Shown: piece by piece, positions 1 to 64,000 of the stretch
Layout: each line of letters begins with the position of its first letter
How positions within the stretch are numbered: position 1 is the stretch's first letter
NCBI RefSeq assembly: GCF_900129775.1
Contig: NZ_FQWV01000005.1
Span: forward strand, 1-64,000
From: Halobaculum gomorrense
GTDB lineage: Archaea > Halobacteriota > Halobacteria > Halobacteriales > Haloferacaceae
DNA length: 64,000 bases
Reading direction: 5' to 3'
Notes under the pieces: generated by a model
Told to the model about the DNA's origin: nothing
Databases searched by the model: none
What the model saw: the letters and a program-made list of their open reading frames with translations, nothing else
Position numbers and translations under genes: made by a program

Positions 1-207
1 CTCGGCCTTGTGAACCCAGTTATGGACGGTGGATCGAGCTCGATCAACACCAAATTCATAGAGAACTGAGACGGTATTCGAAAGTGATAGGCCACACAGA
101 TGGAGCTGAATACCAAGCTTCATAAACTGCCTTGGTGTTGTTTCTCGCTCCACAAAGGCTAACTCGATCTCGTTCAAACATCCGTTGAGGCGGGCGGTTT
201 CTGCCAT
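1..207 (-). CDS. IS6-family transposase, N-terminal part, cut by window edge
   Basis: This is the first 69 codons of a transposase that runs out of the window on the left. The start ATG is the complement of 205-207 and the protein begins MAETARLNGC. The stretch FVERETTPRQFMKLG, then LHLCGLSLSNTVSVL and RARSTVHNWVHKAE, matches the N-terminal helix-turn-helix region I know from haloarchaeal IS6-type (ISH14/ISH29-like) transposases. The DDE catalytic core would lie beyond the edge, so intactness cannot be judged. Base composition is visibly lower in GC than the neighbouring genes, as expected for a mobile element. Confidence 0.85.
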   Translation of the reverse strand, partial: MAETARLNGCLNEIELAFVERETTPRQFMKLGIQLHLCGLSLSNTVSVLYEFGVDRARSTVHNWVHKAE

Positions 208-270
208 AGATCAGCTGAAAATCGCTCCGCCTCACTCTTCATCCTTATTTGAACCTCGCCCCTGTGCGTG

Positions 271-290
271 GACGAATACTTTTGTCCCCC
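271..290 (-). repeat. candidate outer end (terminal inverted repeat) of the IS6 element
   Basis: Read on the minus strand this 20-bp stretch runs GGGGGACAAAAGTATTCGTC, about 60 bases upstream of the transposase start. The sequence switches to GC-rich chromosome just beyond it, so it is the natural place for the IS terminus. The partner repeat and any target duplication lie outside the window, so this is inference from position and composition only. Confidence 0.4.
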
Positions 291-308
291 GGGTGGGATG
301 GCGAGTGT

Positions 309-1184
309 ATGACCGGCAGGACGGACGATTCCCCCTCGAACAGCGCGCTCGTTCGCGGGCCGGAGTCGACGCTCTCGGCCGCGCTCGCCGACCTCGACGA
401 CGGGTGCTGCGTGCTCGTCACGGGGGATGTCTCCGACGACGCCTACTGCGTCGCGGCGTCGCGGTACTTCGGCGCGACCCAGCACCTGCGCCGGCGCGTG
501 CTCGCGCTCACGACCGACGGCTCGGCGTCGCCGTCCGCGTGGTTCCCCGACGGCGTCGACGCCGGAGACGCCGACGCAGCGGTCGTCCGTCTCGACGACG
601 CGGTCCGCGATCCCGCTGCCGCGACCGGGGAGAGTGACGCGGCGAACGCGGGCGGAGCAGGTGACGCGATTCACCCGTCCGGAACTTCGACGGACGACAC
701 GTCGCCGGCCGAGCCCGCTAGCCTCGATCTGGACGGGGGCGGCGGGGAAGCCACCGACGCCGCTGCGGAGGCCGTCGACCACGAGTCGACCGCGGGGGGA
801 ATGAGAGCGGCGATTCTGGACGCCATCGAGGAAGTCGATGGGGCACGCCCAGACGACACTGACCGATCGGATCGGTTGGGGCTGCGGGTCGGAATCTTCC
901 GGGTCGACATGCTCTGTGCGACGCTCGGCGGCGACGCCACGGGAACGCTGCTGTGCGAGGTTGCGCAGACGACCCGAGACCGCGGCGGCATGGCGCACTT
1001 TCACCTCCCGCGCCCGACCGGGGAATCCCCGCGGTCGGACCCCGTCATCGACGAATTCGTCGACATCCTCGGCGACTCGCTCGACGTGATCGTGGAGCTT
1101 CGCTCCAGAGAGACAGCGTCGGCGCCCGAAGAGCGGTGGCACATCCTCGACTGGGGGACGACCGAGTGGAACTCCCTCCGGTGA
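309..1184 (+). CDS. DUF7504 family protein (haloarchaeal, partner of CHAT protein)
   Basis: A 291-residue protein. I chose ATG 309 because it follows the IS boundary and gives a compact start (MTGRTDDS). An upstream ATG at 249 would lie inside the IS end. Residues about 20-100 look like a Rossmann/RecA-like fold (CCVLVTGDVSDDAY followed by RRRVLALTTD). A low-complexity acidic/Ala linker comes next. The C-terminal half (GLRVGIFRVDML, FHLPRP, DVIVELRSRE, WHILDWGTTEWN) resembles the haloarchaeal DUF7504 family. No catalytic Walker motif is evident. It ends 4 bases before the CHAT gene, so the two are almost certainly co-transcribed. The IS lies immediately upstream and may have replaced the native promoter. 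The function is unknown. Confidence 0.7.
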   Translation: MTGRTDDSPSNSALVRGPESTLSAALADLDDGCCVLVTGDVSDDAYCVAASRYFGATQHLRRRVLALTTDGSASPSAWFPDGVDAGDADAAVVRLDDAVRDPAAATGESDAANAGGAGDAIHPSGTSTDDTSPAEPASLDLDGGGGEATDAAAEAVDHESTAGGMRAAILDAIEEVDGARPDDTDRSDRLGLRVGIFRVDMLCATLGGDATGTLLCEVAQTTRDRGGMAHFHLPRPTGESPRSDPVIDEFVDILGDSLDVIVELRSRETASAPEERWHILDWGTTEWNSLR

Positions 1185-1188
1185 TCCC

Positions 1189-3462
1189 ATGACGGACCGA
1201 GCCCCGAGTGCCGCGGATTCCGACGCGCCGCCCGAGGCCGCCGTCCGACTCGTCGACGCGACGCGGCGCGGTCCGTCGGTGTTCGAACTCGTCGACTCGA
1301 TCGAGGAGGTTCGCCTGCCGATCGCCGTCGACCGGCCCGACACCGGGGAGGCGCCGACGGCGACGCGGCTGGCGACGGCCGATCGGTTCAACGCCCCCGT
1401 CGACGGGTGCTGGGCCGTCGAGGCGACGACCGTGACGCCGCTGTGCACGGCCGACGTGTACGTCCGCGACGCTGACAACGCCGTCGTCGCGACCGCGACG
1501 GCCGAGGCGCCCGCCCGGGTGCCGCCCGGGCCCCACGTGCTGGAGCTGTCGACGGCCCCGGTGAAGACGTACGTCGCCGTCGACGGCCCGGCGAGCGTCT
1601 CCTACGAGGACCGGTACCCGCGCGTCTCGATCGATCCCGGTCACGGGGGCACCGCGGGACCCGACGAGATCGACGCTGCGGACGCTCCCGGAGAGCTGTT
1701 GATCGGTGCCCGCTCGCGGCGCAACTCCCCCGCGGGGACGGTGACGGTCCCCGAATCCCCGGAGGGGCTCGCGAGCGCGATCTCGACGTTCGGGTCGGCG
1801 CTGGCGACCACCTCGCCGGAGCGGTCGTTCCCGACGCTCCGGGGGCACCCGCCGCTGATCGAGCGCGGCGAGTCGTTCGAGGCGCCGCGGTTCGTCGAGC
1901 GCGTCGACGCCGGGATCACGCTGGGGCTGCCGTTCGAGTACGACGCGCTGTTTTCTGCCACGCCGCTGGCGTTCTACCTCGCCGCGGCGGTCGAGGAGAG
2001 CGCCGACCCGTACCTTCGTGCGGGCGAGTACCGGCACGACCTGCCGCGGGACCCGGACGCGCTGGCCGCCGCGCTGGGCGACCTCCTCCGACACTGTTTC
2101 ACGCTCGACTGTGCGACGCGGGCCTGCTCGGCGGGGCTGTACGACGTGAACCTCCACGTCCACGAGGTGCTCACGGAGCGCCTCGACCCGCCGTGGACCG
2201 AGTGGTACGAGGCCGACCTCGCCGAGCGGACCGCCGCCTACCTCGAGGTGCCGACGGCGGCGACGCTCGACTGCCTCGACTGGCCCCACACGACGGACGT
2301 GGTGCCCGCCGCCGAGAACGACTCGGCGCTGCCGTTCCTCGCCGCGGACCTCTCGGTGGTTCGCTCGCCGCCCCCGGAGACCTCGGCGACGGGTGACGGC
2401 GGCGTGACCGAACTTGACGACTTCGTCCGTGCCTCGCGAGAGGCGGTCGAGACGGCGACGCTGACGCGGAGTGCAGGCGCTGATCCGCCGACCGGCTCGA
2501 CCCGCGGCCCGACCCAAAACGCCCTCGACGACTCGGAGTCGATCGTGACCCTGCAGGCGGCCGACAGCATCGCGCAGGCGTGGATCGGCCCCGGGTTCCC
2601 GATGCGGGCGGCCAAGCCGACCGTCGAGACGTACCGCCGGCGCCTCGACCGCACGCCCGCGGAGGACCTCACCATCGGCGTCACGGTCGTGTGCAACGAC
2701 GAGGCGATGGTCGACGAACTGGGCGACACCTACGGCTTCCGCGACCACGTCACCTTCGACATCCGCGAGGAACGCGATCTGGCCTGCGACGCGCTCCGCG
2801 ACCTCCTCGCGGACGACCACGACTTCTTCCACTACGTCGGCCACGTCGACGAGCGCGGGATGGAGTGTTCCGACGGCTTCCTCGACCTGCGGACGCTCGA
2901 CGAGACGGGCGTCGACGCGTTCCTCCTCAACGCCTGCACGTCCTACCAGCAGGGCATGGCGCTCGTCGAGGCGGGCGCGCTCGGCGGCGTCGTCTCGCTG
3001 ACGGACCTCCCGAACTCGCTTGCGACCCGCGTCGGCCGCGACCTGGCGCGGCTGTTCGACGCCGGCTTCCCGCTGTACGCCGCGCTCGACGTGGTCGGGA
3101 CCGGCCCGTTCGCCGAGAGCGCGTACAGTATCGCGGGGGACCCGATGGTGCAGTTGTGTCAGTGTGTGACAGGAGCGCCGATGATAACTGATGTCCAGAA
3201 TTTATTTGATGGACGAATCTCACTCGTGAGTAGATTTTATCCCAGCAAGCATTTCTCGCATGGATCCATGTCTGCCGCTCAATTTGACCCTACTCATACG
3301 AACTATATTACTGGTGTCAAGACAGCAGAGGTATCCCTTCCCGTGGATGAGATCAACTCAGAACTTGATTTCGGTCGGACACCGATCAGGATTGACAATT
3401 CCCTCTACTGGACAGATGAGACAGACCTCGAATCGATCGTCAAATCTACGGACCAGCCGTAG
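1189..3462 (+). CDS. CHAT domain (caspase-like) protein
   Basis: A 757-residue protein beginning MTDRAPSA, 4 bases after the DUF7504 stop. The N-terminal ~500 residues are Halobacteria-specific and unassigned. Residues about 530-650 form a CHAT/caspase-like protease domain. They carry FFHYVGHVDERG with candidate catalytic His552 and FLLNACTSYQQG with candidate Cys583, followed by GALGGVVSLTDLPN. Known CHAT proteins use this His-Cys dyad to cleave partners in bacterial and archaeal effector systems. From about residue 660 (nt 3170) the GC content drops sharply and codon use changes, so the last ~95 residues look like a later addition or a variable recognition tail. The gene overlaps a convergent micropeptide gene tail to tail by 17 bases. 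Confidence 0.8.
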   Translation: MTDRAPSAADSDAPPEAAVRLVDATRRGPSVFELVDSIEEVRLPIAVDRPDTGEAPTATRLATADRFNAPVDGCWAVEATTVTPLCTADVYVRDADNAVVATATAEAPARVPPGPHVLELSTAPVKTYVAVDGPASVSYEDRYPRVSIDPGHGGTAGPDEIDAADAPGELLIGARSRRNSPAGTVTVPESPEGLASAISTFGSALATTSPERSFPTLRGHPPLIERGESFEAPRFVERVDAGITLGLPFEYDALFSATPLAFYLAAAVEESADPYLRAGEYRHDLPRDPDALAAALGDLLRHCFTLDCATRACSAGLYDVNLHVHEVLTERLDPPWTEWYEADLAERTAAYLEVPTAATLDCLDWPHTTDVVPAAENDSALPFLAADLSVVRSPPPETSATGDGGVTELDDFVRASREAVETATLTRSAGADPPTGSTRGPTQNALDDSESIVTLQAADSIAQAWIGPGFPMRAAKPTVETYRRRLDRTPAEDLTIGVTVVCNDEAMVDELGDTYGFRDHVTFDIREERDLACDALRDLLADDHDFFHYVGHVDERGMECSDGFLDLRTLDETGVDAFLLNACTSYQQGMALVEAGALGGVVSLTDLPNSLATRVGRDLARLFDAGFPLYAALDVVGTGPFAESAYSIAGDPMVQLCQCVTGAPMITDVQNLFDGRISLVSRFYPSKHFSHGSMSAAQFDPTHTNYITGVKTAEVSLPVDEINSELDFGRTPIRIDNSLYWTDETDLESIVKSTDQP

Positions 3463-3583
3463 TGACACCGTTTGCTGCCACATTCCCCGCACTCGACAGC
3501 AGCAGCACGAGCGTGAACAGCGCGCCCATCATCCGCGGGTGGTCAGCCAGCCATTCCGTCATTGCGGCGTCGTCTTCGGACAT
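3446..3583 (-). CDS. DUF7503-like 45-residue membrane micropeptide
   Basis: This short gene is too small for most callers. The 45-residue product starts MSEDDAAMTEWLADHPRMMG, continues with a hydrophobic segment (residues 20-33, ALFTLVLLLSSAGN) and ends in a short polar tail. This layout matches a tiny haloarchaeal family I recognise as DUF7503, which travels with DUF7504 and CHAT proteins. A Shine-Dalgarno-like AAGGAG lies about 10 bases before the ATG (complement of 3581-3583). It is convergent with the CHAT gene and its last 17 bases overlap the CHAT 3' end. A role as pore, sensor or substrate of the CHAT protease is possible but is inference. Confidence 0.75.
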   Translation of the reverse strand: MSEDDAAMTEWLADHPRMMGALFTLVLLLSSAGNVAANGVTTAGP

Positions 3584-3600
3584 TACAACCACTCCTTTCG

Positions 3601-3640
3601 TTGGTTTCTGAATCAATGTATCTGAATGATTCTGATATCA
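3601..3640. promoter_or_regulatory. AT-rich control region with inverted repeat upstream of the micropeptide gene
   Basis: This AT-rich patch in a GC-rich genome contains GAATCA and TGATTC arms separated by 11 bases, followed by further TGATATCA-like sequence. It lies 18-57 bases upstream of the micropeptide start on the minus strand, where a TATA box or operator would sit. A binding role is inferred. Confidence 0.35.
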
Positions 3641-3710
3641 AATTACCCGAACCAACTGCTGATATTTAGAATACTTAAAGAACTCGCGAACGGCCGGCGG
3701 TGGCACACGT

Positions 3711-3718
3711 TTTATACC
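3711..3718 (+). promoter_or_regulatory. TATA box of the aMBF1 gene
   Basis: TTTATACC is centred 27 bases before ATG 3741. This is the archaeal TATA-to-start distance that implies a leaderless mRNA beginning at or next to the start codon. Confidence 0.6.
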
Positions 3719-3740
3719 GCACACCGCGCTAGGTCGGAGT

Positions 3741-4259
3741 ATGCCCCAGTGTGAGATGTGCGGCGCGGAGAAGGCGTCGCTCACCACCACGAAAGTCGAG
3801 GGCGCGGAGCTGGAGCTGTGCTCGGACTGCTCGGACTTCGGCACCGAGGTCCGCACCGAAAGCTCCTCTTCGGCCGCTACGAAGTACTCCACCTCCTCGT
3901 CTTCGTCTTCCTCGTCGGACTCGTCGAGTTCTTCGTCGTCGTCTTCGTCGTCTCGCCGTCGCGACATGTTCGACGACATGGAGACCGTCGCCGGCGACTA
4001 CGACGACCGGATCCGGCAGGCCCGCGAGGCCGCCAGCCTGAGCCAGGAGGACCTGGCGAATGATATCAACGAGAAGGCCTCCGTCATCCGGAAGCTCGAA
4101 CGCGGGGACATCCTCCCGTCGGACGACGTGCAACAGAAGCTCGAGAAGAAGCTCGGCATCTCGCTGGTCGAAGGCGAGTCCGTCGACGACGCCGACTGGG
4201 AGGCATCCTCCTCGGGGAGCATGACCCTCGGCGACGTGGTGAAGCGAAACGACAACTGA
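3741..4259 (+). CDS. multiprotein bridging factor aMBF1
   Basis: 172 residues. The N-terminal zinc ribbon has C4-x2-C7 and C27-x2-C30. A Ser/Asp-rich linker of almost pure serine follows (about residues 48-73). The C-terminal half is a Cro/C1-type helix-turn-helix (IRQAREAASLSQEDLANDIN, then IRKLERGDILPSDDV). This architecture defines archaeal MBF1, a transcription- and translation-associated HTH protein homologous to eukaryotic MBF1, which bridges TBP and regulators. The start is fixed by a TATA box at the leaderless distance. The serine run is encoded by TCG/TCC/TCT repeats, so its length is likely to vary between strains. tpiA follows on the same strand after 105 bases. Confidence 0.93.
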   Translation: MPQCEMCGAEKASLTTTKVEGAELELCSDCSDFGTEVRTESSSSAATKYSTSSSSSSSSDSSSSSSSSSSSRRRDMFDDMETVAGDYDDRIRQAREAASLSQEDLANDINEKASVIRKLERGDILPSDDVQQKLEKKLGISLVEGESVDDADWEASSSGSMTLGDVVKRNDN

Positions 4260-4364
4260 CGGACGCCGGATCGGCGGCTGTCCGGTCCCCGCGCGGTTGC
4301 CCGCCGCCCGCAACCGCTGTCGCGACCGAAGCGACTTTTCGCGTGCCCCTCGCACCGTTCGCCT

Positions 4365-5024
4365 GTGAGCGACTCCGATACCCTGATCCTCGTCAACCTC
4401 AAGGCGTACCCCTGTGACCCGGTCGAGATCGCCGAGACGTGCGCGGCCGTCGCCGACGACACCGGCGCGCGCGTCGCCGTCGCGCCCCAGGCGGCCCACC
4501 TCGCGGCCGTCGCCGACACCGGCGTCGAGACGTGGGCCCAGCACGTCTCCCCCGTCGAGCACGGCAGCCACACCGGCTCGACCCTGGCCGAGGCCGTCGC
4601 CGACGCGGGCGCGACGGGCACGCTGATCAACCACTCCGAGAACCGGCTGAAACTCGCCGACATCGACGCCTCCCTCGACGCCGCCGAACGCGCGGGGCTG
4701 GAGACGGTCGTGTGCGCGAACAACCCCGCCCAGTCCGGCGCTGCCGCCGCGCTCGGTCCCGACGCGGTCGCCGTCGAGCCGCCGGAGCTCATCGGCGGCG
4801 ACGTGTCGGTGGCGACGGCCGACCCCGCGATCGTCGAGGACTCCGTCGCCGCGGTGGAGGCCGTCGACGCCGATGTGGACCTGTTTTGCGGCGCCGGGGT
4901 GTCGACCGGCGAGGACGTGACCGCCGCCGGCGAGTTGGGCGCGACGGGCGTGCTCCTCGCCTCCGGCGTCGCCAAGGCCGCCGACCCCGAGGCGGTGCTT
5001 CGCGACCTGGTCTCCGGGCTGTAA
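4365..5024 (+). CDS. tpiA: triosephosphate isomerase
   Basis: 219 residues, the short archaeal form of TIM, which interconverts dihydroxyacetone phosphate and glyceraldehyde 3-phosphate in the cytoplasm. It starts with GTG at 4365 ([16 protein letters not shown]). The N-terminal NLKAYP motif, the catalytic His in NHSENR (His90), the catalytic Glu in [10 protein letters not shown] (Glu138) and the phosphate-binding [11 protein letters not shown] loop are all present. It follows aMBF1, a neighbour order common in Halobacteria. It is convergent with the FAH-family gene, 41 bases apart. Confidence 0.95.
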
Positions 5025-5065
5025 GCGTCTCCTCCCACGTTCGCTCGGACGGGGACGGTCGAGAC

Positions 5066-5803
5066 CTACCTCTGCCGAACGTCGTGTTCGAGGACGCCGA
5101 CGCCCTCGATCTCCACTTCGACGCGGTCGCCGTCCGAGAGCGGACCGACCCCCGCGGGCGTCCCGGTCGCGACCACGTCACCCGGCTCCAGCGTCATGTA
5201 GGTCGTGATCTCTTCGACGAGTTCGGGGATAGCGAATATGAAGTAGTCCCGCGAAGAGGACTGCTTCGTCTCGCCGTTGAGCCGGAGTTCGACGGCCGCG
5301 TCGTCGGGCACGTGCTCGGGGTCGGCGATGCAGGGGCCGATCGGCGCGGCGCCGTCGAACGCCTTTCCGCGCACCCAGTTTTGTTCCTCGTTCTGGTCGT
5401 CGCGGTTCGACACGTCGTCGAGGCAGGTGAAGCCGGCGACGTAGTCCATGGCGTCTTCGGCGGCGACGTTGCGCGCCTGGTCGCCGATCACGAACGCGAT
5501 CTCGGCCTCGTGGTCGACGCGTTCCTTCCCGGCCGGCAGCGTGACCGTCGAGTGGGGGTCTGCGACCGCGTTCGGCGGCTTGAGGAACAGCAGCGGGCGG
5601 TCCGGGACCTCGTTCCCGAGCTCCTCGGCGTGGTCGGCGTAGTTCCGGCCGATGCAGACGATCTTCGACGGCTCGCAGGGCGCGAGCAGGTCCACGTCGT
5701 CGGCGTCGGTGTCGTACGTCTCGCCGCCCGCGGTCACGGTGCCGTTGTCGTACGTGCCGCGGCGAACGGTACCCGCCGGGTCGCGGATTCTGGCGTAGCG
5801 CAT
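5066..5803 (-). CDS. fumarylacetoacetate hydrolase (FAH) family protein
   Basis: 245 residues. A short N-terminal segment precedes the FAH fold. Motifs are KIVCIGRNYADHAEELG, PLLFLKPPNAV, VDHEAEIAFVIG (metal-binding Glu pair), FTCLDDVSNRD and DVVATGTPAGVGPL. The family includes 2-hydroxyhepta-2,4-diene-1,7-dioate isomerase, acylpyruvases and oxaloacetate decarboxylases, which act on 2-keto acids with a divalent metal. Substrate cannot be read from sequence and no catabolic partner lies nearby. ATG 5803 gives the usual MRYARIRD beginning. Confidence 0.85.
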   Translation of the reverse strand: MRYARIRDPAGTVRRGTYDNGTVTAGGETYDTDADDVDLLAPCEPSKIVCIGRNYADHAEELGNEVPDRPLLFLKPPNAVADPHSTVTLPAGKERVDHEAEIAFVIGDQARNVAAEDAMDYVAGFTCLDDVSNRDDQNEEQNWVRGKAFDGAAPIGPCIADPEHVPDDAAVELRLNGETKQSSSRDYFIFAIPELVEEITTYMTLEPGDVVATGTPAGVGPLSDGDRVEVEIEGVGVLEHDVRQR

Positions 5804-5915
5804 CGTCGGCGGATCGGCTGGGTAGTGCTTAGTCGTTGTGAGTCCGGCCGTCGACGGCGCAGCCGCTGGCGACGATGAACAGCTGAAAACGGAAGAACCG
5901 CTGGGGCTGTCGCGC

Positions 5916-6509
5916 TTACAGTTCGACGGCCTGCTTCTGCCCGAGTGACTCGGGGACGGTGAAGCGGATCGTCGTCGTCGCGCCGGACATCGTGTTGATC
6001 TTGATCGTGACCTCCGATCCCTCGGCGAGCTCGGCCGGGGAGTCGGTCGCGGTCAGGTCGAACTCGACGTTGAATCGGTCGTCAGGGTCGTTAAGGACGG
6101 TCTTCGAGGTGTCGGTGTTCTTCACCGCGTAGGTGTTGAACTGCCAGCCGCCCTCATTCGCGGAGGAGTGCGTCAACGTCTCAGTTCCCTGCGGGCCGAT
6201 CCAGTTGATCGTCGCGTTCGAGAGGTCGATCTCGCCGGCGCCGGGCGCCTGCGTCACCGTCACGTTGACCTTCGAGATGGTGTCCTGTGACGTGTTGACC
6301 GTCCCGACCGTCACGACCTCCTGCAGGCGGTTGCTGACCTGCTTACTCGACTGCTGTCCCGTCTCCTGCGACTTGCTCTGGAGGAAGCCGGCCGTGTTGA
6401 TGAGGACGCCCGCGGCGATCGCCGCCACGAGCACCATCGCGATGAACACGATGAGCGTCCCGATACCGACCTGCCCGCGCTCGTCTTCGTCTGTGATGAA
6501 TTCGAACAT
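5916..6509 (-). CDS. archaellin (archaeal flagellin), orphan copy
   Basis: 197 residues. The N-terminus is a class III prepilin signal: [12 protein letters not shown] is followed by [20 protein letters not shown], with predicted archaeal prepilin peptidase cleavage after Gly12. The hydrophobic helix polymerises into the archaellum core. The rest is a Thr/Ser/Asn-rich, beta-rich exported domain, typical of haloarchaeal archaellins of about 195-220 residues. No other archaellum gene (flaCE, flaHIJ) is in the window, so it is a separate locus. It could be a minor or alternative filament subunit, or an archaellin-like adhesion pilin. The downstream gene is unrelated. Confidence 0.85.
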
Positions 6510-6630
6510 CTGTTGGTTGTGCTCCCGCGCGCTCTCGCACGGCGGTTACTCCACTCGATGTTGCTCCCCTACATATATCTCAGCCGCCAAAAATCACGAC
6601 TGAATATCGGCGCCGGTCGCCGGGTCGGGC

Positions 6631-8133
6631 TCACCGAACCGTCGCGTCCGTGATCCGCGCGAGCCGGTCTGCGACGGCGTCGTCGAGGCCGGCGTCGGTG
6701 ACCCGCCACCGCCAGTTCCCGTCGGTCGTTCCCGGCGTGTTGAATCGGGCGTGGCTGTCCAGTCCCAGCAGGTCCTGCATGGTCGTCATGGCGAGCGTCG
6801 CCTCGGAGTTCCACACCGCCTCGACGAGGTCCCACTCGATCTCCGTGCCGTCGGTGCCGAGGTTGTAATGGAGGCAGTCCTGCTGCTGGTCGCCGAGCGA
6901 CTCGTAGTAGCCGACGGCGGTGTCGGTGTCGTGGGTCGACGTGTACGCGACGCAGTCTTCCGGGTAGTGCATCGGCTGGTAGAGGTGCCCCTGCTGGCAC
7001 CAGTCGGCGTACTGTGGCACGCGCATTCCGGGGAGGTCGAACGCCTCGCGCAACGCGGCGCTCTCGGCGTCGAGGAAGCCCAGATCCTCGGCGACGAACG
7101 GGAGCTCGCCGAACTCCGCGCGCACCGCCTCGAAGAACGCGTGGCCGGGCCCCTCGCGCCACTCGCCGTCCGCAGGGTCGTCGCTGTCGGCGGGGATCGC
7201 CCAGAACTCGTCGAACCCCTTGAAGTGGTCGAGGCGGGCGTAGTCGACGGCGTCGAACAGCCGCCGGAGGCGGTCGAGCCACCACTCGTACCCCGTCTCG
7301 GCGAGGCGGTCCCAGTCGTACACCGGATTCCCCCACCGCTGCCCGGAGTCGCCCATGTTCGGGGGAACGCCCGCCACCGCGGCCGGTCGGGCGTCGTCCG
7401 TCAGGTCGAACGCCTCGGGCGCGGCCCACACGTCGGCGGAGTCGAGCGCAACGTAGATCGGGAGGTCGCCGAGGATCTCGACGCCCCGATCGTCGGCGTA
7501 CGCGCGCAGGTCGCGCCACTGGCGATCGAACGTCCACTGGCAGAACGCCCGGAACTCGACCTCGTCGGAGAGTGACTCGCGGTAGTCGGCCAGCGTCTCC
7601 GGATCGCGCGCGCGGACCGGCTCGGGCCACTCCGTCCACAGCGCTCCGTCGAACTCGGTCTTGAGCGCGCGAAACAGCGCGTAGTCGGCGAGCCAGCCCG
7701 CCTCGCGCTCGCGGAACGCGGCGAACGCGTCGCGCTCGTCGTCGCTTGCGACCTCCAGAAACCGATCGAATGCCGTCCGGAGACGGCCGAGCTTGAACGA
7801 CTCGACGGCCTCGTAGCGCACTTCGTGGGACGAGAAGCCGGCGGCTGGATCGCGTTCCGTGTCGAGTTCGTCGTCGCCGAGATAGCCGCGCTCCGCGAGG
7901 TCGACGAGGTCGATCAGCAGCGGGTTCCCGGCGAACCCGGAGAACGTCTGGTACGGGGAGTGGCCGTGGACGCCGACGGTCGGTCCGAGCGGACACACCT
8001 GCCAGATCGACTGGTCAGCACGGTCGAGGAAGTCGAGGAACGAGCGCGCGCCCACGCCCAGATCGCCGATGCCGTGCGGGCCGGGCAGCGCGGTGGGGTG
8101 GAGCAGGACGCCGCTCCGGCGATCGAATCGCAT
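6631..8133 (-). CDS. malQ: 4-alpha-glucanotransferase (amylomaltase, GH77)
   Basis: 500 residues, the full length of bacterial-type amylomaltase. It transfers alpha-1,4-glucan segments between malto-oligosaccharides, releasing glucose. Motifs in order are PTALPGPHGIGDLG, GHSPYQTFSGFAGNP, GDLPIYVALDSADVWA, ARLDHFKGF (nucleophile Asp302), FVAEDLG (acid/base Glu349) and TSTHDTDT (Asp402). All three GH77 carboxylates are present. It is divergent from the GT4 gene with 141 bases between the starts, placing it in one locus with the glycosyltransferase, GH13 and GH15 enzymes. A role in glycogen or starch turnover follows from family and context. Confidence 0.95.
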   Translation of the reverse strand: MRFDRRSGVLLHPTALPGPHGIGDLGVGARSFLDFLDRADQSIWQVCPLGPTVGVHGHSPYQTFSGFAGNPLLIDLVDLAERGYLGDDELDTERDPAAGFSSHEVRYEAVESFKLGRLRTAFDRFLEVASDDERDAFAAFREREAGWLADYALFRALKTEFDGALWTEWPEPVRARDPETLADYRESLSDEVEFRAFCQWTFDRQWRDLRAYADDRGVEILGDLPIYVALDSADVWAAPEAFDLTDDARPAAVAGVPPNMGDSGQRWGNPVYDWDRLAETGYEWWLDRLRRLFDAVDYARLDHFKGFDEFWAIPADSDDPADGEWREGPGHAFFEAVRAEFGELPFVAEDLGFLDAESAALREAFDLPGMRVPQYADWCQQGHLYQPMHYPEDCVAYTSTHDTDTAVGYYESLGDQQQDCLHYNLGTDGTEIEWDLVEAVWNSEATLAMTTMQDLLGLDSHARFNTPGTTDGNWRWRVTDAGLDDAVADRLARITDATVR

Positions 8134-8274
8134 CGAGCGAGTGATCGAGTGCGGGGCGTATCAAGTGTCTGGTCTGCCGATCCCCGCTGACCGACCCCTG
8201 CGATCGATCCTCGCTGATCGATCCTCGGGGTCGACGCCAAGTGACTAAGTACCGGTCGAACCATAGCAGAGTCG

Positions 8275-9330
8275 ATGCCGTACACGGTCCTGATGCTGGG
8301 GTGGGGGTTCCCGCCGAACGTGACCGGCGGGCTCGACACCGCCGTCGGCGAACTGTTCGAGCGCCTGCGCGTGCGAGACACCGTCACCGTCGAGTTAGTG
8401 CTTCCGGCGGAGTACGCGCCCGAGAACCGCGAGGGAATCCACGGCGTGCCGACCGGCGACGGCGACATCATCACGAGGATCGGCCGGCTGTCGGGCGCGT
8501 TCGTCGACCGCGCGGCAGACGCCGACATTGTCCACACGAACGACTGGTTCGGCTACAACCCCGGGTCGCGCGCGCAGGCCAGCCACGACGTGGAGTGGGT
8601 GACGACGTTCCACTCGCTGTCCTCCGACCGCAACGCCGACCCGCCCGAGCGCGAGAAGCGCACGGAACAGCGCGTCGTCAGCCGGTCGGACCACCTGCTC
8701 GCGGTAAGCGAGTTCACCGCCCGCAAGATCGCCCACGAGTACGGCGGCGACGCGGAGGTCATCTACAACGGCTTCTCGTCGGTCAAGCCGACGGGGCGCG
8801 ACGTGAAGGCGGAGCTGGGGATCGACGGGCCGATGCTGTTCTTCGTCGGCCGCCACACCGACCAGAAGGGGCTCGCGTACCTGCTGTACGCCCTGCCGAA
8901 GCTCCGCCGCGACGACGTGACGCTCGTCATCGGCGGCACGGGGCACCTCACGGACCAACTGAAGCGTTTCGTCGAGCTCCTCGGCATCAAAGAGCGGGTG
9001 GAGTTTGTCGGCTACGTTCCCGAGGAGGAACTGGGCGACTACTACGCGAGCGCGGATCTCTTCGTCTCGCCGTCGCTCGCGGAGCCGTTCGGGATCACCA
9101 TCGTCGAGGCGCTGTCGGTCGGTACCCGCGTGGTCGCCGGGCCCAGCGGCGCCGCGGAGGTGCTGCCCGAGGACTGTCTCATCGAGGTCGAGCCGAACTC
9201 CGAGGCGATCGCCGCGGGCATCGAACGCGCGCTCGCGCTGGAGACGCCCATCGAGTACGAGGAGCGCACCTGGGATCAGGTAGCCGACGAGCACGTCGCC
9301 TTCTACGAGCGGATCCTCGACGGGGCGTGA
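8275..9330 (+). CDS. GT4-family glycosyltransferase (glycogen/starch synthase-like)
   Basis: 351 residues with the two-Rossmann GT-B fold. The N-terminal acceptor half begins MLGWGFPPNVTGGLDTAVG and has HTNDWFGYNPG, the context typical of starch/glycogen synthase-like enzymes. The C-terminal donor half has FFVGRHTDQKGL, FVGYVPEEELG and the EPFGITIVE motif (EX7E, nucleotide-sugar binding). It sits among alpha-glucan enzymes, so ADP- or UDP-glucose-dependent glucan elongation is the best guess. Other GT4 sugar transfers are possible. It is shorter than bacterial GlgA (about 480 residues). The gene is divergent from malQ and convergent with the repeat-containing gene at 9361. Confidence 0.82.
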   Translation: MPYTVLMLGWGFPPNVTGGLDTAVGELFERLRVRDTVTVELVLPAEYAPENREGIHGVPTGDGDIITRIGRLSGAFVDRAADADIVHTNDWFGYNPGSRAQASHDVEWVTTFHSLSSDRNADPPEREKRTEQRVVSRSDHLLAVSEFTARKIAHEYGGDAEVIYNGFSSVKPTGRDVKAELGIDGPMLFFVGRHTDQKGLAYLLYALPKLRRDDVTLVIGGTGHLTDQLKRFVELLGIKERVEFVGYVPEEELGDYYASADLFVSPSLAEPFGITIVEALSVGTRVVAGPSGAAEVLPEDCLIEVEPNSEAIAAGIERALALETPIEYEERTWDQVADEHVAFYERILDGA

Positions 9331-9360
9331 CCACCACCGGGGAGTCCCCGAGCGGGCCCG

Positions 9361-9816
9361 CTACCTGAGCAGCCGGAAGTCGGTGATCGGCTCCGGGTGG
9401 ACGATCCGGAAGCCGTCGGCGGTGGGCTCCAGTCCGACGCGGTCGGGCGCGGGCCCGCCGCGCTGGTAGGGGCTGTCCGACGTTTCCGGCGATTGGTATG
9501 GGCTGTCGGTGGCGACCGACTGGTACGGGCTATCCGAGGCCGTCGACTGATACGGACTGTCCGACGGGCCCGGGCCCGTGCCGTATGCGCCTTGTCGCGG
9601 ACCGTCCTCGGATTCGGGCGGGCGGTCGAAGTCCTCCGGGGGAAGGTACACACGCTCGCCCGAAGCCGACTCGACCACGACCGCTGCGTCCCGGTCGCCC
9701 GTGACCGTGATCACCGTCCGGCCGTCGGCGATTTCCACGTCGACCGAGACCGGGCGATCGGTCCCGGCGGCGTCATCGTGTTCTTCCTCCTCGTCGCCGG
9801 CGGCGTTGCCCTCCAT
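9361..9816 (-). CDS. uncharacterised haloarchaeal protein with SDSPYQ repeats
   Basis: 151 residues. I chose ATG 9816 (MEGNAAGD) because it is the last Met before the conserved-looking part. The N-terminus is very acidic. A small beta domain follows (VSVDVEIADGRTVITVTGDR, VVESASGERVYLP). Residues about 90-130 contain four copies of (S/T)DSPYQ at intervals of 8-9 residues, then a C-terminal block (GLEPTADGFRIVHPEPITDF). There is no signal peptide or membrane segment. It lies between the GT4 and GH13 genes, so a link to glucan metabolism is possible but unproven. Confidence 0.65.
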   Translation of the reverse strand: MEGNAAGDEEEEHDDAAGTDRPVSVDVEIADGRTVITVTGDRDAAVVVESASGERVYLPPEDFDRPPESEDGPRQGAYGTGPGPSDSPYQSTASDSPYQSVATDSPYQSPETSDSPYQRGGPAPDRVGLEPTADGFRIVHPEPITDFRLLR

Positions 9817-9945
9817 ACCCGGACGATCCACGGGCGGCCACTTAGCGATTCCCCGCGTCTCTCGGCCCACTCGAGGAGCCGTCGATGGCGACGCCGCGAG
9901 CGCATCGGCGAAAGAGCGAAACCGCTCCCGCTCCAGCGGCCTCGC

Positions 9946-12009
9946 ATGGACCATCCGGGACAACCGCGCGTGTGCGCGGTCGGCGAGGCTGTCGAACTCG
10001 CGCCGCGCGATCCTGACCCGAACGCCGACTACGAGTGGACTGTCGCCGACGCGCCGCCCGCATCGGCGGCCGACGTGACCGACGATGCGGTCCAGTGGTT
10101 CGAGCCCGACGTTCAGGGCCGGTACCTGCTGCGGCTCGACGACGGCCGGACGACCCACGACCTGACCGTCCGGGCCTTCGCCGAGGGGACCGCCCCTGCG
10201 GCCGAGGAGGGCACCTCCGCCAGCGGCGGCGTCACTTCCGGCGATGAGGCCGAGCAGCCGACCCGCCGGTCGGCCTCCGGAAGCTCCGGCGCGAGCGGGT
10301 CCGCCGGCCGGGCGGGCGGACCCGCCGACGGCGACGCCGACCGCGACGTTGAGCGACCGCGCGTTCACCTGGAGACCGCCGTCACCGAGGACGCCGTCCG
10401 GATTGAGGCGCGCGTGCGCCCGCCCGGCGCCCGCGTCGAGTTCCTGCTGGACGACCGCGACGACCTCGACGAGTCGGACGTGAGCGTCGACGGGCGAACG
10501 TTCTCGGTCGCGCGCGAGCGCCTCCCCGAGCGCGCTCGCGTGTATGCCGTTCCGGTTTCAGCGGGCGCATACGGGGTGGTCGACGCCGTCGACGTTCGTC
10601 GACCGGCGCCCGAGGGAGACTCCCCCGACGACGCCGCCGACGCTGACAGCGCCGTCGGCGGGTCCGCCACGGGCGCGGACGGCGCGGTGACCGTCGACCG
10701 ACCGTACGATCCGCCGTCGTGGGCGCTCGATTCGACCATCTACGAGGTGTACGTGCGGACGTTCGCGGACGACGACCACGAGGGATCGCCGCTGTCGGCG
10801 GTCCGCGAGCGCCTGGACGATCTCGACGATCTGGGCGTCGACACGCTGTGGCTGACGCCGGTGCTCGCCCACGACGGCGCCCCGCACGGGTACAATATCA
10901 CCGACTTCTTCGAGATCGCGTCGGATCTGGGCGGCCGCGAGGCGTACCGCGACCTCGTCGACGCGGCCCACGAGCGCGACATCCGCGTTCTGTTCGACTT
11001 CGTCGCCAACCACTCCGCGCGCGAGCACCCCTTCTTCGGCGACGCGTACGGCGACCCGGAGAGTCCGTACCACGACTGGTACGAGTGGCAGGAAAGCGGC
11101 GAGCCGGGGACGTACTTCGACTGGGAGCTGATCGCCAACTTCGACTTCTCGACGCTGGCGGTGCGGCGTCACCTCCTCGACGCCGTCGACGAGTGGGCGC
11201 CGCTGGTCGACGGGTTCCGCTGCGACATGGCGTGGGCGGTCCCCGACGGCTTCTGGCGGGAGATTCGCGAGCGCGTGAAGGCACACGACTCGGAGTTCTT
11301 CCTCCTCGATGAGACGATCCCGTACATCCCGGACTTCCAGGCGGGGCTGTTCGACATGCACTTCGACTCGACGACGGCGTTCACCCTCCGGGAGATCGGC
11401 GACGAGAACGAGGCCGCCGAGGCGGTGCTCGACGCCGTCGACGAGCGCCGCCGGATCGGCTTCCCCGACCACGCCTCGTTCATGTTGTACCACGAGAACC
11501 ACGACGAGGGTCGGTATCTCGCCTCATACGGCGAGGACGCGGCGTTCGCGGCGGCGGGCGCGCTCGCGACGCTGCCGGGCGCGCCGATGGTGTACGCCGG
11601 GCAGGAGACGGGCCAGCTCGGGCGCCGGGACCGGCTCGACTACGAGAACGCCCGCGAAGACCTGACCGAGCACTACCGACGGCTGCTCGCGCTCCGCGAC
11701 GAACACCCCGCGCTCCAGCACCGCGCGGGGCTGTCGCGCGTCGACTACGAGGTGCGATCTGGGGACCCCGACTCCGTGGTCGCCTACCGTCGCGAGGCCG
11801 CGGACGAGGGCAACGGAGCCGGCGGGGGCGACCCGGTCGTCGTCGCTCTCAACTTCGGCGCCGGAGACGCTGCGGTGTCAGTCGGTGCCCCCGTGGGCGA
11901 CACCGACCTCGTGACCGATGAGTCGGTGGCGACCGACGGCGAGGGTCCCGCCGGCGGAGACGGGACGCTCGCGGTGTCGGACGTGGTCGTGGTTCCGGTT
12001 CGCGACTGA
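9946..12009 (+). CDS. alpha-amylase family glycosidase (GH13) with N-terminal beta domains
   Basis: 687 residues; ATG 9946 (MDHPGQPRV) is preferred over in-frame codons further upstream that read through the divergent promoter. Residues 1-85 form an Ig-like domain. An acidic linker and a second beta domain (about 145-205) resemble carbohydrate-binding or linker modules. The GH13 barrel starts near residue 265 (STIYEVYVRTFADDD). It carries NITDFFEI, FDFVANHSA, GFRCDMAW (nucleophile Asp427), LLDETIPY (acid/base Glu456) and ENHDEGR (transition-state Asp520). No secretion signal is visible, so it probably acts on intracellular glucans. The double-GH15 gene follows after 94 bases. Confidence 0.9.
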   Translation: MDHPGQPRVCAVGEAVELAPRDPDPNADYEWTVADAPPASAADVTDDAVQWFEPDVQGRYLLRLDDGRTTHDLTVRAFAEGTAPAAEEGTSASGGVTSGDEAEQPTRRSASGSSGASGSAGRAGGPADGDADRDVERPRVHLETAVTEDAVRIEARVRPPGARVEFLLDDRDDLDESDVSVDGRTFSVARERLPERARVYAVPVSAGAYGVVDAVDVRRPAPEGDSPDDAADADSAVGGSATGADGAVTVDRPYDPPSWALDSTIYEVYVRTFADDDHEGSPLSAVRERLDDLDDLGVDTLWLTPVLAHDGAPHGYNITDFFEIASDLGGREAYRDLVDAAHERDIRVLFDFVANHSAREHPFFGDAYGDPESPYHDWYEWQESGEPGTYFDWELIANFDFSTLAVRRHLLDAVDEWAPLVDGFRCDMAWAVPDGFWREIRERVKAHDSEFFLLDETIPYIPDFQAGLFDMHFDSTTAFTLREIGDENEAAEAVLDAVDERRRIGFPDHASFMLYHENHDEGRYLASYGEDAAFAAAGALATLPGAPMVYAGQETGQLGRRDRLDYENAREDLTEHYRRLLALRDEHPALQHRAGLSRVDYEVRSGDPDSVVAYRREAADEGNGAGGGDPVVVALNFGAGDAAVSVGAPVGDTDLVTDESVATDGEGPAGGDGTLAVSDVVVVPVRD

Positions 12010-12103
12010 GGCCGGGGCCACGCCGGTGAAGCGGGGCGGCGCCACCGTGTGGCGTGATCTCGTTCCGCGGTTTCTTTACGCATGGGGGTAGTTTGACGGG
12101 TGA

Positions 12104-15100
12104 ATGCGGCTGCGAACGGCACTCAACGACTACAAGCGCGACCGCGGGCACGGGGCAGCCGGCACGGCGAGCACCGCCCACGGCGCACTGTCCGGGCGCG
12201 GTGAGCGGCTGGTTCACGTCTCCCCGACGGGGGGGATCCGGGACTACTCCTCGGCGCTCTCCGGGCTGTCCGGAATCGATCGCTCCCGGTTCGGCATCGA
12301 GACCGGCGAGCAGACCTACTGGTTCGACGACTTGGAGACGGTCCGCCAGCACTACTACCGCGAGACGACCCTCGTGGAGACGGAGTACGACGCCGGCGCG
12401 TTCACCGTCCACCAGTACGACCTGACGCTCGGGCGCGAGCACGTCACGCACGTCGAACTCCGCGGGTCGATCCCGCCGGAGGCGCACTTGGTCGCGTACC
12501 TCACCCTCGCCCCCGAGGGGCAAGAGACCCGCGTTGGCCGGCTGATCCACGAGGGCGCCGGGCCCACAGACGGCGACGCGGTCGAGGTGTTCCACCGCGA
12601 TGAACACGACTTCCTCACCGCCTCCACGGGACTCGACGACGTGCGCGCGCAGATCCCCGAGCGCTTCGAGGAGATCCTCGACTCGAACCCGGTCGCGCTC
12701 CCCCGCGAGGGCGCGCTGAACCGCTACGAGGACACCCATCTCAGCGGCGACGTGGTCGTCACCGCGCCCCTGGAGCGCGCGGGTCGAGGCCTCCGGACCA
12801 CGCTCGTGACCACGTTGACGGACGGCGACGCCGACCGCGAGCGAACCCTCGCGTCACTGCGCGAGTGCGCGACCGACCACGCCGGCGCCGACGAGCTCCG
12901 GACGGTCGCGCGCGAGCGCGCGGCGGTCGCCGTCGAGGAGGACGGTCCGCGCAGAGGGACCGTCCGTGCGGATCTGCGGGCGCTGTCGCTGCTCGAAGCG
13001 CCCAGCGGCGGACGGATCGCCGGTCCCGAGTTCGACCCGTTCTTCCGCAACTCCGGCGGCTACGGCTACACCTGGTTCCGCGACGACGCCCGGATCTCGC
13101 TGGACCTGCTGCGGGCGAACGAGCCGCTGGCGCTCGGGGTGGACACGGAGGAACTGGCGCGAAGCGCCCGCTTCTACTGCGACGCCCAGCAGGCCGACGG
13201 GTCGTGGCCCCACCGGGTGTGGGCAGTCGACGGGTCGCTGGCGCCGGGATGGGCGAACGCCCGTGTCGAGGGGCGCGAGGGCTCCGACGAGTATCAGGCG
13301 GACCAGACCGCCATCACCGTCACCTACCTCGCGACGCTCCTGCGGGAGCACGGCGACGCGCTGTCGGCGGCCGACGAGCGACGGGTCCGCGAGAGCGTCG
13401 CCGACGGCGTCGACGCGCTCGACGACGCCCGGGACGACGACGGGCTCCCGAGCCGCTGTCAGAACCTCTGGGAGGACATGGCCGGCCGCTTCGCCCACAC
13501 CGCTGCGACGTTCGTCGAGGCGTACGCCGCGGTCGCGCGCGCGCCGGTGAGCGACGACCTGCGCGAACGCGGGCGGGCCGGCGCCGAGGGGACGTTCGCG
13601 GCGCTCGACGCGCTGTGGGACGCCGACGGCGGGACGTACGCGGTCCGCCTCGTCGACGGGGAGCGCGACGACCGCCTCGATGCCTCGACGTTCGCCCTCG
13701 CCGACGCGCTCGCGGCCGTCGAGGCCGTCGACGGGCTCCACGTCGCCGACGAGGACGTCGACCGCGTGACCGACCACGTCCGGGCGTCGCTTTCGGGGCT
13801 GTACCGCGACCCCAGCGAATCGGCCGTCGAGGGGCTGATCCGCTACGAGGGCGACGAGTGGCGCACGGCCAGACAAGACGGCGAGAAGGTGTGGACGCTT
13901 GCGACCGCGATGGGCGCGAGCGGGGCGGCGACGCTTGGCGCGCTGCTCACGGATCGCGGGCGCGAGCAGGTCGGCGGGCGGCTGCTCGACCGTGCCGCGG
14001 AGCTGTACGCGCTGCTGGAGGACGGCGGTCCCCTGACGACGCCGATGGGCTATCTCCCCGAGCAGTGGTACGACGACGGCACGCCCGACAGCGCGACGCC
14101 GCTCGGGTACGCCCACGGCGTCCGCCTGGGGGCGACGGCGACGCTGGCCGAGCGGGACGCGCTTCCGAGCGGCGCCGCCTCGCCGTCGGCGCCGACCGAC
14201 CGACCGCGGTGGACGACCGGCGAGAAGTTCGGCGTCGGCACCGTCGCCGACCACGGCGAGTCCGAGGCCTCCCGCGTGTGGTTCACGCTGACGGAGGGGG
14301 CGCTCACGGAGGTGCGGTTCCCCCGGGTCGACCTGATGAACCTCCGCACGTTGGACTTCGTCGTCTCGGCGGCCGACGACGACGATGACTACACCGTTCG
14401 GACCCACGTCGAGGGTCCCAGAGACGGGGAGGACACCGTCGAGCGGCGCGTGCGCCCGTCGGCCGACGACGCGCTGTTGTACGAGCACACGATCGCCGAG
14501 ACGGGCGACGGCCGCGGCCACGAGTGGGAGCTGCGCGTCGAGTACGCCGTCGACCCGGCCCACGACGCGCTCGTCGCGGACGTGGAGTTCCGCGCCGGTG
14601 ACGGCGACGAGTACGACGTGTACGCGGCCGCCGACACGGCGCTCACGAACACGGGCACCCGCGACCGCGGCCTGCGGCTGGGCGAGCCCGGCAGCCACCA
14701 CCTCGTCGCCCGCGACGCCGGCGCCTACACCGGCGACACCGATGACGCCATGCTCGTCGACGAGGACGGCAACGGCTACTCCGTCGCGGTCGCGATGGCG
14801 ACGGCCGGCCGGTTCGACTGGGCGACCGTCTGCGCCGCCGGCAGCGACGAACTCGCGGCGCTACTGGCGACCGGCGAGGTGCCGCGCACGCGCTCGTCGG
14901 TCGACGACGACAGCGTCGTGCTCGTCGGCCGACTCGGTTCCGGCACCCACGCCAGCGAGACGCTCGCGCTCGGATTCGCGCGACAGGCGGACGCGTCGGC
15001 CGCGCTCGGGGAGGCGGTCGGCTCGCTCGCGACCGGCTACGACGGGGTCGCGGCGGCGTACCGCGAGTCGTGGCGGGCGTTCCTCGACGACCGACCGCTG

Positions 15101-16669
15101 CCCGACGCAGTCGCCGGCGACGACGACCTCGCCAACCAGTACCGCACGGCGCTGATGACGCTGCGCGCCGTCGAGGACAAGACCTACCGCGGCGCCAGCG
15201 TCGCCTCGCCGTCGGTGCCGTGGGGGGAGGCGGTCCACGCCGACGAGCAGAAGGGATACGGCTACAACTTCGTGTGGGCGCGCGACCTGTATCAGGTGTT
15301 CACGGCGTCGCTGCTCACCGGCGATATCGCCACCGCCGTCGATCAACTGGAGTACATCTACGAGTTCCAGCAGGACGAGGACGGCTTCATCCCACAGAAC
15401 ACCTACCTCAACGGGATCACCCGCTGGGGCGGCGAGCAGATGGACAACATCTCCTTCCCCGCAGTGATGGCCTATCAGCTCTGGGCGGCGGGCGTCGACT
15501 TCGACGACACGCAGTACGACTACGAACACGTCCGGCGCTCGGCCGACTACGTCGCCCGAAACGGCCCCGCGAGCGGGCAGGAGCGGTGGGAGGAGGAGGC
15601 GGGCTACTCGCCGTCGTCGATCGCCGCCGAGATCGCCGGGCTGGCGTGCGGGGGGAAGCTCGCGCTCGAAACAGGCGACGACGCGAACGCGCTCGTGTGG
15701 CTCGCGATCGCAGACCGGTGGGCCGCCGAGGTGGAGGCGTGGACCGCGACGGAGTCGGGCACCGCCCGGCACACGCACACGCCGTACTACGTCCGCGTCA
15801 CCCGCGACGGCGACCCGGAGGCGGGCCACCTGCGCACGCTCGCCAACGACGGCCCGCGGCTCGACGAGCGCGACATCATCGACGCCGGGTTCCTCGAACT
15901 CGTTCGCCTCGGGATCAAGCCGTGGGACGACGAGGCGATCCGCAACTCGGTGCGGGAGGTGGACGACACCATCCGGGTCGACCTGCCGGCGGGCGCCGCC
16001 TTCTACCGCTACAACGGCGACGGCTACGGCGAGCGCGAGGAGGGGGATGTGGGCGCGCCCTGGTCGGTCGAGAACCACGGGAAGGGCCGACTGTGGCCGC
16101 TCCTGACGGGCGAGCGCGGCGAGTACGAACTCTGGGCCGACCCGGATGAGACGAGCCGCGAGGCCGCGTTGGAGCCGGCGACGCTGCTGCAGACGATGCA
16201 GCGGCTCGCCAACTCGGGTCGGATGATCCCAGAGCAGGTGTGGGACCGCGACTACCGCACCAAGTACGACTGGGAGTACGGCGAGGGGACCGGGAGCGCG
16301 ACGCCGCTGGCGTGGTCGATGGCGCAGTTCGTCCGCCTCGCCCACGGGATCGACGCCGACGAGCCCGTGGAAACGCCTGCGTTCATCCGTGAGCGCTTCC
16401 TCGACCGGCGGCTCCACGACAGCGACGAGAAGCCAGCCCTCCGCGTCGACACGAACTTCCAGGGCAACTCCGTCGTCGTCTCGGGCGAGACCACCGGCGC
16501 GCGCGTCGCCGTGACGACGCCCGTCGACTCGGCGGTCGTCGCCGTCGAGGACGGCGAGTTCGAGACGACGCTGGACATCGGCTACGGCGAGAACGACATC
16601 ACCGTCGCCGCCGCGTCCGTCGCGGACCTCGAGCGGGCCGCGACGACCGTCTCCCGGTTCACGGTCTGA
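12104..16669 (+). CDS. tandem GH15 protein: two glucoamylase/glucodextranase modules fused
   Basis: 1521 residues, about twice a normal GH15 enzyme. Module 1 (about 1-690) has an N-terminal beta-sandwich, then an (alpha/alpha)6 barrel with NSGGYGYTWFRDDARI, NLWEDMAGRF (acid Glu region) and GYLPEQWYDDGTPDSATPL. Module 2 (about 700-1430) starts with a glucodextranase-N-like domain (RWTTGEKFGVGTVAD) and has KGYGYNFVWARDLYQ, DEDGFIPQNTYLNG, WEEEAGYSPSSIAAE and MIPEQVWDRDY. A C-terminal beta domain closes the protein (about 1440-1521). GH15 enzymes release glucose from non-reducing ends of alpha-glucans. No signal peptide is seen. It follows the GH13 gene and is probably co-transcribed with it. 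Confidence 0.88.
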   Translation: MRLRTALNDYKRDRGHGAAGTASTAHGALSGRGERLVHVSPTGGIRDYSSALSGLSGIDRSRFGIETGEQTYWFDDLETVRQHYYRETTLVETEYDAGAFTVHQYDLTLGREHVTHVELRGSIPPEAHLVAYLTLAPEGQETRVGRLIHEGAGPTDGDAVEVFHRDEHDFLTASTGLDDVRAQIPERFEEILDSNPVALPREGALNRYEDTHLSGDVVVTAPLERAGRGLRTTLVTTLTDGDADRERTLASLRECATDHAGADELRTVARERAAVAVEEDGPRRGTVRADLRALSLLEAPSGGRIAGPEFDPFFRNSGGYGYTWFRDDARISLDLLRANEPLALGVDTEELARSARFYCDAQQADGSWPHRVWAVDGSLAPGWANARVEGREGSDEYQADQTAITVTYLATLLREHGDALSAADERRVRESVADGVDALDDARDDDGLPSRCQNLWEDMAGRFAHTAATFVEAYAAVARAPVSDDLRERGRAGAEGTFAALDALWDADGGTYAVRLVDGERDDRLDASTFALADALAAVEAVDGLHVADEDVDRVTDHVRASLSGLYRDPSESAVEGLIRYEGDEWRTARQDGEKVWTLATAMGASGAATLGALLTDRGREQVGGRLLDRAAELYALLEDGGPLTTPMGYLPEQWYDDGTPDSATPLGYAHGVRLGATATLAERDALPSGAASPSAPTDRPRWTTGEKFGVGTVADHGESEASRVWFTLTEGALTEVRFPRVDLMNLRTLDFVVSAADDDDDYTVRTHVEGPRDGEDTVERRVRPSADDALLYEHTIAETGDGRGHEWELRVEYAVDPAHDALVADVEFRAGDGDEYDVYAAADTALTNTGTRDRGLRLGEPGSHHLVARDAGAYTGDTDDAMLVDEDGNGYSVAVAMATAGRFDWATVCAAGSDELAALLATGEVPRTRSSVDDDSVVLVGRLGSGTHASETLALGFARQADASAALGEAVGSLATGYDGVAAAYRESWRAFLDDRPLPDAVAGDDDLANQYRTALMTLRAVEDKTYRGASVASPSVPWGEAVHADEQKGYGYNFVWARDLYQVFTASLLTGDIATAVDQLEYIYEFQQDEDGFIPQNTYLNGITRWGGEQMDNISFPAVMAYQLWAAGVDFDDTQYDYEHVRRSADYVARNGPASGQERWEEEAGYSPSSIAAEIAGLACGGKLALETGDDANALVWLAIADRWAAEVEAWTATESGTARHTHTPYYVRVTRDGDPEAGHLRTLANDGPRLDERDIIDAGFLELVRLGIKPWDDEAIRNSVREVDDTIRVDLPAGAAFYRYNGDGYGEREEGDVGAPWSVENHGKGRLWPLLTGERGEYELWADPDETSREAALEPATLLQTMQRLANSGRMIPEQVWDRDYRTKYDWEYGEGTGSATPLAWSMAQFVRLAHGIDADEPVETPAFIRERFLDRRLHDSDEKPALRVDTNFQGNSVVVSGETTGARVAVTTPVDSAVVAVEDGEFETTLDIGYGENDITVAAASVADLERAATTVSRFTV

Positions 16670-16777
16670 GCGTTCCGATCCACGCGCTGCCCAGCGGTCT
16701 CAGCGGTCGACGGCGGCGACCGTTCGTCCGCCTGCTGCAGAAGTTCCTAGTAGGTGGTTATACACCATCAGGAGTAC

Positions 16778-16785
16778 CTTTACCA
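16778..16785 (+). promoter_or_regulatory. TATA box of the Nudix gene
   Basis: CTTTACCA is centred 26-27 bases before ATG 16808, implying a leaderless transcript. This decides the start over the upstream in-frame ATG at 16754, which lies ahead of the TATA box. Confidence 0.5.
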
Positions 16786-16807
16786 CTGGACGCATCAACC
16801 GTCTCGC

Positions 16808-17278
16808 ATGACCCAGCCGGAGATGACGTACGTCGGCAAGGCGTGCGCGTACATCACCCGCGACGACTCGCAGTTGCTGGTGTTCGAGGGGCCGGGACAC
16901 GACGGGCTCCAGATCCCTAAGGGAACGATCGAGCCCGAGGAGCGGCCGCGGTCGGCGCTGTATCGGGAGGTGCGCGAGGAGAGCGGGCTGGCGACGCTGG
17001 CGAGCGCCGACAAGCTGGCGACCGACGTGTGGACCCGGCGCGACTCGCCGCCGAAGGCGTACGTGCGCCACTTCTATCACGCGAGCGTCTACGAGCCCCG
17101 CGACGAGTGGACCCACGTCGTCCGCGACGGCGGCGGCGAACACGGCAGCGCGTTCGAGTTCTCGTGGGTCGATGTCGACGAGGCCCGCGACCGAGACTTC
17201 GCGCTCGCCCTGGACGACTACGTCCACCGGCTCTCGGGGCGGTCGAACGCCACGGAAGTCGCCGAGGCGGCCGACTGA
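16808..17278 (+). CDS. Nudix hydrolase
   Basis: 156 residues. The Nudix box is complete: G-TIEPE-E, then RSALY-REVREESGL (GX5EX7REUXEEXGU), which binds Mg2+ and hydrolyses a nucleoside diphosphate linked to another moiety. The protein starts MTQPEMTYVGKACAYI, with QIPKGTIEPEERP just before the box. Substrate (dinucleotide polyphosphate, oxidised nucleotide or NDP-sugar) cannot be told from sequence. It is an independent transcription unit after the glucan block. A second, unrelated Nudix gene lies at 53843. Confidence 0.88.
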   Translation: MTQPEMTYVGKACAYITRDDSQLLVFEGPGHDGLQIPKGTIEPEERPRSALYREVREESGLATLASADKLATDVWTRRDSPPKAYVRHFYHASVYEPRDEWTHVVRDGGGEHGSAFEFSWVDVDEARDRDFALALDDYVHRLSGRSNATEVAEAAD

Positions 17279-17395
17279 GGCGACGATGACACCGCCGCGG
17301 CCGTCGGCCGCGGTCGGTTCGCGATCCGCCGTTCGCCAGAGGGGATCGCCGTCGGCGAACGGATTTATGTGTAATTCGACCGAACACATGGGTGG

Positions 17396-18124
17396 ATGAC
17401 ATCCATGGACCTCACCTGGCACGGCCACTCCACGTGGTCGGTCGAGACCGAGGACACGACGTTCCTGATCGACCCGTTCTTCGACAACCCCCACACGGAC
17501 ACCGACCCCGAGGAACTCGATCCGGATCACGTGCTGCTCACGCACGGCCACGCCGACCACATCGCCGACGTGGACCGCTTCCGCGGCGCCCACGTGGTCG
17601 GCACGCCCGAGGTCACCGGTTACGTCACCGACGAGTACGGCGTCAAGGACACGACTGGGATGAACCTCGGGGGCACCGTCGAGCTGGGCGACGCGTTCGT
17701 GACGATGGTCCGCGCGGACCACACCAACGGGCTCGACACCGGCTACGGCGCCTCCGGCGGCACGCCCGCCGGCTACGTGATCTCCGAGACGAAGCCCACC
17801 CAGGAGTCCGACCCCGACAGCACGTCGTTCTACCACGCCGGCGACACCGCGCTCATGACGGAGATGCGCGACGTGATCGCGCCGTTCCTCGAACCCGACG
17901 CGGCCGCGGTCCCCGCCGGCGACCACTTCACGATGGGGCCCGCGCAGGCAGCGATCGCCGTCGGCTGGCTCGATGTCGACTACGCGTTCCCGATGCACTA
18001 CGACTCCTTCCCGCCGATCGAGATCGACACGGACGACTTCGTCCGTGAGGTGCGCGCGACCGGGAGCGACACCGAGGCGGTCGTCCTCGGCGACGACGAG
18101 ACGTTCACGATCGGCGAGAAGTGA
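17396..18124 (+). CDS. metal-dependent hydrolase, UlaG/UPF0173 metallo-beta-lactamase fold
   Basis: 242 residues. The N-terminus ([15 protein letters not shown]) and [13 protein letters not shown] (HxHxDH metal site), then [20 protein letters not shown] and [11 protein letters not shown], follow the pattern of the UPF0173/UlaG-like branch. A TTTATGT box near 17364-17370 is about 27 bases from ATG 17396, favouring that start. A Met three codons later is the alternative. The substrate is unknown for most members of this branch. Confidence 0.88.
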
Positions 18125-18229
18125 GCGGCCGCCGGCAGAATCGGCGTCCGAATCGCCGTCGGTCGTTCACACCGGTCCGGCGTCCGCAGTAACAAGGTTT
18201 AGGCACGAACCGCCCCTGATATCAGACGC

Positions 18230-18628
18230 ATGTCCGACATCGAGACCTCCACCGTCAGCGAAGAGGGCTTCACCAGCACGAGTCAGGTCGGCGACTTCTC
18301 GCTCACTATCGACGCGCTCGGCGAGGACGGCCCCGACCCCAATTCCGTTCTCGTGGCCGACTACGCCTCCTGCTTCCTGCCCGCCTTCCGCGTCGGCGGC
18401 CAGCAGCGCGGCCACGACGACCTCGGAACGGTCCAGATCGACGCCGAGGCCGACCTCGACGACGACGACGACCTCGCCGCGATCCGCTTCGACATCCACG
18501 TCGAGGCCGATCTCGACGACGAGACGCTCGCGGACATCGTCGAGCGCGCCGAGGGCATCTGTCACGTCCACTCGGCGCTTCGCGAGGGGCTCCACGCCGA
18601 CATCACGGCCCACGCCGACGCCTTCTGA
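18230..18628 (+). CDS. OsmC family protein
   Basis: 132 residues. OsmC/Ohr proteins reduce organic hydroperoxides with two cysteines. Here one Cys is in the conserved helix (VADYASCFLPAFRVGG). A second lies in EGICHVHSALREG, close to the usual position. The central beta region is highly acidic. It stands alone after the metallo-hydrolase gene, with 105 bases between. Family membership is clear; peroxidase activity is inferred from the two Cys. Confidence 0.88.
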   Translation: MSDIETSTVSEEGFTSTSQVGDFSLTIDALGEDGPDPNSVLVADYASCFLPAFRVGGQQRGHDDLGTVQIDAEADLDDDDDLAAIRFDIHVEADLDDETLADIVERAEGICHVHSALREGLHADITAHADAF

Positions 18629-18708
18629 GGGCGGCGCGGCCGCTCGCGAAGCGGAGTAGTATTTCGAAACTGGCGACGGCGAGCGGCCGCTCCGCGTCGC
18701 CTGCGGAC

Positions 18709-18858
18709 TCAGCGACGAGCGTCGTCGCCGCGGTAGGATCGGTACGTCATCGCGCGGCCGTCGATGATCACGACCTCCTCGTCGGTGCGGTCGTCTGCAC
18801 CGCCGACGGGGTCGTCCGGCTCGTCACGGAAGACGTACGGTGAGTCGCGCTCTTCCAT
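18709..18858 (-). CDS. 49-residue acidic haloarchaeal protein
   Basis: A short gene whose product begins MEERDSPYVFRDEPDDPVGG and ends in a VVIIDGRAMTYRSYRG block. No domain, cysteine pair or membrane segment is seen. The support is a TATAAATC box (18883-18890) at exactly the distance that makes ATG 18858 leaderless, a clean stop, and a conserved-looking hydrophobic core (EEVVIIDGRAMTYR). I recall similar 45-55-residue proteins in other Halobacteria (possibly the DUF7331 group) but cannot confirm the family. Confidence 0.65.
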   Translation of the reverse strand: MEERDSPYVFRDEPDDPVGGADDRTDEEVVIIDGRAMTYRSYRGDDARR

Positions 18859-18882
18859 GGTAACAGATAGCACACCACTACG

Positions 18883-18890
18883 TATAAATC
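18883..18890 (-). promoter_or_regulatory. TATA box of the 49-residue gene
   Basis: On the minus strand this reads GATTTATA, centred about 28 bases before ATG 18858, the leaderless spacing. The surrounding 40 bases are AT-rich against a GC-rich background. Confidence 0.55.
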
Positions 18891-18977
18891 TTCGTCAGAC
18901 AGTCTCTATCGCGATAGTTTCACGACCGCTCGTAGTCGCGGACCGCGGATCGCCGGCGATCGCGTCCCTCGATCAGG

Positions 18978-19793
18978 TCAGTCGCCACGCCCGGCGAGCA
19001 CGTCATCGATATCGGCGGGGTCCGCGATAGCCGCGAGCCCCGTGCAGTCGTCGAGGACGTAGTCGGGCTCGTACGGGGAGGCGGCCACGTCGTCGCGGTC
19101 GGTGACGCCGGTGCACACGAGCGCCGTCCGCATCCCCGCGTCGGCGCCGAGGGCGATGTCAGTGTCGAGTCGGTCGCCGACGGCGAGGCATTCCTCGGGC
19201 GGGTGTCCGAGCGCGTCGAGCACCAGGTCGCGGGCGGTCGCGGACGGCTTTCCGAGCACGGCGTCGGGGCCGTGATCGAGGACGCCTCGGACGGCACTGA
19301 GCACCGCGCCCGACCCCGGTACGAGCGCGTCGGGGCCGGGGATCACGCGGTCAGGGTCTGTGCCGACGTACGGCGTGCCGTCGCCCAGCGCCGCCAGCGC
19401 CCGCGCGAGGTCGTCGTAGTCGAACGAGCGGTCGATCGAGACGACACCTGCGTCCGCATCGGCGTGACCCGCCGCCACAGAGAGTCCGGCCGCCTCCAGT
19501 TGCTCGATCAGCCCGTCCTCGCCGAGGACGTACAGCGCGTCGTCTGCGTGGTGGTCGCGGAGGTACGCGACGGTGCTGTCGGCGGCGGTCACCACCTCGT
19601 CGGCGCTCGCGTCGATCCCGGCGGCCGCGAGCCGGTCGACGTACGCCGTCGGTGCGCTCGTCGGGTTGTTCGTGCAGAAGCAAACGTCGATGCCGGCCTC
19701 GCGCAGGCGATCGACCGCCTCCGGCGCGCCCGGCAACGGGTCGCGTCCGCGCACGACGGTTCCGTCAACGTCGAGGACGACGCCGCGTATCAC
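18978..19793 (-). CDS. HAD-IIA family phosphatase (NagD-like)
   Basis: 271 residues. I chose the GTG at 19793 because it puts the conserved first strand right at the start (VIRGVVLDVDGTVVRG, nucleophile and acid/base Asp). Motif II is CFCTNNPTSAP, followed by a C2b cap (residues about 80-180). Motif III Lys is in VLGKPSATA, and motif IV is AVGDRLDTDIALGADAG. This is the subclass IIA pattern of NagD, 4-nitrophenylphosphatase and phosphoglycolate phosphatase. The physiological substrate is unknown. Tandem 15-bp repeats lie just upstream. Confidence 0.88.
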   Translation of the reverse strand: MIRGVVLDVDGTVVRGRDPLPGAPEAVDRLREAGIDVCFCTNNPTSAPTAYVDRLAAAGIDASADEVVTAADSTVAYLRDHHADDALYVLGEDGLIEQLEAAGLSVAAGHADADAGVVSIDRSFDYDDLARALAALGDGTPYVGTDPDRVIPGPDALVPGSGAVLSAVRGVLDHGPDAVLGKPSATARDLVLDALGHPPEECLAVGDRLDTDIALGADAGMRTALVCTGVTDRDDVAASPYEPDYVLDDCTGLAAIADPADIDDVLAGRGD

Positions 19794-19855
19794 GACCGTC
19801 GTTGGGGCGGCACGCTGTTGAACGTATCGCCCGCCGCGGGGGCGGTGTGCCCGCG

Positions 19856-19930
19856 GTGGGTGCGAACGCGGTGGGTTCGGCCGCCGTGGGTTCGATCGCC
19901 GTGGGTTCGATCGCCGTGGGTGCGACCGCG
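19856..19930. repeat. five tandem 15-bp repeats
   Basis: Five contiguous units of exactly 15 bases, each beginning GTGGGT: units at 19856, 19871, 19886, 19901 and 19916. Units 3 and 4 are identical; units 1 and 5 differ from each other at one position. They lie between the divergent HAD phosphatase and GTP cyclohydrolase genes, 63 bases from the former start and 74 from the latter. They could be an expanded operator or simple slippage; nothing in the sequence decides. Confidence 0.9.
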
Positions 19931-20003
19931 GACGGAGCCGACGACCGTCACGGATCCGTGAACGGTAACGCGTATGTGTCGTCGGTCCCCCGATCCGGGT
20001 ACA

Positions 20004-20759
20004 GTGACCGCCGCGCAGTTGACGCTGGTGCAGATCGACAACTACGGCCCGTGGACCGTGACGCCGGAGCCCCGCCGGGAGATGGATCTCCAAACGCTCC
20101 AGTCGCGCCTGTTCGCGGACATGGCACAGTACATCGGCAACCGGGGCGGCTACGTTTTCTTCACCCGCTTCGACAACATGGTGGCCGTGACCAACGGGCT
20201 CGACCGCCGGGACCACGAACTTCTCCAGGAGTCGGTGGGGAACCGCTTCCCCGTCACCGTGAGCCTCGGCGTCGGCGTCGACGAGGTGCCGATCGACGCG
20301 CTGGAAACCGCGACCGAGCGCGTGCAGGCGGCCGGCTCCGCGCAGTCGTCCGATCGCAGCGAGGCGCTCGCGGGCGAGTTCCACGGCGGCGAGCCGACCG
20401 ACGACGACGTGCACATCGCGCACTTCGACGTGAACGACGCGACGGGGAAGTACACCGACCGGCTCAACGAGTTCGACTCGTTCATCAACATCGAGCAGGG
20501 GTACGCCTCGCTGATGAAGTACATGCGCGAGGAGCACGGCGCGCTGTCGTTCTTCGTCGGCGGCGACAACGTCATCGCCGCGTGCCCGGACGTCTCGCAC
20601 GACGACTACCGCAACGCGATCGACCACGTCGCCGGTGACGCCGAGGTCCAACTCAAGGTCGGCGTCGGCTCGGGTTCGACGCCCCACGAGGCCGGCTTCG
20701 CAGCGAAGCACGCTCTCGAGGACTGCCGGTACGAGGGCACGCTCGTCGAGTTCGCCTGA
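20004..20759 (+). CDS. GTP cyclohydrolase IIa
   Basis: 251 residues from GTG 20004 (VTAAQLTLVQIDNYGPWTV). An ATG 30 bases upstream would add ten residues unlike the family. The archaeal enzyme opens GTP to FAPy (2-amino-5-formylamino-6-ribosylamino-pyrimidinone 5'-phosphate), the first step of riboflavin and F420 synthesis in archaea. Signature stretches are PEPRREMDLQTLQSRL, GGYVFFTRFDNMVAVTNG, FPVTVSLGVGVDE, FFVGGDNVIAACP and VGVGSGSTPHEAG. The later pathway enzyme ArfC/Rib7 is encoded at 54914. Confidence 0.93.
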   Translation: MTAAQLTLVQIDNYGPWTVTPEPRREMDLQTLQSRLFADMAQYIGNRGGYVFFTRFDNMVAVTNGLDRRDHELLQESVGNRFPVTVSLGVGVDEVPIDALETATERVQAAGSAQSSDRSEALAGEFHGGEPTDDDVHIAHFDVNDATGKYTDRLNEFDSFINIEQGYASLMKYMREEHGALSFFVGGDNVIAACPDVSHDDYRNAIDHVAGDAEVQLKVGVGSGSTPHEAGFAAKHALEDCRYEGTLVEFA

Positions 20760-20925
20760 GCGCGGCCACCATACCATACGAGTGTGTGGCGTTTCGGCTC
20801 GATACGAGAGTGACACCGCCGGAAACGGCGTTCCCGACCCAACTACCCACATGACACTCGACCCGTCAGACACGGCTATCGCGGTCGATCCGACCGACAA
20901 AGACGCGTCAAACGCCGCCGCCACC

Positions 20926-20979
20926 GACTCCGCGGACGAACTCGACTCCGCGAACGAACCCGACTCCGCGGACGAACTC
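20926..20979. repeat. three tandem 18-bp repeats
   Basis: Three adjacent 18-base units (20926, 20944, 20962). Units 1 and 3 are identical (GACTCCGCGGACGAACTC) and unit 2 differs at two positions. They lie in the 276-base gap before the ADP-ribosylglycohydrolase-like gene. An open frame runs through them, but its product is low-complexity Asp/Glu/Ser repeats, so I do not call it a gene. Confidence 0.85.
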
Positions 20980-21035
20980 GACGCCGTCGGACGCCGCCGA
21001 TACGCTTGTACCGCCGGCCGCCCGAGCCGACTCTG

Positions 21036-21926
21036 ATGACCGACTCGGACGCTCGCTCCGGTTCCAGCCGCGGCGAGCGCGCATACGCGAGCCTGCTCGG
21101 GCTCGCTGTCGGCGACGCGCTCGGCCGCCCGATCGACGGCGACTCCGCCGGTGCCGTCCGCGACCGCCACGGCCGCGTGACCGAGATGCTCAGCGGCGAC
21201 GGCCCCGCAGCGGGAACGACCACCGCTGTCACAGCCGCCGCTGTTCGGTCGGCCAAGCGACTGGCGGACCGATCCGACTCCGCCGGATCGACGTGCCCGG
21301 ACGGGTCGCGACCGGCGAACCGCTCCGGGTTGCTGCTCGCCACTGCCGTCCCGTCCGGCTGTCCCACGTGGGCCGCCGGCGAACGCGTCGCGGCGGCCGC
21401 CGAGGCGGTCGAACGGACGCTCGACGACGCTCAGTCGGCGACCGCCGTCGACGCGGCCGAAGTCGAACCGGCCGCGGCCCTGGCGGTGATCGTCGGCGAA
21501 CTCGTCGACGGCGAATCCGTCGAGAACGCGGTGTCGACGGGGATGGAGGTCGCCGTGTCCCGTGGCGCGCCGGTCTCCCTCCGAGAGACGCTATCGGTCG
21601 TCGGCGACCGCGGCGCCATCAGGATCGACCCCACCGGCGACCTATCGGCGCTGTTCGAGACCGCACTTCACGAGGCGGTCGTCGCGGGCGACGCGGAGGA
21701 GGCGATCGTCTCGGCGGTGAGCCGCGGGGGGAACGCGAGCGCGCTCGGCGCCGTCGCCGGCGCGGTCGCGGGCGCCCGCTTCGGCGCGAGCGGGGACGCG
21801 GTCCCCGCGCGCTGGCTGAACGAACTCGACGCGCCGACCGACCTCCGCGCGCTCGCCGACGCACTCGTCGAGCGGACGACCGACGACGACACCGCCGCCG
21901 GCGATCGGGACTCGGCCCCCGGGTAA
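21036..21926 (+). CDS. ADP-ribosylglycohydrolase-like protein lacking metal ligands
   Basis: 296 residues. The fold is recognisable from YASLLGLAVGDALGRPIDG (residues 17-35) and the C-terminal GGNASALGAVAGAVAGARFG (231 on). In active DraG/ARH enzymes the two metal sites come from a (T)DDT motif and a C-terminal GGDxDT motif. Here the first is TTAVT (62-66) and the second is GGNASA, so the aspartate ligands are missing. The protein is therefore either a pseudoenzyme that binds ADP-ribose-like ligands or a diverged structural relative. The start MTDSDARS at 21036 is preferred to an ATG 30 bases upstream. The region before it holds tandem repeats. Confidence 0.75.
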   Translation: MTDSDARSGSSRGERAYASLLGLAVGDALGRPIDGDSAGAVRDRHGRVTEMLSGDGPAAGTTTAVTAAAVRSAKRLADRSDSAGSTCPDGSRPANRSGLLLATAVPSGCPTWAAGERVAAAAEAVERTLDDAQSATAVDAAEVEPAAALAVIVGELVDGESVENAVSTGMEVAVSRGAPVSLRETLSVVGDRGAIRIDPTGDLSALFETALHEAVVAGDAEEAIVSAVSRGGNASALGAVAGAVAGARFGASGDAVPARWLNELDAPTDLRALADALVERTTDDDTAAGDRDSAPG

Positions 21927-21980
21927 TGAGACCCAGTAGCATGACCCCAAAAGGTTCGTGAGTGGGACCGCCCTCGGTCG

Positions 21981-22172
21981 ATCGCGCGTCACGATTGCCA
22001 CGTCCACTCGACGTACTCGGACGGGTCGTTCACCGAGTTCATGGCGACGGCGGCCGCGGCGTCTCCGTCACCGTCGGAACGGACAGCCACCGATCAGACG
22101 CCATCGCGCCCCGCGTCGAGCGTCTTGAGGCTGAACTGGCGACGCGGGAGCTGGATCCGATTGGGAGTGATG
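21981..22172 (+). pseudogene. PHP-domain phosphoesterase remnant with internal deletion
   Basis: Two pieces of a PHP phosphoesterase are joined in different frames. Piece 1 (about 21990-22058) encodes HDCHVHSTYSDGSFTEFMA, the HxH metal motif that opens PHP domains. Piece 2 (about 22061-22165) encodes VSVTVGTDSHRSDAIAPRVE and continues RLEAELATRELDPI, the typical last motif and C-terminus. In an intact gene about 150-200 residues should separate them, and here almost none do. No start codon is in frame with piece 1. This is a decayed gene whose middle was deleted; its tail lies 39 bases from the 3' end of the eIF1A gene. Confidence 0.75.
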
Positions 22173-22210
22173 GACCTGGCGGGCGCGAACTGGCGGAAAA
22201 CCCGATCCCG

Positions 22211-22498
22211 TTACTGGATGTGGCCTTCTTCGCGGAGCTGCTGGGCGTCGTCGGACTCGTAGCGCCAGACGACCTCGGCCTTCTCGTCTTGCCAGTCCCA
22301 CGGCTCGGCGATCACGATGTCGCCCTCCTTCACCCACGTTCGAAAGCGCATCCGACCGGGAATCCGGCCCATGCGCTCCTCACCGTCGGCACAGCGAAGC
22401 GTGACGCGCCGACCGCCCAGCATGTCGGTGACTGTCGCGAACACCTGGTTGTCGTCGGGCATCCTGAGGGGCTTGCGGTTTTGCGTATCGTCGCTCAT
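22211..22498 (-). CDS. translation initiation factor aIF1A
   Basis: 95 residues from ATG 22498 ([20 protein letters not shown]). A long N-terminal extension in the same frame is not homologous. The OB-fold S1-like domain is complete: [59 protein letters not shown]. aIF1A binds the ribosomal A site and promotes initiation complex assembly. The gene is followed, tail to tail, by the PHP pseudogene and preceded by the tRNA-Trp gene on the same strand. Confidence 0.95.
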
Positions 22499-22640
22499 AT
22501 CGACGGATACGTAATCGAGTGGGATAAGTACGTGTATTCGGGTATCGACGTGACCGACCGGCCGCGGGCGATCCCGAACGCGTCGAGGCAGAGCGAACGG
22601 TGCGCCTGTCGGCACTGTTCGAGTCGTTTCGTGGAGCAAA

Positions 22641-22818
22641 TGGGGTCGGAGGGATTTGAACCCCCGATCGACTGATATCTCCGGTCGGCACCTCGGTACT
22701 CCAGAGGGTCGTCGTCGCGTCCGATGATCAGTCGGACGCTCGGTATATCAGTCTGGAGTTCGTCACCGGGCGCGTTGCCTCTGGAGTCAGTCGCCATACC
22801 GGGCTTGGCCACGACCCC
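22641..22818 (-). tRNA. tRNA-Trp (CCA) with ~104-nt intron
   Basis: Exon 1 is 22818-22781 and exon 2 is 22676-22641. The acceptor stem is GGGGTCG/CGACCCC with discriminator A. The D stem is GCCA/TGGC, the anticodon stem ACTGA/TCAGT, the loop CT-CCA-GA, and the T arm contains GGTTCAAATCC. The mature length would be 74 nt. The 104-nt intron sits after position 37, the site conserved in haloarchaeal pre-tRNA-Trp and spliced through a bulge-helix-bulge. The exact splice bond could shift by a base. The intron doubles as a box C/D guide RNA (separate entry). Confidence 0.93.
22677..22780 (-). ncRNA. box C/D guide RNA inside the tRNA-Trp intron
   Basis: On the minus strand the intron has a C-like box GTGACGA near its start. 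A D'-like CCGA follows the guide GACTGATAT, and a D-like CCGA follows the guide TCTGGAGT. Applying the D+5 rule, the first guide selects U39 (target ATATCAGTC, spanning the 3' splice region) and the second selects C34 of the anticodon (target ACTCCAGA). Those are the two 2'-O-methylations known to be guided by the haloarchaeal tRNA-Trp intron. The boxes are CCGA rather than canonical CTGA. The pairings are read directly; methylation here is inferred. Confidence 0.8.
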
Positions 22819-22869
22819 GTGCAATCACTCATACCTCTGACCGCCGTAAAGGGATTTCGATCGGATCCG

Positions 22870-23094
22870 CTACTCGCGGTCGGTCTCGCCCCACGAGCAC
22901 TCCTGGCATTTGTACGCCGTCACGAACTCCGTGACGCTGGGCATGTAGCCCACCGAAATCACGTCGCCCCCGCAGTCGGGACACTGGCGATCGGCGTCCT
23001 CGATCGGTTCGGCATCCATCACGGAGTCCCCCTCGACCAACTCGGCGAGTCGCTCCGGCGTGACCATCCGTCCCTCGACGACGCGGTTGCTCAT
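22870..23094 (-). CDS. DUF5795 family zinc-ribbon protein
   Basis: 74 residues beginning MSNRVVEGRMVTPERLAELV. A zinc ribbon is formed by CPDCGG and YKCQECSWG. The whole sequence matches my recollection of DUF5795, restricted to Halobacteria. Such small CPxCG proteins are often regulatory or bind nucleic acid, but none of that is shown here. It lies on the same strand as the DUF5794 gene, which is 82 bases downstream of it, so the two may be co-expressed. Their consecutive family numbers fit a conserved pairing. Confidence 0.85.
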   Translation of the reverse strand: MSNRVVEGRMVTPERLAELVEGDSVMDAEPIEDADRQCPDCGGDVISVGYMPSVTEFVTAYKCQECSWGETDRE

Positions 23095-23176
23095 GCTTCG
23101 TCGTCGGCAGCCGATCGAGTAAAAGACCGCGGTCCGGGTGTCCCGGTCCCGGGCGGTCAGCCCGGGCAGCGCCGAC

Positions 23177-24238
23177 TCACAGCCACGGTTCGCGGGAGGG
23201 CTCGTCCGACGGCTCGTCGTCGGCGTCGTCGTCCTCCTCCTCTGCGCCGCTGGCGGAGTCGACGGGGTCGATTCCCGCCGTCGGCGCCGTCGGCGTCCCC
23301 CCGAAGGCGACGCCGGAGTCGGGATAGACGCGTCCGTGGTCGGGATCGAGATCGGTGTCGGCGGTCTCGTTGGCTGTGGGGTCGTCGCTGTCGACCTCGT
23401 CGCCGCCGTCGGTGGTGACCGCGTCCCCGGGGGCTGGCTCCGGGGCGGTCTCGACCGCGTCGGCGCCGTCGACCTCGTCGTCGAGGGACTCCTCGTCCGC
23501 GTCGCCCTCGGAGTTCGGGTCGTACGCGAACAGTCCGGTCACGGCGAGGACGCCGAGCGCGACCGGCTGCTCGGTCGGAAGCAGCCCAAGCACCGACAGC
23601 GAGAGGATGCCCAGCGCGACCGAGGAGCCGAAGCGGAAGCGGTCGATGTCGACGCGGCCGCGCAGTCGGTCGCCCGCCAGCGCGATCGACAGCGCGAACG
23701 CGACACCGACGCCGGCGGCAGCGCCCGCCCTGGCGAGCAGATCCGGGTCGAGCGAGACGACCAACTCCGCGCCGGCAGGCTGGAACGACGCGAGCAGCCC
23801 GAGTCCGATGATCGCGCCGGGGCTCGGGAGGTACTCGCCGATCTCCGCGCTGGCGGTCTTGGCCGCGACCGCGAGGATCACCAGTCCGGCGAACCGGTGG
23901 AACACCTCGGGGTTCAGCAGGCTCTGGATCGTCTGGGCCAGCGCCGCCTCGGCCATCGCCACGGGGACGAGGACGGCGCCGAGCAGGAGAATGGAGGCGG
24001 CCTTCTCGCGTGGCGTCCCCTCCATCTCGGCGAGGACGACGGCCATCGTGGCGGAGCCGCCGAAGATGAGCAGTCCCGTCTCGACGATCCCGAAGGGCAC
24101 GGTGAGCGCGCCCGCGATGACCAGCGCCGGAAAGATGCCGTCGACGAGCGGGAGCCCCATGACGGTCGCGAGGAGCCGCGTGGCGCCGCCGACGCGCTGC
24201 TCCAGGCGGAGCGCGATCGGGTGTGCTGAGGTGCTCAC
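23177..24238 (-). CDS. DUF5794 family membrane protein
   Basis: 353 residues. Residues about 20-245 are hydrophobic, with seven or so membrane segments (GLPLVDGIFPALVIAGALTV, ETGLLIFGGSATMAVVLAEM, ILLLGAVLVPVAMAEAALAQ and others). The last ~100 residues are an acidic cytoplasmic tail ending DEPSREPWL. No transporter motif is recognised. The small DUF5795 zinc-ribbon gene precedes it on the same strand. I recognise it as a Halobacteria-specific DUF family; the function is unknown. Confidence 0.8.
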   Translation of the reverse strand: MSTSAHPIALRLEQRVGGATRLLATVMGLPLVDGIFPALVIAGALTVPFGIVETGLLIFGGSATMAVVLAEMEGTPREKAASILLLGAVLVPVAMAEAALAQTIQSLLNPEVFHRFAGLVILAVAAKTASAEIGEYLPSPGAIIGLGLLASFQPAGAELVVSLDPDLLARAGAAAGVGVAFALSIALAGDRLRGRVDIDRFRFGSSVALGILSLSVLGLLPTEQPVALGVLAVTGLFAYDPNSEGDADEESLDDEVDGADAVETAPEPAPGDAVTTDGGDEVDSDDPTANETADTDLDPDHGRVYPDSGVAFGGTPTAPTAGIDPVDSASGAEEEDDDADDEPSDEPSREPWL

Positions 24239-24241
24239 GGC

Positions 24242-24445
24242 TCAGCGATACGACCCGGCATAACCCACGACCGGACGGGAGTCTGGTGACGAACCGGAGC
24301 GGACGGACGCTCGGAGGGAGGAACGCGGGAGGCGTTCTCCTGTGCACCAGTCGAGCCCGCGTTTGAACGGAATAAATGTCGGGAGTGCAGCGTTGTCGCT
24401 CACCCAGCCGACGATACCCGTTGCGATGCGGGACTCGAAGTCCAT
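24242..24445 (-). CDS. small hypothetical protein (67 residues)
   Basis: The product begins MDFESRIATGIVGWVSDNAA, continues LPTFIPFKRGLDWCTGERLP and ends in a Ser/Arg-rich tail. No family is recognised. In favour: an AT-rich TATTTAAATA box (24521-24530) upstream, and an in-frame GTG at 24496 that would be leaderless from that box, giving an 84-residue form. Against: the C-terminal half has a composition typical of chance frames. It ends 4 bases before the DUF5794 start on the same strand, so it could be translated just ahead of that gene. Confidence 0.4.
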   Translation of the reverse strand: MDFESRIATGIVGWVSDNAALPTFIPFKRGLDWCTGERLPRSSLRASVRSGSSPDSRPVVGYAGSYR

Positions 24446-24812
24446 ACTACTACTCTCCCGTAGGCGAGACTTAACGATTGCGTGGGACGTGTCCACACAG
24501 TCCGAACGAATTCTCGCCGCTATTTAAATACTGAACCTACGGACCGTCGGGACTCGACCACACACGCCGTTGGACCGTCGAAGTCAGGCGGCAGCGCGCG
24601 CAAATCTTGCGCGATGGAGCGGCCGCGCTCCCGGCCGTTCGAGGAGCGATCCGCTATTGCTCGCGTCGATCCGCGGATATGTGCACCCAGATGCATTTCG
24701 ACCCCCTACCGTGCGTGCCCGCACCGGCGATCTGTACACGTACGTGTGTGACTGACTGTCCATGCGGTCCGATTCTCGGAACGTTTTTGCGGTGTCCGCG
24801 AGCACCGTTGAT
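24446..24812. other. 367-base gap with a palindromic promoter, no convincing gene
   Basis: This stretch is lower in GC at its left end. It holds one strong TATA-like palindrome (separate entry) and a GCGCGCAAATCTTGCGCG-type inverted repeat near 24596-24613. Frames on the plus strand are Arg-rich and do not look coding. The right end must carry the promoter of guaB. No tRNA or known stable RNA pattern is visible. Confidence 0.5.
24521..24530. promoter_or_regulatory. palindromic TATA element, possibly bidirectional
   Basis: TATTTAAATA is a perfect palindrome and therefore a TATA box on either strand. Leftward it would start transcription near 24498, beside the GTG at 24496. Rightward it would start near 24552, where no gene begins for 260 bases. 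Confidence 0.45.
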
Positions 24813-26306
24813 ATGGCGAACGACGGATCCGAGGGAAGTCCGTTCTCACAGAAGCTGGAGGTATCGGAAGCGCTGACGTTCGACGACGTCCTGTTGCGTC
24901 CCAAGGAGAGCCGAGTCGAGCCCGACGAGGCTGACGTCTCCACACGCGTGTCGTCCAACGTCGAGCTGACGATCCCCGTCCTCTCGGCGGCGATGGACAC
25001 CGTCACCGAGTCCGAGTTGGCGATCTCGATGGCCCGCGAGGGCGGTCTGGGCGTGCTCCACCGCAACATGACCGTCGAGGAGACGGTCGCGGAGGTCGAG
25101 CGCGTCAAGCGCGCCGACGAGCTGGTGATCCGCCGCGAGAACGTGGTCACCGCCTCACCCGACCAGCCCGTCCGCGAGGTCGACGCGATGATGGAGCACG
25201 AGGGCGTCTCCGGCGCCCCCGTCGTCGACGAGGACGACGCTGTCCTCGGCATCATCTCGGGCACCGACATCCGTCCGTACCTGGAGGTCGGCGAGTCCGA
25301 CGCCGTCCGCGAGGCGATGACGGACGAGGTCATCACCGCCCCGGAGGATGTCGACGCCCGTGAGGCGCTGGAGCTCATGTACGACCACAAGATCGAGCGC
25401 GTTCCGGTCGTCGACGACGACGACCGGCTCGTCGGCCTCGTGACGATGCAGGGGACGCTCGCGCGCCGCGAGCACACCGACGCCGCCCGCGACGAGTCGG
25501 GCTCGCTGCTCGTCGGCGTCGCCGTCGGGCCGTTCGAAGAGGAGCGCGCCGTCGCCGCCGACGAGGCCGGCGCGGACGTGTTGTTCATCGACTGCGCGCA
25601 CGCGCACAACCTCAACGTCCTCGACTCCGCGGAGGCGATCAAAGCCGAGGTCGACGCCGACGTGGTGGTCGGCAACGTCGGCACTCGCGAGGCCGCCGAG
25701 GCCGCCGTCGGCTTCGCCGACGGCCTCAAGGTCGGCATCGGGCCGGGCTCCATCTGCACCACGCGCGTCGTGAGCGGCGCGGGGATGCCCCAGATCACCG
25801 CCGTCGCGCAGGTGGCCGACGTGGCCGCCCGCGAGGACGTGCCCGTCATCGCCGACGGGGGGATCCGCTACTCCGGCGACGCGATCAAGGCGATCGCCGC
25901 CGGCGCCGACGCGGTGATGCTCGGGTCGTACTTCGCGGGCACCGACGAGGCGCCCGGCCGCGTCATCACGATGAACGGCAAGCGCTACAAACAGTACCGC
26001 GGCATGGGCTCGGTCGGCGCGATGTCCGAGGGCGGCGGCGACCGCTACCTCAAGGACGCCGAGGAGGACGAGGAGTTCGTCCCCGAGGGGGTCGAGGCCG
26101 CGACCCCGTACAAGGGGCCGCTCTCGTCGGAGCTCCACCAGCTCGTCGGCGGCATGCGCTCGGGCATGGGGTACGTCGGCGCCGAGACGCTTCCCGGATT
26201 CAAACAACGCGCGGAGTTCGTCCGCGTCTCCCAGGCCGGCCAGACCGAGGGCCACCCCCACGACGTGACCATCACCGACGAGGCGCCGAACTACAGCCCG
26301 GAGTAA
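24813..26306 (+). CDS. guaB: IMP dehydrogenase
   Basis: 497 residues from ATG 24813 ([17 protein letters not shown]). It oxidises IMP to XMP with NAD+, the committed step of GMP synthesis. [19 protein letters not shown] opens the barrel. Two CBS domains occupy about residues 95-215 ([40 protein letters not shown]). The catalytic Cys lies in [19 protein letters not shown] loops include [20 protein letters not shown] and [10 protein letters not shown]. An upstream in-frame ATG at 24762 adds only unrelated residues. It is a single gene unit. Confidence 0.96.
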
Positions 26307-26584
26307 TCGGCGCGGAAACCGACCTCGGCTCGCCTCGGCGACGCGTGCGCCGCCAGTGTAGTGTCTGACGGCCGGTGGACGACGCGTGACCGCTTTCGGA
26401 CGCGACGGCCGGTAAGCTTTCGATGGCGGTGCCCGTACGTCCCTCCGGTGGCTGGTGGCCACCGCGGACAGTGGGGCACCACGGCAGGCGTGACGCGAAC
26501 CCGTCACCTGACCCACGCCAATTTTCGACCGGTTCCCCCGTACATCGCATACGGTTAAGTACCCGGCGGTGACAACACCAATTG

Positions 26585-26716
26585 ATGGCCGGACGGCGCC
26601 GGTACGCCCGAACGTCCGCGCGACGGAGAGTCGCGGGACCGGTATGCGTCGACGGATACCGTGATGTAGGCCGGTCCGTCACGGACGAAGGACCGCCGAG
26701 GGGGGACACAGCATGA
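26585..26716 (+). CDS. candidate 43-residue leader peptide coupled to the HalX regulator gene
   Basis: A small frame beginning MAGRRRYARTSARRRVAGPV, very basic, unlike the acidic neighbours. A TATA-like GGTTAAG near 26551-26557 would place transcription start close to this ATG, making it leaderless. Its stop TGA overlaps the start of the response regulator (ATGA at 26713-26716), the arrangement used for translational coupling. No homology is recognised and Arg-rich frames arise by chance in GC-rich DNA, so confidence is low. Confidence 0.3.
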   Translation: MAGRRRYARTSARRRVAGPVCVDGYRDVGRSVTDEGPPRGDTA

Positions 26717-27366
26717 GCGAGGACACGGGCACCCGCGCGCCGGACGACCCGGCCGAGCCGCCGGTCGTCCTCGTCGTCGAGGACGAGCCCGACCTCGCGG
26801 ACCTGTACGCGGCGTGGCTCGACGGCGAATACGACGTTCGCACCGCCTACGGAGGTCAAGCGGCGCTCGACGAACTCGTCCCCGAGATCGACGTGATCCT
26901 CCTCGACCGCCGGATGCCCGGACTGTCCGGCGACGAGGTGCTCGAGGAGGCCCGGGACCGCGGGATCGACGCCCGCGTCGCGATGGTCACCGCCGTCGAG
27001 CCCGACTTCGACATCATCGAGATGGGGTTCGACGACTACCTCGTCAAGCCCGTCACGCGCGAATCCCTGCTCGACACCGTCGAGGGGTTGTACTCTCGCT
27101 CGGCGTACGACTCGCGGGTCCAGGAGTTGTTCGCGGTCTCCTCGAAGATGGCCGTGCTCGAAGCCGAGAAGGGACGAGCGGCGCTGGAGGAGTCCGAGCG
27201 GTACGAGTCGCTCGAACGACGGGCGGCGACGCTTCGCGCGGAGCTCGACGAGGAGGTCGCCAGCTTCGGCGACGGCGAGTTCGAACGGGCGTTTCGCGAC
27301 CTCGACAACGGTGATTCGGTGGACGACGACGACCTCTTCGACGACGACGGCTTCGATGACCTCTGA
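26713..27366 (+). CDS. HalX-domain response regulator
   Basis: 217 residues. The receiver domain spans about 20-135: VVLVVEDEPDLADLY (acidic pocket), ILLDRRMPGLSGDE (phospho-acceptor Asp65), AMVTAVEPDFD, YLVKPVTRESLL (conserved Lys). The C-terminal half is a coiled HalX region (MAVLEAEKGRAALEESERYE, SLERRAATLRAELDEEVASF) with no DNA-binding domain, as usual for this haloarchaeal class. The tail is very acidic. No histidine kinase is adjacent, so its partner is elsewhere. A GAGGGGGG purine run sits just upstream of the ATG. Confidence 0.9.
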   Translation: MSEDTGTRAPDDPAEPPVVLVVEDEPDLADLYAAWLDGEYDVRTAYGGQAALDELVPEIDVILLDRRMPGLSGDEVLEEARDRGIDARVAMVTAVEPDFDIIEMGFDDYLVKPVTRESLLDTVEGLYSRSAYDSRVQELFAVSSKMAVLEAEKGRAALEESERYESLERRAATLRAELDEEVASFGDGEFERAFRDLDNGDSVDDDDLFDDDGFDDL

Positions 27367-27446
27367 ACGAGGTCGAGTCGCCCGCGTTCGATGGCGTTCC
27401 GTTCGAAAATTCGGCGAACGGTGCGTGTCGACTCCGCTAGTGACTG

Positions 27447-28733
27447 CTACGAGAGGAACCGCTCCAGGCGCGCCATCGCCTCCTTGAGGTCGTCCAGCCC
27501 GGTCGCATACGAGATCCTGATGTGGCCCTCGCCGCCCGCGCCAAAGGCGGTCCCGGGGACGGCCGCGACGCCCTCCGCCTCCAGCAGCTCGGTCGCGAAC
27601 GCGCGGGCGTCGCCGTCGGACGCCACGTCGGCGACGCGGGGGAACGCGTAGAACGCGCCGCCCGGCTCCGCCACCGGGAGGCCGAGCTCGCGCAGCCGCG
27701 AGACGACGTACCGACGGCGTCGATCGTACTCCCGCCGCATCTCCTCGACCTCGTCGTCGCACCGATCGATGGCCGCCAGCGCGGCGTGTTGGGCGGTCGT
27801 CGGCGCCGACAGCATCGCGTACTGGTGGACCTTCGTCATCGCGTCGATCGCCGCTTCGGGACCCATCGCGTAGCCGAGGCGCAGGCCGGTCATGGCGTAC
27901 GCCTTCGAGAAGCCGTTGATGACGACCGTGCGCTCGCGCATCCCCGGCCGCGTCGCAACCGACTGGTGGTCCCCGTCGTAGGTGAGCGCGGCGTAGATCT
28001 CGTCGGCGACGACGAGCAGGTCGTGCTCGCGGCAGAACGCCGCGACGGCGTCCATCTCGTCGGCGTCCATCGTCGCCCCGGTGGGGTTGTTCGGGTAACA
28101 GAGCACGAGCACGTCGGCCTCGTCGACGCCCGCCTCCGACAGCGCTTCCGTCGTGAGTGCCCAGCCGTCCTCGTGGCGGGTGTGCACCGGGAGCGGCTCC
28201 CCGCCGGCGAAGCGTACGCCCGGCCCGTAGGAGACGTACGTCGGCGTCGGGAGCGCGACCGTGTCGCCGGGGTTCACGAACGCCCGGAACGCCAGGTCGA
28301 CCGCCTCTGAGGCGCCGGTCGTCACGAGGACCTCCGAGTCGGGGTCGTACGACTGCCCGTAGCGCGTGACGCGCTCGGCGATCGCCCGCCGGAGGTCGGG
28401 CATACCGCGGTTGGCGGTGTAGCTGGTGCGTCCCCGCTCCAGCGACTCGATCGCCGCCGAGCGCGCGGCCCACGGCGCGGTGAAGTCGGGCTCGCCGACG
28501 CCCAGCGAGATCACGTCGTCGCGGTTCTCGGCAATCTCGAAGAACTCGCGGATGCCCGACGGCGGCACCGACGCGACGCGATCGGCGGGGCTGAACCGTG
28601 ATCCCTCGCCCTCGGACGCCTCCGCTCCGCTGGCGGCACCGCCGTCGGTCTCGACGGACCCGCGGCCGGCACCGGTCGGGTCGTCGCCGCCGCGGTCTCG
28701 GGCGTCGCTGTCTCGGGGGTCGCCGCCGTTCAT
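27447..28733 (-). CDS. PLP-dependent aminotransferase, class I/II
   Basis: 428 residues. About 50 acidic/Gly-rich residues precede the enzyme proper (SPADRVASVPPSGIREFFEI). Motifs are ISLGVGEPDFTAPWA, YTANRGMPDLRRAIA, CYPNNPTGATMD, VVADEIYAALTY, the PLP lysine in INGFSKAYAMTGLRLGY, and GHIRISYATG near the end. This is the aspartate/aromatic aminotransferase type Ib pattern. The start ATG overlaps the Lrp regulator stop by four bases (28730-28733), so the two are one operon and the regulator probably senses a related amino acid. Confidence 0.92.
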   Translation of the reverse strand: MNGGDPRDSDARDRGGDDPTGAGRGSVETDGGAASGAEASEGEGSRFSPADRVASVPPSGIREFFEIAENRDDVISLGVGEPDFTAPWAARSAAIESLERGRTSYTANRGMPDLRRAIAERVTRYGQSYDPDSEVLVTTGASEAVDLAFRAFVNPGDTVALPTPTYVSYGPGVRFAGGEPLPVHTRHEDGWALTTEALSEAGVDEADVLVLCYPNNPTGATMDADEMDAVAAFCREHDLLVVADEIYAALTYDGDHQSVATRPGMRERTVVINGFSKAYAMTGLRLGYAMGPEAAIDAMTKVHQYAMLSAPTTAQHAALAAIDRCDDEVEEMRREYDRRRRYVVSRLRELGLPVAEPGGAFYAFPRVADVASDGDARAFATELLEAEGVAAVPGTAFGAGGEGHIRISYATGLDDLKEAMARLERFLS

Positions 28734-29221
28734 GGCGTCACAGAGAGGCGGTCGTCGTCGTCGCGGTCGGTGAAGCTGACGCCCCGTTCCTTGTACGTCT
28801 CCATCACGTAGTGGGTGACCGTCTTCGTCACCGCCGGAAGCGGCGCGACCTCCTCGGAGACGAACCCCGACACGTCGCCCATCGACGAGCCGGAGACGTT
28901 GACCGCGAAGTCGTAGTCGCCCGACATCAGCCGCAGCGAGTCGACCGCCGGCGACTCCGCGATGCGGCGGGCCACGTCGTCGTAGTCGGTCTCGCGGTCG
29001 AGCTCGACGTTCACTTCGACGATGGCGCTGACGCGCTCCTCGTCGACGGCGTCCCAGTCGACGACTGCGGTGTAGCCACGCAGGGCCCCCGACGCCTCCA
29101 ACTCGGTGAGCCTCTCCTCGACGGTCGCCTCGTCCAGCCCGGTCTGGCGGGCCAGGTCGGCGGTGGACTCGCGTGCGTCGTCGACGAGCGCGTCTAGCAG
29201 GGATCGGGTAGCCTCGTCCAT
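28730..29221 (-). CDS. Lrp/AsnC family transcriptional regulator
   Basis: 163 residues. The N-terminal helix-turn-helix (residues 1-60) includes LLDALVDDARESTADLARQT, then GLDEATVEERLTELEASG. The C-terminal part is a RAM-type effector domain (VSAIVEVNVELDRET, PAVDSLRLMSGDYDFAVNVS). Lrp-type proteins form dimers/octamers that respond to amino acids. It is the first gene of a two-gene operon with the aminotransferase, overlapping by ATGA. Confidence 0.92.
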   Translation of the reverse strand: MDEATRSLLDALVDDARESTADLARQTGLDEATVEERLTELEASGALRGYTAVVDWDAVDEERVSAIVEVNVELDRETDYDDVARRIAESPAVDSLRLMSGDYDFAVNVSGSSMGDVSGFVSEEVAPLPAVTKTVTHYVMETYKERGVSFTDRDDDDRLSVTP

Positions 29222-29381
29222 ACTCCCCGACTCGTACGGCCGGGCAAAGCGGTTTCGCCCGGCGCGATATCAGCGAACACACCGCACGGGTCCCCGTCGG
29301 CGACGGCACCGCCGCCGTGTCGAAACCGGGCGGGTCGTCCCGAGTCGGATCCCTGAAGCCGCGGAGCCACACAGGGGCCGT

Positions 29382-29807
29382 ATGAACTACATCGTCTGGT
29401 CGGTGGTGGCGCTGGCGGCGTACTCGTTCGTCGCGCCGCTGATGCGGCTGGCGACCGCCGGCGAGGGGGCCATCCCCAGCACCGTCGCCGCATTCGTCGC
29501 CAACTCGGTGCTCGTCGTCGCCACGCTCGCGGTCATCGGGTTCACCGGCGACGGCGTCGTCGAGCACCTCACGGACCCGCGGATGGGCTACGTGCTCGCG
29601 GCGGGCGCCTGCCTCTCGGTCGGCATCCTCGCGTACTACCGCGCGCTGTCGGTCGGTCGTGTGTCGATCGTCGCCCCGATCTTCGCCATGTTCTTCGTCG
29701 CCTCCTCGGCGGTCGGCGTCGTGCTCCTCGACGAACCCGTCACCGCGCGAAAGCTCCTCGGCGTCGGTTTCGCGGTCGTCGCCGTCGTGCTCGTCGCGGG
29801 GGAGTGA
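29382..29807 (+). CDS. EamA-family transporter, single-repeat form
   Basis: 141 residues, half the length of a normal ten-helix DMT transporter. There are about five hydrophobic segments (IVWSVVALAAYSFVAPLM, VAAFVANSVLVVATLAVIGF, GYVLAAGACLSVGILAYYRA, VSIVAPIFAMFFVASSAVGV, LLGVGFAVVAVVLVAG). The loop VVLLDEPVTARKLLG is typical of the EamA repeat end. Such one-repeat proteins work as dimers. The start ATG 29382 (MNYIVWSV) is divergent from the Lrp gene. The substrate is unknown. Confidence 0.85.
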   Translation: MNYIVWSVVALAAYSFVAPLMRLATAGEGAIPSTVAAFVANSVLVVATLAVIGFTGDGVVEHLTDPRMGYVLAAGACLSVGILAYYRALSVGRVSIVAPIFAMFFVASSAVGVVLLDEPVTARKLLGVGFAVVAVVLVAGE

Positions 29808-29873
29808 CCGGCGACCCGCGACCGTCTCGGCGGGTACGAACGTTTATCTGGGATACCGACCCAGACGCCCCGA

Positions 29874-30185
29874 ATGTCCAGGTCGCGACCGAGCGCGGGC
29901 TCCCCGGGGCGACGCGGTGTCGGTCGCTGGTGGGTCCACCGGCACCTGCTGACCGTCGTCGCCGCCGCGGTCGTCGTCGCAGCTGTCGCCCAGGCGCTCG
30001 CCGTCGGCGCCGAGGCGACAGCCGCCGCCGTCGCTCCGACCCCGCTGCGGTCGCTCGGGCTGTCTGTCGCACTCGATCGCGTCGCCGCCGCGGCCGCGTT
30101 CACGGCCGCAGTTAGCGGCCTCATCGGGGGTGCGGCCGCCGCCTACGGCGTCTGCGCCGCGATCGTGGGAGTCGCCGCCGCGTAG
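29874..30185 (+). CDS. small hypothetical membrane protein
   Basis: 103 residues. A basic N-terminus (MSRSRPSAGSPGRRGVGRWW) is followed by two Ala/Val-rich hydrophobic stretches (LLTVVAAAVVVAAVAQALAV and AFTAAVSGLIGGAAAAYGVC) and a third at the extreme C-terminus. A GTTTATCT box near 29841-29848 lies about 30 bases before the ATG. No family is recognised. The Ala-rich composition means a chance frame cannot be fully excluded. Confidence 0.6.
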   Translation: MSRSRPSAGSPGRRGVGRWWVHRHLLTVVAAAVVVAAVAQALAVGAEATAAAVAPTPLRSLGLSVALDRVAAAAAFTAAVSGLIGGAAAAYGVCAAIVGVAAA

Positions 30186-30227
30186 CCTTTCAGCGACCTT
30201 TTGTACGGTCGTGTCGATGGTCGAGAC

Positions 30228-30443
30228 ATGACCGAGTTCGAGAAAGACGACAGCGTCGTGCTGCACGATGAGCACAGCGAGTTCGACGGCGAGACCGGCA
30301 CCGTGACGCAGGTGATGGAGACGATGTTCGGCGACGCGACGTACACTGTCAGCTTCGAGGAGGGCCAAGAGCAGGGCGTCCCGGCCGACCAGTTGACTGC
30401 CGCCGACACTGACGCGGACGCCGCCGTCGACGACGAGGAGTAA
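30228..30443 (+). CDS. small DUF1918-like protein
   Basis: 71 residues starting MTEFEKDDSVVLHDEHSEFD. The core is a small beta barrel (KDDSVVLHDEHSEFDGETG, TVTQVMETMFGDATYTVSFE, EGQEQGVPADQL), reminiscent of DUF1918/KOW-like domains found across Halobacteria. An acidic tail follows. A TTTTGTACGG stretch about 30 bases upstream may be the TATA box. Its role is unknown. Confidence 0.7.
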   Translation: MTEFEKDDSVVLHDEHSEFDGETGTVTQVMETMFGDATYTVSFEEGQEQGVPADQLTAADTDADAAVDDEE

Positions 30444-30515
30444 CGCCGTTTCGAGGGGACAACGACGACCAACCCGTCGTCGGCTTCCCGTATCACCGCA
30501 CGTACGTATCGACTC

Positions 30516-30533
30516 CCATGCCCGCAGGCATGG
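30516..30533. terminator. perfect hairpin between convergent genes
   Basis: CCATGCC-CGCA-GGCATGG forms a 7-bp perfect stem with a 4-base loop. It sits between two convergent genes (DUF1918-like ending 30443 and MFS ending 30564), where a shared terminator would be useful. There is no T-run, so a terminator role is inferred. Confidence 0.35.
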
Positions 30534-30563
30534 CCACGACCCCCACTGACGCCGCGGGTCGGG

Positions 30564-31757
30564 TCAGGCGCTGTCCGGGACGGGGTCGCGCCACGCGAGC
30601 ACCGCGAGCGACCCGACGGCCAGCGTGACCCCCGCGGCGGCCAGCGCGACGCCGGGCGAGAAGCGATCCGAGAGAGTGCCGCTGGCCAACTGGAACGGCA
30701 CGACCGTCACCCCCGAGACCATCGCCATCGCCGACAGCGTCGTCGCGCGCCCGAGCGAGGCGATGCGGTCGTTGACGTAGTTGGCCGCGAACACCGAGGT
30801 CGCCTCCGAGAGGCCGCGCACGAGCACGAACGCGGGAAACGCCACCAGCGGAACGGCCCATTGGCCGACGAGCAGCGCCGCCACGACGAACGGCGTCGTC
30901 AGGAACCACGCCCGCAGGCCCACGCGATCGCGGAGCCACCCCGCTCGGCCGGTGAGCAGCGCGCCGACGAGGCTGATCCCCGCGTAGTACCAGCCGAGGA
31001 ACGGCTCGACGCCGCCTGCGACCCCCACGAGCGCCGCGCCCGCGCCGTCGACGGCGACCGCCTCGATGCGCGGCTGGAGAAAAATGAACACGAGGTACGT
31101 GACCGCAGAGAACAGCACGTAGTAGTACGGGAGAAACGACCGCAGACGGGGGTCCCGAACTGCGGCTCGGACGGCCTCCAACGCCGCTCGCGGCGTCAGC
31201 GGGTCGAACTCGGGTGTCCCGCCCGCGTCGTCGACGGTGAGCAGGACGAGGGCTCCGACGGCGGTGACGCCCGCCGCGACGAGAAACGGCAGGGACAGGT
31301 CGATGCCGGCGAGCCATCCGCCGGCGACGGCGCCGCTGACACCGACGGCCAGCGCGACCGACTCGCCGCGGCCCCGGACGGTCGCGAACTCCCGGTCGCC
31401 GACCAGCGAGTCGTACAGCCAGGCGTCCTCGCTCCCCGAGCGGAAGGCGTACCCCACCGACCACAGCACGTACAGCGCCAGCAGCGCCGGGAACGTCGTC
31501 GAGAACGCGATGCCAGCGAGCGTACCCGCGATGATCGCCGTCCCCACGACGAGGCTCAATCGCCGGCCGATCAGGTCGCCGACGTAGCCCGTCGGCACCT
31601 CAGCCACCACGGTCGTCAGGTTGTACGCCGCCTCCAAGATCGCGATCTGGGTGAACGAGAGGCCGACGGAGAGGAAGTAGAGGTACATGATCGGACGGTA
31701 CAGTTCGACCGCGCGGGTGGCCTTGTAGAGGTAGTAGCGGAAAACGGCCGGCGACAT
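30564..31757 (-). CDS. MFS transporter
   Basis: 397 residues with twelve hydrophobic segments. MSPAVFRYYLYKATRAVELY opens the protein. The MFS signature between TM2 and TM3 is EVPTGYVGDLIGRRLSLVVG (GxxxDxxGRR type). A pattern like VFIFLQPRIEAVAV starts the second half. It resembles the DHA1-type/Tet-like exporters common in Halobacteria. The substrate cannot be assigned. The next gene upstream (31844) is divergent. Confidence 0.88.
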   Translation of the reverse strand: MSPAVFRYYLYKATRAVELYRPIMYLYFLSVGLSFTQIAILEAAYNLTTVVAEVPTGYVGDLIGRRLSLVVGTAIIAGTLAGIAFSTTFPALLALYVLWSVGYAFRSGSEDAWLYDSLVGDREFATVRGRGESVALAVGVSGAVAGGWLAGIDLSLPFLVAAGVTAVGALVLLTVDDAGGTPEFDPLTPRAALEAVRAAVRDPRLRSFLPYYYVLFSAVTYLVFIFLQPRIEAVAVDGAGAALVGVAGGVEPFLGWYYAGISLVGALLTGRAGWLRDRVGLRAWFLTTPFVVAALLVGQWAVPLVAFPAFVLVRGLSEATSVFAANYVNDRIASLGRATTLSAMAMVSGVTVVPFQLASGTLSDRFSPGVALAAAGVTLAVGSLAVLAWRDPVPDSA

Positions 31758-31843
31758 CGCTATGTAGGTGTGCCTATCGGGTAGGAAAACGCTCCGGTCC
31801 AGTCCGACCCCTTTTCATCCCGCCGCGCCTACTGGCGACCAAC

Positions 31844-32335
31844 GTGAGCTCCGTTCCCTTCCACTACGTCGATCTGCGGGCCTTCTGCTACGCCACGGAG
31901 GACGAAAAGCGCGTGGAGGACGCGCTGCGCACGTTCCTTCCAGAGGAGTTCGATATCGAGCGCGTCGTCAACGCCGGCCACCACGGCGACCGGATCGTCG
32001 TGCTCTCGGCGCGCGTCGAGCGCGCCGACGACGTGCGTCACGTCCTCTCGATGCTCTCGGAACTGCCCGAGTGGGACCGCGTGCTCGCCGAACTCGACGA
32101 GCGCGTCGACGACAACAACTCGCTGTTCCTCCGGCTCGACAAGCAGGCGGCGTTCACGGGCAGCGCAGAACTCGGACCCGGGATCACCTTCCGCGCGAAG
32201 GTGGAGGCGTACCCCGCCAAGCGCGAGAAGGCCGTCAAGAACGCCCGCGAGACGTTCGAGGAACTGGTCGAGGAGGCGGGCGGGGCGGGCGGCTCCGACG
32301 GCGAGACGGGCAGATCTGACGGCGAGGCGGCCTAA
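31844..32335 (+). CDS. RNA-binding domain protein (exosome-subunit-like, COG1325)
   Basis: 163 residues from a GTG start (VSSVPFHYVDLRAFCYATED). The family is a small archaeal RNA-binding fold: VEDALRTFLPEEFDIERVVN, AGHHGDRIVVLSARVERADD, DDNNSLFLRLDKQAAFTGSA, FRAKVEAYPAKREKAVKNAR. The family has been predicted to be exosome-associated from gene neighbourhoods; no exosome gene is adjacent here. An acidic C-terminal tail follows the domain. Confidence 0.8.
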   Translation: MSSVPFHYVDLRAFCYATEDEKRVEDALRTFLPEEFDIERVVNAGHHGDRIVVLSARVERADDVRHVLSMLSELPEWDRVLAELDERVDDNNSLFLRLDKQAAFTGSAELGPGITFRAKVEAYPAKREKAVKNARETFEELVEEAGGAGGSDGETGRSDGEAA

Positions 32336-32377
32336 CCGGTCACGCCGAAAGAGGCGAACCGCAGACGGGTCGCCCGC

Positions 32378-32938
32378 TCAGGGCCACTTGATCGAACAGC
32401 CGCGGCTCGGCCCGGGGTCCAGGGCAACGTCCTCGTCCGCGAGCACGGCGTCGATGGCGTCCTCGATGTAGTACTCGGTCGCCTCGTCGTCGGGGTTGAG
32501 CGCGTCGTCGAGGCGGCCGTGGTACGCGAGCGTGAACGACCCGTCGCCCTCGGTGCGCAGGAGGAACGGGTCGGGGGTACAGACCGCGCCGTACGCCTCT
32601 GCAACCGCGGCGGTCTCGTCGCGGAGGTACGCGTCGTAGGTCACCGCGCCCGACTCGACGTACTCGACCATTCTCTCGAAGGAGTCCTCGGGGTACGCCG
32701 CGTCGTCGTTGGGGTTGATCCCGACGACCGCGCAGTCGTCGTATTCGGCGGCGATCCGGTTCAACAGGTCGAACTTCGCCTGTGCGTACGGGCAGTGGTT
32801 GCACGTGAACACGACGAGGACGGCGTCGCTGTCGGCGAAGTCCGCGAGCGCGTGCGTCTCGCCGTCGACGCCGGGGAGTTCGAAGTCGGGCACGGCATCG
32901 CCGCGCGCGAGGTCGGAGTCGGAGTCGGTCTGGACCAT
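32378..32938 (-). CDS. thioredoxin-like redoxin (AhpC/TSA superfamily)
   Basis: 186 residues from ATG 32938 (MVQTDSDSDLARGDAVPDFE). An upstream in-frame ATG adds 15 unrelated residues. The redox motif is VVFTCNHCPYAQAKFDLLNR (CxxC). VVGINPNDDAAYPEDSFERM and YGAVCTPDPFLL follow, the standard layout of the TlpA-like/redoxin subfamily. The C-terminus RGCSIKWP is typical of this group. There is no signal peptide, so it is cytoplasmic, probably a thiol-dependent reductase or peroxidase. Confidence 0.88.
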   Translation of the reverse strand: MVQTDSDSDLARGDAVPDFELPGVDGETHALADFADSDAVLVVFTCNHCPYAQAKFDLLNRIAAEYDDCAVVGINPNDDAAYPEDSFERMVEYVESGAVTYDAYLRDETAAVAEAYGAVCTPDPFLLRTEGDGSFTLAYHGRLDDALNPDDEATEYYIEDAIDAVLADEDVALDPGPSRGCSIKWP

Positions 32939-33086
32939 GGCTACTCCGGGGTTGGGGTGGCTCGGAGAAAGTCGTTGGGTCACCGAGGGCGGCGGAAACG
33001 ATCACGTCGACTCGTTGCCTCGCGCTCTGCGGGCGGGTCGTTTTGATATTCCTCCTACCGCGTCCTCTGAACCGAACGATCTGCTG

Positions 33087-33236
33087 TCAGGACATCTCGT
33101 ACCGAGCGATCTGTGCGGATCCACACGTCGGACACTCTTCGGTGGCTCCATCGACAGTGGTACCACACCTGCGACATTCCCAATAGACCTCCGTTCGATT
33201 CCTCCATGGAATCAACGTCCGCCAGGGTTGTGTCAT
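33087..33236 (-). CDS. 49-residue zinc-ribbon protein (CPxCG type)
   Basis: This gene lies in a frame masked by longer spurious frames. The product begins MTQPWRTLIPWRNRTEVYWE, then CRRCGTTVDG, then EECPTCGSAQIARYEMS and stop. The CxxC and CPTCG pairs, 16 residues apart, form a rubrerythrin-like zinc ribbon known from many small haloarchaeal CPxCG proteins. The AT-rich region upstream contains AATTATAT (33286-33295 area), a plausible TATA box about 50-55 bases before ATG 33236. GC content is lower than its neighbours. Its function is unknown; some relatives affect motility, biofilm or stress. Confidence 0.75.
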   Translation of the reverse strand: MTQPWRTLIPWRNRTEVYWECRRCGTTVDGATEECPTCGSAQIARYEMS

Positions 33237-33498
33237 TCGGGAATCCCTCCATGAGACCGCCTTAGCTCAAACTGCGGTCACTGTGGCAATATAATTACTG
33301 TTCGGCTCCCACACCTTTGGAGTGCTATTTCGTGAAGGAGTAGAGGCTGCTCCGCTCGAGATGCTCTTGTGTCAATTCTACTGCCGAATCGCAGATCGAC
33401 GCGGATCTAGTACGGGGTAGCTGATGGGTGCGCAGATGCCATGCCGGGTATACCCTCTGTATCTATCGTCCGTCACGGTTTCACAGAGAGACAAGAGC
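33237..33498. other. low-GC intergenic stretch between zinc-ribbon gene and TnpB element
   Basis: About 260 bases with distinctly lower GC than the chromosome. The left end carries the AT-rich promoter region of the minus-strand zinc-ribbon gene. The right end borders the outer end of the TnpB element. I see no gene in it. Confidence 0.5.
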
Positions 33499-33552
33499 GT
33501 GAACTACCCCACCCTACCGCTCGGGTTGACGCCCTCGCGCTTGAGGGTGGGG
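33499..33552 (-). ncRNA. right-end hairpin / probable omega-RNA 3' part of TnpB
   Basis: A perfect 9-bp stem (33507-33515 with 33544-33552) encloses a second short stem CCCTC/GAGGG. It overlaps the tnpB stop codon (TAG at 33506-33504) and ends at the GTTCAC element terminus. In TnpB systems this overlap is where the guide omega-RNA scaffold ends and the guide begins in flanking DNA. If transcribed, the guide would be the sequence just left of 33499. Confidence 0.55.
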
Positions 33553-34522
33553 CTTCCTGTTTCCACGACGCGCTTTGCATCCACAATCGAGGACACAGGG
33601 AGCGCAGTCTCCACAGGCGTTGATTCGGAGCGTCCCGCTCCTAACCGCTTTGTGATACCGCGAGAAAGAATGTTCCACGCCGCGTTCGCGTCTCTGTCGG
33701 CCTCGAACCTACACGCCGGGCAGGAGTGTTCGCGCACCCACAACGGTTTCTCGGTCGAGACGCCGCAGGACGCACACTCTTTCGTCGTTCCGCGCGGATT
33801 CACAGCAACGAAGTGCGTTCCTTCGCGTTCGCACTTGTATTTGAGCATCCGCAGGAACGTCCCCCACGCCGCACCTGCCCGGTTCCGCGAGTTGCCCGGT
33901 AGTTCGACCAACCCCTTCGCGTCCAAGTCCTCGACGGCCACGAAGTCGTACTCCCGAGCGTAGTAGTTCGAGAGCTTGTGAAGGAAGTCGCGGCGCTTGT
34001 TCTTCAACTCGGCGTGGCGTTCTGCCACGCCCCGACGCTGTTTCTCCCAATTGTCCGACCCGTGCTGTTTCCGCGAGAGGTCGCGCTGTGCGCGTTCCAA
34101 ACGTTCGCGTTCGTTGGACAGGTCGAGGGATTCGACGGCGGTTCCATCGGTGTCGTGGGCGTACTTGAGAATCCCCACGTCGATACCGACGCAGCTCTTG
34201 GGATTCTCCGGCTTCTCCGGCGGGTCCTCGGGCGTCTCGATGTCGAGAATGGCGTACCACTTCCCGGTTGGTTCTTGCTTGACCGTGACGGTCTTAATGT
34301 CGGCGTCGTCGGGGAGGTCGCGGTGGAAGGTGAGCGGGATCTCTCCGAGTTTCGAGAGCCACAGTTTACTCCGACCACTCGTGTTCTTGAGCTTGAAGCC
34401 GGATTGACTGTAGGTGAAACTGCGGTACTCGCCCGGTGCCTTCCACTTGAGCGTCCCGACGCGGTAGCCGTTCTCTTTGCGCCCTCGTAAAGCTCAATCG
34501 CCACTACGAACTCGCCGTCTAC
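33504..34522 (-). pseudogene. tnpB, 5'-truncated and frameshifted
   Basis: The open frame from 34493 to 33504 encodes 329 residues: GYRVGTLKWKAPGEYRSF, GKWYAILDIETPEDPPE, CVGIDVGILKYAHDTDG (first RuvC Asp), DFVAVEDLDAKGL (Glu), a zinc ribbon (CASCG with CPAC) and EADRDANAAWNILSRG (last Asp). So all three RuvC residues survive. Upstream the similarity continues in another frame (RIEVDGEFVVAIELYEGAK), so about one base is lost near 34480. It then stops at 34522 beside crtB. The N-terminal recognition part (roughly 80-100 residues) is absent. It is probably non-functional as a nuclease. Confidence 0.8.
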
Positions 34523-34523
34523 C

Positions 34524-35603
34524 TCAATCCGCCGCCGACGGCGCCGTGTGGAACGGCTGCGCGGCGATGGACTCCCGCAGGCGCGGCAGCGCGTCGCGGC
34601 CGTGCTCGTGGGCCGCGGTGACGACGGCGAACACCTCCTCGCGGCTCACCTTCACGCCCTCGCCGGTGACCGCGCGTTCGGGGTGCTCCGACAGTTCCCG
34701 GAGCGTCCCCACCGCGAGCAGGTACGGGATCGTCCACGCGGCGAGGGTGTTCCCCTCGACCAGCGGGACGCGTTCGAGGTACGTCTGCGCGCCGTCGAGG
34801 AAGCCGCGGGCGTAGCCCGCCGTCCGCGAGACGACGCTGGCGGTGCCCTCGCAGTACTCGGGCGCGACGACCTCGTCCTGCGGGACGCCCTCCTCGTCGA
34901 GCCACTCGGCGGGGAGGTAGACGTTGTTCTCCTCGGTGTAGTCGTCGTGCACGTCTTTCGCAACGTTGACCAGTTGGAGCAGGAGGCCGAATTCCTCGGC
35001 GACCTCGTATAGGCGGTCGGCGCGCTCGTCGTCGACGGTGCCCAGGGTCGTGATGAGGTTCGTGATGAGGGTGCCGACGGTGCCGGCGACGTAGTAGCAG
35101 TACTCCTCCAGTTCTCCCTTCGTCTCGATGCGGAGGCCGCCCTCGTCGGCGTAGCGCTCGACGAAGTCGGCCATGCCGGTGGCCATCTCGCGGGCCGGCG
35201 GAACGACCGCGCGGCGCACCTCCGGCGGGAGGCCCTCGAAGGTGGCGAACACGCGGTCGACTTCGGCGACGACCTCCCAGTCAGCCGAGCGCTCCGACTC
35301 GGGAGGGAGATGCGGGCCGACCGAGGCGCGGAAGTCGCCGGCGTCCGCGCCGTCGTCGGGGTCGAGGGCGGCGTCGAACTCCCGGAGGAGGGCGGCCTGC
35401 TCATCGGGAGCGATGTGGTCGGCGTCCTCGACGGTGTCGGCGATCCGGCAGACGAGGTAGCCGAGACAGATGTACGACGACATGGGCTCGTCGAGGGTGT
35501 CGACGGTCAGCGCGAAGGTGCGCGAGACGCCCTGGACGGCCTCGTGGCACCACGCGAGGTCGGCGTCGGGGTGGGTCGCGGCGGGGCGATCGGCGTCGGG
35601 CAT
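34524..35603 (-). CDS. crtB: phytoene synthase
   Basis: 359 residues. It condenses two GGPP to phytoene, the first committed step to bacterioruberin and retinal. The two Asp-rich motifs are RIADTVEDADHI and NVAKDVHDDYTEEN. YICLGYLVCRI and the C-terminal region LPRLRESIAAQPFHTA fit the family. The stop is directly followed by the truncated TnpB element, so the final residues (PSAAD) may have been set by that rearrangement. No other carotenoid gene lies nearby. ATG 35603 gives MPDADRPAATHPDADLAWCH. Confidence 0.95.
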   Translation of the reverse strand: MPDADRPAATHPDADLAWCHEAVQGVSRTFALTVDTLDEPMSSYICLGYLVCRIADTVEDADHIAPDEQAALLREFDAALDPDDGADAGDFRASVGPHLPPESERSADWEVVAEVDRVFATFEGLPPEVRRAVVPPAREMATGMADFVERYADEGGLRIETKGELEEYCYYVAGTVGTLITNLITTLGTVDDERADRLYEVAEEFGLLLQLVNVAKDVHDDYTEENNVYLPAEWLDEEGVPQDEVVAPEYCEGTASVVSRTAGYARGFLDGAQTYLERVPLVEGNTLAAWTIPYLLAVGTLRELSEHPERAVTGEGVKVSREEVFAVVTAAHEHGRDALPRLRESIAAQPFHTAPSAAD

Positions 35604-35757
35604 TCAGTTGGAGTGGCCTATGGCAGGAGGGTTAAAAAGTACTGTGTGGTGCGTGTCGCTGTCCTGTCACGGGATCGGCGCGTCGATTCGCGGCACCGAT
35701 CCCGCCGCCGCCACCGACACTGCAAAGATTGAAGCCGCGGAACTCACAGGAACGACC

Positions 35758-36903
35758 ATGGACTTCGGGCTGACCACCGAGCAACGACAGATCCGCGACA
35801 TGGTCGCGGAGTTCGCCGACGAGGAGATCGTGCCGCGCGCCGCCGAGATCGACGAGGAGGACGAGTTCCCCCGCGACATCGTCGACCAGATGGCCGAGCT
35901 CGGCCTGATGGGGATGCCGTTTCCGGAGGAGTACGGCGGCGCCGACCTCGATTACCACAGCTACGCGCTCGGGCTCTCGGAGATCGCGCGCGGCTCGGGG
36001 GGCCTCGGCACCGTCGTCGCCGCGCACATCTCGCTGGCGGGCAACATGCTGTACGCCTTCGGCGACGAGGAGCAGAAACAGGCGTACCTCACCCCGCTCG
36101 CCGAGGGGCGCGACATCGGCGCGTTCGCGCTCTCGGAGGCGGGCGCCGGGTCGGACGTGCCCGCGATGGAGACGACCGCGGAGAAGGACGGCGACGGCTA
36201 CGTCGTCAACGGCGGGAAGCTGTGGATCTCCAACGGCTCGGTCGCCGACACCGTCACCCTGTTCGCGAAGACCGACCCCGACGCCGGCAACAAGGGGATC
36301 TCCTCGTTCGTCGTGCGCCCCGAGGAGGACGACGGCTTCATCGTCGAGGGAACCGAGCACAAGCTCGGCGACAAGGGGTGTCCCACCGCCGAACTCCGCT
36401 TCGACGACCTGTACCTCCCCGCCGAGCGCCTGCTCGGTGAGGAGGGCGACGGCTTCGTACAGGCGCTGAAGACGCTCAACGGCGGCCGGATCACCATCGC
36501 CGCCCGCGGTGTCGGCATCGCGCGTGCGTCGCTGGAGGCGGCCGCCGAGTACGCCACCGAGCGCGACCAGTTCGGCGGCCCGATCTCGCAGTTCCAGGCG
36601 ATACAACACAAGATCGCGGACATGGACACGAAGCTGCAGGCCGCCGAACTGCTCATGCACAAGGCCGCCGACCTGAAGATCAAAGGCGAGCCGTTCATCA
36701 AGGAGGCCGCGCAGGCGAAGCTGTACGCCAGCGAGATCAGTCGCGAGGTCGCCAACGAGGCGATCCAGATCCACGGCGGCTACGGCTACACGAAGGACTT
36801 CCCCGTCGAGCGGTTCTACCGAGACGCGAAGCTCAACGAGATCTACGAGGGCACCAGCGAGATCCTGCGCAACACTATCGCTCAGCAGGTACTGGACAAG
36901 TAA
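35758..36903 (+). CDS. acyl-CoA dehydrogenase
   Basis: 381 residues, standard length, FAD-dependent. Motifs are FGLTTEQRQIRDMVAEFADE, FALSEAGAGSDVPAMETTAE (substrate/FAD loop), KLWISNGSVADTVTLFAKTD, ERDQFGGPISQFQAIQHKIA, IHGGYGYTKDFPVERFYRDA and IYEGTSEILRNTIAQQVL (the usual catalytic Glu lies in YEGTSEI). It catalyses alpha-beta dehydrogenation of acyl-CoA in fatty-acid or branched-chain amino-acid breakdown. It is divergent from crtB. A second family member is cut by the right edge at 63674. Confidence 0.95.
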   Translation: MDFGLTTEQRQIRDMVAEFADEEIVPRAAEIDEEDEFPRDIVDQMAELGLMGMPFPEEYGGADLDYHSYALGLSEIARGSGGLGTVVAAHISLAGNMLYAFGDEEQKQAYLTPLAEGRDIGAFALSEAGAGSDVPAMETTAEKDGDGYVVNGGKLWISNGSVADTVTLFAKTDPDAGNKGISSFVVRPEEDDGFIVEGTEHKLGDKGCPTAELRFDDLYLPAERLLGEEGDGFVQALKTLNGGRITIAARGVGIARASLEAAAEYATERDQFGGPISQFQAIQHKIADMDTKLQAAELLMHKAADLKIKGEPFIKEAAQAKLYASEISREVANEAIQIHGGYGYTKDFPVERFYRDAKLNEIYEGTSEILRNTIAQQVLDK

Positions 36904-36947
36904 CGACGCGCGAAGCGAACGCGGACCCGAACCGACGGGCTTCCGGC

Positions 36948-37904
36948 TCAGTCGTCGCCCAAGGTCGCGGCGCCCTCCGCAGGCGTGTTGAGTTCCACCC
37001 CACCCGACAGGTCGCGTTGGGGGAACGGGATCTCGATTCCCTCCTCGTCGAACCGTTCCTTCACGTTCGTCACGTACTCCCCGCGGATCTTCACGAAGTC
37101 CGCCCGCGAGGGGTTCCCGATCCAGATGCGGCTCTTGAGACCGACGTAGCTGTCTGCCAGTTCCGTGAGCCGGACCGACGGAGCCGGGTCCGAGAGGATA
37201 TCCGGGTGGCGCTCGGCCTCCTCGACGATGATCTCGGTGGCGTGCTCGATGTCGTCGCCGTAGCCGATGCCGAACAGGAACTGCAGGCGGAGCGTATCCT
37301 TCGCGACGGGATTTTTGATCACGCCGTCGGTGAGCTGCGAGTTCGGGACCGTCAGTAGCTCGTTGTCGAAGGTGCGGACGCGCGAGACGCGAAAGGAGAT
37401 GTCCTCGACGATGCCTGAGTGGCCGTCCCACTCGATCCAGTCGCCGATGCGGAACGGGCGGTCGGTGAAGATGAAGATGCCCGCGACGAAGTTCTTGATC
37501 ACGTCCTGCATCGCGAAGCCGATTGCGAGCGTCGCCGCGGCGGCGATCGTCGCCAGCGACTGGAGGAAGTCGCCGTAGCCCGCCAGGCCGAAGCCGACGG
37601 CGATACCGGCGAACACGACGACGACGTTCGCGACCTTCTTGAGCGGCCGCTTGGCGTGGGTCTCCAGCCCGCGGGCGTCGAGCACGCGGTCGAGTAGCGG
37701 CCGGACGAACGTCCGACCGAGCACGACGAACGCCGCCACGACGACGAGGAACGTGATCGCCGCCCCGAGGGGACCCGCCAACCCGGTCGGGACGCCGAGG
37801 CTCGCGAGCAGATCGGCGACGGGCGCGGACGCCGTTGATGACCCTCCGTCTCCGGGCGCCGGCGTGGCCGTCTTGAGGACCGGTGCGACCCCCGCGAGGG
37901 TCAT
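36948..37904 (-). CDS. MscS-family mechanosensitive channel
   Basis: 318 residues. Three hydrophobic segments span about 35-145 (AAITFLVVVAAFVVLGRTFV, KVANVVVVFAGIAVGFGLAG, LATIAAAATLAIGFAMQDVI), the last being the pore helix. The beta domain follows with DRPFRIGDWIEWDGHSGIVE and TFDNELLTVPNSQLTDGVI, the hallmark of MscS. A C-terminal alpha/beta cage ends in PFPQRDLSGGVE. It releases solutes on hypo-osmotic shock. Its start overlaps the stop of the yhbY-like gene by ATGA, so they form one operon. Confidence 0.93.
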   Translation of the reverse strand: MTLAGVAPVLKTATPAPGDGGSSTASAPVADLLASLGVPTGLAGPLGAAITFLVVVAAFVVLGRTFVRPLLDRVLDARGLETHAKRPLKKVANVVVVFAGIAVGFGLAGYGDFLQSLATIAAAATLAIGFAMQDVIKNFVAGIFIFTDRPFRIGDWIEWDGHSGIVEDISFRVSRVRTFDNELLTVPNSQLTDGVIKNPVAKDTLRLQFLFGIGYGDDIEHATEIIVEEAERHPDILSDPAPSVRLTELADSYVGLKSRIWIGNPSRADFVKIRGEYVTNVKERFDEEGIEIPFPQRDLSGGVELNTPAEGAATLGDD

Positions 37905-38149
37905 CTGTGCAGCACCGCGGTGTGACCGCGCGTCTCCACGAGGTCCGCCGACACCCGATCGGCCAGCTCCGTCGCCAGTTCGTCCACGTCGGTGCCGGCC
38001 TGCGCCGAGCGGTGGAACTTCACTTTCACGAGGTCGCGGTTCGTCAACTGGTCGTCGAGTTCGTCGACGACCGGAGAGAGGCCCTTCTTCCCGACCCAGA
38101 CGGTCACGTCGAGATCGTGGGCCTGTTTGCGGAGATCCTGGTCAGACAT
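37901..38149 (-). CDS. YhbY-type CRM-domain RNA-binding protein
   Basis: 82 residues. MSDQDLRKQAHDLDVTVWVG is followed by KKGLSPVVDELDDQLTNRDL and VKVKFHR, which carries the GxxG-type loop (VGKKG) of CRM domains. The C-terminal LATELADRVSADLVETRGHT matches. These proteins associate with pre-ribosomes. It is the first gene of an operon with the MscS channel (4-base overlap), and the RNase P component 4 gene lies 66 bases upstream on the same strand. Confidence 0.9.
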   Translation of the reverse strand: MSDQDLRKQAHDLDVTVWVGKKGLSPVVDELDDQLTNRDLVKVKFHRSAQAGTDVDELATELADRVSADLVETRGHTAVLHR

Positions 38150-38215
38150 ACGCCCCGCTAGCCGTGGACGCGGTTTGAAGGTTCTCGTTTGCGGCGTCGC
38201 CGCCCGCCGTGCCCG

Positions 38216-38506
38216 TCAGTCGCCGTACGGGTACCGCTCGGTCGCGCCGCAGGCACACCGGATCGCGACGTGGCTCCCCTCTCGCAGGCGCACGCGTGCG
38301 GTGCGGCCGGGGATGAGATACGCGTCGCACGCGTCGCAGGTGAAGCGGTCGAACCGTGCGGGGAGCCCGCAGCGGTGCCGCTCGGCGATCCGCCGGGCGA
38401 GCCTGACGGCCTCACGGGCGCGCTCCTCCTCGCCGGCGCGCGCGGCCTCGCGGGCGAACTCGGCGAGGCGGTCGATCCGCTCTGCTGCGATCTGTGCGTC
38501 GTTCAT
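38216..38506 (-). CDS. RNase P protein component 4 (Rpp21/Rpr2)
   Basis: 96 residues from ATG 38506 (MNDAQIAAERIDRLAEFARE); a longer frame upstream is Arg-rich noise. Two N-terminal helices are followed by a zinc ribbon with FTCDACDAYLIPG and AIRCACGATERYPYG. This protein, with Rpp29, supports the specificity side of archaeal RNase P, which trims tRNA 5' ends. It is close to the yhbY-like gene, consistent with an RNA-processing operon. Confidence 0.92.
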   Translation of the reverse strand: MNDAQIAAERIDRLAEFAREAARAGEEERAREAVRLARRIAERHRCGLPARFDRFTCDACDAYLIPGRTARVRLREGSHVAIRCACGATERYPYGD

Positions 38507-38586
38507 CGGGCGCGTTGATCGGTACTCGACGGCCGCGGCGGATAGCGGTTTCGGGTGGATCACGCCGGCGCGGACGCCCCCGCGGG

Positions 38587-39996
38587 TCAGTCGTCGGTCG
38601 CCGTCTCGACCGCGGCCTCGGTCGCGTCGCCGCGCGCGCCGTTCTCGCGCGGCGTCACGGACCGCTCCAGCCACAACAGCGTCGCAACGACCAGTCCGCA
38701 CACCGCGATCAGCGTCGGCCACAGCAGGCCGGAAAAACCGTGATCGAAGAACAGCCCGCCCGCGAACGACCCCAGGCCGATGCCGAGGCGCTTGGCGACC
38801 TCCAGCATCGAAAGCTGGGTGCCGCGCTCGGCGGCGCTGCCGAGGTCCGACATCAGCGCGGACGCCAGCGGCGAGTGGAGGATCTCCCCCACCGTCCCGA
38901 AAAAGAGGTGCCCGCCGACCAGCGCGACGCCGAGCACCACCGTCGGCGCGGCGAGACCCGCGTGTCCGGATACCGAGATGAGGTCAGCGCCCCACGCCGC
39001 CAGCATCGCGACCGCCCAGAAGCACGCCGACGCGGCGAGCCCGCGGGTGCGCCGCCAGCCGCCGACGGCATCGACCAGCGGGATCTGGAGGATCACGACG
39101 GTGAGGGGGTTCACGACGTACAGCGTGCCCAGTTGGGCGGCGGTGAGCACCAGCTCCTCCGTGGCGACGATCGGGAGTGTCGTCTGCATCTGCGCGTACA
39201 TGACCGCGAAGCCGACGTTGACGCCCGCAAGCGCGAGCACCCGCGGCCGGGTGGCCGCGCGCCACCACGCTGCGAGCGCGCCACGTCCCGCGTCGCCCTC
39301 GCCGTCCGACTCCTCCCCCTCGCCGGCCGCGCTCGCCGTCCGTTCGTCGGCCACCTCACCGGCGGCGACGCGTGGCACGAACAGGAGGATCACCAACGCG
39401 ACGACCGCCGAGGTGGCGCCGTCGGCGACGAAGACGGCGACGGAGGCAACCGAGTACAGCGCCCCGCCGGCGACGAAGCCGGCGCCGAAGCCGACGTTGT
39501 TCGCGACCTTCAGGAGGGCGTAGCCGCGGTCGCGCTCGGCGGCGTCGGTGAGGTCGGCGGTCATCGCGTGGCTCGCCGGCGTGTACAGCCCGCGGACGAA
39601 CCCCGACGCGACGCAGACCCCGACGAACGCGACGCCGAGCGCCGAGACGCCGGTGGCGGCGGGGACCGCCGTCGGGACGACGCCGACGATCTCGGGCACG
39701 AACGCGAACGCCGCGAGCGCAACCGCCGACAGCGCCATCGAGGCGACCATCACGGGCTTGCGTCCGATCACGTCCGAAAGGAGCCCGCCGGCGGCCGTAC
39801 CCGCGGCGGTGGTGACGCTCTTGGCGCCCAGCCCGAGGCCGACGACCGACAGCGCAATGCCGACCCGCAGGTGAAAGTGGACCGTCGCGAACGGATAGAC
39901 GAGGCCGCCGCCGAAGACGTTGATCAGTTGGCCCAGCGCGACGACGTAGACGGCGCGGTCGAAGCCGCGGACGGCGTCGAGCGACGGACGCTGCAC
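38587..39996 (-). CDS. MFS transporter (multidrug-type)
   Basis: About 469 residues if the GTG at 39996 is the start (VQRPSLDAVRGFDRAVYVVA). A frame extends to an ATG at 40101, but a GATATATATC box at 40072-40081 lies inside that extension, so the later start is better. It has twelve membrane helices. The motif GGLLSDVIGRKPVMVASMAL is the MFS loop 2-3 signature. A central acidic loop (EGEESDGEGDAG) separates the halves. The substrate is unknown. Confidence 0.85.
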   Translation of the reverse strand: MQRPSLDAVRGFDRAVYVVALGQLINVFGGGLVYPFATVHFHLRVGIALSVVGLGLGAKSVTTAAGTAAGGLLSDVIGRKPVMVASMALSAVALAAFAFVPEIVGVVPTAVPAATGVSALGVAFVGVCVASGFVRGLYTPASHAMTADLTDAAERDRGYALLKVANNVGFGAGFVAGGALYSVASVAVFVADGATSAVVALVILLFVPRVAAGEVADERTASAAGEGEESDGEGDAGRGALAAWWRAATRPRVLALAGVNVGFAVMYAQMQTTLPIVATEELVLTAAQLGTLYVVNPLTVVILQIPLVDAVGGWRRTRGLAASACFWAVAMLAAWGADLISVSGHAGLAAPTVVLGVALVGGHLFFGTVGEILHSPLASALMSDLGSAAERGTQLSMLEVAKRLGIGLGSFAGGLFFDHGFSGLLWPTLIAVCGLVVATLLWLERSVTPRENGARGDATEAAVETATDD

Positions 39997-40071
39997 GCGC
40001 CGCCGTTCGGTGAGCGGGGTGGTGAACCGTGCGGTTCCGCGCCGGCGACCCGGCGGCGGTCCGTACCGGAT

Positions 40072-40081
40072 CGATATATAT
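40072..40081. promoter_or_regulatory. TATA-like palindrome upstream of the MFS gene
   Basis: GATATATATC is a self-complementary TATA sequence. On the minus strand it would start transcription near 40050, 50 bases before the GTG at 39996. On the plus strand it lies 130 bases before the CdrL-like gene, which has closer candidates (CTATATGG and GGTATAAG near 40170-40187). Confidence 0.5.
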
Positions 40082-40211
40082 CCTCTGCGTATCGAGAGCA
40101 AGATTCAAGCGAGAGAACGGCTGTCGAGCCCGTTCTCGCGAACGAGTCTGTCAGGTAACCAAAAGACTCTATATGGTTCGGTATAAGTGTGGAACGAAGG
40201 AGGAACTCGGC

Positions 40212-40616
40212 ATGGCCAAGGACACCGTCCGGTACCCTGATAAGGTCGTCGACGAAATCGACGCCCTCGTCGACGACGGCGTCTTCGAGAGCAAGTCCGA
40301 GTTCTACCGCTTCTCCGCCGAGTACGTGCTCGCGCTCGTCAGCGACGAGTGGGAGCCGGAGACGTTCAACTACGGCGAGATCCGCGAGGAGCTGGACCTC
40401 CAGGAGGAGCCCGTGCTGCTCGGGGCCGATGGCGGCCGCGACTTCCTCAACGCGGTCATCACGGTCCGCCAACTCGGTTTGCGCAACGACTTCGCGGAGG
40501 CCGAGCAGTTCATCGACGAGAACTACGAGACCACCGACCGCTCCGGTATGATCCTGGAGGAGCTGCTGCGTGTCTACCGCGACCGCGCCGAGAACGGCTC
40601 CACGTCCGGCGTCTGA
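40212..40616 (+). CDS. ribbon-helix-helix regulator, CdrL-like
   Basis: 134 residues from ATG 40212 (MAKDTVRYPDKVVDEIDALV), preceded by a GGAGGA purine box. Residues 1-50 form a ribbon-helix-helix DNA-binding domain (TVRYPDKVVDEIDALVDDGV, FESKSEFYRFSAEYVLALVS). The C-terminal ~80 residues (FLNAVITVRQLGLRNDFAEA, EQFIDENYETTDRSGMI) distinguish it from the short CdrS. CdrL in Halobacterium regulates the cdrS-ftsZ2 cell-division operon, and this is my best match by domain layout. cdrS and ftsZ2 are not in the window. Confidence 0.8.
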   Translation: MAKDTVRYPDKVVDEIDALVDDGVFESKSEFYRFSAEYVLALVSDEWEPETFNYGEIREELDLQEEPVLLGADGGRDFLNAVITVRQLGLRNDFAEAEQFIDENYETTDRSGMILEELLRVYRDRAENGSTSGV

Positions 40617-40680
40617 CGGCAGGCCGCCCGCTTCTCCGCGTTCGACACCCGAACCGCCTACGCCAGCGTCGGCGCCCGTC

Positions 40681-40725
40681 GACCGGTACCGTCTACGGGG
40701 CGCGTGGACCGGTAACGTCTACACC
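40681..40725. repeat. direct repeat upstream of the MutS-like gene
   Basis: GACCGGTACCGTCTAC (from 40681) recurs as GACCGGTAACGTCTAC (from 40709) with one mismatch and 28-base spacing, 20-60 bases before ATG 40747. The position suits an operator or a duplicated promoter element, but no factor is known. Confidence 0.4.
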
Positions 40726-40746
40726 GCTCCGTCCACACGGATTCGT

Positions 40747-42501
40747 ATGCGACTGGAACGGTACTGGGGCGTCGGCCCGAAGACCGCCGAGACGCTCCGC
40801 GAGTCGCTCGGCGAGGCGGCGGCCGTCGACGCCATCGAGTCGGCGGACGTGCGCGCGCTCGTCGACGCCGGCGTTCCGCGCGGCCGGGCGACCCGCGTGC
40901 TCCGCCGGGCGAACGGCCGCGAGGCGATGGACCTGTTCGGCACCCGCGACGCCCGCGAGGTGTACGACGACCTGCTCGATCTCGCCGCGGGGTACGCGGT
41001 CACCGCCCACGCCGCCGACCGGGTGCGCGTGCTCACGCCGCTCGGGAGCGACCAGCGGCGCGAGGGCCGGCTCGACGACGTGCTCGAAGCCCGCGACGCG
41101 TGGGTCGACCTGAGCGAGGCCGACCGCGAGTTGGTCCTCGACGCGTTCGCCGAGTACGACGAGGCGGGAGGGACCGACCGCGCGGCCATCGAGTGCGCGC
41201 TCGCGCTCCGGGAGGCGGGGCTGCGCGGCGGCACCTTCGCCGCGCTCGACGGCGTCGATGAGGCAGCCCTGCGCGAGGCCGCCGCCGCGCTGGCTGCGCT
41301 CACCGACGACGGCGTCGCCGCGGGCGCCGACGAACGACTCGACCGCCTGCGCGAGCGCGCTGCCGACGCCCGCGACCTCGCGGACTCGGCGTTCGACGTG
41401 GTCGAGACGGTTCGCGAGCGCGGCGCACGCGACGCCGACGCGTTCCGGTCGGCGGTCGTCGAGTACGTCGCCGGCGAGACGGGGCTCGCCCGCGGGCGCG
41501 TCGAGTCGGCGGCCCCCGACGGCGCCGTCGACTCCGCGGACTTCGTCGGCTCCACGCTACGCACGCTCGCCGACGAGTTGGAGGCGGCGGCCGACGAGCG
41601 GGCCGCCGAGGTCCGCGCCGAACTGGAGACCGACGTGGCCGACGGCGGCGCCGACGTGGCGACCGTCGTCGACGCTGTCTCCGATATCGCCTTCTCCCTC
41701 TCGCTGGCGCGGTTCGCCGTCGCACACGACCTCTCGCGGCCCGGCCTCGCCGGCGACGGCGTCGCGGTCGCGAACGCCCGGAACCTCTTTCTCTCGGGCG
41801 ACGTGCAGCCGGTCAGCTACGGCGTCGGCGACCACGGTCTCCCGAGCGACGCGTCCGGCGGTCGGATCCCGGCCGGCGACCGCGTCGCCGTGCTCACGGG
41901 GGCCAACTCCGGCGGGAAGACGACGCTGCTGGAGACGGTCTGTCAGGTCGTGATCCTCGCGTCGATGGGGCTACCGGTTCCCGCCGAGGCCGCCGAAGTC
42001 GGCCGCTTCGACACCGTCGTGTTCCACCGCCGGCACGCGTCGTTCAACGCCGGCGTGCTCGAATCGACGCTGAAGTCCGTGGTTCCGCCGCTGGTCGGCG
42101 AGGGCCGCACCCTGATGCTCGTCGACGAGTTCGAGGCGATCACCGAGCCCGGACGCGCTGCGGACCTGCTCAACGGCCTCGTGGAGCTCACGGTCGACCG
42201 CGGCGCCGTCGGCGTGTACGTCACCCACCTCGCAGAGGACCTCTCGCCGCTGCCAGACGCCGCGCGCGTGGACGGCATCTTCGCGGAGGGCCTCACGAAC
42301 GACCTTGACCTGCTCGTCGACTACCAGCCCCGCTTCGGCGTCGTCGGCAAGTCGACGCCGGAGTTCATCGTCTCGCGGCTCGTCGCCAACGCCTCCGACC
42401 GCGCGGTCCGCCAGGGGTTCGAGGAGCTCGCCTCCGCGGTCGGTGAGGAGGCGGTCCAGCGGACGCTCTCCGACGTGGAGTGGGCGGGCGGCGAGGAGTG
42501 A
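40747..42501 (+). CDS. MutS-like ATPase with N-terminal helix-hairpin-helix
   Basis: 584 residues from ATG 40747 (MRLERYWGVGPKTAETLRES). A helix-hairpin-helix occupies about 1-55. A long Ala/Asp-rich helical core region (about 120-330) corresponds to the MutS lever/clamp. The ATPase domain has VAVLTGANSGGKTTLLETVC (Walker A), TLMLVDEFEAITEPGRAADL (Walker B plus D-loop) and GVYVTHLAEDLS (H-loop). The N-terminal mismatch-binding domain of MutS1 is absent, so this is the archaeal MutS-related type, perhaps acting on branched DNA rather than classical mismatches. Confidence 0.85.
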   Translation: MRLERYWGVGPKTAETLRESLGEAAAVDAIESADVRALVDAGVPRGRATRVLRRANGREAMDLFGTRDAREVYDDLLDLAAGYAVTAHAADRVRVLTPLGSDQRREGRLDDVLEARDAWVDLSEADRELVLDAFAEYDEAGGTDRAAIECALALREAGLRGGTFAALDGVDEAALREAAAALAALTDDGVAAGADERLDRLRERAADARDLADSAFDVVETVRERGARDADAFRSAVVEYVAGETGLARGRVESAAPDGAVDSADFVGSTLRTLADELEAAADERAAEVRAELETDVADGGADVATVVDAVSDIAFSLSLARFAVAHDLSRPGLAGDGVAVANARNLFLSGDVQPVSYGVGDHGLPSDASGGRIPAGDRVAVLTGANSGGKTTLLETVCQVVILASMGLPVPAEAAEVGRFDTVVFHRRHASFNAGVLESTLKSVVPPLVGEGRTLMLVDEFEAITEPGRAADLLNGLVELTVDRGAVGVYVTHLAEDLSPLPDAARVDGIFAEGLTNDLDLLVDYQPRFGVVGKSTPEFIVSRLVANASDRAVRQGFEELASAVGEEAVQRTLSDVEWAGGEE

Positions 42502-42533
42502 AGTCGGTCCGCCGGCGAACGATCGGCCGGTCG

Positions 42534-43307
42534 TTAGTCAGCCGTCGCCGTGGGGACTTCGCTCTCGAATTTGTCCCCGTCAACAGATTTGGCATCGTTC
42601 GACACTCGGTCGGTGCCAAATATCCCCCGGTGTTCGTGCACGACCCAGGTGTACGGTACCTTCGCGGCCACGTCCATGAACGTCACCAGCATCGCGGTAC
42701 CGAGCGTCGACACCAGCCCGAATCCGACAGGACTCGCGAGCCAAATGACAGGATACAGCAGCCAGAGGACGCCGACCTGGTTGCGGAGGCGGAGGAAGAG
42801 ACGCTTGCGTTCCGGCGTCGTCGTGTTCGCCCGTCGCGGATACTGAACGAACATGACGTACAGCATGAGGAGGAACGCGACCGACGACACCGCGAACGCG
42901 CCCCACCGGAGCATCCCCGTCGTCGTCGTGGCGACGAAGCCAGTCAGGATCATGGTCGCGTCCAATCCGGCGGCGCCGTACACGACCGAGCGGTCGACGT
43001 CGACGACGTGGCCGACGTACCCGACGAGCACCGGCGTCGTCACCAGCCAGTCGAGGTACCGCATCCCCTCGACATCGTACCCGTTGATCGTGAATACGCC
43101 GATACCGAAGGTCATCGACGCGTACGACAGCGCTGCGAACGCCGGAATCACGAGCAGCACCCGGAACCGGCCGGATCCGGAATCGAGCGTCTCGTCGCGC
43201 AACAGCCATCCGACGACCGCGATACCCAGGAGCATGCCGAGCGTTCCGACCCCGTACACGACCGAACTGAGGCCGTCGACGGAGGGCGTCAGCACGTCCG
43301 GGATCAT
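42534..43307 (-). CDS. sopI: sensory rhodopsin I
   Basis: 257 residues, seven helices. [17 protein letters not shown] (Arg83, Asp86) has the SRI-type Tyr at the bacteriorhodopsin Asp96 position. [14 protein letters not shown] gives retinal Schiff-base Lys216. [15 protein letters not shown] also matches SRI better than SRII or pumps. The residue equivalent to the functionally important His166 of Halobacterium SRI is Gln177 ([11 protein letters not shown]). The C-terminal tail is long and acidic. Its start overlaps the htrI stop (ATGA at 43304-43307), the same order as in Halobacterium htrI-sopI. It mediates colour-sensing phototaxis through HtrI. Confidence 0.88.
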
Positions 43308-44905
43308 CGGCGCTCACCCCCGTCGGTCCGCTCGGCTCCGTCCAGCGGCCCGCCGCCGTCGCTCACCGCCCGCGCCGTCGACTCGCCGGCCCCGGACGCG
43401 GCGTCGCCGCCGGCCGCAGACGTTGCGCGCGACTCACGGAGGTCGAACTCCGCGAGCACGTCGAGCAAGTCGTCCGAGCGCGCGCGGAACGTCTCCGACT
43501 CCTCGACGACGGCGTCGACGGCGGTCGACTGCTCGGTGGCGGCGGCATCCGCCTCGGCGGCGCGGTCGGCCGTCCGGTCGGAGTTCTCCGCGAGGTCGTC
43601 GATCGTCTCGGAGACGCCCGCGGCCGCCGACGCCTGCTCGGCGGTCGCGTCGCTGATCTCGCGGACGCCCCGGTCGAGGTCGTCGACGGCCTCCGCGATG
43701 TCGTCGAGGCGGTCGACGGCCTCGGCGACGGTGGTCGAGCCGTCGCTCACCTGCTCGCTCGTCGCGCGGATCGCCTCGACCGCGCGCTCTGTCTCGGTTC
43801 GGACCTCGTCGATCATCCCGGCGATCGCGTCCGCGCGGTCGCCGGTGTCCTCGGCGAGCCCCTTCACCTCCTCGGCGACGACCGCGAAGCCGTCGCCGGC
43901 GTTGCCCGCGTCGCCGCCGGCGCGCGCGGCCTCGATGGAGGCGTTGAGCGCGAGCATGTTCGTCTGCTCGGCGATGTCGCGGATGAGCTCGGCCGCCTCC
44001 GTGATCTCGGCGGTCGCCTCGTCGAGGGTCTCGATGCGGTCGACCGCCTCGCCCATCGTCTCGTCGACCTCGCTCATCGTCTCGATCGCGTCGCCCGCGG
44101 CCGAGCGTGCCTCCTCGGAGGCGTCCGCCGCCTCGTCGGTCGTCTCGACGAGCGACTCGGTCGTCGCGGCCACCTCCTCGGCGGTCGCTGAGAGGTCGGC
44201 CGTCTCTTCGGCGCCCGTCCGCGCGGTCGCGCGCTGCTCGTCGGTCGCGGCGTCGATGTCGTCGGTCGCCGCGAGCACGTCGTCGGTGCGCTCGTCGATC
44301 CGCTCGGCGGCGGCGCGCACGTCCGTGGCCCCGTCGGCCACGTCGCCCGCGAAGGTGTCCACCCGCGCCAGCGCGACCTCCAGCTCGTCGACGGCGTCGT
44401 TGAACGCCGTCCCGACGGTCTCCATCGCGTCGTGCTCGCGGTCGACCTCCACTCGGCGACGGAGGTCGCCATCGGCGACCGCGCGCATCGTCTCCGCGTA
44501 CTCGGTCGCCGTGCGCTGGTAGTCTTCGGCGAGCGACTGCGCGCGCGCCTCTGCGGCCTCGGCCTCCGCGCGAGCCTCGTCGGCCTCCTCGATCCGGGAG
44601 GCGAGCGAGCGCCGCATCCGGTCGACCGAGCTGTACACCCGCCCGAGTTCGTCCGCCCGAGAGGTCCGGACGGCCACGTCGAGGTCGCCGTCCGCGATCG
44701 CCTCCGTCTGTTCCTCCAGCGTCCGCATGGACACGACGGTGTTCGTCCCGAGATACGCCCCGAGCACCACCTGCCCGGCGGTCGCCATCAGCATCGTCCC
44801 GACGACGTTGCGCGTCACGAGCCCGTAGCCGACGGTCGCACCCGTGGTGAGCGCGAAGCCGACCAGAAGCTTCGCCGCGAAACTCCGTCGAAGCAGTTGC
44901 ACCAT
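43304..44905 (-). CDS. htrI: sensory rhodopsin I transducer (methyl-accepting)
   Basis: 533 residues from ATG 44905 ([20 protein letters not shown]). Two membrane helices with almost no periplasmic loop are the HtrI design, unlike HtrII or ligand-binding MCPs. Two HAMP-like segments follow ([20 protein letters not shown] and [20 protein letters not shown]). The signalling tip [20 protein letters not shown] is intact, flanked by Ala/Glu-rich methylation helices. It passes the SopI signal to CheA/CheW and the archaellum. No che genes lie in the window. A GATATTTTG element near 44951-44960 may be the TATA box. Confidence 0.9.
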
Positions 44906-45003
44906 TCTATCCGTCCGATCGGCGGTCGGACGTATCAAGCCAGTCCGCAAAATATCGCGTTTGAATACCACGGTGCCGCCTCCGATATGCCTCGACGCTG
45001 CGA

Positions 45004-45876
45004 CTACCCGAACGCGCCGAGGCTCGACTGGAGGTCGCGCTCGGTGTCGCCCGCTTCGATCTCGTATCCGACGAGGTCGCGCATGTCGACCGCGTACGCC
45101 GTCCCGCTGGTCTCCAGCACGAGGAGCCGTCCCTTCGTGGCGACGACGGTGCCCGAGGCGAGCGTCTCGGCCACGGGGCGCTCGGCGAGGTCGAGCCCGT
45201 AGTCGAACTCGAATCGCTCCTCGTACTCGACGCCGGCGAGCAGCGCGTCCCACGCGTCGTCGTCCACTCGCTCTGCGAGGCCGGCGATCTTGGTCGGGAC
45301 CCGGACCCGGTCGGGGAGCCCGTCGGTTCCCTCGGCGGGGGCAGCGGTCGGCGACCCACGGGCGTCGCCCGCGTCGTCGCCGTCGCTTCGGGCGGCCCGT
45401 TCGAGTCCGTTGGCGGCGATCTCGGCTTCGATCTCGCGGGCGATCCGACCGTTCTCGACGGTCCGGAGGTGGACCGCGCGGTCGGCGCCCTGCTCGCGCA
45501 GTCGGGTGTTGAGGCGCCACTCCCTCGTGACGCCCACCTTGAACGTGTCCGGGGCGAACGCGGCCACGTAGACCGCGTGGTCGTCGAAGCAGTCCATCTC
45601 ATCTTTGAGGCAGGTTCCGGTGCACCGCGCGCACACCCACGTCGACCGGTGGTCCTCGCAGTACGGCGCCGCGTCGGCGCCGCAGGCGACGTGCCCGCCG
45701 TCGTGGACCGTTCCCGCACAGCGCCGCTCGCCGAGGCGATAGGAGAGATCGGTGCCCGGGTCGAGGGCGATCCGATCGACCTCGCCGGTCGCGGTCCCGG
45801 GCGAAGCGTTCGGGTCCGGCGCGCCGTCGCTCACGAACAGCGCGCCCGCCGGTGTCTCGTACCCCACGATCTGCAC
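45004..45876 (-). CDS. DUF2797 domain protein
   Basis: 290 residues. A Cys/His cluster near residues 50-95 suggests zinc binding: [74 protein letters not shown] follows, reminiscent of a GIY-YIG-like nuclease strand, and the family is broadly conserved in archaea and actinobacteria. The C-terminal [20 protein letters not shown] is typical. The biochemical role is unknown. It is on the same strand as htrI but 99 bases upstream of it, and unrelated in function. Confidence 0.85.
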
Positions 45877-46083
45877 GACGGACGGTAGCCCCCAGCGGAA
45901 TAAAGCGATGTCCCCTTCAGACGCTTCCGTCTCCTCTGCCCGGCCGGCCGCACCCGCAGTTGCAGTTCACGTCACGGGGTTCGGTCGTACGGCGAACCGT
46001 CGGAGGCGGCGCCGGCCGCTCTCCGCACCCGCGTCGGGGCCTCTCGGATCGCTCGCGACCGAACGGATCCGCGGTGCGATCGC

Positions 46084-46185
46084 TCAGTCGTCGCCGGCCG
46101 GTCGCCCGAGCGAGACGGCGCGGTCGGCGACGCTGCGGACTCCGGAACTCACTTCGGCGTAGGTGGTGTTGCGGTACTCGTTCAT
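46084..46185 (-). CDS. 33-residue leaderless microprotein
   Basis: The product begins MNEYRNTTYAEVSSGVRSVA and ends DRAVSLGRPAGDD. The case for a gene is the promoter: an excellent TATA box (CTATTTATG on the minus strand, 46207-46215) whose spacing puts the transcript start on ATG 46185. The first helix (NTTYAEVSSGVRSVADRAV) is amphipathic. No family is recognised, and nothing else nearby could use this promoter. Confidence 0.55.
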   Translation of the reverse strand: MNEYRNTTYAEVSSGVRSVADRAVSLGRPAGDD

Positions 46186-46206
46186 ACTCACCGATACGTT
46201 CGGAGA

Positions 46207-46215
46207 GCATAAATA
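46207..46215 (-). promoter_or_regulatory. TATA box of the 33-residue gene
   Basis: CTATTTATG on the minus strand inside an AT-rich patch, centred 26 bases before ATG 46185. It is one of the best TATA matches in the window. Confidence 0.6.
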
Positions 46216-46308
46216 GTTTTCCGCGACCGAGTAAATAGTTCTACAGAGCGCCGCCGAGACGTCTATTCGGGTCTCGACGTCCCCCGCGACGGCACGGCCC
46301 GTTCCGAC

Positions 46309-47244
46309 TCACGACAGTTCCGCGAGCAGGTCTCGCGTCGCCGCGCGAACGGCGTCGTCGCTGGAGGCGGGCGGTTCCCACCCGAGCGCGGCGAGCTTCT
46401 CGACGGAGAGGCGCATCTTCGGCACGTCGCCCGTCCAGCCGCGGTCGCCGCCGGTGTAGCCGTACTCGGGATCCAGCCCCATCTCCGCGGCGACGATGTC
46501 GGCGATGCGGTTCACGGAGGTCGTCGTGCGCGAGCCGAGGTTGAACGTGTTGAGGTCGCGCTCGCCGTGCTCGACCACGTGGCACATCGCGTCGACGCAG
46601 TCGGTGACGTGGAGGTACGACTTCTCCTGGCGGCCGTCGCCGAGGATCTCCAGCTCCTCGGGGTCCGCCTGGAGCTTCTGGATGAAGTCGGGGATCACGT
46701 TGCCGCGCTGGTACGGGCCGACGATGTTGGCGAAGCGGTACACCCACGCGGTGAAGCCGTAGCTCTTCGCGTACGTCGAGATGAGCGCCTCGTCGGCGAG
46801 TTTGCTGGAGCCGTAGATGCTGATCGGCTCCAGGGGGGCGTAGTCCTCCGGCGTCGGACGGGGGGCCTCGCCGTACACCGTCGAGGAGGAGGTGAACGCG
46901 AGGTTCGAGACGCCCGCGTCCGTCATCGCCTCTAGGACGTTGTACGTCATCTCGGTGTTCTCCTCGAACAGCGCCCGGTCGTCGTCGAAGTTCGTGTCCG
47001 TGTACGCCGCGAGGTGGAAGACCACGTCGAGGTCGTCGGTCACCGCCGCGCGCGTCTCGGCCTCGTCGGTCAGGTCGGCCTCGATCACGTCGACACCGTC
47101 GGGGATCCGGCCGCGCTCGCCCTTCCAGAAGTCGTCTGCGACGCGCACGTCCGCGCCGTACTCCGCTTGGAGGTGTCCCGCGAGATGCGAGCCGATCAGG
47201 CCGCCGCCGCCCGTGACGAGGGCGGCGCTTCCAGTCAAGTCCAT
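46309..47244 (-). CDS. NAD-dependent sugar epimerase/dehydratase (extended SDR)
   Basis: 311 residues from ATG 47244 (MDLTGSAALVTGGGGLIGSH). The NAD loop is GGGGLIGSHLAG. VVFHLAAYTDTNFDDDRALF, the catalytic Ser region FTSSSTVYGEAP and the YxxxK pair in SIYGSSKLADE define a UDP-glucose 4-epimerase-like enzyme. KSYLHVTDCVDAMCHVVEHG is the late conserved block. The sugar substrate (UDP-glucose, galacturonate or other) is not decidable. It is separated by 92 bases from a second SDR gene on the same strand. Confidence 0.9.
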   Translation of the reverse strand: MDLTGSAALVTGGGGLIGSHLAGHLQAEYGADVRVADDFWKGERGRIPDGVDVIEADLTDEAETRAAVTDDLDVVFHLAAYTDTNFDDDRALFEENTEMTYNVLEAMTDAGVSNLAFTSSSTVYGEAPRPTPEDYAPLEPISIYGSSKLADEALISTYAKSYGFTAWVYRFANIVGPYQRGNVIPDFIQKLQADPEELEILGDGRQEKSYLHVTDCVDAMCHVVEHGERDLNTFNLGSRTTTSVNRIADIVAAEMGLDPEYGYTGGDRGWTGDVPKMRLSVEKLAALGWEPPASSDDAVRAATRDLLAELS

Positions 47245-47336
47245 GACGTTCCGGGGGCGAGCGCGCAGAAAAGCTCTTGCGGTCGCCGCATGCGCGAACG
47301 CGGTCGAGCGGACGGTTCGATCCCCCGTGTTGTCGG

Positions 47337-48272
47337 TCAGATCTCGTCGGTCGCGGGCGCCGGAAGCGGCTCGTCGACCCCCAGCAGGTCGGCGCTCGTC
47401 TCCCACAGCCGGCGCTGCGCGCGCGGGTCCTGCGCCTCCGTCGAGGGCTTCTTCTCCCGGCGGTCGGCGAAGTACCGCCCCGTCGCGTCGGCCGGCTCGT
47501 CGGCGACGGCGAGGTACACCGCGGTGGCCGCGCCCTCCGCGGGCGTCGTCGCGAACGGGAGCCGTCCGAGCGCGCGGGCGACCCGCGAGAGCGGCCCGGG
47601 GAGGTCACGGAGGAATCCCGAGCCGGGGATCGCACCCGGGTGAAAGCTGTTCGAGGTGATCTCCCGACCGTCGCGTTCGCGTAGTCGACGCCCCAGCTCC
47701 GCGGCGAACTGCGCGTTCGCCAGCTTCGAGCGCTGGTAGGCGCGCCACGAGGAGAACTCCTCGACCGACTCCACGGCGTCGAGATCGATCCGATCGCCGC
47801 GGTGGGCCTCCGAAGAGGTGGTAATCACTCGGGCGTCGTCGGCCAGATCGTCGAGTAGTTCGGCAGTGAGCTGGTACGGCGCGAGGTGGTTCACGTGGAA
47901 CGTGTACTCGACGCCGAGGTCGGTGAGTCGCGCCTCGCGGAAGTAGCCGCCCGCGTTGTTGAAGAGGAGGTCGAGGCCGTCGTCGCCGACGGCGCGCCGC
48001 GTCGCGTCGGCGAGCGCGCTCACCTCCTCCGGCTCCGCGAAATCGGCGGCGACGAACTCGGCGGTGCCCTCGTTGACGCCGGCGTCGATCCGGTCGACCA
48101 CGCCGCCCCCGGCGTCGTCGTCGCGGCCGTGGACGATCACGTGCGCGCCGAGTCGCCCGAGCGACAGCGCGATCTCCCGACCGATCCCGCTGGTCGATCC
48201 GGTCACGAGCGCCGTCTTCCCGACCAGTCGTTCGTCGCCGACGCCGGCGATGTCCTCGGGGTAGTTACGCAT
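47337..48272 (-). CDS. classical short-chain dehydrogenase (retinol-dehydrogenase-like)
   Basis: 311 residues. TALVTGSTSGIGREIALSLG is the cofactor loop (TGxxxGIG). LLFNNAGGYF (NNAG), VITTSSEAHRGDR (Ser) and AYQRSKLANAQFAAELGRR (YxxxK) are the catalytic elements. SNSFHPGAIPGSGFLRDLPG is typical of the WWOX/retinol dehydrogenase-like branch. Its substrate is unknown. It is on the same strand as the downstream epimerase gene and divergent from aTrm56. Confidence 0.9.
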   Translation of the reverse strand: MRNYPEDIAGVGDERLVGKTALVTGSTSGIGREIALSLGRLGAHVIVHGRDDDAGGGVVDRIDAGVNEGTAEFVAADFAEPEEVSALADATRRAVGDDGLDLLFNNAGGYFREARLTDLGVEYTFHVNHLAPYQLTAELLDDLADDARVITTSSEAHRGDRIDLDAVESVEEFSSWRAYQRSKLANAQFAAELGRRLRERDGREITSNSFHPGAIPGSGFLRDLPGPLSRVARALGRLPFATTPAEGAATAVYLAVADEPADATGRYFADRREKKPSTEAQDPRAQRRLWETSADLLGVDEPLPAPATDEI

Positions 48273-48468
48273 GGACGGTCGAAGGGGTTCGGACGGGAAA
48301 GCGCCGTCGGCGACACTAGCGGCGGGGACGCCGGGGGGTCGCCGGCACTGTCGACGGCACCGGCGGCGACGGGGACGGCGGACGGGGGCGGGGACGCCGG
48401 CGGTCGTCGGGTCGTCGCCTCGCCGCCGAAAGCGAACCGCCCTTACCCGGGCGCGTCGTTGTCGGCGT

Positions 48469-49029
48469 ATGAACGACGAGGTCGTCGTCCTCCGGTACGG
48501 TCACCGCCCCGGGCGGGACGACCGGATGACGACCCACGTGGGGCTGACGGCGCGCGCGCTCGGCGCCGATCGCGTGATCCTCCCGGACAACGCCGGCCAG
48601 TCCGCGGAGACGATCCGCGACATCACCGACCGCTTCGGCGGCCCCTTCGCCGTCGAGTTGCGCGACGACCAGCGCGCGTTCACGCGCAACTGGGAGGGCA
48701 CGGTCGTCCACCTCACGATGTACGGCGAGCGCGTCCAGGACGTGGAAGCCGACATTCGGGCCGACGCCGTCGGCGGCGACACCCCGCTGCTCGTCGTGGT
48801 CGGCGGCGAGAAGGTGCCGTTCGACTTCTACGAGGAGGCGGACTTCAACGTCGGTGTGACGAACCAGCCCCACTCGGAGGTCGCCGGGCTCGCCGTCTTC
48901 CTCGACCGGCTGTTCGAGGGCGCGGAACTGGAGCGCGAGTGGGAGGACGCCGACCGCGTCGTTCTCCCACAGGAGACCGGCAAGCGCGTGGTCGATCCCG
49001 AGGACGTGGAAGGAGAGGACGGGGCGTAG
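48469..49029 (+). CDS. tRNA (cytidine(56)-2'-O)-methyltransferase
   Basis: 186 residues from ATG 48469 (MNDEVVVLRYGHRPGRDDRM). This is the archaeal SPOUT enzyme aTrm56, which methylates C56 in the T loop of tRNA. VVVLRYGHRPGRDDRMTTHV, GLTARALGADRVILPDN, PLLVVVGGEKVPFDFYEEAD and FNVGVTNQPHSEVAGLAVFL (knot region) all match. An in-frame Met upstream at 48271 only adds Arg/Gly-rich noise. A CTTACC stretch about 27 bases upstream may be the TATA box of a leaderless transcript. Confidence 0.94.
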   Translation: MNDEVVVLRYGHRPGRDDRMTTHVGLTARALGADRVILPDNAGQSAETIRDITDRFGGPFAVELRDDQRAFTRNWEGTVVHLTMYGERVQDVEADIRADAVGGDTPLLVVVGGEKVPFDFYEEADFNVGVTNQPHSEVAGLAVFLDRLFEGAELEREWEDADRVVLPQETGKRVVDPEDVEGEDGA

Positions 49030-49126
49030 GGATCGACCGAAGCGAACGCCACGGTCGGGGGGCTACCGGGCTGCGCCTCTCGCGACCCCGTGGAACGGCA
49101 CGGCTGCTCGCCGCGCGCGGCGCCGT

Positions 49127-49453
49127 TCAGTGGTCGTCCTCGCGCCACTTCTGGCCGCACTCGGTGCAGGTGAAAAAGCGCGTCTCGGACTCGTCGGCCG
49201 AGCGGATCTGCTTCATCTCGTAGCGCACCGTCTGTACCTCGTCGCACTCCGGGCACTTCTGCTCGACCGTCGGCCCGATTTCCGACTGGTCCATCTCGGA
49301 CACGTCGACGACGGCGCTCCCCTCTTGCCCCTGCGTCGTCGTCATCCCCGCCTCCGTCGCCTCGTCGCGAAGCTCCTCGTGGCCGCACGACCCGCACACC
49401 CACGTGTCGTCGTCCGCTTTCATCATCGATCCGCACTCGTCGCAGAAGTTCAT
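49127..49453 (-). CDS. transcription factor S (TFS)
   Basis: 108 residues from ATG 49453 (MNFCDECGSMMKADDDTWVC). It has two zinc ribbons: an N-terminal one (C4, C7, C20, C23) and a C-terminal TFIIS-type one (QKCPECDEVQTVRYEMKQIR and FTCTECGQKW). The acidic hairpin RSADESETRFF carries the Asp-Glu pair that stimulates RNA cleavage by backtracked RNA polymerase. Residues between the ribbons are the usual linker. The gene is convergent with aTrm56. Confidence 0.95.
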   Translation of the reverse strand: MNFCDECGSMMKADDDTWVCGSCGHEELRDEATEAGMTTTQGQEGSAVVDVSEMDQSEIGPTVEQKCPECDEVQTVRYEMKQIRSADESETRFFTCTECGQKWREDDH

Positions 49454-49578
49454 ACCCCCTCGGTCTGCCGGCTTCGTACTTAAGATCCGGGTTCTCTCCG
49501 GAACCGCGCCGGCCGCGACGGCGGCGGCCGGAGGGTCAGCGACGACGATCCGACCGAGCGGTAGTCGGCGCCGGCCGC

Positions 49579-49809
49579 TCAGCCGTCCCCCTCGGACTGC
49601 CTGGGTTCGCCGACTGCTTCCACCGGGAGGACGTTGTTGAGATCTGCGTACAGGTCGTTTGCCGAGTCGAACGTCTCGCTGGGGCACTCGGCGACGTACT
49701 CGCCGAGGTTCCCGTCGCCATCCGCGAACCGGAGCGTCACGTCGGAAAACTGCTGCGCGGCGTGATCGCGGGCGACAGGGAACGTCAACTCCTCGAACAA
49801 CGACTCCAC
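49579..49809 (-). CDS. small conserved haloarchaeal protein (DUF5789-like?)
   Basis: 76 residues: MESLFEELTFPVARDHAAQQ, then FSDVTLRFADGDGNLGEYVA and SANDLYADLNNVLPVEAVGE, ending PRQSEGDG. The closing NNVLP-EAVGE--QSEG pattern is one I associate with small proteins of Halobacteria, possibly the DUF5789 group, but I am not sure. No Cys or membrane segment is present. It is on the same strand as TFS, upstream by 125 bases. Confidence 0.65.
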   Translation of the reverse strand: MESLFEELTFPVARDHAAQQFSDVTLRFADGDGNLGEYVAECPSETFDSANDLYADLNNVLPVEAVGEPRQSEGDG

Positions 49810-50015
49810 TCGCGACAGTTAGACCGTGGTCATCTGTGCCGACGCTACGCCGCCGTGAGATATCTTGGTAGTGTCAGCTCCGGGCCGTTTTGCTATCGGT
49901 TGGGTTCGTGTCGGTCGGCTCAGGGCGGCCCGAGACGGGGGGCGTGACCGATCCGCTGAAACCGGCGTTTATCGTCCCGCTGAATCTGCCTCGTTCGCTC
50001 AGCTCGCGCCCCGCC

Positions 50016-50792
50016 TTACTCGAACTCGGGGTCGCGCTTGTTGACGAACGCGTCCATCCCCTCGCGCTGATCGTGCGTCCCGAACAGTCCCGAGAAGACG
50101 CGTTGCTCGTACTCGAGCCCGGCCTCCAGCCCCGTCTCGTGGGACTGGTTGATCGCCTCCTTCGCCGCCGCGACGGCAAACTTCGGCTGTGCGGCGAGGT
50201 CGGCGGTCAGGTCGTCGATCCGCGAATCGAGTTGGTCGTGCGCGACCACCTCGCCGACCATGCCGTACTCGTGGGCGTCGGTCGCGTCGATGCGGTCGCC
50301 GAAGAGGATCAGCCGGCGGGCGACCTCGTCGTTGACCAGCCGGGGGAGTCGCTGGGTGCCGCCCCACCCGGGGACGATCCCAAGATCGATCTCCGTCTGG
50401 CCGAAGACGGCGTTCTCGGCGGCGACCCGGAGGTCGCACGCCAGCGCGAGTTCGCAGCCGCCGCCGAAGGCGTAGCCGTTGACCGCGGCAATGCTGGGGG
50501 CGGGGAACGTCTCCAGCGAGCGCGCGATGTCGTGGCCCAGTTCGGCGTACGCCTGCGCCTCGGGCGTGCCGAGGTCCTTCATGTAGGAGATGTCCGCGCC
50601 GGCGATGAACGCCTCTTCTCCCGCGCCGGTGAGCACGAGCGCGCGCACGTCGGCCTCCTCGGCCTCCGCGATGGCCGTCTGGAGCGCCTCCAGCGTCTCG
50701 ACGTTCAGGGCGTTGAGCTTGTCCGGCCGGTCGATCGTGATCGTGGCGATCTCGTCGTCGATGTCGAGGATGACGGTGTCGGATTCGGGCAC
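50016..50792 (-). CDS. enoyl-CoA hydratase/isomerase (crotonase) family protein
   Basis: 258 residues. TITIDRPDKLNALNVETLEA, LTGAGEEAFIAGADISYMKD, VNGYAFGGGCELALACDLRV (first Glu) and FGQTEIDLGIVPGWGGTQRL (second Glu) give a complete crotonase active site. The C-terminus FSGLFGTHDQREGMDAFVNK is canonical, suggesting true 2-enoyl-CoA hydratase activity in fatty-acid or amino-acid breakdown. It stands alone here, though two acyl-CoA dehydrogenase genes occur in the window. Confidence 0.93.
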   Translation of the reverse strand: MPESDTVILDIDDEIATITIDRPDKLNALNVETLEALQTAIAEAEEADVRALVLTGAGEEAFIAGADISYMKDLGTPEAQAYAELGHDIARSLETFPAPSIAAVNGYAFGGGCELALACDLRVAAENAVFGQTEIDLGIVPGWGGTQRLPRLVNDEVARRLILFGDRIDATDAHEYGMVGEVVAHDQLDSRIDDLTADLAAQPKFAVAAAKEAINQSHETGLEAGLEYEQRVFSGLFGTHDQREGMDAFVNKRDPEFE

Positions 50793-50951
50793 GCACGGTC
50801 AGTCTCCGTGACACACCGTAACCCTTCCCCCCGCGACATGCGAAGCCGGTTGTCGTCGCCGTCGTCGGACCGACGCCGGTAGCGTCGTCGGCCACCAGGT
50901 CGCCGCCGAGCGCGCCCGTCGCCGACGATCCGGTTCGGATCGTTCCGGCGG

Positions 50952-52064
50952 TTACACCTCCTCGTCGAGCAGTTCCCGGACGGTCTCGTCGATGAACTCC
51001 TTGTCCGCGGGGTCGAATCCGAACATTCCGAAGTGGCCCCAGGGCGTCTCAATCGGTCGAAGCTCGCTGTCGGGGATCATCGCCTCCTCCTCGCGGCAGT
51101 CCTCCAGAGTGAACACGTAATCCTCGGCGAACGGCATCACGTAGGTGCGTGCCTCGATCCGGTCAAGGGCGGCTTCGAGGTCGCCGTCGGTGATCCGGCT
51201 CACGTCCGCGTGCTTCCACTTCCACGCCATCGTCAACAGGTTGTTCGGGTCCATGGGAAGGAACCACTCCTCCCACGCGCCGTAGACGAAGTCCGAAAGC
51301 GACGTGAATCCGGCCTTGCGCCACGCCTCCTCGCGGAACAGGGTCGAACTCGTCCCCATCAGCAGCCACGTTCGCGCGTGTCGCTTCAGCCCGTCGCGAA
51401 CCGCCCGGTGATCGTCGTAGTAGCCGTTCTCCCACCCCGAGTCCGACCGGATACAGGACATGAGCGCGTCCACCAGCAGGCCGCTCAGGACCGGATTCGT
51501 CGCGGTCCCGCCGATCGGTGCCGCCCGCTTCACCATCTCGGGGTACCGGACCGCCCACTCGTACGTCTGTTGGGCGCCCATCGACCATCCGAGCACGAGC
51601 TGGAGCTCGTCGATACCGAACTCCTCGGTGAGGAGGCGGTGTTGCGCGCGTACGTCGTCGGCTATCCGGACGCTCGGGAAATCCGCCTGCCCGTTCGGCG
51701 CCGGCGTGTTGTGCGGCGAAGTGGAGAGGCCGTTGCCGATCTGGTTCGGAAGGATCACGAAGTACTCGTTCGGGTCGATCGCGGAGTCCTCCCCCACGTA
51801 CATCTCCATGTCCTTGCTCGTTCCCGAGTACATGTGGGGGAAGAGAACCGCGTTGTCCTTCGCGTCGTTCAACTCGCCGAAAGTGGCGTACGCGATCCTG
51901 CAGTTCCGGAGCGTTCGGCCGTTCTCCAGCTCGAACGCGTCCATGTCGAAGTAGTCGTACGGCCCGTGCACCTCCTGGGTGTAGTACTCGTTTTCGATCC
52001 CGTGCTGTACCTGACTCGCTCCCGCCGACGGCGCGTCCGCCGGACTGTGGGTCTCTTCTGTCAT
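50952..52064 (-). CDS. alpha/beta hydrolase, homoserine acetyltransferase (MetX)-like fold
   Basis: 370 residues from ATG 52064 (MTEETHSPADAPSAGASQVQ). A long N-terminal frame extension upstream has no homology. NCRIAYATFGELNDAKDNAV and FPHMYSGTSKDMEMYVGEDS fit the MetX-like subgroup. VLGWSMGAQQTYEWAVRYPE carries the nucleophile Ser, and ETPWGHFGMFGFDP the catalytic His. Homoserine acetyltransferases have GPSMGG-type elbows and a lid that differ from this, so a hydrolase or acyltransferase of unknown substrate is the safer call. The promoter region contains an inverted repeat. Confidence 0.85.
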   Translation of the reverse strand: MTEETHSPADAPSAGASQVQHGIENEYYTQEVHGPYDYFDMDAFELENGRTLRNCRIAYATFGELNDAKDNAVLFPHMYSGTSKDMEMYVGEDSAIDPNEYFVILPNQIGNGLSTSPHNTPAPNGQADFPSVRIADDVRAQHRLLTEEFGIDELQLVLGWSMGAQQTYEWAVRYPEMVKRAAPIGGTATNPVLSGLLVDALMSCIRSDSGWENGYYDDHRAVRDGLKRHARTWLLMGTSSTLFREEAWRKAGFTSLSDFVYGAWEEWFLPMDPNNLLTMAWKWKHADVSRITDGDLEAALDRIEARTYVMPFAEDYVFTLEDCREEEAMIPDSELRPIETPWGHFGMFGFDPADKEFIDETVRELLDEEV

Positions 52065-52100
52065 TGGTCTCTCCGCTCGGCCGTCGAGCGGCCACTGTCG

Positions 52101-52135
52101 ATTATTCTCAATGAACAATAGTTGTGTTGAATAAT
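52101..52135 (-). promoter_or_regulatory. inverted repeat between TATA box and start of the alpha/beta hydrolase gene
   Basis: ATTATTC (52101-52107) and GAATAAT (52129-52135) face each other across 21 bases, with TCAA/TTGA extending the arms inward. A TGTATATTA stretch just right of it is the likely TATA box on the minus strand. The repeat thus lies at the transcription start, the usual place for a repressor site. This is inferred. Confidence 0.45.
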
Positions 52136-52221
52136 ATACAAGAGTTCCGACATGGATCCGGTCGGGCCCGGACCCTGGCGAACCGGGAGGCCCAAATACT
52201 CCCGCGGGGAATCCCCCGGCG

Positions 52222-52734
52222 ATGAGCGACCTCACCGACGAGGAGCTGGAGCGGCTCGCGGACGTGGTGCGGCTCCAGCCGACCAAGAACAGCGAACTCG
52301 GCGACCGGTGGGGGATGGACAGCGGCAGCGACGTGCACAGCTACCTCGAGAACCACCTGAAGGACTACTACTACCGCGACGACAACAGCCTTATCCGCGC
52401 CACGGGCGAGGCCGCGGAGCGCACCGGCGCTGAACCGGGCGTCGTCGACGACGAGGACGACCCGAACGCGGTGCCAGAGCGGATCACGGTCCCGGAACTC
52501 CACGAGCAGGTGTTCCGCGTCGTCGCCGACCACGACGAGCGCTCCGAGTCGGTCGTCTCCGTGCTGAACAGGGTGCGCGAGGGGTTCGGCGTCGATCCGG
52601 AGGCAGACGACGTGCGTCGCGCGCTCCAGAGCCTCCGGCGCAAGAACGTCGTCGAGGTGATTTACCGGACGGTGCCGACGTTCAGGCTCGCGGTGCCTCG
52701 CGAGGACGTGGAGGTCGTCGTGAGCGGCGAGTGA
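52222..52734 (+). CDS. DUF5797 family protein
   Basis: 170 residues. The N-terminal winged-helix-like half is MSDLTDEELERLADVVRLQP, TKNSELGDRWGMDSGSDVHS, YLENHLKDYYYRDDNSLIRA. The C-terminal half has a second helical unit (VLNRVREGFGVDPEADDVRR, ALQSLRRKNVVEVIYRTVPT). I recognise it as Halobacteria-specific DUF5797, probably a DNA- or RNA-binding protein judged by fold, with function unknown. It is divergent from the alpha/beta hydrolase and convergent with the DUF5787 gene. Confidence 0.85.
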   Translation: MSDLTDEELERLADVVRLQPTKNSELGDRWGMDSGSDVHSYLENHLKDYYYRDDNSLIRATGEAAERTGAEPGVVDDEDDPNAVPERITVPELHEQVFRVVADHDERSESVVSVLNRVREGFGVDPEADDVRRALQSLRRKNVVEVIYRTVPTFRLAVPREDVEVVVSGE

Positions 52735-52750
52735 CGCGACCGGCTCCGTC

Positions 52751-53758
52751 TCACTCCTCGTCGACCGCCCGTCGGCGCTCGCGCGCTCGCCGCCGCTCCA
52801 ACAGCGCCCGGATCCCCTTCCCGGGTCCGCCTTCGATGGGCCAGCCGTTCGTCCGCCACTGCGGCGGTTCCGGGGAGAACTCGGGGCAGCCCCCCTTGCA
52901 TTCGGCGGCCGTCGGCACCCGTCCGTTCGCGGCGCAGTACGGAACCAGCGCCCGCCTCTCCCTGCGGAGTTCGAAGTGGCGGCAGTCGGGGCGCATCGTC
53001 TCGTGGAACGAGCGCCAACCCCTCCCGTAGGCGCGCTCGGCCAGCAGTAGTCGGGTCCGGGGGTCGCCGTCGGCGTCGAGTGCAGTCGGGTGCCACACCA
53101 CCTCGGCAGCGTCGGCCCGGACGCCCTCCGAGAAGTCGAACTCGACGACGCCGACCTCCACGGGGATGTCCTCCAACAGCGCCGGCGACACCCGGTCCCC
53201 GGTCGCCGAGGTCGCGACCCACACCTCGTCTGCGAGCCCCGACTGCACGTCGTGGCGAAGCTGGTCCGACAGCGTCGCGGCCGCGCTCGCGTCCAGATCC
53301 GGCTTGTTCTCGATCGCGACGACGCGCTCGACCCAGTCGGGGTACTCCCGCAGGCGACGGAACTCGATTCGGCCGTTGCGTCCGCGGCGTTTCTCGATCA
53401 GGTCGCGGCCGGCCGCGCGGTGGACGGCCTCGCGCACGTAGCGCCAGGGAACGCCCAGGTCATCCAGCGCGTCCCGATACCACCGGTAGTCCACGGGCGC
53501 GCCGCGGACGACGCGCAGGAGGTCCGAGTCGAGTTCGCGCTCGCCGAACGCGCGCCGCTCCGCCAGCGCGTTGGGGTCGACCTCCAGCACGACCGTGTCC
53601 CAGCGGCGCTCGCGGGTGCCCAGTTGGCGCGCGACGACGACCGGTCGGTCGCCCTCGGCGGGGTGCCAGGCGAGTTCGGCCCACCGACTGACGAGCAGCT
53701 CGAAGGCGAACTCGCTGTCGCCGGCGCCCCGAAACACACCCGGAGGTGGCGCGGACAC
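52751..53758 (-). CDS. DUF5787 family protein
   Basis: 335 residues. The core resembles a restriction-endonuclease-like fold: YPDWVERVVAIENKPDLDAS (the E-N-K of a PD-(D/E)xK motif), then DVQSGLADEVWVATSAT. The C-terminus has a Cys cluster (DCRHFELRRERRALVPYCAA, AAECKGGCPEFSPEPPQWRT) ending in NGWPIEGGPGKG, a signature I associate with DUF5787. A nuclease role is suggested by those motifs but is inference. Confidence 0.8.
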   Translation of the reverse strand: MSAPPPGVFRGAGDSEFAFELLVSRWAELAWHPAEGDRPVVVARQLGTRERRWDTVVLEVDPNALAERRAFGERELDSDLLRVVRGAPVDYRWYRDALDDLGVPWRYVREAVHRAAGRDLIEKRRGRNGRIEFRRLREYPDWVERVVAIENKPDLDASAAATLSDQLRHDVQSGLADEVWVATSATGDRVSPALLEDIPVEVGVVEFDFSEGVRADAAEVVWHPTALDADGDPRTRLLLAERAYGRGWRSFHETMRPDCRHFELRRERRALVPYCAANGRVPTAAECKGGCPEFSPEPPQWRTNGWPIEGGPGKGIRALLERRRARERRRAVDEE

Positions 53759-53842
53759 GAACTAACCGGTTTCGGTGTCGCTGGTGCGCCGGCGACGCGC
53801 GGCCGGCGGTTCGCTCCCCCGTGTCGGCGTGGACGCTCCCGA

Positions 53843-54304
53843 TCAGCCCTCGGATTCGAGGAGGTAGCCGTCGGCCTCCGTCGCCTGGAGTTCGTCCAGG
53901 TAGTCGTGGGCCTCCTCGAGGATCTCGCGGGGACCGTCCTGCGTGATGGTGTTGAGCGCCTGCTCGTAGTCGCGCCACTGCAGGTCGCGGTGTTCGGTCG
54001 ACAGCTCCGCGGAGGCCTCGAACGAGTGGGCGATAAACAGATGCACCGTCTTGTGGATGGTGCTTCCGCCCGCCTCGAACACGTAGTCGTACTCCCTGCG
54101 GAAGCCGTCGATGAGGCGGAAGTCTTCGACTCCCGCCTCCTCGGTCACTTCTCTGATCGCCGTCTGCTGGAGTTCCTCTTCCCCTTCGACCCCGCCCTTG
54201 GGGAACTCCCAGTCCCCGGGTCGGCTCTTCAGGAGCAGGTACTCCCGTTTGCCGCGGGTGTCGCGGAAGAGGATGGCTCCAGCGCTAGTCGCTTCGACCG
54301 GCAT
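53843..54304 (-). CDS. Nudix hydrolase (Ap4A hydrolase-like)
   Basis: 153 residues. EATSAGAILFRDTRGKREYL, then LLKSRPGDWEFPKGGVEGEE, and the Nudix box GGVEGEEELQQTAIREVTEE continuing AGV. EYDYVFEAGGSTIHKTVHLF and LQWRDYEQALNTIT match asymmetrical diadenosine tetraphosphatase-type enzymes (bis(5'-nucleosyl)-tetraphosphatase, MutT/NUDT2-like). Probable substrates are dinucleoside polyphosphates; specificity is not proven. Confidence 0.9.
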   Translation of the reverse strand: MPVEATSAGAILFRDTRGKREYLLLKSRPGDWEFPKGGVEGEEELQQTAIREVTEEAGVEDFRLIDGFRREYDYVFEAGGSTIHKTVHLFIAHSFEASAELSTEHRDLQWRDYEQALNTITQDGPREILEEAHDYLDELQATEADGYLLESEG

Positions 54305-54559
54305 TGCCGACAGGTAAGCTACCCCGGTTCAAGAGTATGTCGGAGCGGAGACTGGCCTACCGGCCGGAACGGCACCTGTACGGCGCCGAGCGTCCGCGAT
54401 GCTGCCGCCGGCGACGTGGTCCGGCGGGCGGGGCGACGGCCGTGGTTGCGACGGCGGCCCATCCCTCCGTCGACTTTCGTGGGAGTGGCCCACGTGGCGC
54501 CGCGCGGGTAGATGCGCTTTTGCCGCTTCGGCGAAACAGGGAGGGTAGACCCACAGCTC

Positions 54560-54892
54560 ATGACCTTCGTAACCAAACTCCGCTTCCAGAGCGGGGACCG
54601 AGCCGCCCTCGACGACACCGTGAACGGCATCCGCGAGATGCTCGAACGGAAGGGCGCCGAGTGCAAGGGGCCCCACACCGAGCCGGCCGAACGCGTCCGC
54701 GTCCCGCTGTACGAGGGACTCTCCTCGGGCGACCGACTCGGCGACTGGACGTTCGAGGTGTTCGCCCGCCGGCTGGAGATCCACGGCAACGACCACATCG
54801 CCCGCGAGGTCGGCCACATGGACTTCCCCGACTCGGTCCACGTCGAGATCGAACTGGAGCAAAAGAAGCCGCTCGGCTACCGGCAGAACTGA
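54560..54892 (+). CDS. uS10-family ribosomal protein paralogue
   Basis: 110 residues from ATG 54560 (MTFVTKLRFQSGDRAALDDT). Characteristic S10 features are MLERKGAECKGPHTEPAERV, RVPLYEGLSSGDRLGDWTFE and IELEQKKPLGYRQN, with the sheet/helix spacing of S10. It has no tuf or S7/S12 neighbours, so it is not the ribosomal-operon copy. I regard it as the second S10-like gene (uS10/mL48) found in Halobacteria. It may be a ribosome-associated or extraribosomal form. The next gene, 21 bases on, is the flavin reductase. Confidence 0.8.
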   Translation: MTFVTKLRFQSGDRAALDDTVNGIREMLERKGAECKGPHTEPAERVRVPLYEGLSSGDRLGDWTFEVFARRLEIHGNDHIAREVGHMDFPDSVHVEIELEQKKPLGYRQN

Positions 54893-54913
54893 TCTCATCC
54901 CCTGCCTCCCGCC

Positions 54914-55579
54914 GTGTACGTCCACGTCAACGCCGCCGTCTCCGTCGACGGGAAGCTCTCCTCGCGCCGCCGCGAGCAAGTCCGGATCAGCGGTGACGAC
55001 GACTTCGACCGCGTCGACCGAATCCGCGCGGCCGCCGACGCCGTGCTCGTCGGCGTCGGCACCGTCCTTGCGGACGACCCGCACCTCACGCTCGACGAGG
55101 AGGACCGCCGCGTGCAGCGCCTCCGCAACGGCCGTCCGGCGACGCCCGCCCGCGTCGTCGCCGACTCGCGCGCCCGCACCCCGACGGACGCCCGGATCCT
55201 CGACGACGAGGCGACGACCTACCTGCTCGTGAGCGACCGCGCCGACCCCGACCGACTCGACGCGCTCCGGGACGCCGGCGCGGAGATACTGGAGGCCGGC
55301 GGCGACGGCGGCCGCGTCGACTTCCGCGCGGCGTTCGACGCGCTCGAAACCGAGGGGGTCGAGCGGACGATGGTCGAGGGGGGCGGCGAGGTGATCTTCT
55401 CGCTTTTCGACGCCGGCCTCGTCGACGAACTCACCCTCTACGTCGGGTCGCTCGTGATCGGCGGCAGCGACGCGCCGACGCTTGCGGACGGCGACGGGTT
55501 CGTCGACCAGTTCCCCCGACTCGATCTGGTCGACGTGGCGCGCGTCGACGACGGCGTGTTGCTCTCCTATGAAGATTGA
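54914..55579 (+). CDS. 2,5-diamino-6-ribosylamino-pyrimidinone 5'-phosphate reductase (ArfC/Rib7)
   Basis: 221 residues from a GTG start (VYVHVNAAVSVDGKLSSRRR). RibD-C-like reductase fold: VNAAVSVDGKLSSRR, ADAVLVGVGTVLADDPHLTL, PARVVADSRARTPTDARILD, RTMVEGGGEVIFSLFDAGLV, DELTLYVGSLVIGGSDAPTL. In archaea this NADPH enzyme reduces the ribose of the FAPy-derived intermediate in riboflavin/F420 synthesis, the same pathway as GTP cyclohydrolase IIa at 20004. It lies 21 bases after the S10 paralogue and may share its transcript. Confidence 0.9.
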   Translation: MYVHVNAAVSVDGKLSSRRREQVRISGDDDFDRVDRIRAAADAVLVGVGTVLADDPHLTLDEEDRRVQRLRNGRPATPARVVADSRARTPTDARILDDEATTYLLVSDRADPDRLDALRDAGAEILEAGGDGGRVDFRAAFDALETEGVERTMVEGGGEVIFSLFDAGLVDELTLYVGSLVIGGSDAPTLADGDGFVDQFPRLDLVDVARVDDGVLLSYED

Positions 55580-55821
55580 AGTGCGGTGACGGGGCCACCC
55601 CGTCGCGTGCGCTGACCGCCGCCGTCCGTCGCCCAGCGGGTGTGCGACTCACCGACGGACGCGACCGCGAGTCGCCTGTTCGCCCACCCGCCAGCGACGG
55701 CGTCGCAACCGCCTCGACGGTGGCGCTGCCCGACGGACACGATCACGTCGGCTGCAGCGGTCGTGCGCGAGCCCGGCATTCCAGTGGAACGGTTAACACG
55801 CGAGCTCACCAATGACGCGGT

Positions 55822-56157
55822 ATGAGCAGCAAGACCGCGGCCGGGGAACCCATCGAGATCGAAAGCGAGGAGCAGTTCGCGGAGTTGACCGGCGAGGGGC
55901 TCGTGCTCGTCGACTACTATGCCGACTGGTGCGGACCGTGTAAGATGCTGGAGCCGACGGTCGAGGAACTCGCGGACGAAGTCGACGGGCTGACGGTTCT
56001 CGAGGTCGACGTGGACGCGTTCAAAGAGCTCGCGGCCGACGCCGGCGTCCGCGGCATCCCGGCGCTGCAGTTCTACGCCGACGGCGAGGAGGCCGAGCGG
56101 CTCGTCGGCGTACAAAAAAAGGAGTCGCTGCTGCAGGTCATCGAGCGGCTGCAGTAA
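55822..56157 (+). CDS. thioredoxin
   Basis: 111 residues. VLVDYYADWCGPCKMLEPTV holds the classical WCGPC active site. VLEVDVDAFKELAADAGVRG and IPALQFYADGEEAERLVGVQ (cis-Pro) complete the fold, ending in KKESLLQVIERLQ. A GGTTAACA box near 55789-55796 precedes the ATG by about 30 bases. It is a cytoplasmic protein disulfide reductase. Confidence 0.95.
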   Translation: MSSKTAAGEPIEIESEEQFAELTGEGLVLVDYYADWCGPCKMLEPTVEELADEVDGLTVLEVDVDAFKELAADAGVRGIPALQFYADGEEAERLVGVQKKESLLQVIERLQ

Positions 56158-56211
56158 GCTCCGGCGCGCGACTCGGGTTCCCGCGGTGACGACGCCCGCG
56201 TCGGTGGGCCG

Positions 56212-57027
56212 TCACTCGACCGGATCGAACGCGTCGACGAGCGCGTCGTGTGCCTCGCCGTTCGAGGCGATCAACCCCGTTGAGCCGGGGCGCCAGCGAT
56301 CGCCGTGCACGTCGGTCGCGCGGCCGCCAGCCCGCCGGATCAGGTGGACGCCGGCGGCGGTGTCCCAGGCGTTGAGTTCGACCGTCGAGGCGACCGCGTC
56401 GAGCTCGCCGGTCGCGACACCCGACAGCGCCGCCTGCGCGCAGCCGAACCGCCGCACGTCGCCGAACTCGATGCAGACAGTGTCGACGGCCTTCGACAAC
56501 TCTCTTCGATGGGAAGCCGAGACGCCGAAGACGGGGTTGACGAGCAGTGCGTTCGGATCGGCCGTGTCGCCGACGGTCACCGGATCGCCGTTTCGTCGTG
56601 CGTCGCCGCTGCCGGCGACGTACAGGTCGTCAGTCGCGGGCGCGTAGTTCGCTGCTGCGACGGGCTCCCCGTCGCGACAGACCGCGATGCTCGTCATCCA
56701 GACGCGGTTCCCCTTCGCGTAGTTGACGGTGCCGTCGATCGGGTCGACGACCCACGCGGCGCCCGTGTCGGGGACCGTTTTCAGCGCGTCGCCCTCCTCG
56801 CCGACGACCGCGTCGTCGGGATAGGCGTCACCGACGGACTCGAAGATGCGCTCTTGGACCGCGCGGTCGACGGCCGTGACGGCGTCCATCGGGCCGTCCG
56901 CCTTCGTCTCTACGTCGAGCGCCGAGCGAAAGGAGTCGAGCGCGACAGCCCCGCCGCGCTCGGCGGCCGCGACGGCGGCGGCGAGCCTGTCGTCGGCGTC
57001 CGCCGATGGGATCGGTTCGTCGGTCAT
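56212..57027 (-). CDS. inositol monophosphatase family protein
   Basis: 271 residues. The metal-dependent phosphatase motifs are VVGEEGDAL (Glu), WVVDPIDGTVNYAKGNRVWM (DPIDGT) and VELNAWDTAAGVHLIRRAGG (WDTAAG). In archaea this family acts both as IMPase and fructose-1,6-bisphosphatase, and the two cannot be told apart by sequence alone. The overall length fits the smaller archaeal form. ATG 57027 gives MTDEPIPSADADDRLAAAVA. Confidence 0.92.
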   Translation of the reverse strand: MTDEPIPSADADDRLAAAVAAAERGGAVALDSFRSALDVETKADGPMDAVTAVDRAVQERIFESVGDAYPDDAVVGEEGDALKTVPDTGAAWVVDPIDGTVNYAKGNRVWMTSIAVCRDGEPVAAANYAPATDDLYVAGSGDARRNGDPVTVGDTADPNALLVNPVFGVSASHRRELSKAVDTVCIEFGDVRRFGCAQAALSGVATGELDAVASTVELNAWDTAAGVHLIRRAGGRATDVHGDRWRPGSTGLIASNGEAHDALVDAFDPVE

Positions 57028-57118
57028 ACCGGGCGATCGGGCGCCCGGTACAAGCCTCGGTCGATCTCCGGTTCTCGTCCACCGCCGACACCCCGGCGTT
57101 GTGTCCGCCGCCGTTCAA

Positions 57119-57259
57119 TCACTCCACGCGGCCGACGGCGACGTCGTGCCCGGCGGCGTTCTCGCGGTCGGCGGCCAGCCGCGCGGCCGCCCGTTCGGAG
57201 TCGCCCAGCAGTTCCGTCGGACAGTCTCGGCAGACGATGTGGAACGTAGTGTCGCGCAT
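57119..57259 (-). CDS. 46-residue haloarchaeal protein with a CxxC pair
   Basis: A small gene masked by longer frames. The product begins MRDTTFHIVCRDCPTELLGD, continues SERAAARLAADRENAAGHDV and ends AVGRVE. One Cys-x2-Cys pair is followed by a helix and a C-terminal His-Asp-Val strand, a half zinc ribbon/knuckle layout I recall from small Halobacteria proteins. It lies between the IMPase and HflX genes on the same strand. The function is unknown. Confidence 0.7.
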   Translation of the reverse strand: MRDTTFHIVCRDCPTELLGDSERAAARLAADRENAAGHDVAVGRVE

Positions 57260-57380
57260 GTCGGTCGGCGACTCGACTCGATCGCTGTTTAGTATCGACC
57301 GCCTAACTGCGGTACCAACCGACTACCCACGGGGAGCTGTGCGGAGAACGTCGACGGCGGAATGCGTTGGCGGTCGGTCG

Positions 57381-58730
57381 CTACGGCGACTCCGCCGACT
57401 CCGCCGTCGCCTCGTGATCGAGGTCGGCCGCCCGCGAACGGGCCTGCTCGACGACCGACGGCGGCGCCTCGAACTCCAGGTCCACCTGCTGAGAATCGTA
57501 CTCCTCGCGGTCGACGTGACCGTTGTCGTGGACCCACGAGACGAGGCTCATGGTCTCGTCTGACAGCGGGAGCAGCAGCCGCTCTCGCTTCCAGTCGGGC
57601 AACTCCGCTTCGACGCGCGCACGGAGCTCGTCGACCCGTTCGGCGGTCAGCCCGGAGGCGCACACCGGGTTCGGTGCCAGCGCGGACAGCGCCTCGCGCT
57701 TGCGGCGGAGTTCGTCGTCGCCGAGGCGGTCGACCTTGTTGAACACCGTGACGATGGGCGCCTCGTTGCGCTCGTACAGCGTATCGTGGGAGGTGACGAG
57801 CTTCTCGCGCATCTCCTCGACGGGCTCGCTGGCGTCGACGACGAGGAGGACGAGGTCAGCGTGGTACACGGACTGGAGCGTCGACTTGAACGACTCCACC
57901 AGCCAGTGCGGCAGGTCGGAGATGAACCCGACCGTGTCGGTGAGCAGCACGTCCCGCTTACCGGTGTTCGCGCGGCGGGTCGTGGTTCCCAGCGTCGTGA
58001 ACAGCTGGTTCTCGGACTCGGCCGTCGAGTCGAGGTCAGGGTGCCTCTCGGCGTTCTCGTCGACCGCGAGGTCGTCCGCGAGTCGGCGAAGCAGCGTCGA
58101 CTTGCCGGCGTTCGTGTACCCCGCCAGTGCGACCAGATCGAATCCGGACTCCCGGCGGCGCTCGCGGCGCTTCTCCTCGGTCTCGGCGATCGCGTCGAGC
58201 TCGTCTTTGATCCGGCTGATCTGGGCCTTGATGTCGCGCTCGCGCGACTCGTCGTACTCGCCCAGCCCCATGAACCCCGGTCGCTCGTCCCGCTTCGCGA
58301 GGCTCGCTTTCACCTCGGCGCGCGGCAGCTCGTAGCGCAGCTCCGCGAGTTCGACCTGGAGTTGCGCCTTGCGCGTCTGCGCGCGCTGGCCGAAGATGTC
58401 GAGGATGAGCGTGAAGCGGTCGACGACCTCGGCGCCCTCCGGGAGCTTCGAGCCGATGTTGAACGTCTGGTACGGGCCGACCTCGTTGTCGATGATGACG
58501 ACGTCCGCGTCCTCTCGGGCGACCAGCGCCGCGAGTTCGTCGGCTTTCCCCTCGCCGAAGTGGTACGCTGGGTCCTGATCGCGGGCCTGTGAGAGCGACG
58601 CGGTCACCTCATAGCCAGCGGCGCGAGCCAGCTCCGTGATCTCGGTCAGGTCGGCGCTCCCGCGGTCGACGCGCTTGGCGACGACCGCCGTCGGCGCGTC
58701 ACCGGTGTGTCGGTCAGGAATGGGTTCCAT
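57381..58730 (-). CDS. hflX: GTPase HflX
   Basis: 449 residues. The N-terminal HflX domain includes VAKRVDRGSADLTEITELAR and YHFGEGKADELAALVARED. The GTPase domain has VALAGYTNAGKSTLLRRLAD (G1), VLLTDTVGFISDLPHWLVES (G3, DTVGF) and TVFNKVDRLGDDELRRKRE (NKVD). HflX splits or rescues ribosomes and binds the large subunit. The C-terminal domain ends in an acidic tail. Halobacterial HflX is usually this length. Confidence 0.95.
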   Translation of the reverse strand: MEPIPDRHTGDAPTAVVAKRVDRGSADLTEITELARAAGYEVTASLSQARDQDPAYHFGEGKADELAALVAREDADVVIIDNEVGPYQTFNIGSKLPEGAEVVDRFTLILDIFGQRAQTRKAQLQVELAELRYELPRAEVKASLAKRDERPGFMGLGEYDESRERDIKAQISRIKDELDAIAETEEKRRERRRESGFDLVALAGYTNAGKSTLLRRLADDLAVDENAERHPDLDSTAESENQLFTTLGTTTRRANTGKRDVLLTDTVGFISDLPHWLVESFKSTLQSVYHADLVLLVVDASEPVEEMREKLVTSHDTLYERNEAPIVTVFNKVDRLGDDELRRKREALSALAPNPVCASGLTAERVDELRARVEAELPDWKRERLLLPLSDETMSLVSWVHDNGHVDREEYDSQQVDLEFEAPPSVVEQARSRAADLDHEATAESAESP

Positions 58731-58922
58731 CCACCTCCCGGTTCGCGATGGTCCGTGTCGGTCGCATACTCGCGGGTACGGGGCCAGTCGACTTCAATTC
58801 CGCGCCGACGCGACCGGGGTAGGTTGCCCAGTCCGGCCGTTCCGCGCGTGGCGATATCCGACACCCGTCCTGTCGCTTCTCGCCCCACAAACGACTTAAC
58901 CGGGGACGGCCCAACCCAGGGT

Positions 58923-59264
58923 ATGCCAGGGCCAGAAGCGATCGCGCAGCTCGGAATCGACCCGCAGAAGCTCGGCCTCGAGCTGGGGACGGGCGCCGTC
59001 GTCGGCGGGATCGTCGGCTTCGCGGCGAAGAAGGTCGCGAAGCTGATCGCGGTGCTCGTCGGGATCGAGCTCGCGCTGTTCAAATTCCTCGAATCGCGGG
59101 GCATCCTGACCGTCAACTGGGACAAGCTCGGCGCGACGTTCATGTCCGCCAGCGACGTCGCGGCCGGGAGCCAGCCGCCGTCGTGGGTGAGCTCGATCCT
59201 GTCGACGCTGTCGGTGTCGGCGGGGTTCACCGGCGGCTTCTTCATCGGCTTCAAGCGGGGATAA
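58923..59264 (+). CDS. FUN14 family protein
   Basis: 113 residues from ATG 58923 (MPGPEAIAQLGIDPQKLGLE). LGTGAVVGGIVGFAAKKVAK, LIAVLVGIELALFKFLESRG and VSAGFTGGFFIGFKRG give a short membrane protein with two or three hydrophobic segments of the FUN14 family. The C-terminal GGFFIGFKRG motif is diagnostic. Its function in archaea is unknown; eukaryotic FUNDC1 relatives act on mitochondria. Confidence 0.88.
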   Translation: MPGPEAIAQLGIDPQKLGLELGTGAVVGGIVGFAAKKVAKLIAVLVGIELALFKFLESRGILTVNWDKLGATFMSASDVAAGSQPPSWVSSILSTLSVSAGFTGGFFIGFKRG

Positions 59265-59322
59265 CGAGGCGACCGCGGCGTTCGTACGCCGCGGCGACGC
59301 TCGGTCGGCTCGGTCGCGGCGG

Positions 59323-60048
59323 CTACCGACGGCTGATCTCGTCTTCTTCCTTCACGACCCGGGTTTCGGCCTCTCCGCTGGACACCTCGTTCACGAGGTC
59401 GTAGAAGTCGTTCTGCAGCCCCGCGGGGAACGTGACGACGCCGACCCACGAGCCGTCGCTTTGCCACTCCTCGCGCTCCAGCTCGCCGAACTCGCGCACC
59501 TTCGCCTGCCCGGAGCCGGCGTAGTCGGCGGGCAGCTGCACCGCGATCGTCACCTCGTCGAACCGGATCGGGATGACCGGGCGCAGCGCGTCGAGCGCGT
59601 CGTCGATCTGGTTCTCGACGGGCTCCATCGGCTCGACGGTGAACCCCGCCTCCTCGAGCGCGCGCTCGATGCGCTCGGGCGGGTGGGGCGCGTCGTCCAT
59701 CTGCGGGTTCACCGCGTTGCGCGTGATCCGGTTGACGAGCTGTTTGTGCTTCTGTTCGAGCATCTCCTTGCGCTGCTCGGCGGTGATCTGGATCTCCCCG
59801 CGCTTGACGACCTCCGGGATGATCTCCATCGCGTCGGTCGTGCCGAACACCTCCTCGACGTCCTCCTCGGGCGGGCGGTCGCCGCGGGAGGCGTTCTCGA
59901 ACACGTCCTCAGCGGCGATCACGTCCTCCAGGTCGCCCTCGAACTCGCCGCGCTTGATCGCCAGCGCCGCGTCCGGGTCGATGAGCACCTCGAACCGTGT
60001 GCCGTGCGATTCCAGTCTGGCGGTGACGGCCTCGTCGAGTGATATCAT
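59323..60048 (-). CDS. SBDS ribosome maturation protein
   Basis: 241 residues from ATG 60048 (MISLDEAVTARLESHGTRFE). The N-terminal FYSH domain spans VLIDPDAALAIKRGEFEGDL, EDVIAAEDVFENASRGDRPP and VFGTTDAMEIIPEVVKRGEI. The middle and C-terminal domains contain EMLEQKHKQLVNRITRNAVN, IPIRFDEVTIAVQLPADYAG and SWVGVVTFPAGLQNDFYDLV. SBDS, with an EF-2-like GTPase, releases anti-association factor aIF6 from 50S. It is one of the best-conserved archaeal proteins in the window. Confidence 0.95.
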   Translation of the reverse strand: MISLDEAVTARLESHGTRFEVLIDPDAALAIKRGEFEGDLEDVIAAEDVFENASRGDRPPEEDVEEVFGTTDAMEIIPEVVKRGEIQITAEQRKEMLEQKHKQLVNRITRNAVNPQMDDAPHPPERIERALEEAGFTVEPMEPVENQIDDALDALRPVIPIRFDEVTIAVQLPADYAGSGQAKVREFGELEREEWQSDGSWVGVVTFPAGLQNDFYDLVNEVSSGEAETRVVKEEDEISRR

Positions 60049-60122
60049 AGGTGGTGGTTCCGCGGCCGTGATTAAAAGGTATCCGGCGGACGCTACGGGG
60101 GCAGTACGGCTCCCGGCACAGT

Positions 60123-60641
60123 TCACTCCAGCACGGTTTTCTCCTTCGTCACGACCTCCACGTCCGTGATCCGCGTGTTCGGATAGTCGCCCGTCACGTC
60201 CTTCTCGGCGGCCTTCACCATGTCCCAGACCGTGTTCAGACCCGTTGTTACGCCCTCTAGCGCCTCCATCTCGCAGCCTGTCTTCCCAGTCGTCTCGACG
60301 GCGACCTCCAGTTCGATTCGGTCGTCGGACACCGTGAAGTCGGTGTCGACGTTCGTGATCGGGATCTGGTGGCACATCGGGATCGTCTCCCAGGTGTGTT
60401 TCACCGCCTGCACCGCGCCGATCCGGGCGGTCGCGAGCACGTCGCCCTTCTTGACCTCGTTGCCGCGGACGGCCTCGACGGTCGACTCGGTGAGATGGAT
60501 CGTCCCGCGCGCGACGGCGCGACGCGCGGAGTCCGGCTTCTCGCCGACGTTCACCAGCTGCACGTCGCCCGCGTCGTCGGTGTGGGTCAGGTCGTCGTCG
60601 GCCCGCGCGTCGCGGTCGGGGGTGGACTCGTCGTCGCTCAT
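60123..60641 (-). CDS. moaC: cyclic pyranopterin monophosphate synthase
   Basis: 172 residues. The conserved block VNVGEKPDSARRAVARGTIH, ATARIGAVQAVKHTWETIPM, CHQIPITNVDTDFTV and GKTGCEMEALEGVTTGLNTV contains the catalytic Lys and His residues of MoaC, which completes cPMP formation in molybdopterin synthesis. The N-terminus has an acidic extension. Its start lies 1 base after the nnr stop, so the two form an operon. moaA is not in the window. Confidence 0.95.
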   Translation of the reverse strand: MSDDESTPDRDARADDDLTHTDDAGDVQLVNVGEKPDSARRAVARGTIHLTESTVEAVRGNEVKKGDVLATARIGAVQAVKHTWETIPMCHQIPITNVDTDFTVSDDRIELEVAVETTGKTGCEMEALEGVTTGLNTVWDMVKAAEKDVTGDYPNTRITDVEVVTKEKTVLE

Positions 60642-60642
60642 G

Positions 60643-62088
60643 TCACTCCCCTTCGTCGCGGAGGGCTTGTGGGATCCGGTCCGGGAGATCCGACGCCGCG
60701 AGACCGTCGCCGAACTCGTCGGCGGCGGCGTCGCCGGCGCGGCCGTTCGCCCACGCCGCGAGCGCGGCCGCCTGGAGCGACGAGTCGACCTGCGCCGCGA
60801 GCGCGCCCGTCACGCCCGCGAGCACGTCGCCGGTGCCGCCGACGGTCATGCCCGGGTTACCGGTGCGGCCGACGCGGGTTTCGGCGCCGTCGCTGATCAC
60901 GTCGTGCCGACCCTTCACGAGCAGCGTGTGGCCCAGTTCGCCGGCGAACTCGCGGACGAGGTCGGCGCGCTCGCGCCAGTCGCGGGCGGTCTCGCCGCCC
61001 ATCGTTCGCAGTTCGCCCTGGTGCGGGGTACAGATTAGCTCCGCCTCCGTGTCGACCTCCGGGACGACCTGCAGCGCGTCGGCGTCGACGACTGCGCGGC
61101 CGTCGTAGCCGGCGAGGAACTCGGCGACGGCCTCCAGCGTCGCGTCGTCGCTGCCGAGTCCGGGGCCGAAGACGGCCGTGTCCTGGTCGGCCGCGCGGTC
61201 GAGCAGGTCGGCGACGTGCCGCGGCGCGAGGCGGTCGCCGTCGAACCCGCGGACAATGAGGTCCGGACCGTACCCCTGTATCTCGCGGGCGACGGGGACG
61301 GGGCACGCCACTCGGACGAGGTCGGCGCCGGCGCGGAGCGCGGCGCGGGCGGCCAGCGCGGGGGCGCCGGTGTAGGGGCCGCCGCCGACCACGAGCACCT
61401 CGCCGTTGTCGCCCTTGTGGGAGTCGGCATCGCGGCCCAGCGCCAGCAGGTCGCCGGGGCCGACGAACGTCTCGGCGGCGTCGGGGATACCGATGTCCGC
61501 GACCGTCACGTCGCAATCGAGGCTCGCGAGGCCCGGCTTGTCGTCGTGGAAGGTGACGACCGCGTCGGCGTCGACGGCGGTGCCGGCGGCCTCGCCGGTG
61601 TCGGCGTCGACGCCGGAGGGCACATCCACGGAGACGATGGGAACGTCGGCGGCGTTGAGTCGGCGCGCGACGGTCGCCTCCGGTTCGCGCAGCGCGCCGG
61701 TCACGCCCGTGCCGAGCATCGCGTCGACGACGAGGTCCGGACCGTACTCGTCGAGGTCGAACTCGCGGGAGTCGGTGATGGTCCGCGCAGGGAGATCGCT
61801 CTCGACGAGCGCGTCCCAGTTCTCGCGGGCGATGTCGGTGCGGATCGTCTCCGGTCGGCCGAGGAGGAGCGCTTCGGTCTCGAACTCGTCGAGAAAGCGC
61901 GCGGTGACCATCGCGTCGCCGCCGTTGTTGCCGCGCCCGCAGACCAGGAGGACCCGATCGTCCGGGGCCGCCCGCTCGCCGACCGCGCGGGCGACGGCGT
62001 TGCCCGACGACTCCATCAACTGCTCGGTCGAGACGCCGAGCGCCGCGGCGTTGCGGTCGACCATCGCCATCCGCTCGGAGGAAATCAT
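60643..62088 (-). CDS. nnr: bifunctional NAD(P)H-hydrate epimerase/dehydratase
   Basis: 481 residues. The N-terminal YjeF_N epimerase half is about 1-210: MISSERMAMVDRNAAALGVS, LLVCGRGNNGGDAMVTARFL, LVVDAMLGTGVTGALREPEA, VSVDVPSGVDADTGEAAGTA. The C-terminal ADP-dependent dehydratase half is about 220-481: NGEVLVVGGGPYTGAPALAA, FGPGLGSDDATLEAVAEFLA and NPGMTVGGTGDVLAGVTGAL. It repairs hydrated NADHX/NADPHX. It is upstream of and fused by operon to moaC. Confidence 0.95.
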   Translation of the reverse strand: MISSERMAMVDRNAAALGVSTEQLMESSGNAVARAVGERAAPDDRVLLVCGRGNNGGDAMVTARFLDEFETEALLLGRPETIRTDIARENWDALVESDLPARTITDSREFDLDEYGPDLVVDAMLGTGVTGALREPEATVARRLNAADVPIVSVDVPSGVDADTGEAAGTAVDADAVVTFHDDKPGLASLDCDVTVADIGIPDAAETFVGPGDLLALGRDADSHKGDNGEVLVVGGGPYTGAPALAARAALRAGADLVRVACPVPVAREIQGYGPDLIVRGFDGDRLAPRHVADLLDRAADQDTAVFGPGLGSDDATLEAVAEFLAGYDGRAVVDADALQVVPEVDTEAELICTPHQGELRTMGGETARDWRERADLVREFAGELGHTLLVKGRHDVISDGAETRVGRTGNPGMTVGGTGDVLAGVTGALAAQVDSSLQAAALAAWANGRAGDAAADEFGDGLAASDLPDRIPQALRDEGE

Positions 62089-62245
62089 GTGTCGGCTCCG
62101 AGTTCGGCGGGGAACGGGTAAAGCGCGGGGGTGGACCCGGTGAGACGTGACCTCACCCGCGGGCGGAGTGGCCGCCGGAGGAAGCAGTACCGTGTGACGT
62201 TCGTCCCACCAGTGTTCTCAAGTATTCCATCGCTGTGAACACGGT

Positions 62246-63605
62246 ATGAGCAAGCACCGGTGGCTGTTCGCGTGGGGACTCGGTTCGATCGCCGCGGGTG
62301 TCGCGTCGTTGCTGGTCCCGCTCTACGTCGTTCAGCTCGGGGGCGATCCGTTCGAACTGGGCCTGCTCGGTGCCGTCGCCGCGTTCATCGGGACCCCCGG
62401 TGCGATCGTCTGGGGCCGCCTCGCCGATCGGACATCGAACTCGCGCGGGATCATTCTGTTCAGCCTCGGCGGCGTCGGCGTCCTCCTGGGTGTGATGCCG
62501 CTGTTCTCTTCGATTCCGGCACTCATCGTCGCGAACGCGCTTCTCTGGCTCGTGTTCGCCGCTGCGGGACCCGTACTGACACTGCTCGTCGTCGCTGATT
62601 CGCCCGAACGGGAGTGGAATCGAGAGATCGCACTCCTCAACACGTATCAGGGGTACGGCTGGGCCGGTGGGCTGTTGCTCGGGATCTGTTGGTCCCTCAC
62701 GGTCGGTCGGCAGTTCACGCCCGCGTTCACACAGCAGTCCCTGTTCGTGTTCAGTGGAAGCACCGCCTTGCTCGCCGCAGTCCTCTTCGGTCGCTGGATG
62801 CCGGCACCATCACGGCGGCAACTCGACCGGATCGACCCCGAACGGGTCGCACGGATCCTCTCGATCGGCCGACGAGGTATCCGCGGGGCGACGTTCGTCT
62901 TCAACCCAAACCGGCTGTACTGGTCGACTCGAACCCTGCACCCGAAGCGTCTCGCCAGCAAGTTCACGGCCACGCTCGCGGTGTACTTCCTCGGCGTCGT
63001 CCTCTTTTTCGTCGGTTTCTCGGCCTTTTTCGCGCCGCTTCCCCCTGTACCTCACCGGCGTTGGGTTCTCCTCGGATCTCGTGTTCGGTCTCTATCTCGT
63101 CTCCAGCCTCGGCGCGGCGGCGTTCTACACCGGTGCGGGGAGGCTCAGTAGTCGATTCGATCTCAGAGTCCTCCAAACGGGCGCACTGGGGGTTCGCGGT
63201 CTCGCGATGCCGCTCGTCGCCGTCGTCGGTGCAGCGCTCGCCGCCAGTGTCGTCGGTACGATCCTCTCGGCACTCCTGTTCGTCCTCATCGGCGTCTCCT
63301 GGGCGGTGATCGCCGTGACCGCCGGGACGATCGTTACACGGGTGGCACCCGCGGCTGTCCGGGGCGAAGCACTGGGGATGTACGCTGCGCTCTCAGCCCT
63401 CGCCGGCGGTATCGGGAGTGTCGGTGGTGGCGCGCTCGCCAATCGAGTTGGGTTTACAACCGCGTTCGTCGTGGCAGGCGTCGTCATCGTGGCCGGCGCG
63501 GGGGTCGTCCTGTCGCTGCACCAGATCTCGTCGCGGACGAAGATCACACTGGATACCCCTCACGGGACCGAAGCCGGTTCAGTCAATCCCCCCACGGACG
63601 ACTGA
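62246..63605 (+). pseudogene. MFS transporter interrupted by one-base frameshift
   Basis: The first part (62246 to about 63045) is a clean MFS half: MSKHRWLFAWGLGSIAAGVA, WGRLADRTSNSRGIILFSLG. At a run of five C (63041-63045) the frame shifts by +1. The remaining half (LYLTGVGFSSDLVFGLYLVS through FVVAGVVIVAGAGVVLSLHQ) continues in another frame to a stop at 63605. Joined, they would give about 452 residues, a full transporter. Removing one C restores the frame, so this could be a real mutation, a phase-variable tract or a sequencing error. Confidence 0.8.
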
Positions 63606-63673
63606 ACGAGCGTCTCCGAACCCGGGATCACGTCGAGTCCGGTCTCGGCTGCCGACCTACCGCGACATCGATC

Positions 63674-64000
63674 CTACTGCGACTGCCGGTACACGAGGTT
63701 GCGCTGCACCTCGCTGGCGCCCTCGTAGATCACCGGGATGCGCACGTCGCGGTAGACGCGGGCGATGCGGCGCTCGGTGAGGATCGAGCGCCCGCCGTGG
63801 AGCTGCATCCCGCGCTCGGCGCAGTCGACGGCCGTCTCCGTCGACTTGAGCTTCGCCATCGCCGCCCACAGCCCGGCGTTGTCGCCCTCGTGGAGCTTTT
63901 CGGCGGCGCGCCAGTTGAGCGACCGCGCAGCCTCGAACTCGGTGCGCATGTCCGCGAGGTCGTGTTGCACCGACTGGAACTCCGAGATGTTGCGGTCGAA
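63674..64000 (-). CDS. acyl-CoA dehydrogenase, C-terminal part, cut by window edge
   Basis: The last 108 codons of a minus-strand gene entering from the right: FDRNISEFQSVQHDLADMRT, EFEAARSLNWRAAEKLHEGD, AKLKSTETAVDCAERGMQLH, GGRSILTERRIARVYRDVRI, PVIYEGASEVQRNLVYRQSQ. This is the terminal helical domain of the acyl-CoA dehydrogenase family (IYEGASE-QRN). The active site and FAD region are outside the window. It is distinct from the copy at 35758 (for example no GYGYTKDFP). Confidence 0.9.
   Translation of the reverse strand, partial: FDRNISEFQSVQHDLADMRTEFEAARSLNWRAAEKLHEGDNAGLWAAMAKLKSTETAVDCAERGMQLHGGRSILTERRIARVYRDVRIPVIYEGASEVQRNLVYRQSQ

Follow-up and report, generated by a model that had tools for sequence, protein, structure and literature searches.

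A divergent CHAT protease gene and a convergent gene for a Gly-Pro-ending membrane micropeptide are paired across the Halobacteria

Most of what is known about CHAT proteases comes from immune systems, and in known defence systems they act as effectors. What does such a protease do when its gene is near-universal in haloarchaea and paired with the gene of a micropeptide? We approached this question from one locus of Halobaculum gomorrense, within a window of 64,000 nucleotides (GCF_900129775.1, NZ_FQWV01000005.1, positions 1 to 64,000, forward strand). Here a gene for a DUF7504 protein (309..1184, + strand) is followed after four bases (1185-1188) by the CHAT gene (1189..3462, +), and a gene for a 45-aa DUF7503 peptide (3446..3583, - strand) converges with the latter in a 17-base tail-to-tail overlap (3446..3462); overlap or near-abutment of the two is usual in relatives. 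All three genes exist as an earlier, sequence-only reading had noted them, with the 4-base spacer and the 3' overlap. An alignment of genus members reveals a conserved element, GGACGAATACTTTTGTCCCC, upstream of the DUF7504-CHAT pair (269..290, +), which we presume to be its promoter. Outside the window, gene calls came from a simple ORF heuristic, and the genome profile searches may miss weak matches.

The 757-aa protein encoded at 1189..3462 was matched by no Pfam, NCBIfam or PADLOC model, PF12770 included, so that its assignment to CHAT had to come from structure; a sequence search of the PDB gave nothing useful. An AlphaFold2 model built from 66 relatives (mean pLDDT 86.8, pTM 0.89) found its best Foldseek match in the PDB in SAVED-CHAT 8tl0 (E 9.6e-6), and gingipain RgpB, separase, the CRISPR-caspase complex 7zoq and procaspase-3 were among the other top matches. 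The sequence-only reading had singled out His552 (codon 2842..2844) and Cys583 (2935..2937), and both residues, in GH and NAC-type motifs, are invariant across 81/81 homologues. Predicted fold and His/Cys dyad together identify a divergent CHAT-type (clan CD, caspase-fold) cysteine protease, with proteolysis as its predicted activity; the conserved dyad also rules out a pseudo-enzyme. From fold and conservation we place the catalytic domain at residues about 450-660 (2536..3168, +; limits approximate). PF12770 is matched by only 6 of the 66 homologues at E<=0.01 (best E 2.2e-5), and the Pfam CHAT model misses the CHAT gene in most genomes sampled, where its usual annotation is 'hypothetical protein'.

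Separase and gingipain R share the fold class and the dyad, but the haloarchaeal enzyme differs from them in its N-terminal region, which spans about 440 residues and carries a SPERS-PTLRGHPP motif of high conservation. Several features of the gene lie outside the dyad itself. Another His and another Cys, H548 (2830-2832) and C560 (2866-2868), are likewise invariant in 81/81 homologues. The motif TTSPERSFPTLRGHPP, at residues 207-222 of the N-terminal region (window about 1807-1854) and far from the dyad, is extremely conserved. The 3' end of the gene (3180-3462) is AT-richer and evolves fastest, with a dip in GC that is common to relatives.

The convergent peptide belongs to Pfam DUF7503 (PF24335; 72.4 bits, cut-off 27). 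Its gene is under purifying selection within the genus (pN/pS 0.38), which together with the conservation of the family rules out a spurious ORF. The peptide has a hydrophobic span of 19 residues (KD 1.73), directly preceded by an [HN]P[RK] motif that is present in 117 of 121 non-redundant peptides and reads HPR in the window (3533..3541, -). Across the 121 sequences the motif is followed by a hydrophobic core with the consensus MxGVLFTxxLLLSQAG, then by a segment rich in A and finally by the variable tail, and the distance from P[RK] to the C-terminus is held at 28-29 residues in 112 of 120 peptides. The chain ends in Gly-Pro (codons 3449..3454, -, in the window) in 115 of the 121 non-redundant peptides, against 107 of 8616 ORFs of 30-140 aa at the same loci, many of these 107 being DUF7503-type peptides themselves. 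This ending is not imposed by the CHAT reading frame, as it is equally frequent (76/80) in peptides whose genes do not overlap CHAT; the idea that the overlapping frame dictates it is thus ruled out. Within the genus the core is the most constrained part and the tail, neutral and variable with a modal length of 9, changes fastest (pN 0.46), while Gly-Pro shows no replacement.

Charges are almost confined to the N-terminal side of the peptide. By the positive-inside rule for membrane topology, this suggests an orientation with the N-terminus in and the C-terminus out, and the P[RK] motif may perhaps serve simply as the topology signal. The 85 nt upstream of 57 peptide genes have a mean GC of 35%, compared with 63% for 937 other genes at the same loci. 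In the window this AT-rich region (3584..3668, -) contains the element TATCAGAAT...GATAnATTgATTC, a presumed promoter that is conserved among genus members as well as in two neighbouring genera (L052/L058). Given an upstream region of the peptide gene's own, CHAT and peptide are probably expressed from separate promoters.

To compare inventories, CHAT profile and DUF7503 searches were run over 294 Halobacteria genomes. CHAT was found in 273 (93%) and DUF7503 in 251, and no genome on the CHAT-less list was DUF7503-positive when the lists were compared by eye, the lists lacking names for one CHAT-less and 23 DUF7503-less genomes. The co-occurrence has a Fisher p of 1.6e-20 with genomes treated as independent although they are related by ancestry. 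No DUF7503 was seen outside Halobacteria in a 295-genome sample of the phylum. CHAT copies are mostly one to three per genome, and the peptide is mostly single, with expansion in some genera; copy number is raised in genomes G018, G029 and G294. All 57 Pfam DUF7503 matches in the genomes of 60 relatives lie convergently behind a CHAT gene. At 80 named loci the peptide is present in 75, every one convergent with CHAT, and the gaps between the two genes cluster at -16, -3 and +1; the listing includes one extra peptide, which accompanies the second CHAT of L125. The same arrangement recurs in dozens of genera. The robust unit is therefore CHAT plus micropeptide. The sequence-only reading had made a conserved neighbourhood and a conserved His/Cys pair its two checks, and both hold in the homologues; the small peptide is, moreover, the characteristic partner of the protease.

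The pairing has exceptions. No peptide was detectable in 22 of the 273 CHAT-bearing genomes, and in Haloplanus (L087, L144, L197) CHAT occurs with DUF7504 and no detected peptide. In one genome (G092) the peptide lies on the same strand as CHAT, 1.4 kb away, and has lost Gly-Pro; another (G066) is reported to have a tandem copy. Separately, G018 (L094-L097) has 13 CHAT matches and no Pfam DUF7503 match, and some of these CHAT genes are accompanied by divergent convergent TM peptides.

Could the two genes simply be ancient neighbours with no functional link? Linked genes that are inherited jointly will appear correlated. Counter to this, the pair recurs in several unrelated neighbourhoods and among within-genome paralogues while the other neighbours change, and the peptide was not found without CHAT among genomes listed as CHAT-less. 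We give this explanation almost no credence. Alternatively, the unit could resemble a toxin-antitoxin pair, in which one gene does harm that the other counteracts. Two genes with separate upstream regions would suit such a pair, as would the absence of the peptide from every genome listed as CHAT-less. CHAT, however, is kept in several lineages where the peptide is missing, and the pair is distributed as a core feature, not patchily, so that we regard this reading as very doubtful.

The third gene has a looser tie to the pair. Its product is a clear member of DUF7504 (PF24336; 90.6 bits, cut-off 27), and its AlphaFold model (pLDDT 80.5) resembles KaiC/RecA-like proteins in Foldseek (E 4.5e-5), at a TM-score of only about 0.4. 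It shares this predicted fold with the KaiC/RecA-like ATPases but lacks their Walker A motif: GxxxxGK[ST] is absent from the P-loop position of the DUF7504 alignment. DUF7504 stands directly upstream of CHAT in 28 of 57 loci, in 17 of 31 genera scattered over the CHAT tree, and amounts to about six copies per genome in all. An obligate three-gene module is thereby ruled out, and the compact trio of the sequence-only reading gives way to a pair with an optional third member. Where present, DUF7504 may add a KaiC-like sensor or adaptor, probably one that does not bind ATP, as judged from the model.

The genomic setting bears on whether the locus is a mobile or antiviral element. Within the genus the order aspartate aminotransferase / DUF7504 / CHAT / peptide / aMBF1 / tpiA is conserved; the aMBF1 neighbour was identified by NCBIfam, and from reading the sequences we take the other two flanking genes to be those of aspartate aminotransferase and triose-phosphate isomerase (tpiA). 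An archaellin-like protein, so named by eye, is encoded near the module (5916-6509, -) and is kept in the genus synteny. At 1-207 (-) lies a fragment of a truncated IS6-family transposase (45 bits, below cut-off), some 100 bp ahead of where DUF7504 begins; relatives have aspartate aminotransferase in this place. Since the fragment sits at the very edge of an assembled contig (G000:C12, which ends at window position 1), it points to an upstream insertion in this strain with an assembly break, not to a mobile module. The mobile context once suggested for this locus is not borne out, and genus synteny rules out a mobile island here. Copies do exist on plasmids elsewhere: relatives were found on 25 plasmid records, all haloarchaeal, where most are annotated 'hypothetical protein', with a single 'caspase family protein' and a single 'CHAT domain-containing protein'.

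In the immune or cell-death reading, a virus or stress would activate CHAT, which would cleave the peptide into a membrane-disrupting fragment. The use of CHAT proteases as defence effectors, the best fold match to SAVED-CHAT, the hydrophobic nature of the partner, the higher copy number in G018, G029 and G294 and the 25 plasmids with relatives would all fit. Against it stand the presence of CHAT in 93% of Halobacteria at mostly one to three copies and the core synteny in the genus. PADLOC models gave no match for DUF7504 or CHAT and one partial, chance-level match for the peptide (E 0.022). Among 110 neighbour genes at 19 loci, PADLOC picked out a few of methyltransferase type and some isolated weak matches, counts that have no background rate alongside, and searches of phage and IMG/VR viral sequences found no relatives. 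Few genes at these loci look defence-like. The defence module proposed from the sequence does not find support, nor does a defence-island setting, and we consider an immune or death function rather unlikely. The best explanation of the locus is that it is vertically inherited and core, rather than a mobile antiviral island.

On balance we lean, with modest confidence, towards a core haloarchaeal module of regulated proteolysis, with the membrane peptide as dedicated partner of the protease. CHAT would be a soluble caspase-fold cysteine protease. The peptide would cross the membrane once, with its N-terminus inside, [HN]P[RK] at the cytosolic face and, if the predicted topology is right, a short, neutral, Gly-Pro-terminated tail on the outside. 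Its most likely task would be to anchor the protease at the membrane or to control CHAT, presumably by direct contact. Distances among peptides and among CHAT proteins are correlated over 119 loci (Mantel r 0.60). Peptide divergence tracks the catalytic segment of CHAT (partial r 0.27, 0/200 permutations) and neither the C-terminal segment, which is encoded nearest the peptide gene (partial r 0.03), nor residues 171-395 (partial r -0.04). This pattern, a correlation on related sequences, favours contact of the peptide with the catalytic domain.

The peptide may also be a substrate. Gingipain R and separase cleave after Arg, and since these are among the nearest folds, the conserved Arg/Lys just before the membrane span becomes a candidate P1 site after which CHAT might cut. 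Alternatively, the peptide may merely anchor or inhibit the protease, or its tail may be released outside. A related proposal makes the peptide the precursor of a secreted signal, with its hydrophobic part as signal sequence, an AxA-like site and a product of about eight residues ending in Gly-Pro, which CHAT would process or respond to. Such a precursor could account for the AAA/VAA-like motif after the core, the fixed tail length (mode 9) and a tail that evolves fastest (pN 0.46) next to an unchanging Gly-Pro. Yet the peptide begins with an acidic stretch that has few basic residues and lacks a twin arginine, the tails are rich in the small residues A/S/T/G/N, and beside the module there is no conserved gene for a transporter, a receptor or maturation; we hold the secreted-signal proposal to be improbable. 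For the regulated-proteolysis module we infer a signalling role. In its broadest form, which we think possible though somewhat unlikely, this would be a class-wide archaeal signalling system built on a caspase-fold protease and a membrane micropeptide with a variable, outward, Gly-Pro-capped tail, the protease either cutting the micropeptide or being under its control, possibly with a short extracellular peptide set free.

The module shares with SAVED-CHAT and Craspase, which are linked to type III CRISPR, a CHAT caspase-like catalytic domain and the pairing of a protease with a dedicated partner protein. It differs in that no SAVED or TPR domain was recognised, no CRISPR-type defence genes were seen among the scanned neighbours, its location is core chromosomal and its partner is a 45-aa membrane peptide. 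Pfam lists both DUF7503 and DUF7504, of which the window proteins are members, as 'function unknown'. A literature search on DUF7503, DUF7504, PF24335, PF24336 and CHAT in Haloferax, which reached few subscription papers, found none that names either family or describes the module; what we add is the link of the two families to CHAT, and the Gly-Pro C-terminus.

Seth-Pasricha and colleagues reported strong caspase-like activity in Haloferax volcanii, for which the gene was not identified and its identification was called for (PMC3615174). DUF7503 was found in the H. volcanii control genome, and its relatives H. prahovense and H. elongans both have CHAT together with the peptide (L184, L159). 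As a clade-wide caspase-fold enzyme that is likewise haloarchaeal, CHAT is a concrete candidate for this unexplained activity. The nearest folds of CHAT prefer Arg, whereas the H. volcanii activity is Asp-specific, cutting after Asp (PMC3615174); because of this difference we offer CHAT as its source only as a hypothesis, and the activity may instead come from the proteasome or from something else. If the signalling reading is true, archaea would make housekeeping use of a caspase-like protease, which might underlie part of the reported haloarchaeal activity. The pair makes the contribution of CHAT to that activity testable in a tractable laboratory archaeon, together with the purpose that a near-invariant Gly-Pro micropeptide has for a caspase-fold protease.

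CHAT also forms a paralogous clade, linked to a gene for a TbsP-like regulator and a YcaO-like gene, neighbours that we name from our reading of the sequences. In about one third of the fetched loci of this clade, the CHAT gene converges with one for a small hydrophobic peptide that ends in Gly-Pro and is mostly missed by the DUF7503 profile. The clade includes the second copy of the H. gomorrense genome itself (L091, G000:C6:148000-167000), where CHAT lies at 6179-9628 in a core neighbourhood of, by eye, folD / TbsP-like regulator / YcaO, and is met by a divergent convergent peptide that again ends in Gly-Pro.

Follow-up and report, generated by a model that had tools for sequence, protein, structure and literature searches.

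Introduction

Sensory rhodopsin I (SRI) absorbs near 560-590 nm and mediates attraction to orange light and, upon absorption of a second photon, repulsion from near-UV light. To our knowledge, every tested replacement of SRI His166 disturbed signalling, and we know of no H166Q exchange among the SRI mutants. How one receptor gives opposite signals depending on the colour of light is an old question on SRI, studied through His166 of the receptor and Glu56 of its transducer HtrI. According to a review (PMC3274258), the signal is inverted by mutations at SRI Asn165, SRI His166 and HtrI Glu56, which shift the Schiff base towards the outside; it is restored by changes at HtrI Asn53, SRI '84' and SRI Arg215.

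Here, we analyse a rhodopsin-transducer gene pair encoded within a stretch of 64,000 nucleotides from Halobaculum gomorrense (contig NZ_FQWV01000005.1, positions 1 to 64,000), referred to as the window. Our data suggest that it encodes a functional, co-adapted SRI-HtrI phototaxis complex of a sister lineage to the known SRIs, with Gln at the position of His166, a reading that we consider rather probable.

Results

The window encodes an SRI-type receptor with glutamine at position 166

The sopI-like gene (42534..43307, minus strand) encodes an SRI-type sensory rhodopsin of 257 amino acids, assigned from its open reading frame, Pfam, phmmer and the tree. The frame matches Bac_rhodopsin in Pfam at 6.4e-44, with no match for this rhodopsin in NCBIfam, and the nearest solved sequence is PDB 9wxr_A ('Rhodopsin,Chemotaxis protein'; phmmer E 1.3e-48). 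In the phmmer alignment Gln177 of the window protein, placed from sequence and alignments at codon CAG (42777..42779, minus strand), faces residue 166 of the 9wxr_A chain, a His; by the same count, the chain's own, the Asp of LDW is D76 and the retinal Lys K205. This pairing recurs in MAFFT alignments of 60 and 77 rows and bears out the initial annotation, which had equated Gln177 with His166 by hand alignment; the alignment of haloarchaeal SRIs at this position, which it had proposed as a check, places no His at the site of the window protein.

Two trivial causes of this Gln were ruled out: misalignment by the ungapped context (RNQVGVLW in the window protein versus KNHIGLLW), and a sequencing error or a single odd strain by the presence of Gln in 8/8 distinct members of a clade using two Gln codons (CAG in six, CAA in two). 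The tally of His codons in the other SRI loci (58 CAC, 3 CAT) counts duplicate loci and is kept out of the argument. An AlphaFold2 model of the rhodopsin, computed for the receptor alone without retinal or partner, has seven long helices (pLDDT 87.6) and is silent on position 166. A fold search with this model returned SRII, xenorhodopsin and BR structures on top and 9wxr was absent among the best 50 shown, so that this search does not discriminate.

The adjacent gene encodes a two-helix transducer

The htrI-like transducer gene (43304..44905, minus strand) encodes a protein of 533 amino acids with an N-terminal membrane stretch, a HAMP domain (Pfam, 3.7e-13) and an MCP signalling domain (MCPsignal, 1.5e-37); in the program-made list of open reading frames this frame opens at a GTG earlier than the start at 44905. 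The htrI stop overlaps the sopI start in ATGA (43304-43307), the overlap within the Gln clade being four bases in seven members and one base in L050. Upstream of htrI lies a putative promoter-like block (44933..44956, minus strand) with GATATTTTGCGG at 44945-44956 and TTGATA at 44933-44938, of which GATA and TTGAT are kept in the alignment of 8/8 Gln-clade rows.

As a reference we used L072, which we take to be the SRI/HtrI pair of Halobacterium salinarum type. By alignment with its transducer, a two-helix HtrI lacking a large periplasmic domain adjoins the rhodopsin in 8/8 members of the clade. Also by alignment, the membrane stretch comprises residues 9-60 of the window HtrI (44726..44881, minus strand) and holds Y27, Q45, Y51, L52 and N55, corresponding to 28, 46, 52, 53 and 56 in L072 numbering, which is used below. 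Compared with the four HtrII-like rows L083-L086, the loop after EAARA at the signalling tip is extended in most HtrI rows by a variable Gly/Asp-rich insert.

Glutamine at position 166 is a trait of a whole clade

We searched for relatives of the window protein in genomes of its family (170), its order (392, an even draw from a larger group) and its class (391, an even draw overlapping widely with the others); of the matches weaker than approximately 1e-40 a sample was taken, serving as SRII, BR and MR-like outgroups. Among the matches listed, Gln-type SRIs occur in eight genomes (G000, G010, G011, G014, G016, G017, G019 and G021), i.e. in 7/11 genomes examined of the window's genus and in one of another genus (G021); G012, G013, G015 and G018 of the window's genus show no SRI match among the matches listed. 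The SRI proteins L007 (G017) and L004 (Halobaculum saliterrae) are identical and were counted once. A search for related loci in a collection of genome contigs returned one locus.

In the 77-row alignment, position 166 is Gln in 8/8 rows of the Gln clade and His in 42/42 other SRIs, whereas it is Leu in 4/4 MR-like rows, Leu (8), Ile (4) or Val (2) in 14 SRIIs and Leu (5), Ile (3) or Met (1) in nine BRs. Two additional SRIs, one of G077 and one encoded on a plasmid of Haloarcula litorea, also carry His. The Gln clade thus lacks a His that is kept in every SRI row read outside it, and on these grounds we treat it as sister to the His-SRIs and not as part of the canonical His166 SRIs. Since 103 of the 257 positions are invariant across all clade members, the invariance of the Gln by itself is weak evidence. 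Our literature search turned up no paper with Gln at SRI position 166, a weak result as most subscription papers lay outside its reach. Gln at position 166 is a real clade-wide variant of SRI-HtrI and not a lone substitution. The initial annotation's reading of the Gln as a feature of an SRI-HtrI pair stands as far as the pair and the residue are concerned; it was incomplete in that the Gln is shared by 8/8 members and HtrI differs as well.

Phylogeny places the Gln-type SRIs beside the His-SRIs

We built a maximum-likelihood tree of the 77 rows from an alignment lacking columns 166 and 135. The Gln clade forms a single branch (100/96), the His-SRIs form another (99/93), and both are joined (100/99), standing apart from the SRII, BR and MR-like rows, group names that we assigned by motif to groups taken from the tree itself. 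Together with the Pfam matches and the adjacent htrI, this grouping confirms the assignment as an SRI-HtrI type pair made from the sequence in the initial annotation. The Gln clade does not group with SRII, and the AU test rejects joining it to the MR-like rows (p-AU 0.004). Joining it to one or the other of two early His subclades is not rejected (p-AU 0.056 and 0.062); the groups in these tests were chosen after the tree was seen. In the tree the Gln clade and the His-SRIs are sister groups, a nesting of the former inside the latter not being formally rejected. The simple reading that an ancestral His was lost is not upheld, given the sister placement and the p-AU values of 0.056 and 0.062 for nesting.

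Changes from Leu to Gln, Leu to His and His to Gln each take one base from suitable codons. With Leu, Ile, Val or Met in the outgroups and the results of the AU tests, the Gln may have arisen after, before or beside the His. Other sites conflict and do not settle the polarity: at 134, 164, 169 and 211 the Gln clade is closer to the outgroups than the His clade is, whereas at 94 and 209 it departs from both. A tree of 36 HtrI rows built by a quick method recovers the same split (SH-aLRT 100 for the Gln and 91 for the His side), with warnings of long branches for L079, L083, L056, L075 and L057 and of long branches meeting.

The retinal site is conserved while position 135 and the helix F/G region differ

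R73, D76, W77, T80, T81, D106, W171, Y174, P175, W178, D201 and K205 are kept in 8/8 Gln-clade rows, and M109, S131 and A204 of the window protein match the His-SRIs. Position 166 lies outside the 23 pocket columns that we tabulated. Position 135 is Phe in 8/8 members of the Gln clade; the other 42 SRIs have His (36), Tyr (5) or Phe (1), so that His at 135 is not general in SRI. The Tyr is found in an early His-SRI subclade comprising L013, L014, L016, L022 and L078. From our alignment and the review (PMC3274258), which places His131 of Salinibacter SRI near the ionone ring, position 135 would correspond to this chloride-site His131. We suggest H135F as a likelier source of any shift in colour than Gln166. 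In a subclade of Gln-type SRIs (L009, L010 and L011) TTP is changed to TTA and M109F and L84M occur in or near the pocket, with S131A in addition in L010 and L011; these changes may confer another colour.

Twenty-two SRI sites are fixed differently in the Gln clade, ten of which fall into the cytoplasmic halves of helices F and G (29/234 positions; p 4e-5). Under stricter rules for choosing sites the region holds 6/15 (p 0.005) and 5/9 (p 0.002); the regions were drawn after the list of sites was known, making all three p values optimistic.

The transducer varies together with the receptor

We compared the transducers of eight Gln, 21 His and seven outgroup pairs, leaving out L060, whose N-terminus was not readable, as well as L054 and L065-L067, for which our motif rule gave no transducer. 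The set Y28-Q46-Y52-L53-N56 is present in 8/8 Gln pairs, in 0/21 readable His pairs and in 0/7 outgroup pairs. Position 46 is Leu in 21/21 His pairs and 7/7 outgroup pairs, and Y28 occurs in 2/7 outgroup transducers. Under the loosest rule 80 HtrI sites are specific to the clade, 19 of these within residues 1-60 (59/496 positions; p 8e-4) and 61 outside; stricter rules give 9/31 (p 0.006) and 5/7 (p 4e-4) within this region. In L051, L052 and L053, HtrI is 82-90% and SRI 55-61% identical to the window proteins, the transducer being far more conserved than the receptor.

Glu56 is missing in 9/21 readable partners of His-SRIs and in three more judged by eye. Asn56 accompanies a His-SRI in 2/21 partners and, by eye, in L054, L065 and L066, all of which have Leu46 together with Asn56 and carry Thr53, Thr53 and Asn53, respectively. 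Because of these partners, an E56N exchange does not distinguish the clade. As Gln46 lies in the second membrane helix of just the pairs with Gln166, a direct contact between SRI Gln166 and HtrI Gln46 is an attractive guess. The covariation between SRI 166 and HtrI amounts to one divergence, and drift along a single long branch could account for the differences in HtrI. Since the HtrI membrane stretch differs too, the phenotypes seen with point mutants in Halobacterium cannot be carried over to the Gln clade.

These comparisons bear on the idea that having Gln instead of His is near-neutral and leaves an ordinary SRI with the photocycle, colour and sign of Halobacterium SRI. The retention of the tabulated retinal-site core agrees with it, as does the presence of output genes described below; the His in 42/42 distinct other SRI rows and in the two found later points to a constrained site, and HtrI differs along with the receptor, leaving near-neutrality improbable in our view.

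The pair is probably maintained by selection in genomes with output genes

Within the Gln clade, dN is 0.04-0.37, dS 0.15-0.90 and dN/dS 0.20-0.62 over 28 pairs (NG86; the larger dS values may be saturated). The genome announcement of 'Ca. Halobonum tyrrellensis' (PMC3861417) reports a putative sensory rhodopsin without a flagellar system, and because of this precedent we examined whether the output had been lost. Matches to FlaD/E and CheA are present in 8/8 genomes with a Gln-type SRI and overall in 53 and 51, respectively, of the 54 genomes examined, ruling out a loss of the phototaxis output.

In the window, a gene for a MutS domain V ATPase (40570-42501, plus strand) is convergent with sopI and a gene for a DUF2797 protein (45004-45876, minus strand) lies just upstream of htrI. 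The MutS-like gene is found at 8/8 Gln-SRI loci searched (L004 and L047-L053, L004 and L049 being from the same organism) and at 0/5 His-SRI loci; the DUF2797 gene is found at 7/8 Gln-SRI loci, being absent at L051. The genome of the window also encodes a BR-like rhodopsin (L003) and a separate SRII-like rhodopsin (L002) beside a transducer gene. In the draft genome G021 (L009, L051) the Gln-type SRI is the only match to Bac_rhodopsin (PF01036), no pump being found, and FlaD/E and CheA are present.

A pair that is degenerate or re-used and no longer serves as a phototaxis receptor might be suspected from its being the only detected rhodopsin of G021 and from the altered pocket residues (M109F, L84M) of three clade members. 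It is very unlikely considering that 8/8 members retain open reading frames, the gene overlap and the promoter-like block, that dN/dS indicates purifying selection, that the retinal Lys, the Asp counterions and the motif of the transducer tip are retained in 8/8, and that CheA and FlaD/E matches accompany all eight.

Discussion

The record of signal inversion by His166 mutations in the review (PMC3274258) makes a functional difference of the Gln clade a fair hypothesis, and the initial annotation had raised the sign of the signal as one such difference. The positions named there read as follows. Relative to L072, the Gln clade differs at SRI 166 and 215 and at HtrI 56 and 53, and SRI 165 is kept. 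SRI 215 is His in the Gln clade and also in 5/46 other rows of the 60-row alignment. At SRI 84 L072 has Leu, as opposed to the 'Arg84' of the review (PMC3274258), which therefore probably names the mutant residue.

A receptor of opposite or single sign, in which orange light repels or the two-photon reversal by near-UV light is missing because Gln166 and HtrI Asn56 favour the conformer with an outward-opening Schiff base, is a doubtful alternative. Two of the three inverting positions in the review (PMC3274258) differ here (Q166 and N56), and G021, having no other PF01036 match, lacks a detected pump for which moving towards orange light would be of use. On the other hand, the suppressor positions are changed too (Leu at HtrI 53, His at SRI 215) and may restore the sign, N56 is found with His-SRIs as well (2/21 and three by eye), and other rhodopsins are present in 7/8 genomes with a Gln-type SRI. 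With inverting and restoring positions both altered and Glu56 absent in 9/21 His partners, the sign is not readable from sequence; we hold compensation with the usual sign to be likelier than inversion. The more specific proposal of a naturally sign-switched or single-sign SRI, in which Q166 together with HtrI Q46, Y52, L53 and N56 would poise the dark state outward-open, with orange light repelling or the near-UV reversal gone, appears quite doubtful to us. If true, evolution would have used the same switch that the Halobacterium mutants revealed, and the ancestral SRI may have been without both hallmark histidines.

We favour a model according to which the Gln pair is a co-adapted phototaxis complex. 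Light would isomerise the retinal bound to Lys216 (K205), the Schiff base would release and later regain its proton, helices F and G would shift, and TM2 of HtrI would relay the change via HAMP to CheA and the archaellum. The pair would thus signal, and its attractant sign would be kept through compensation involving HtrI 53 and 56 and SRI 215. Without an imidazole at position 166, the return of the proton (M decay) would be timed differently and show another pH dependence compared to His-SRIs. A clade without His166 and with an altered HtrI is a ready-made experiment on the need for an imidazole in setting the sign and in Schiff base reprotonation, and on the HtrI residues that compensate for it.

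Compared with the known SRI-HtrI systems (9wxr_A, L072), the window shares the gene order htrI-sopI, an HtrI with HAMP and MCP domains and, by alignment, membrane stretches that are not separated by a large insert, as well as the retinal Lys, R73, D76 and D201, and these systems join its clade at 100/99. It differs from them in Gln for His166, Phe for His135, Thr-Trp-Val for Val-Tyr-Phe at 209-211 and His for Arg215, and the HtrI of its clade differs from that of L072 in Y28, Q46, Y52, L53 and N56. The Gln-type SRI of Halobaculum saliterrae (NZ_WUUS01000007.1, L004) is 78% identical to the window protein, has the same Gln and the same two flanking genes, and shows no difference at the positions discussed. 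The outgroup rows that we take to be SRII with HtrII share the retinal-site core, and Phe135 occurs in 7/14 SRIIs; they differ in forming a separate branch, in Leu, Ile or Val at 166, in Gly or Ala at 131 (13/14) and in Val, Ile or Leu at 109, compared to S131 and M109 of the window. The rhodopsins L079, L081, L082 and L102, presumably MR/SRM-like, form the next branch outside SRI and have Leu at 166, and the N-termini of their transducers differ from HtrI of the Gln clade. Asn at the position of HtrI 56 is found in three of the seven outgroup transducers read, three of the seven belonging to MR-like rhodopsins.
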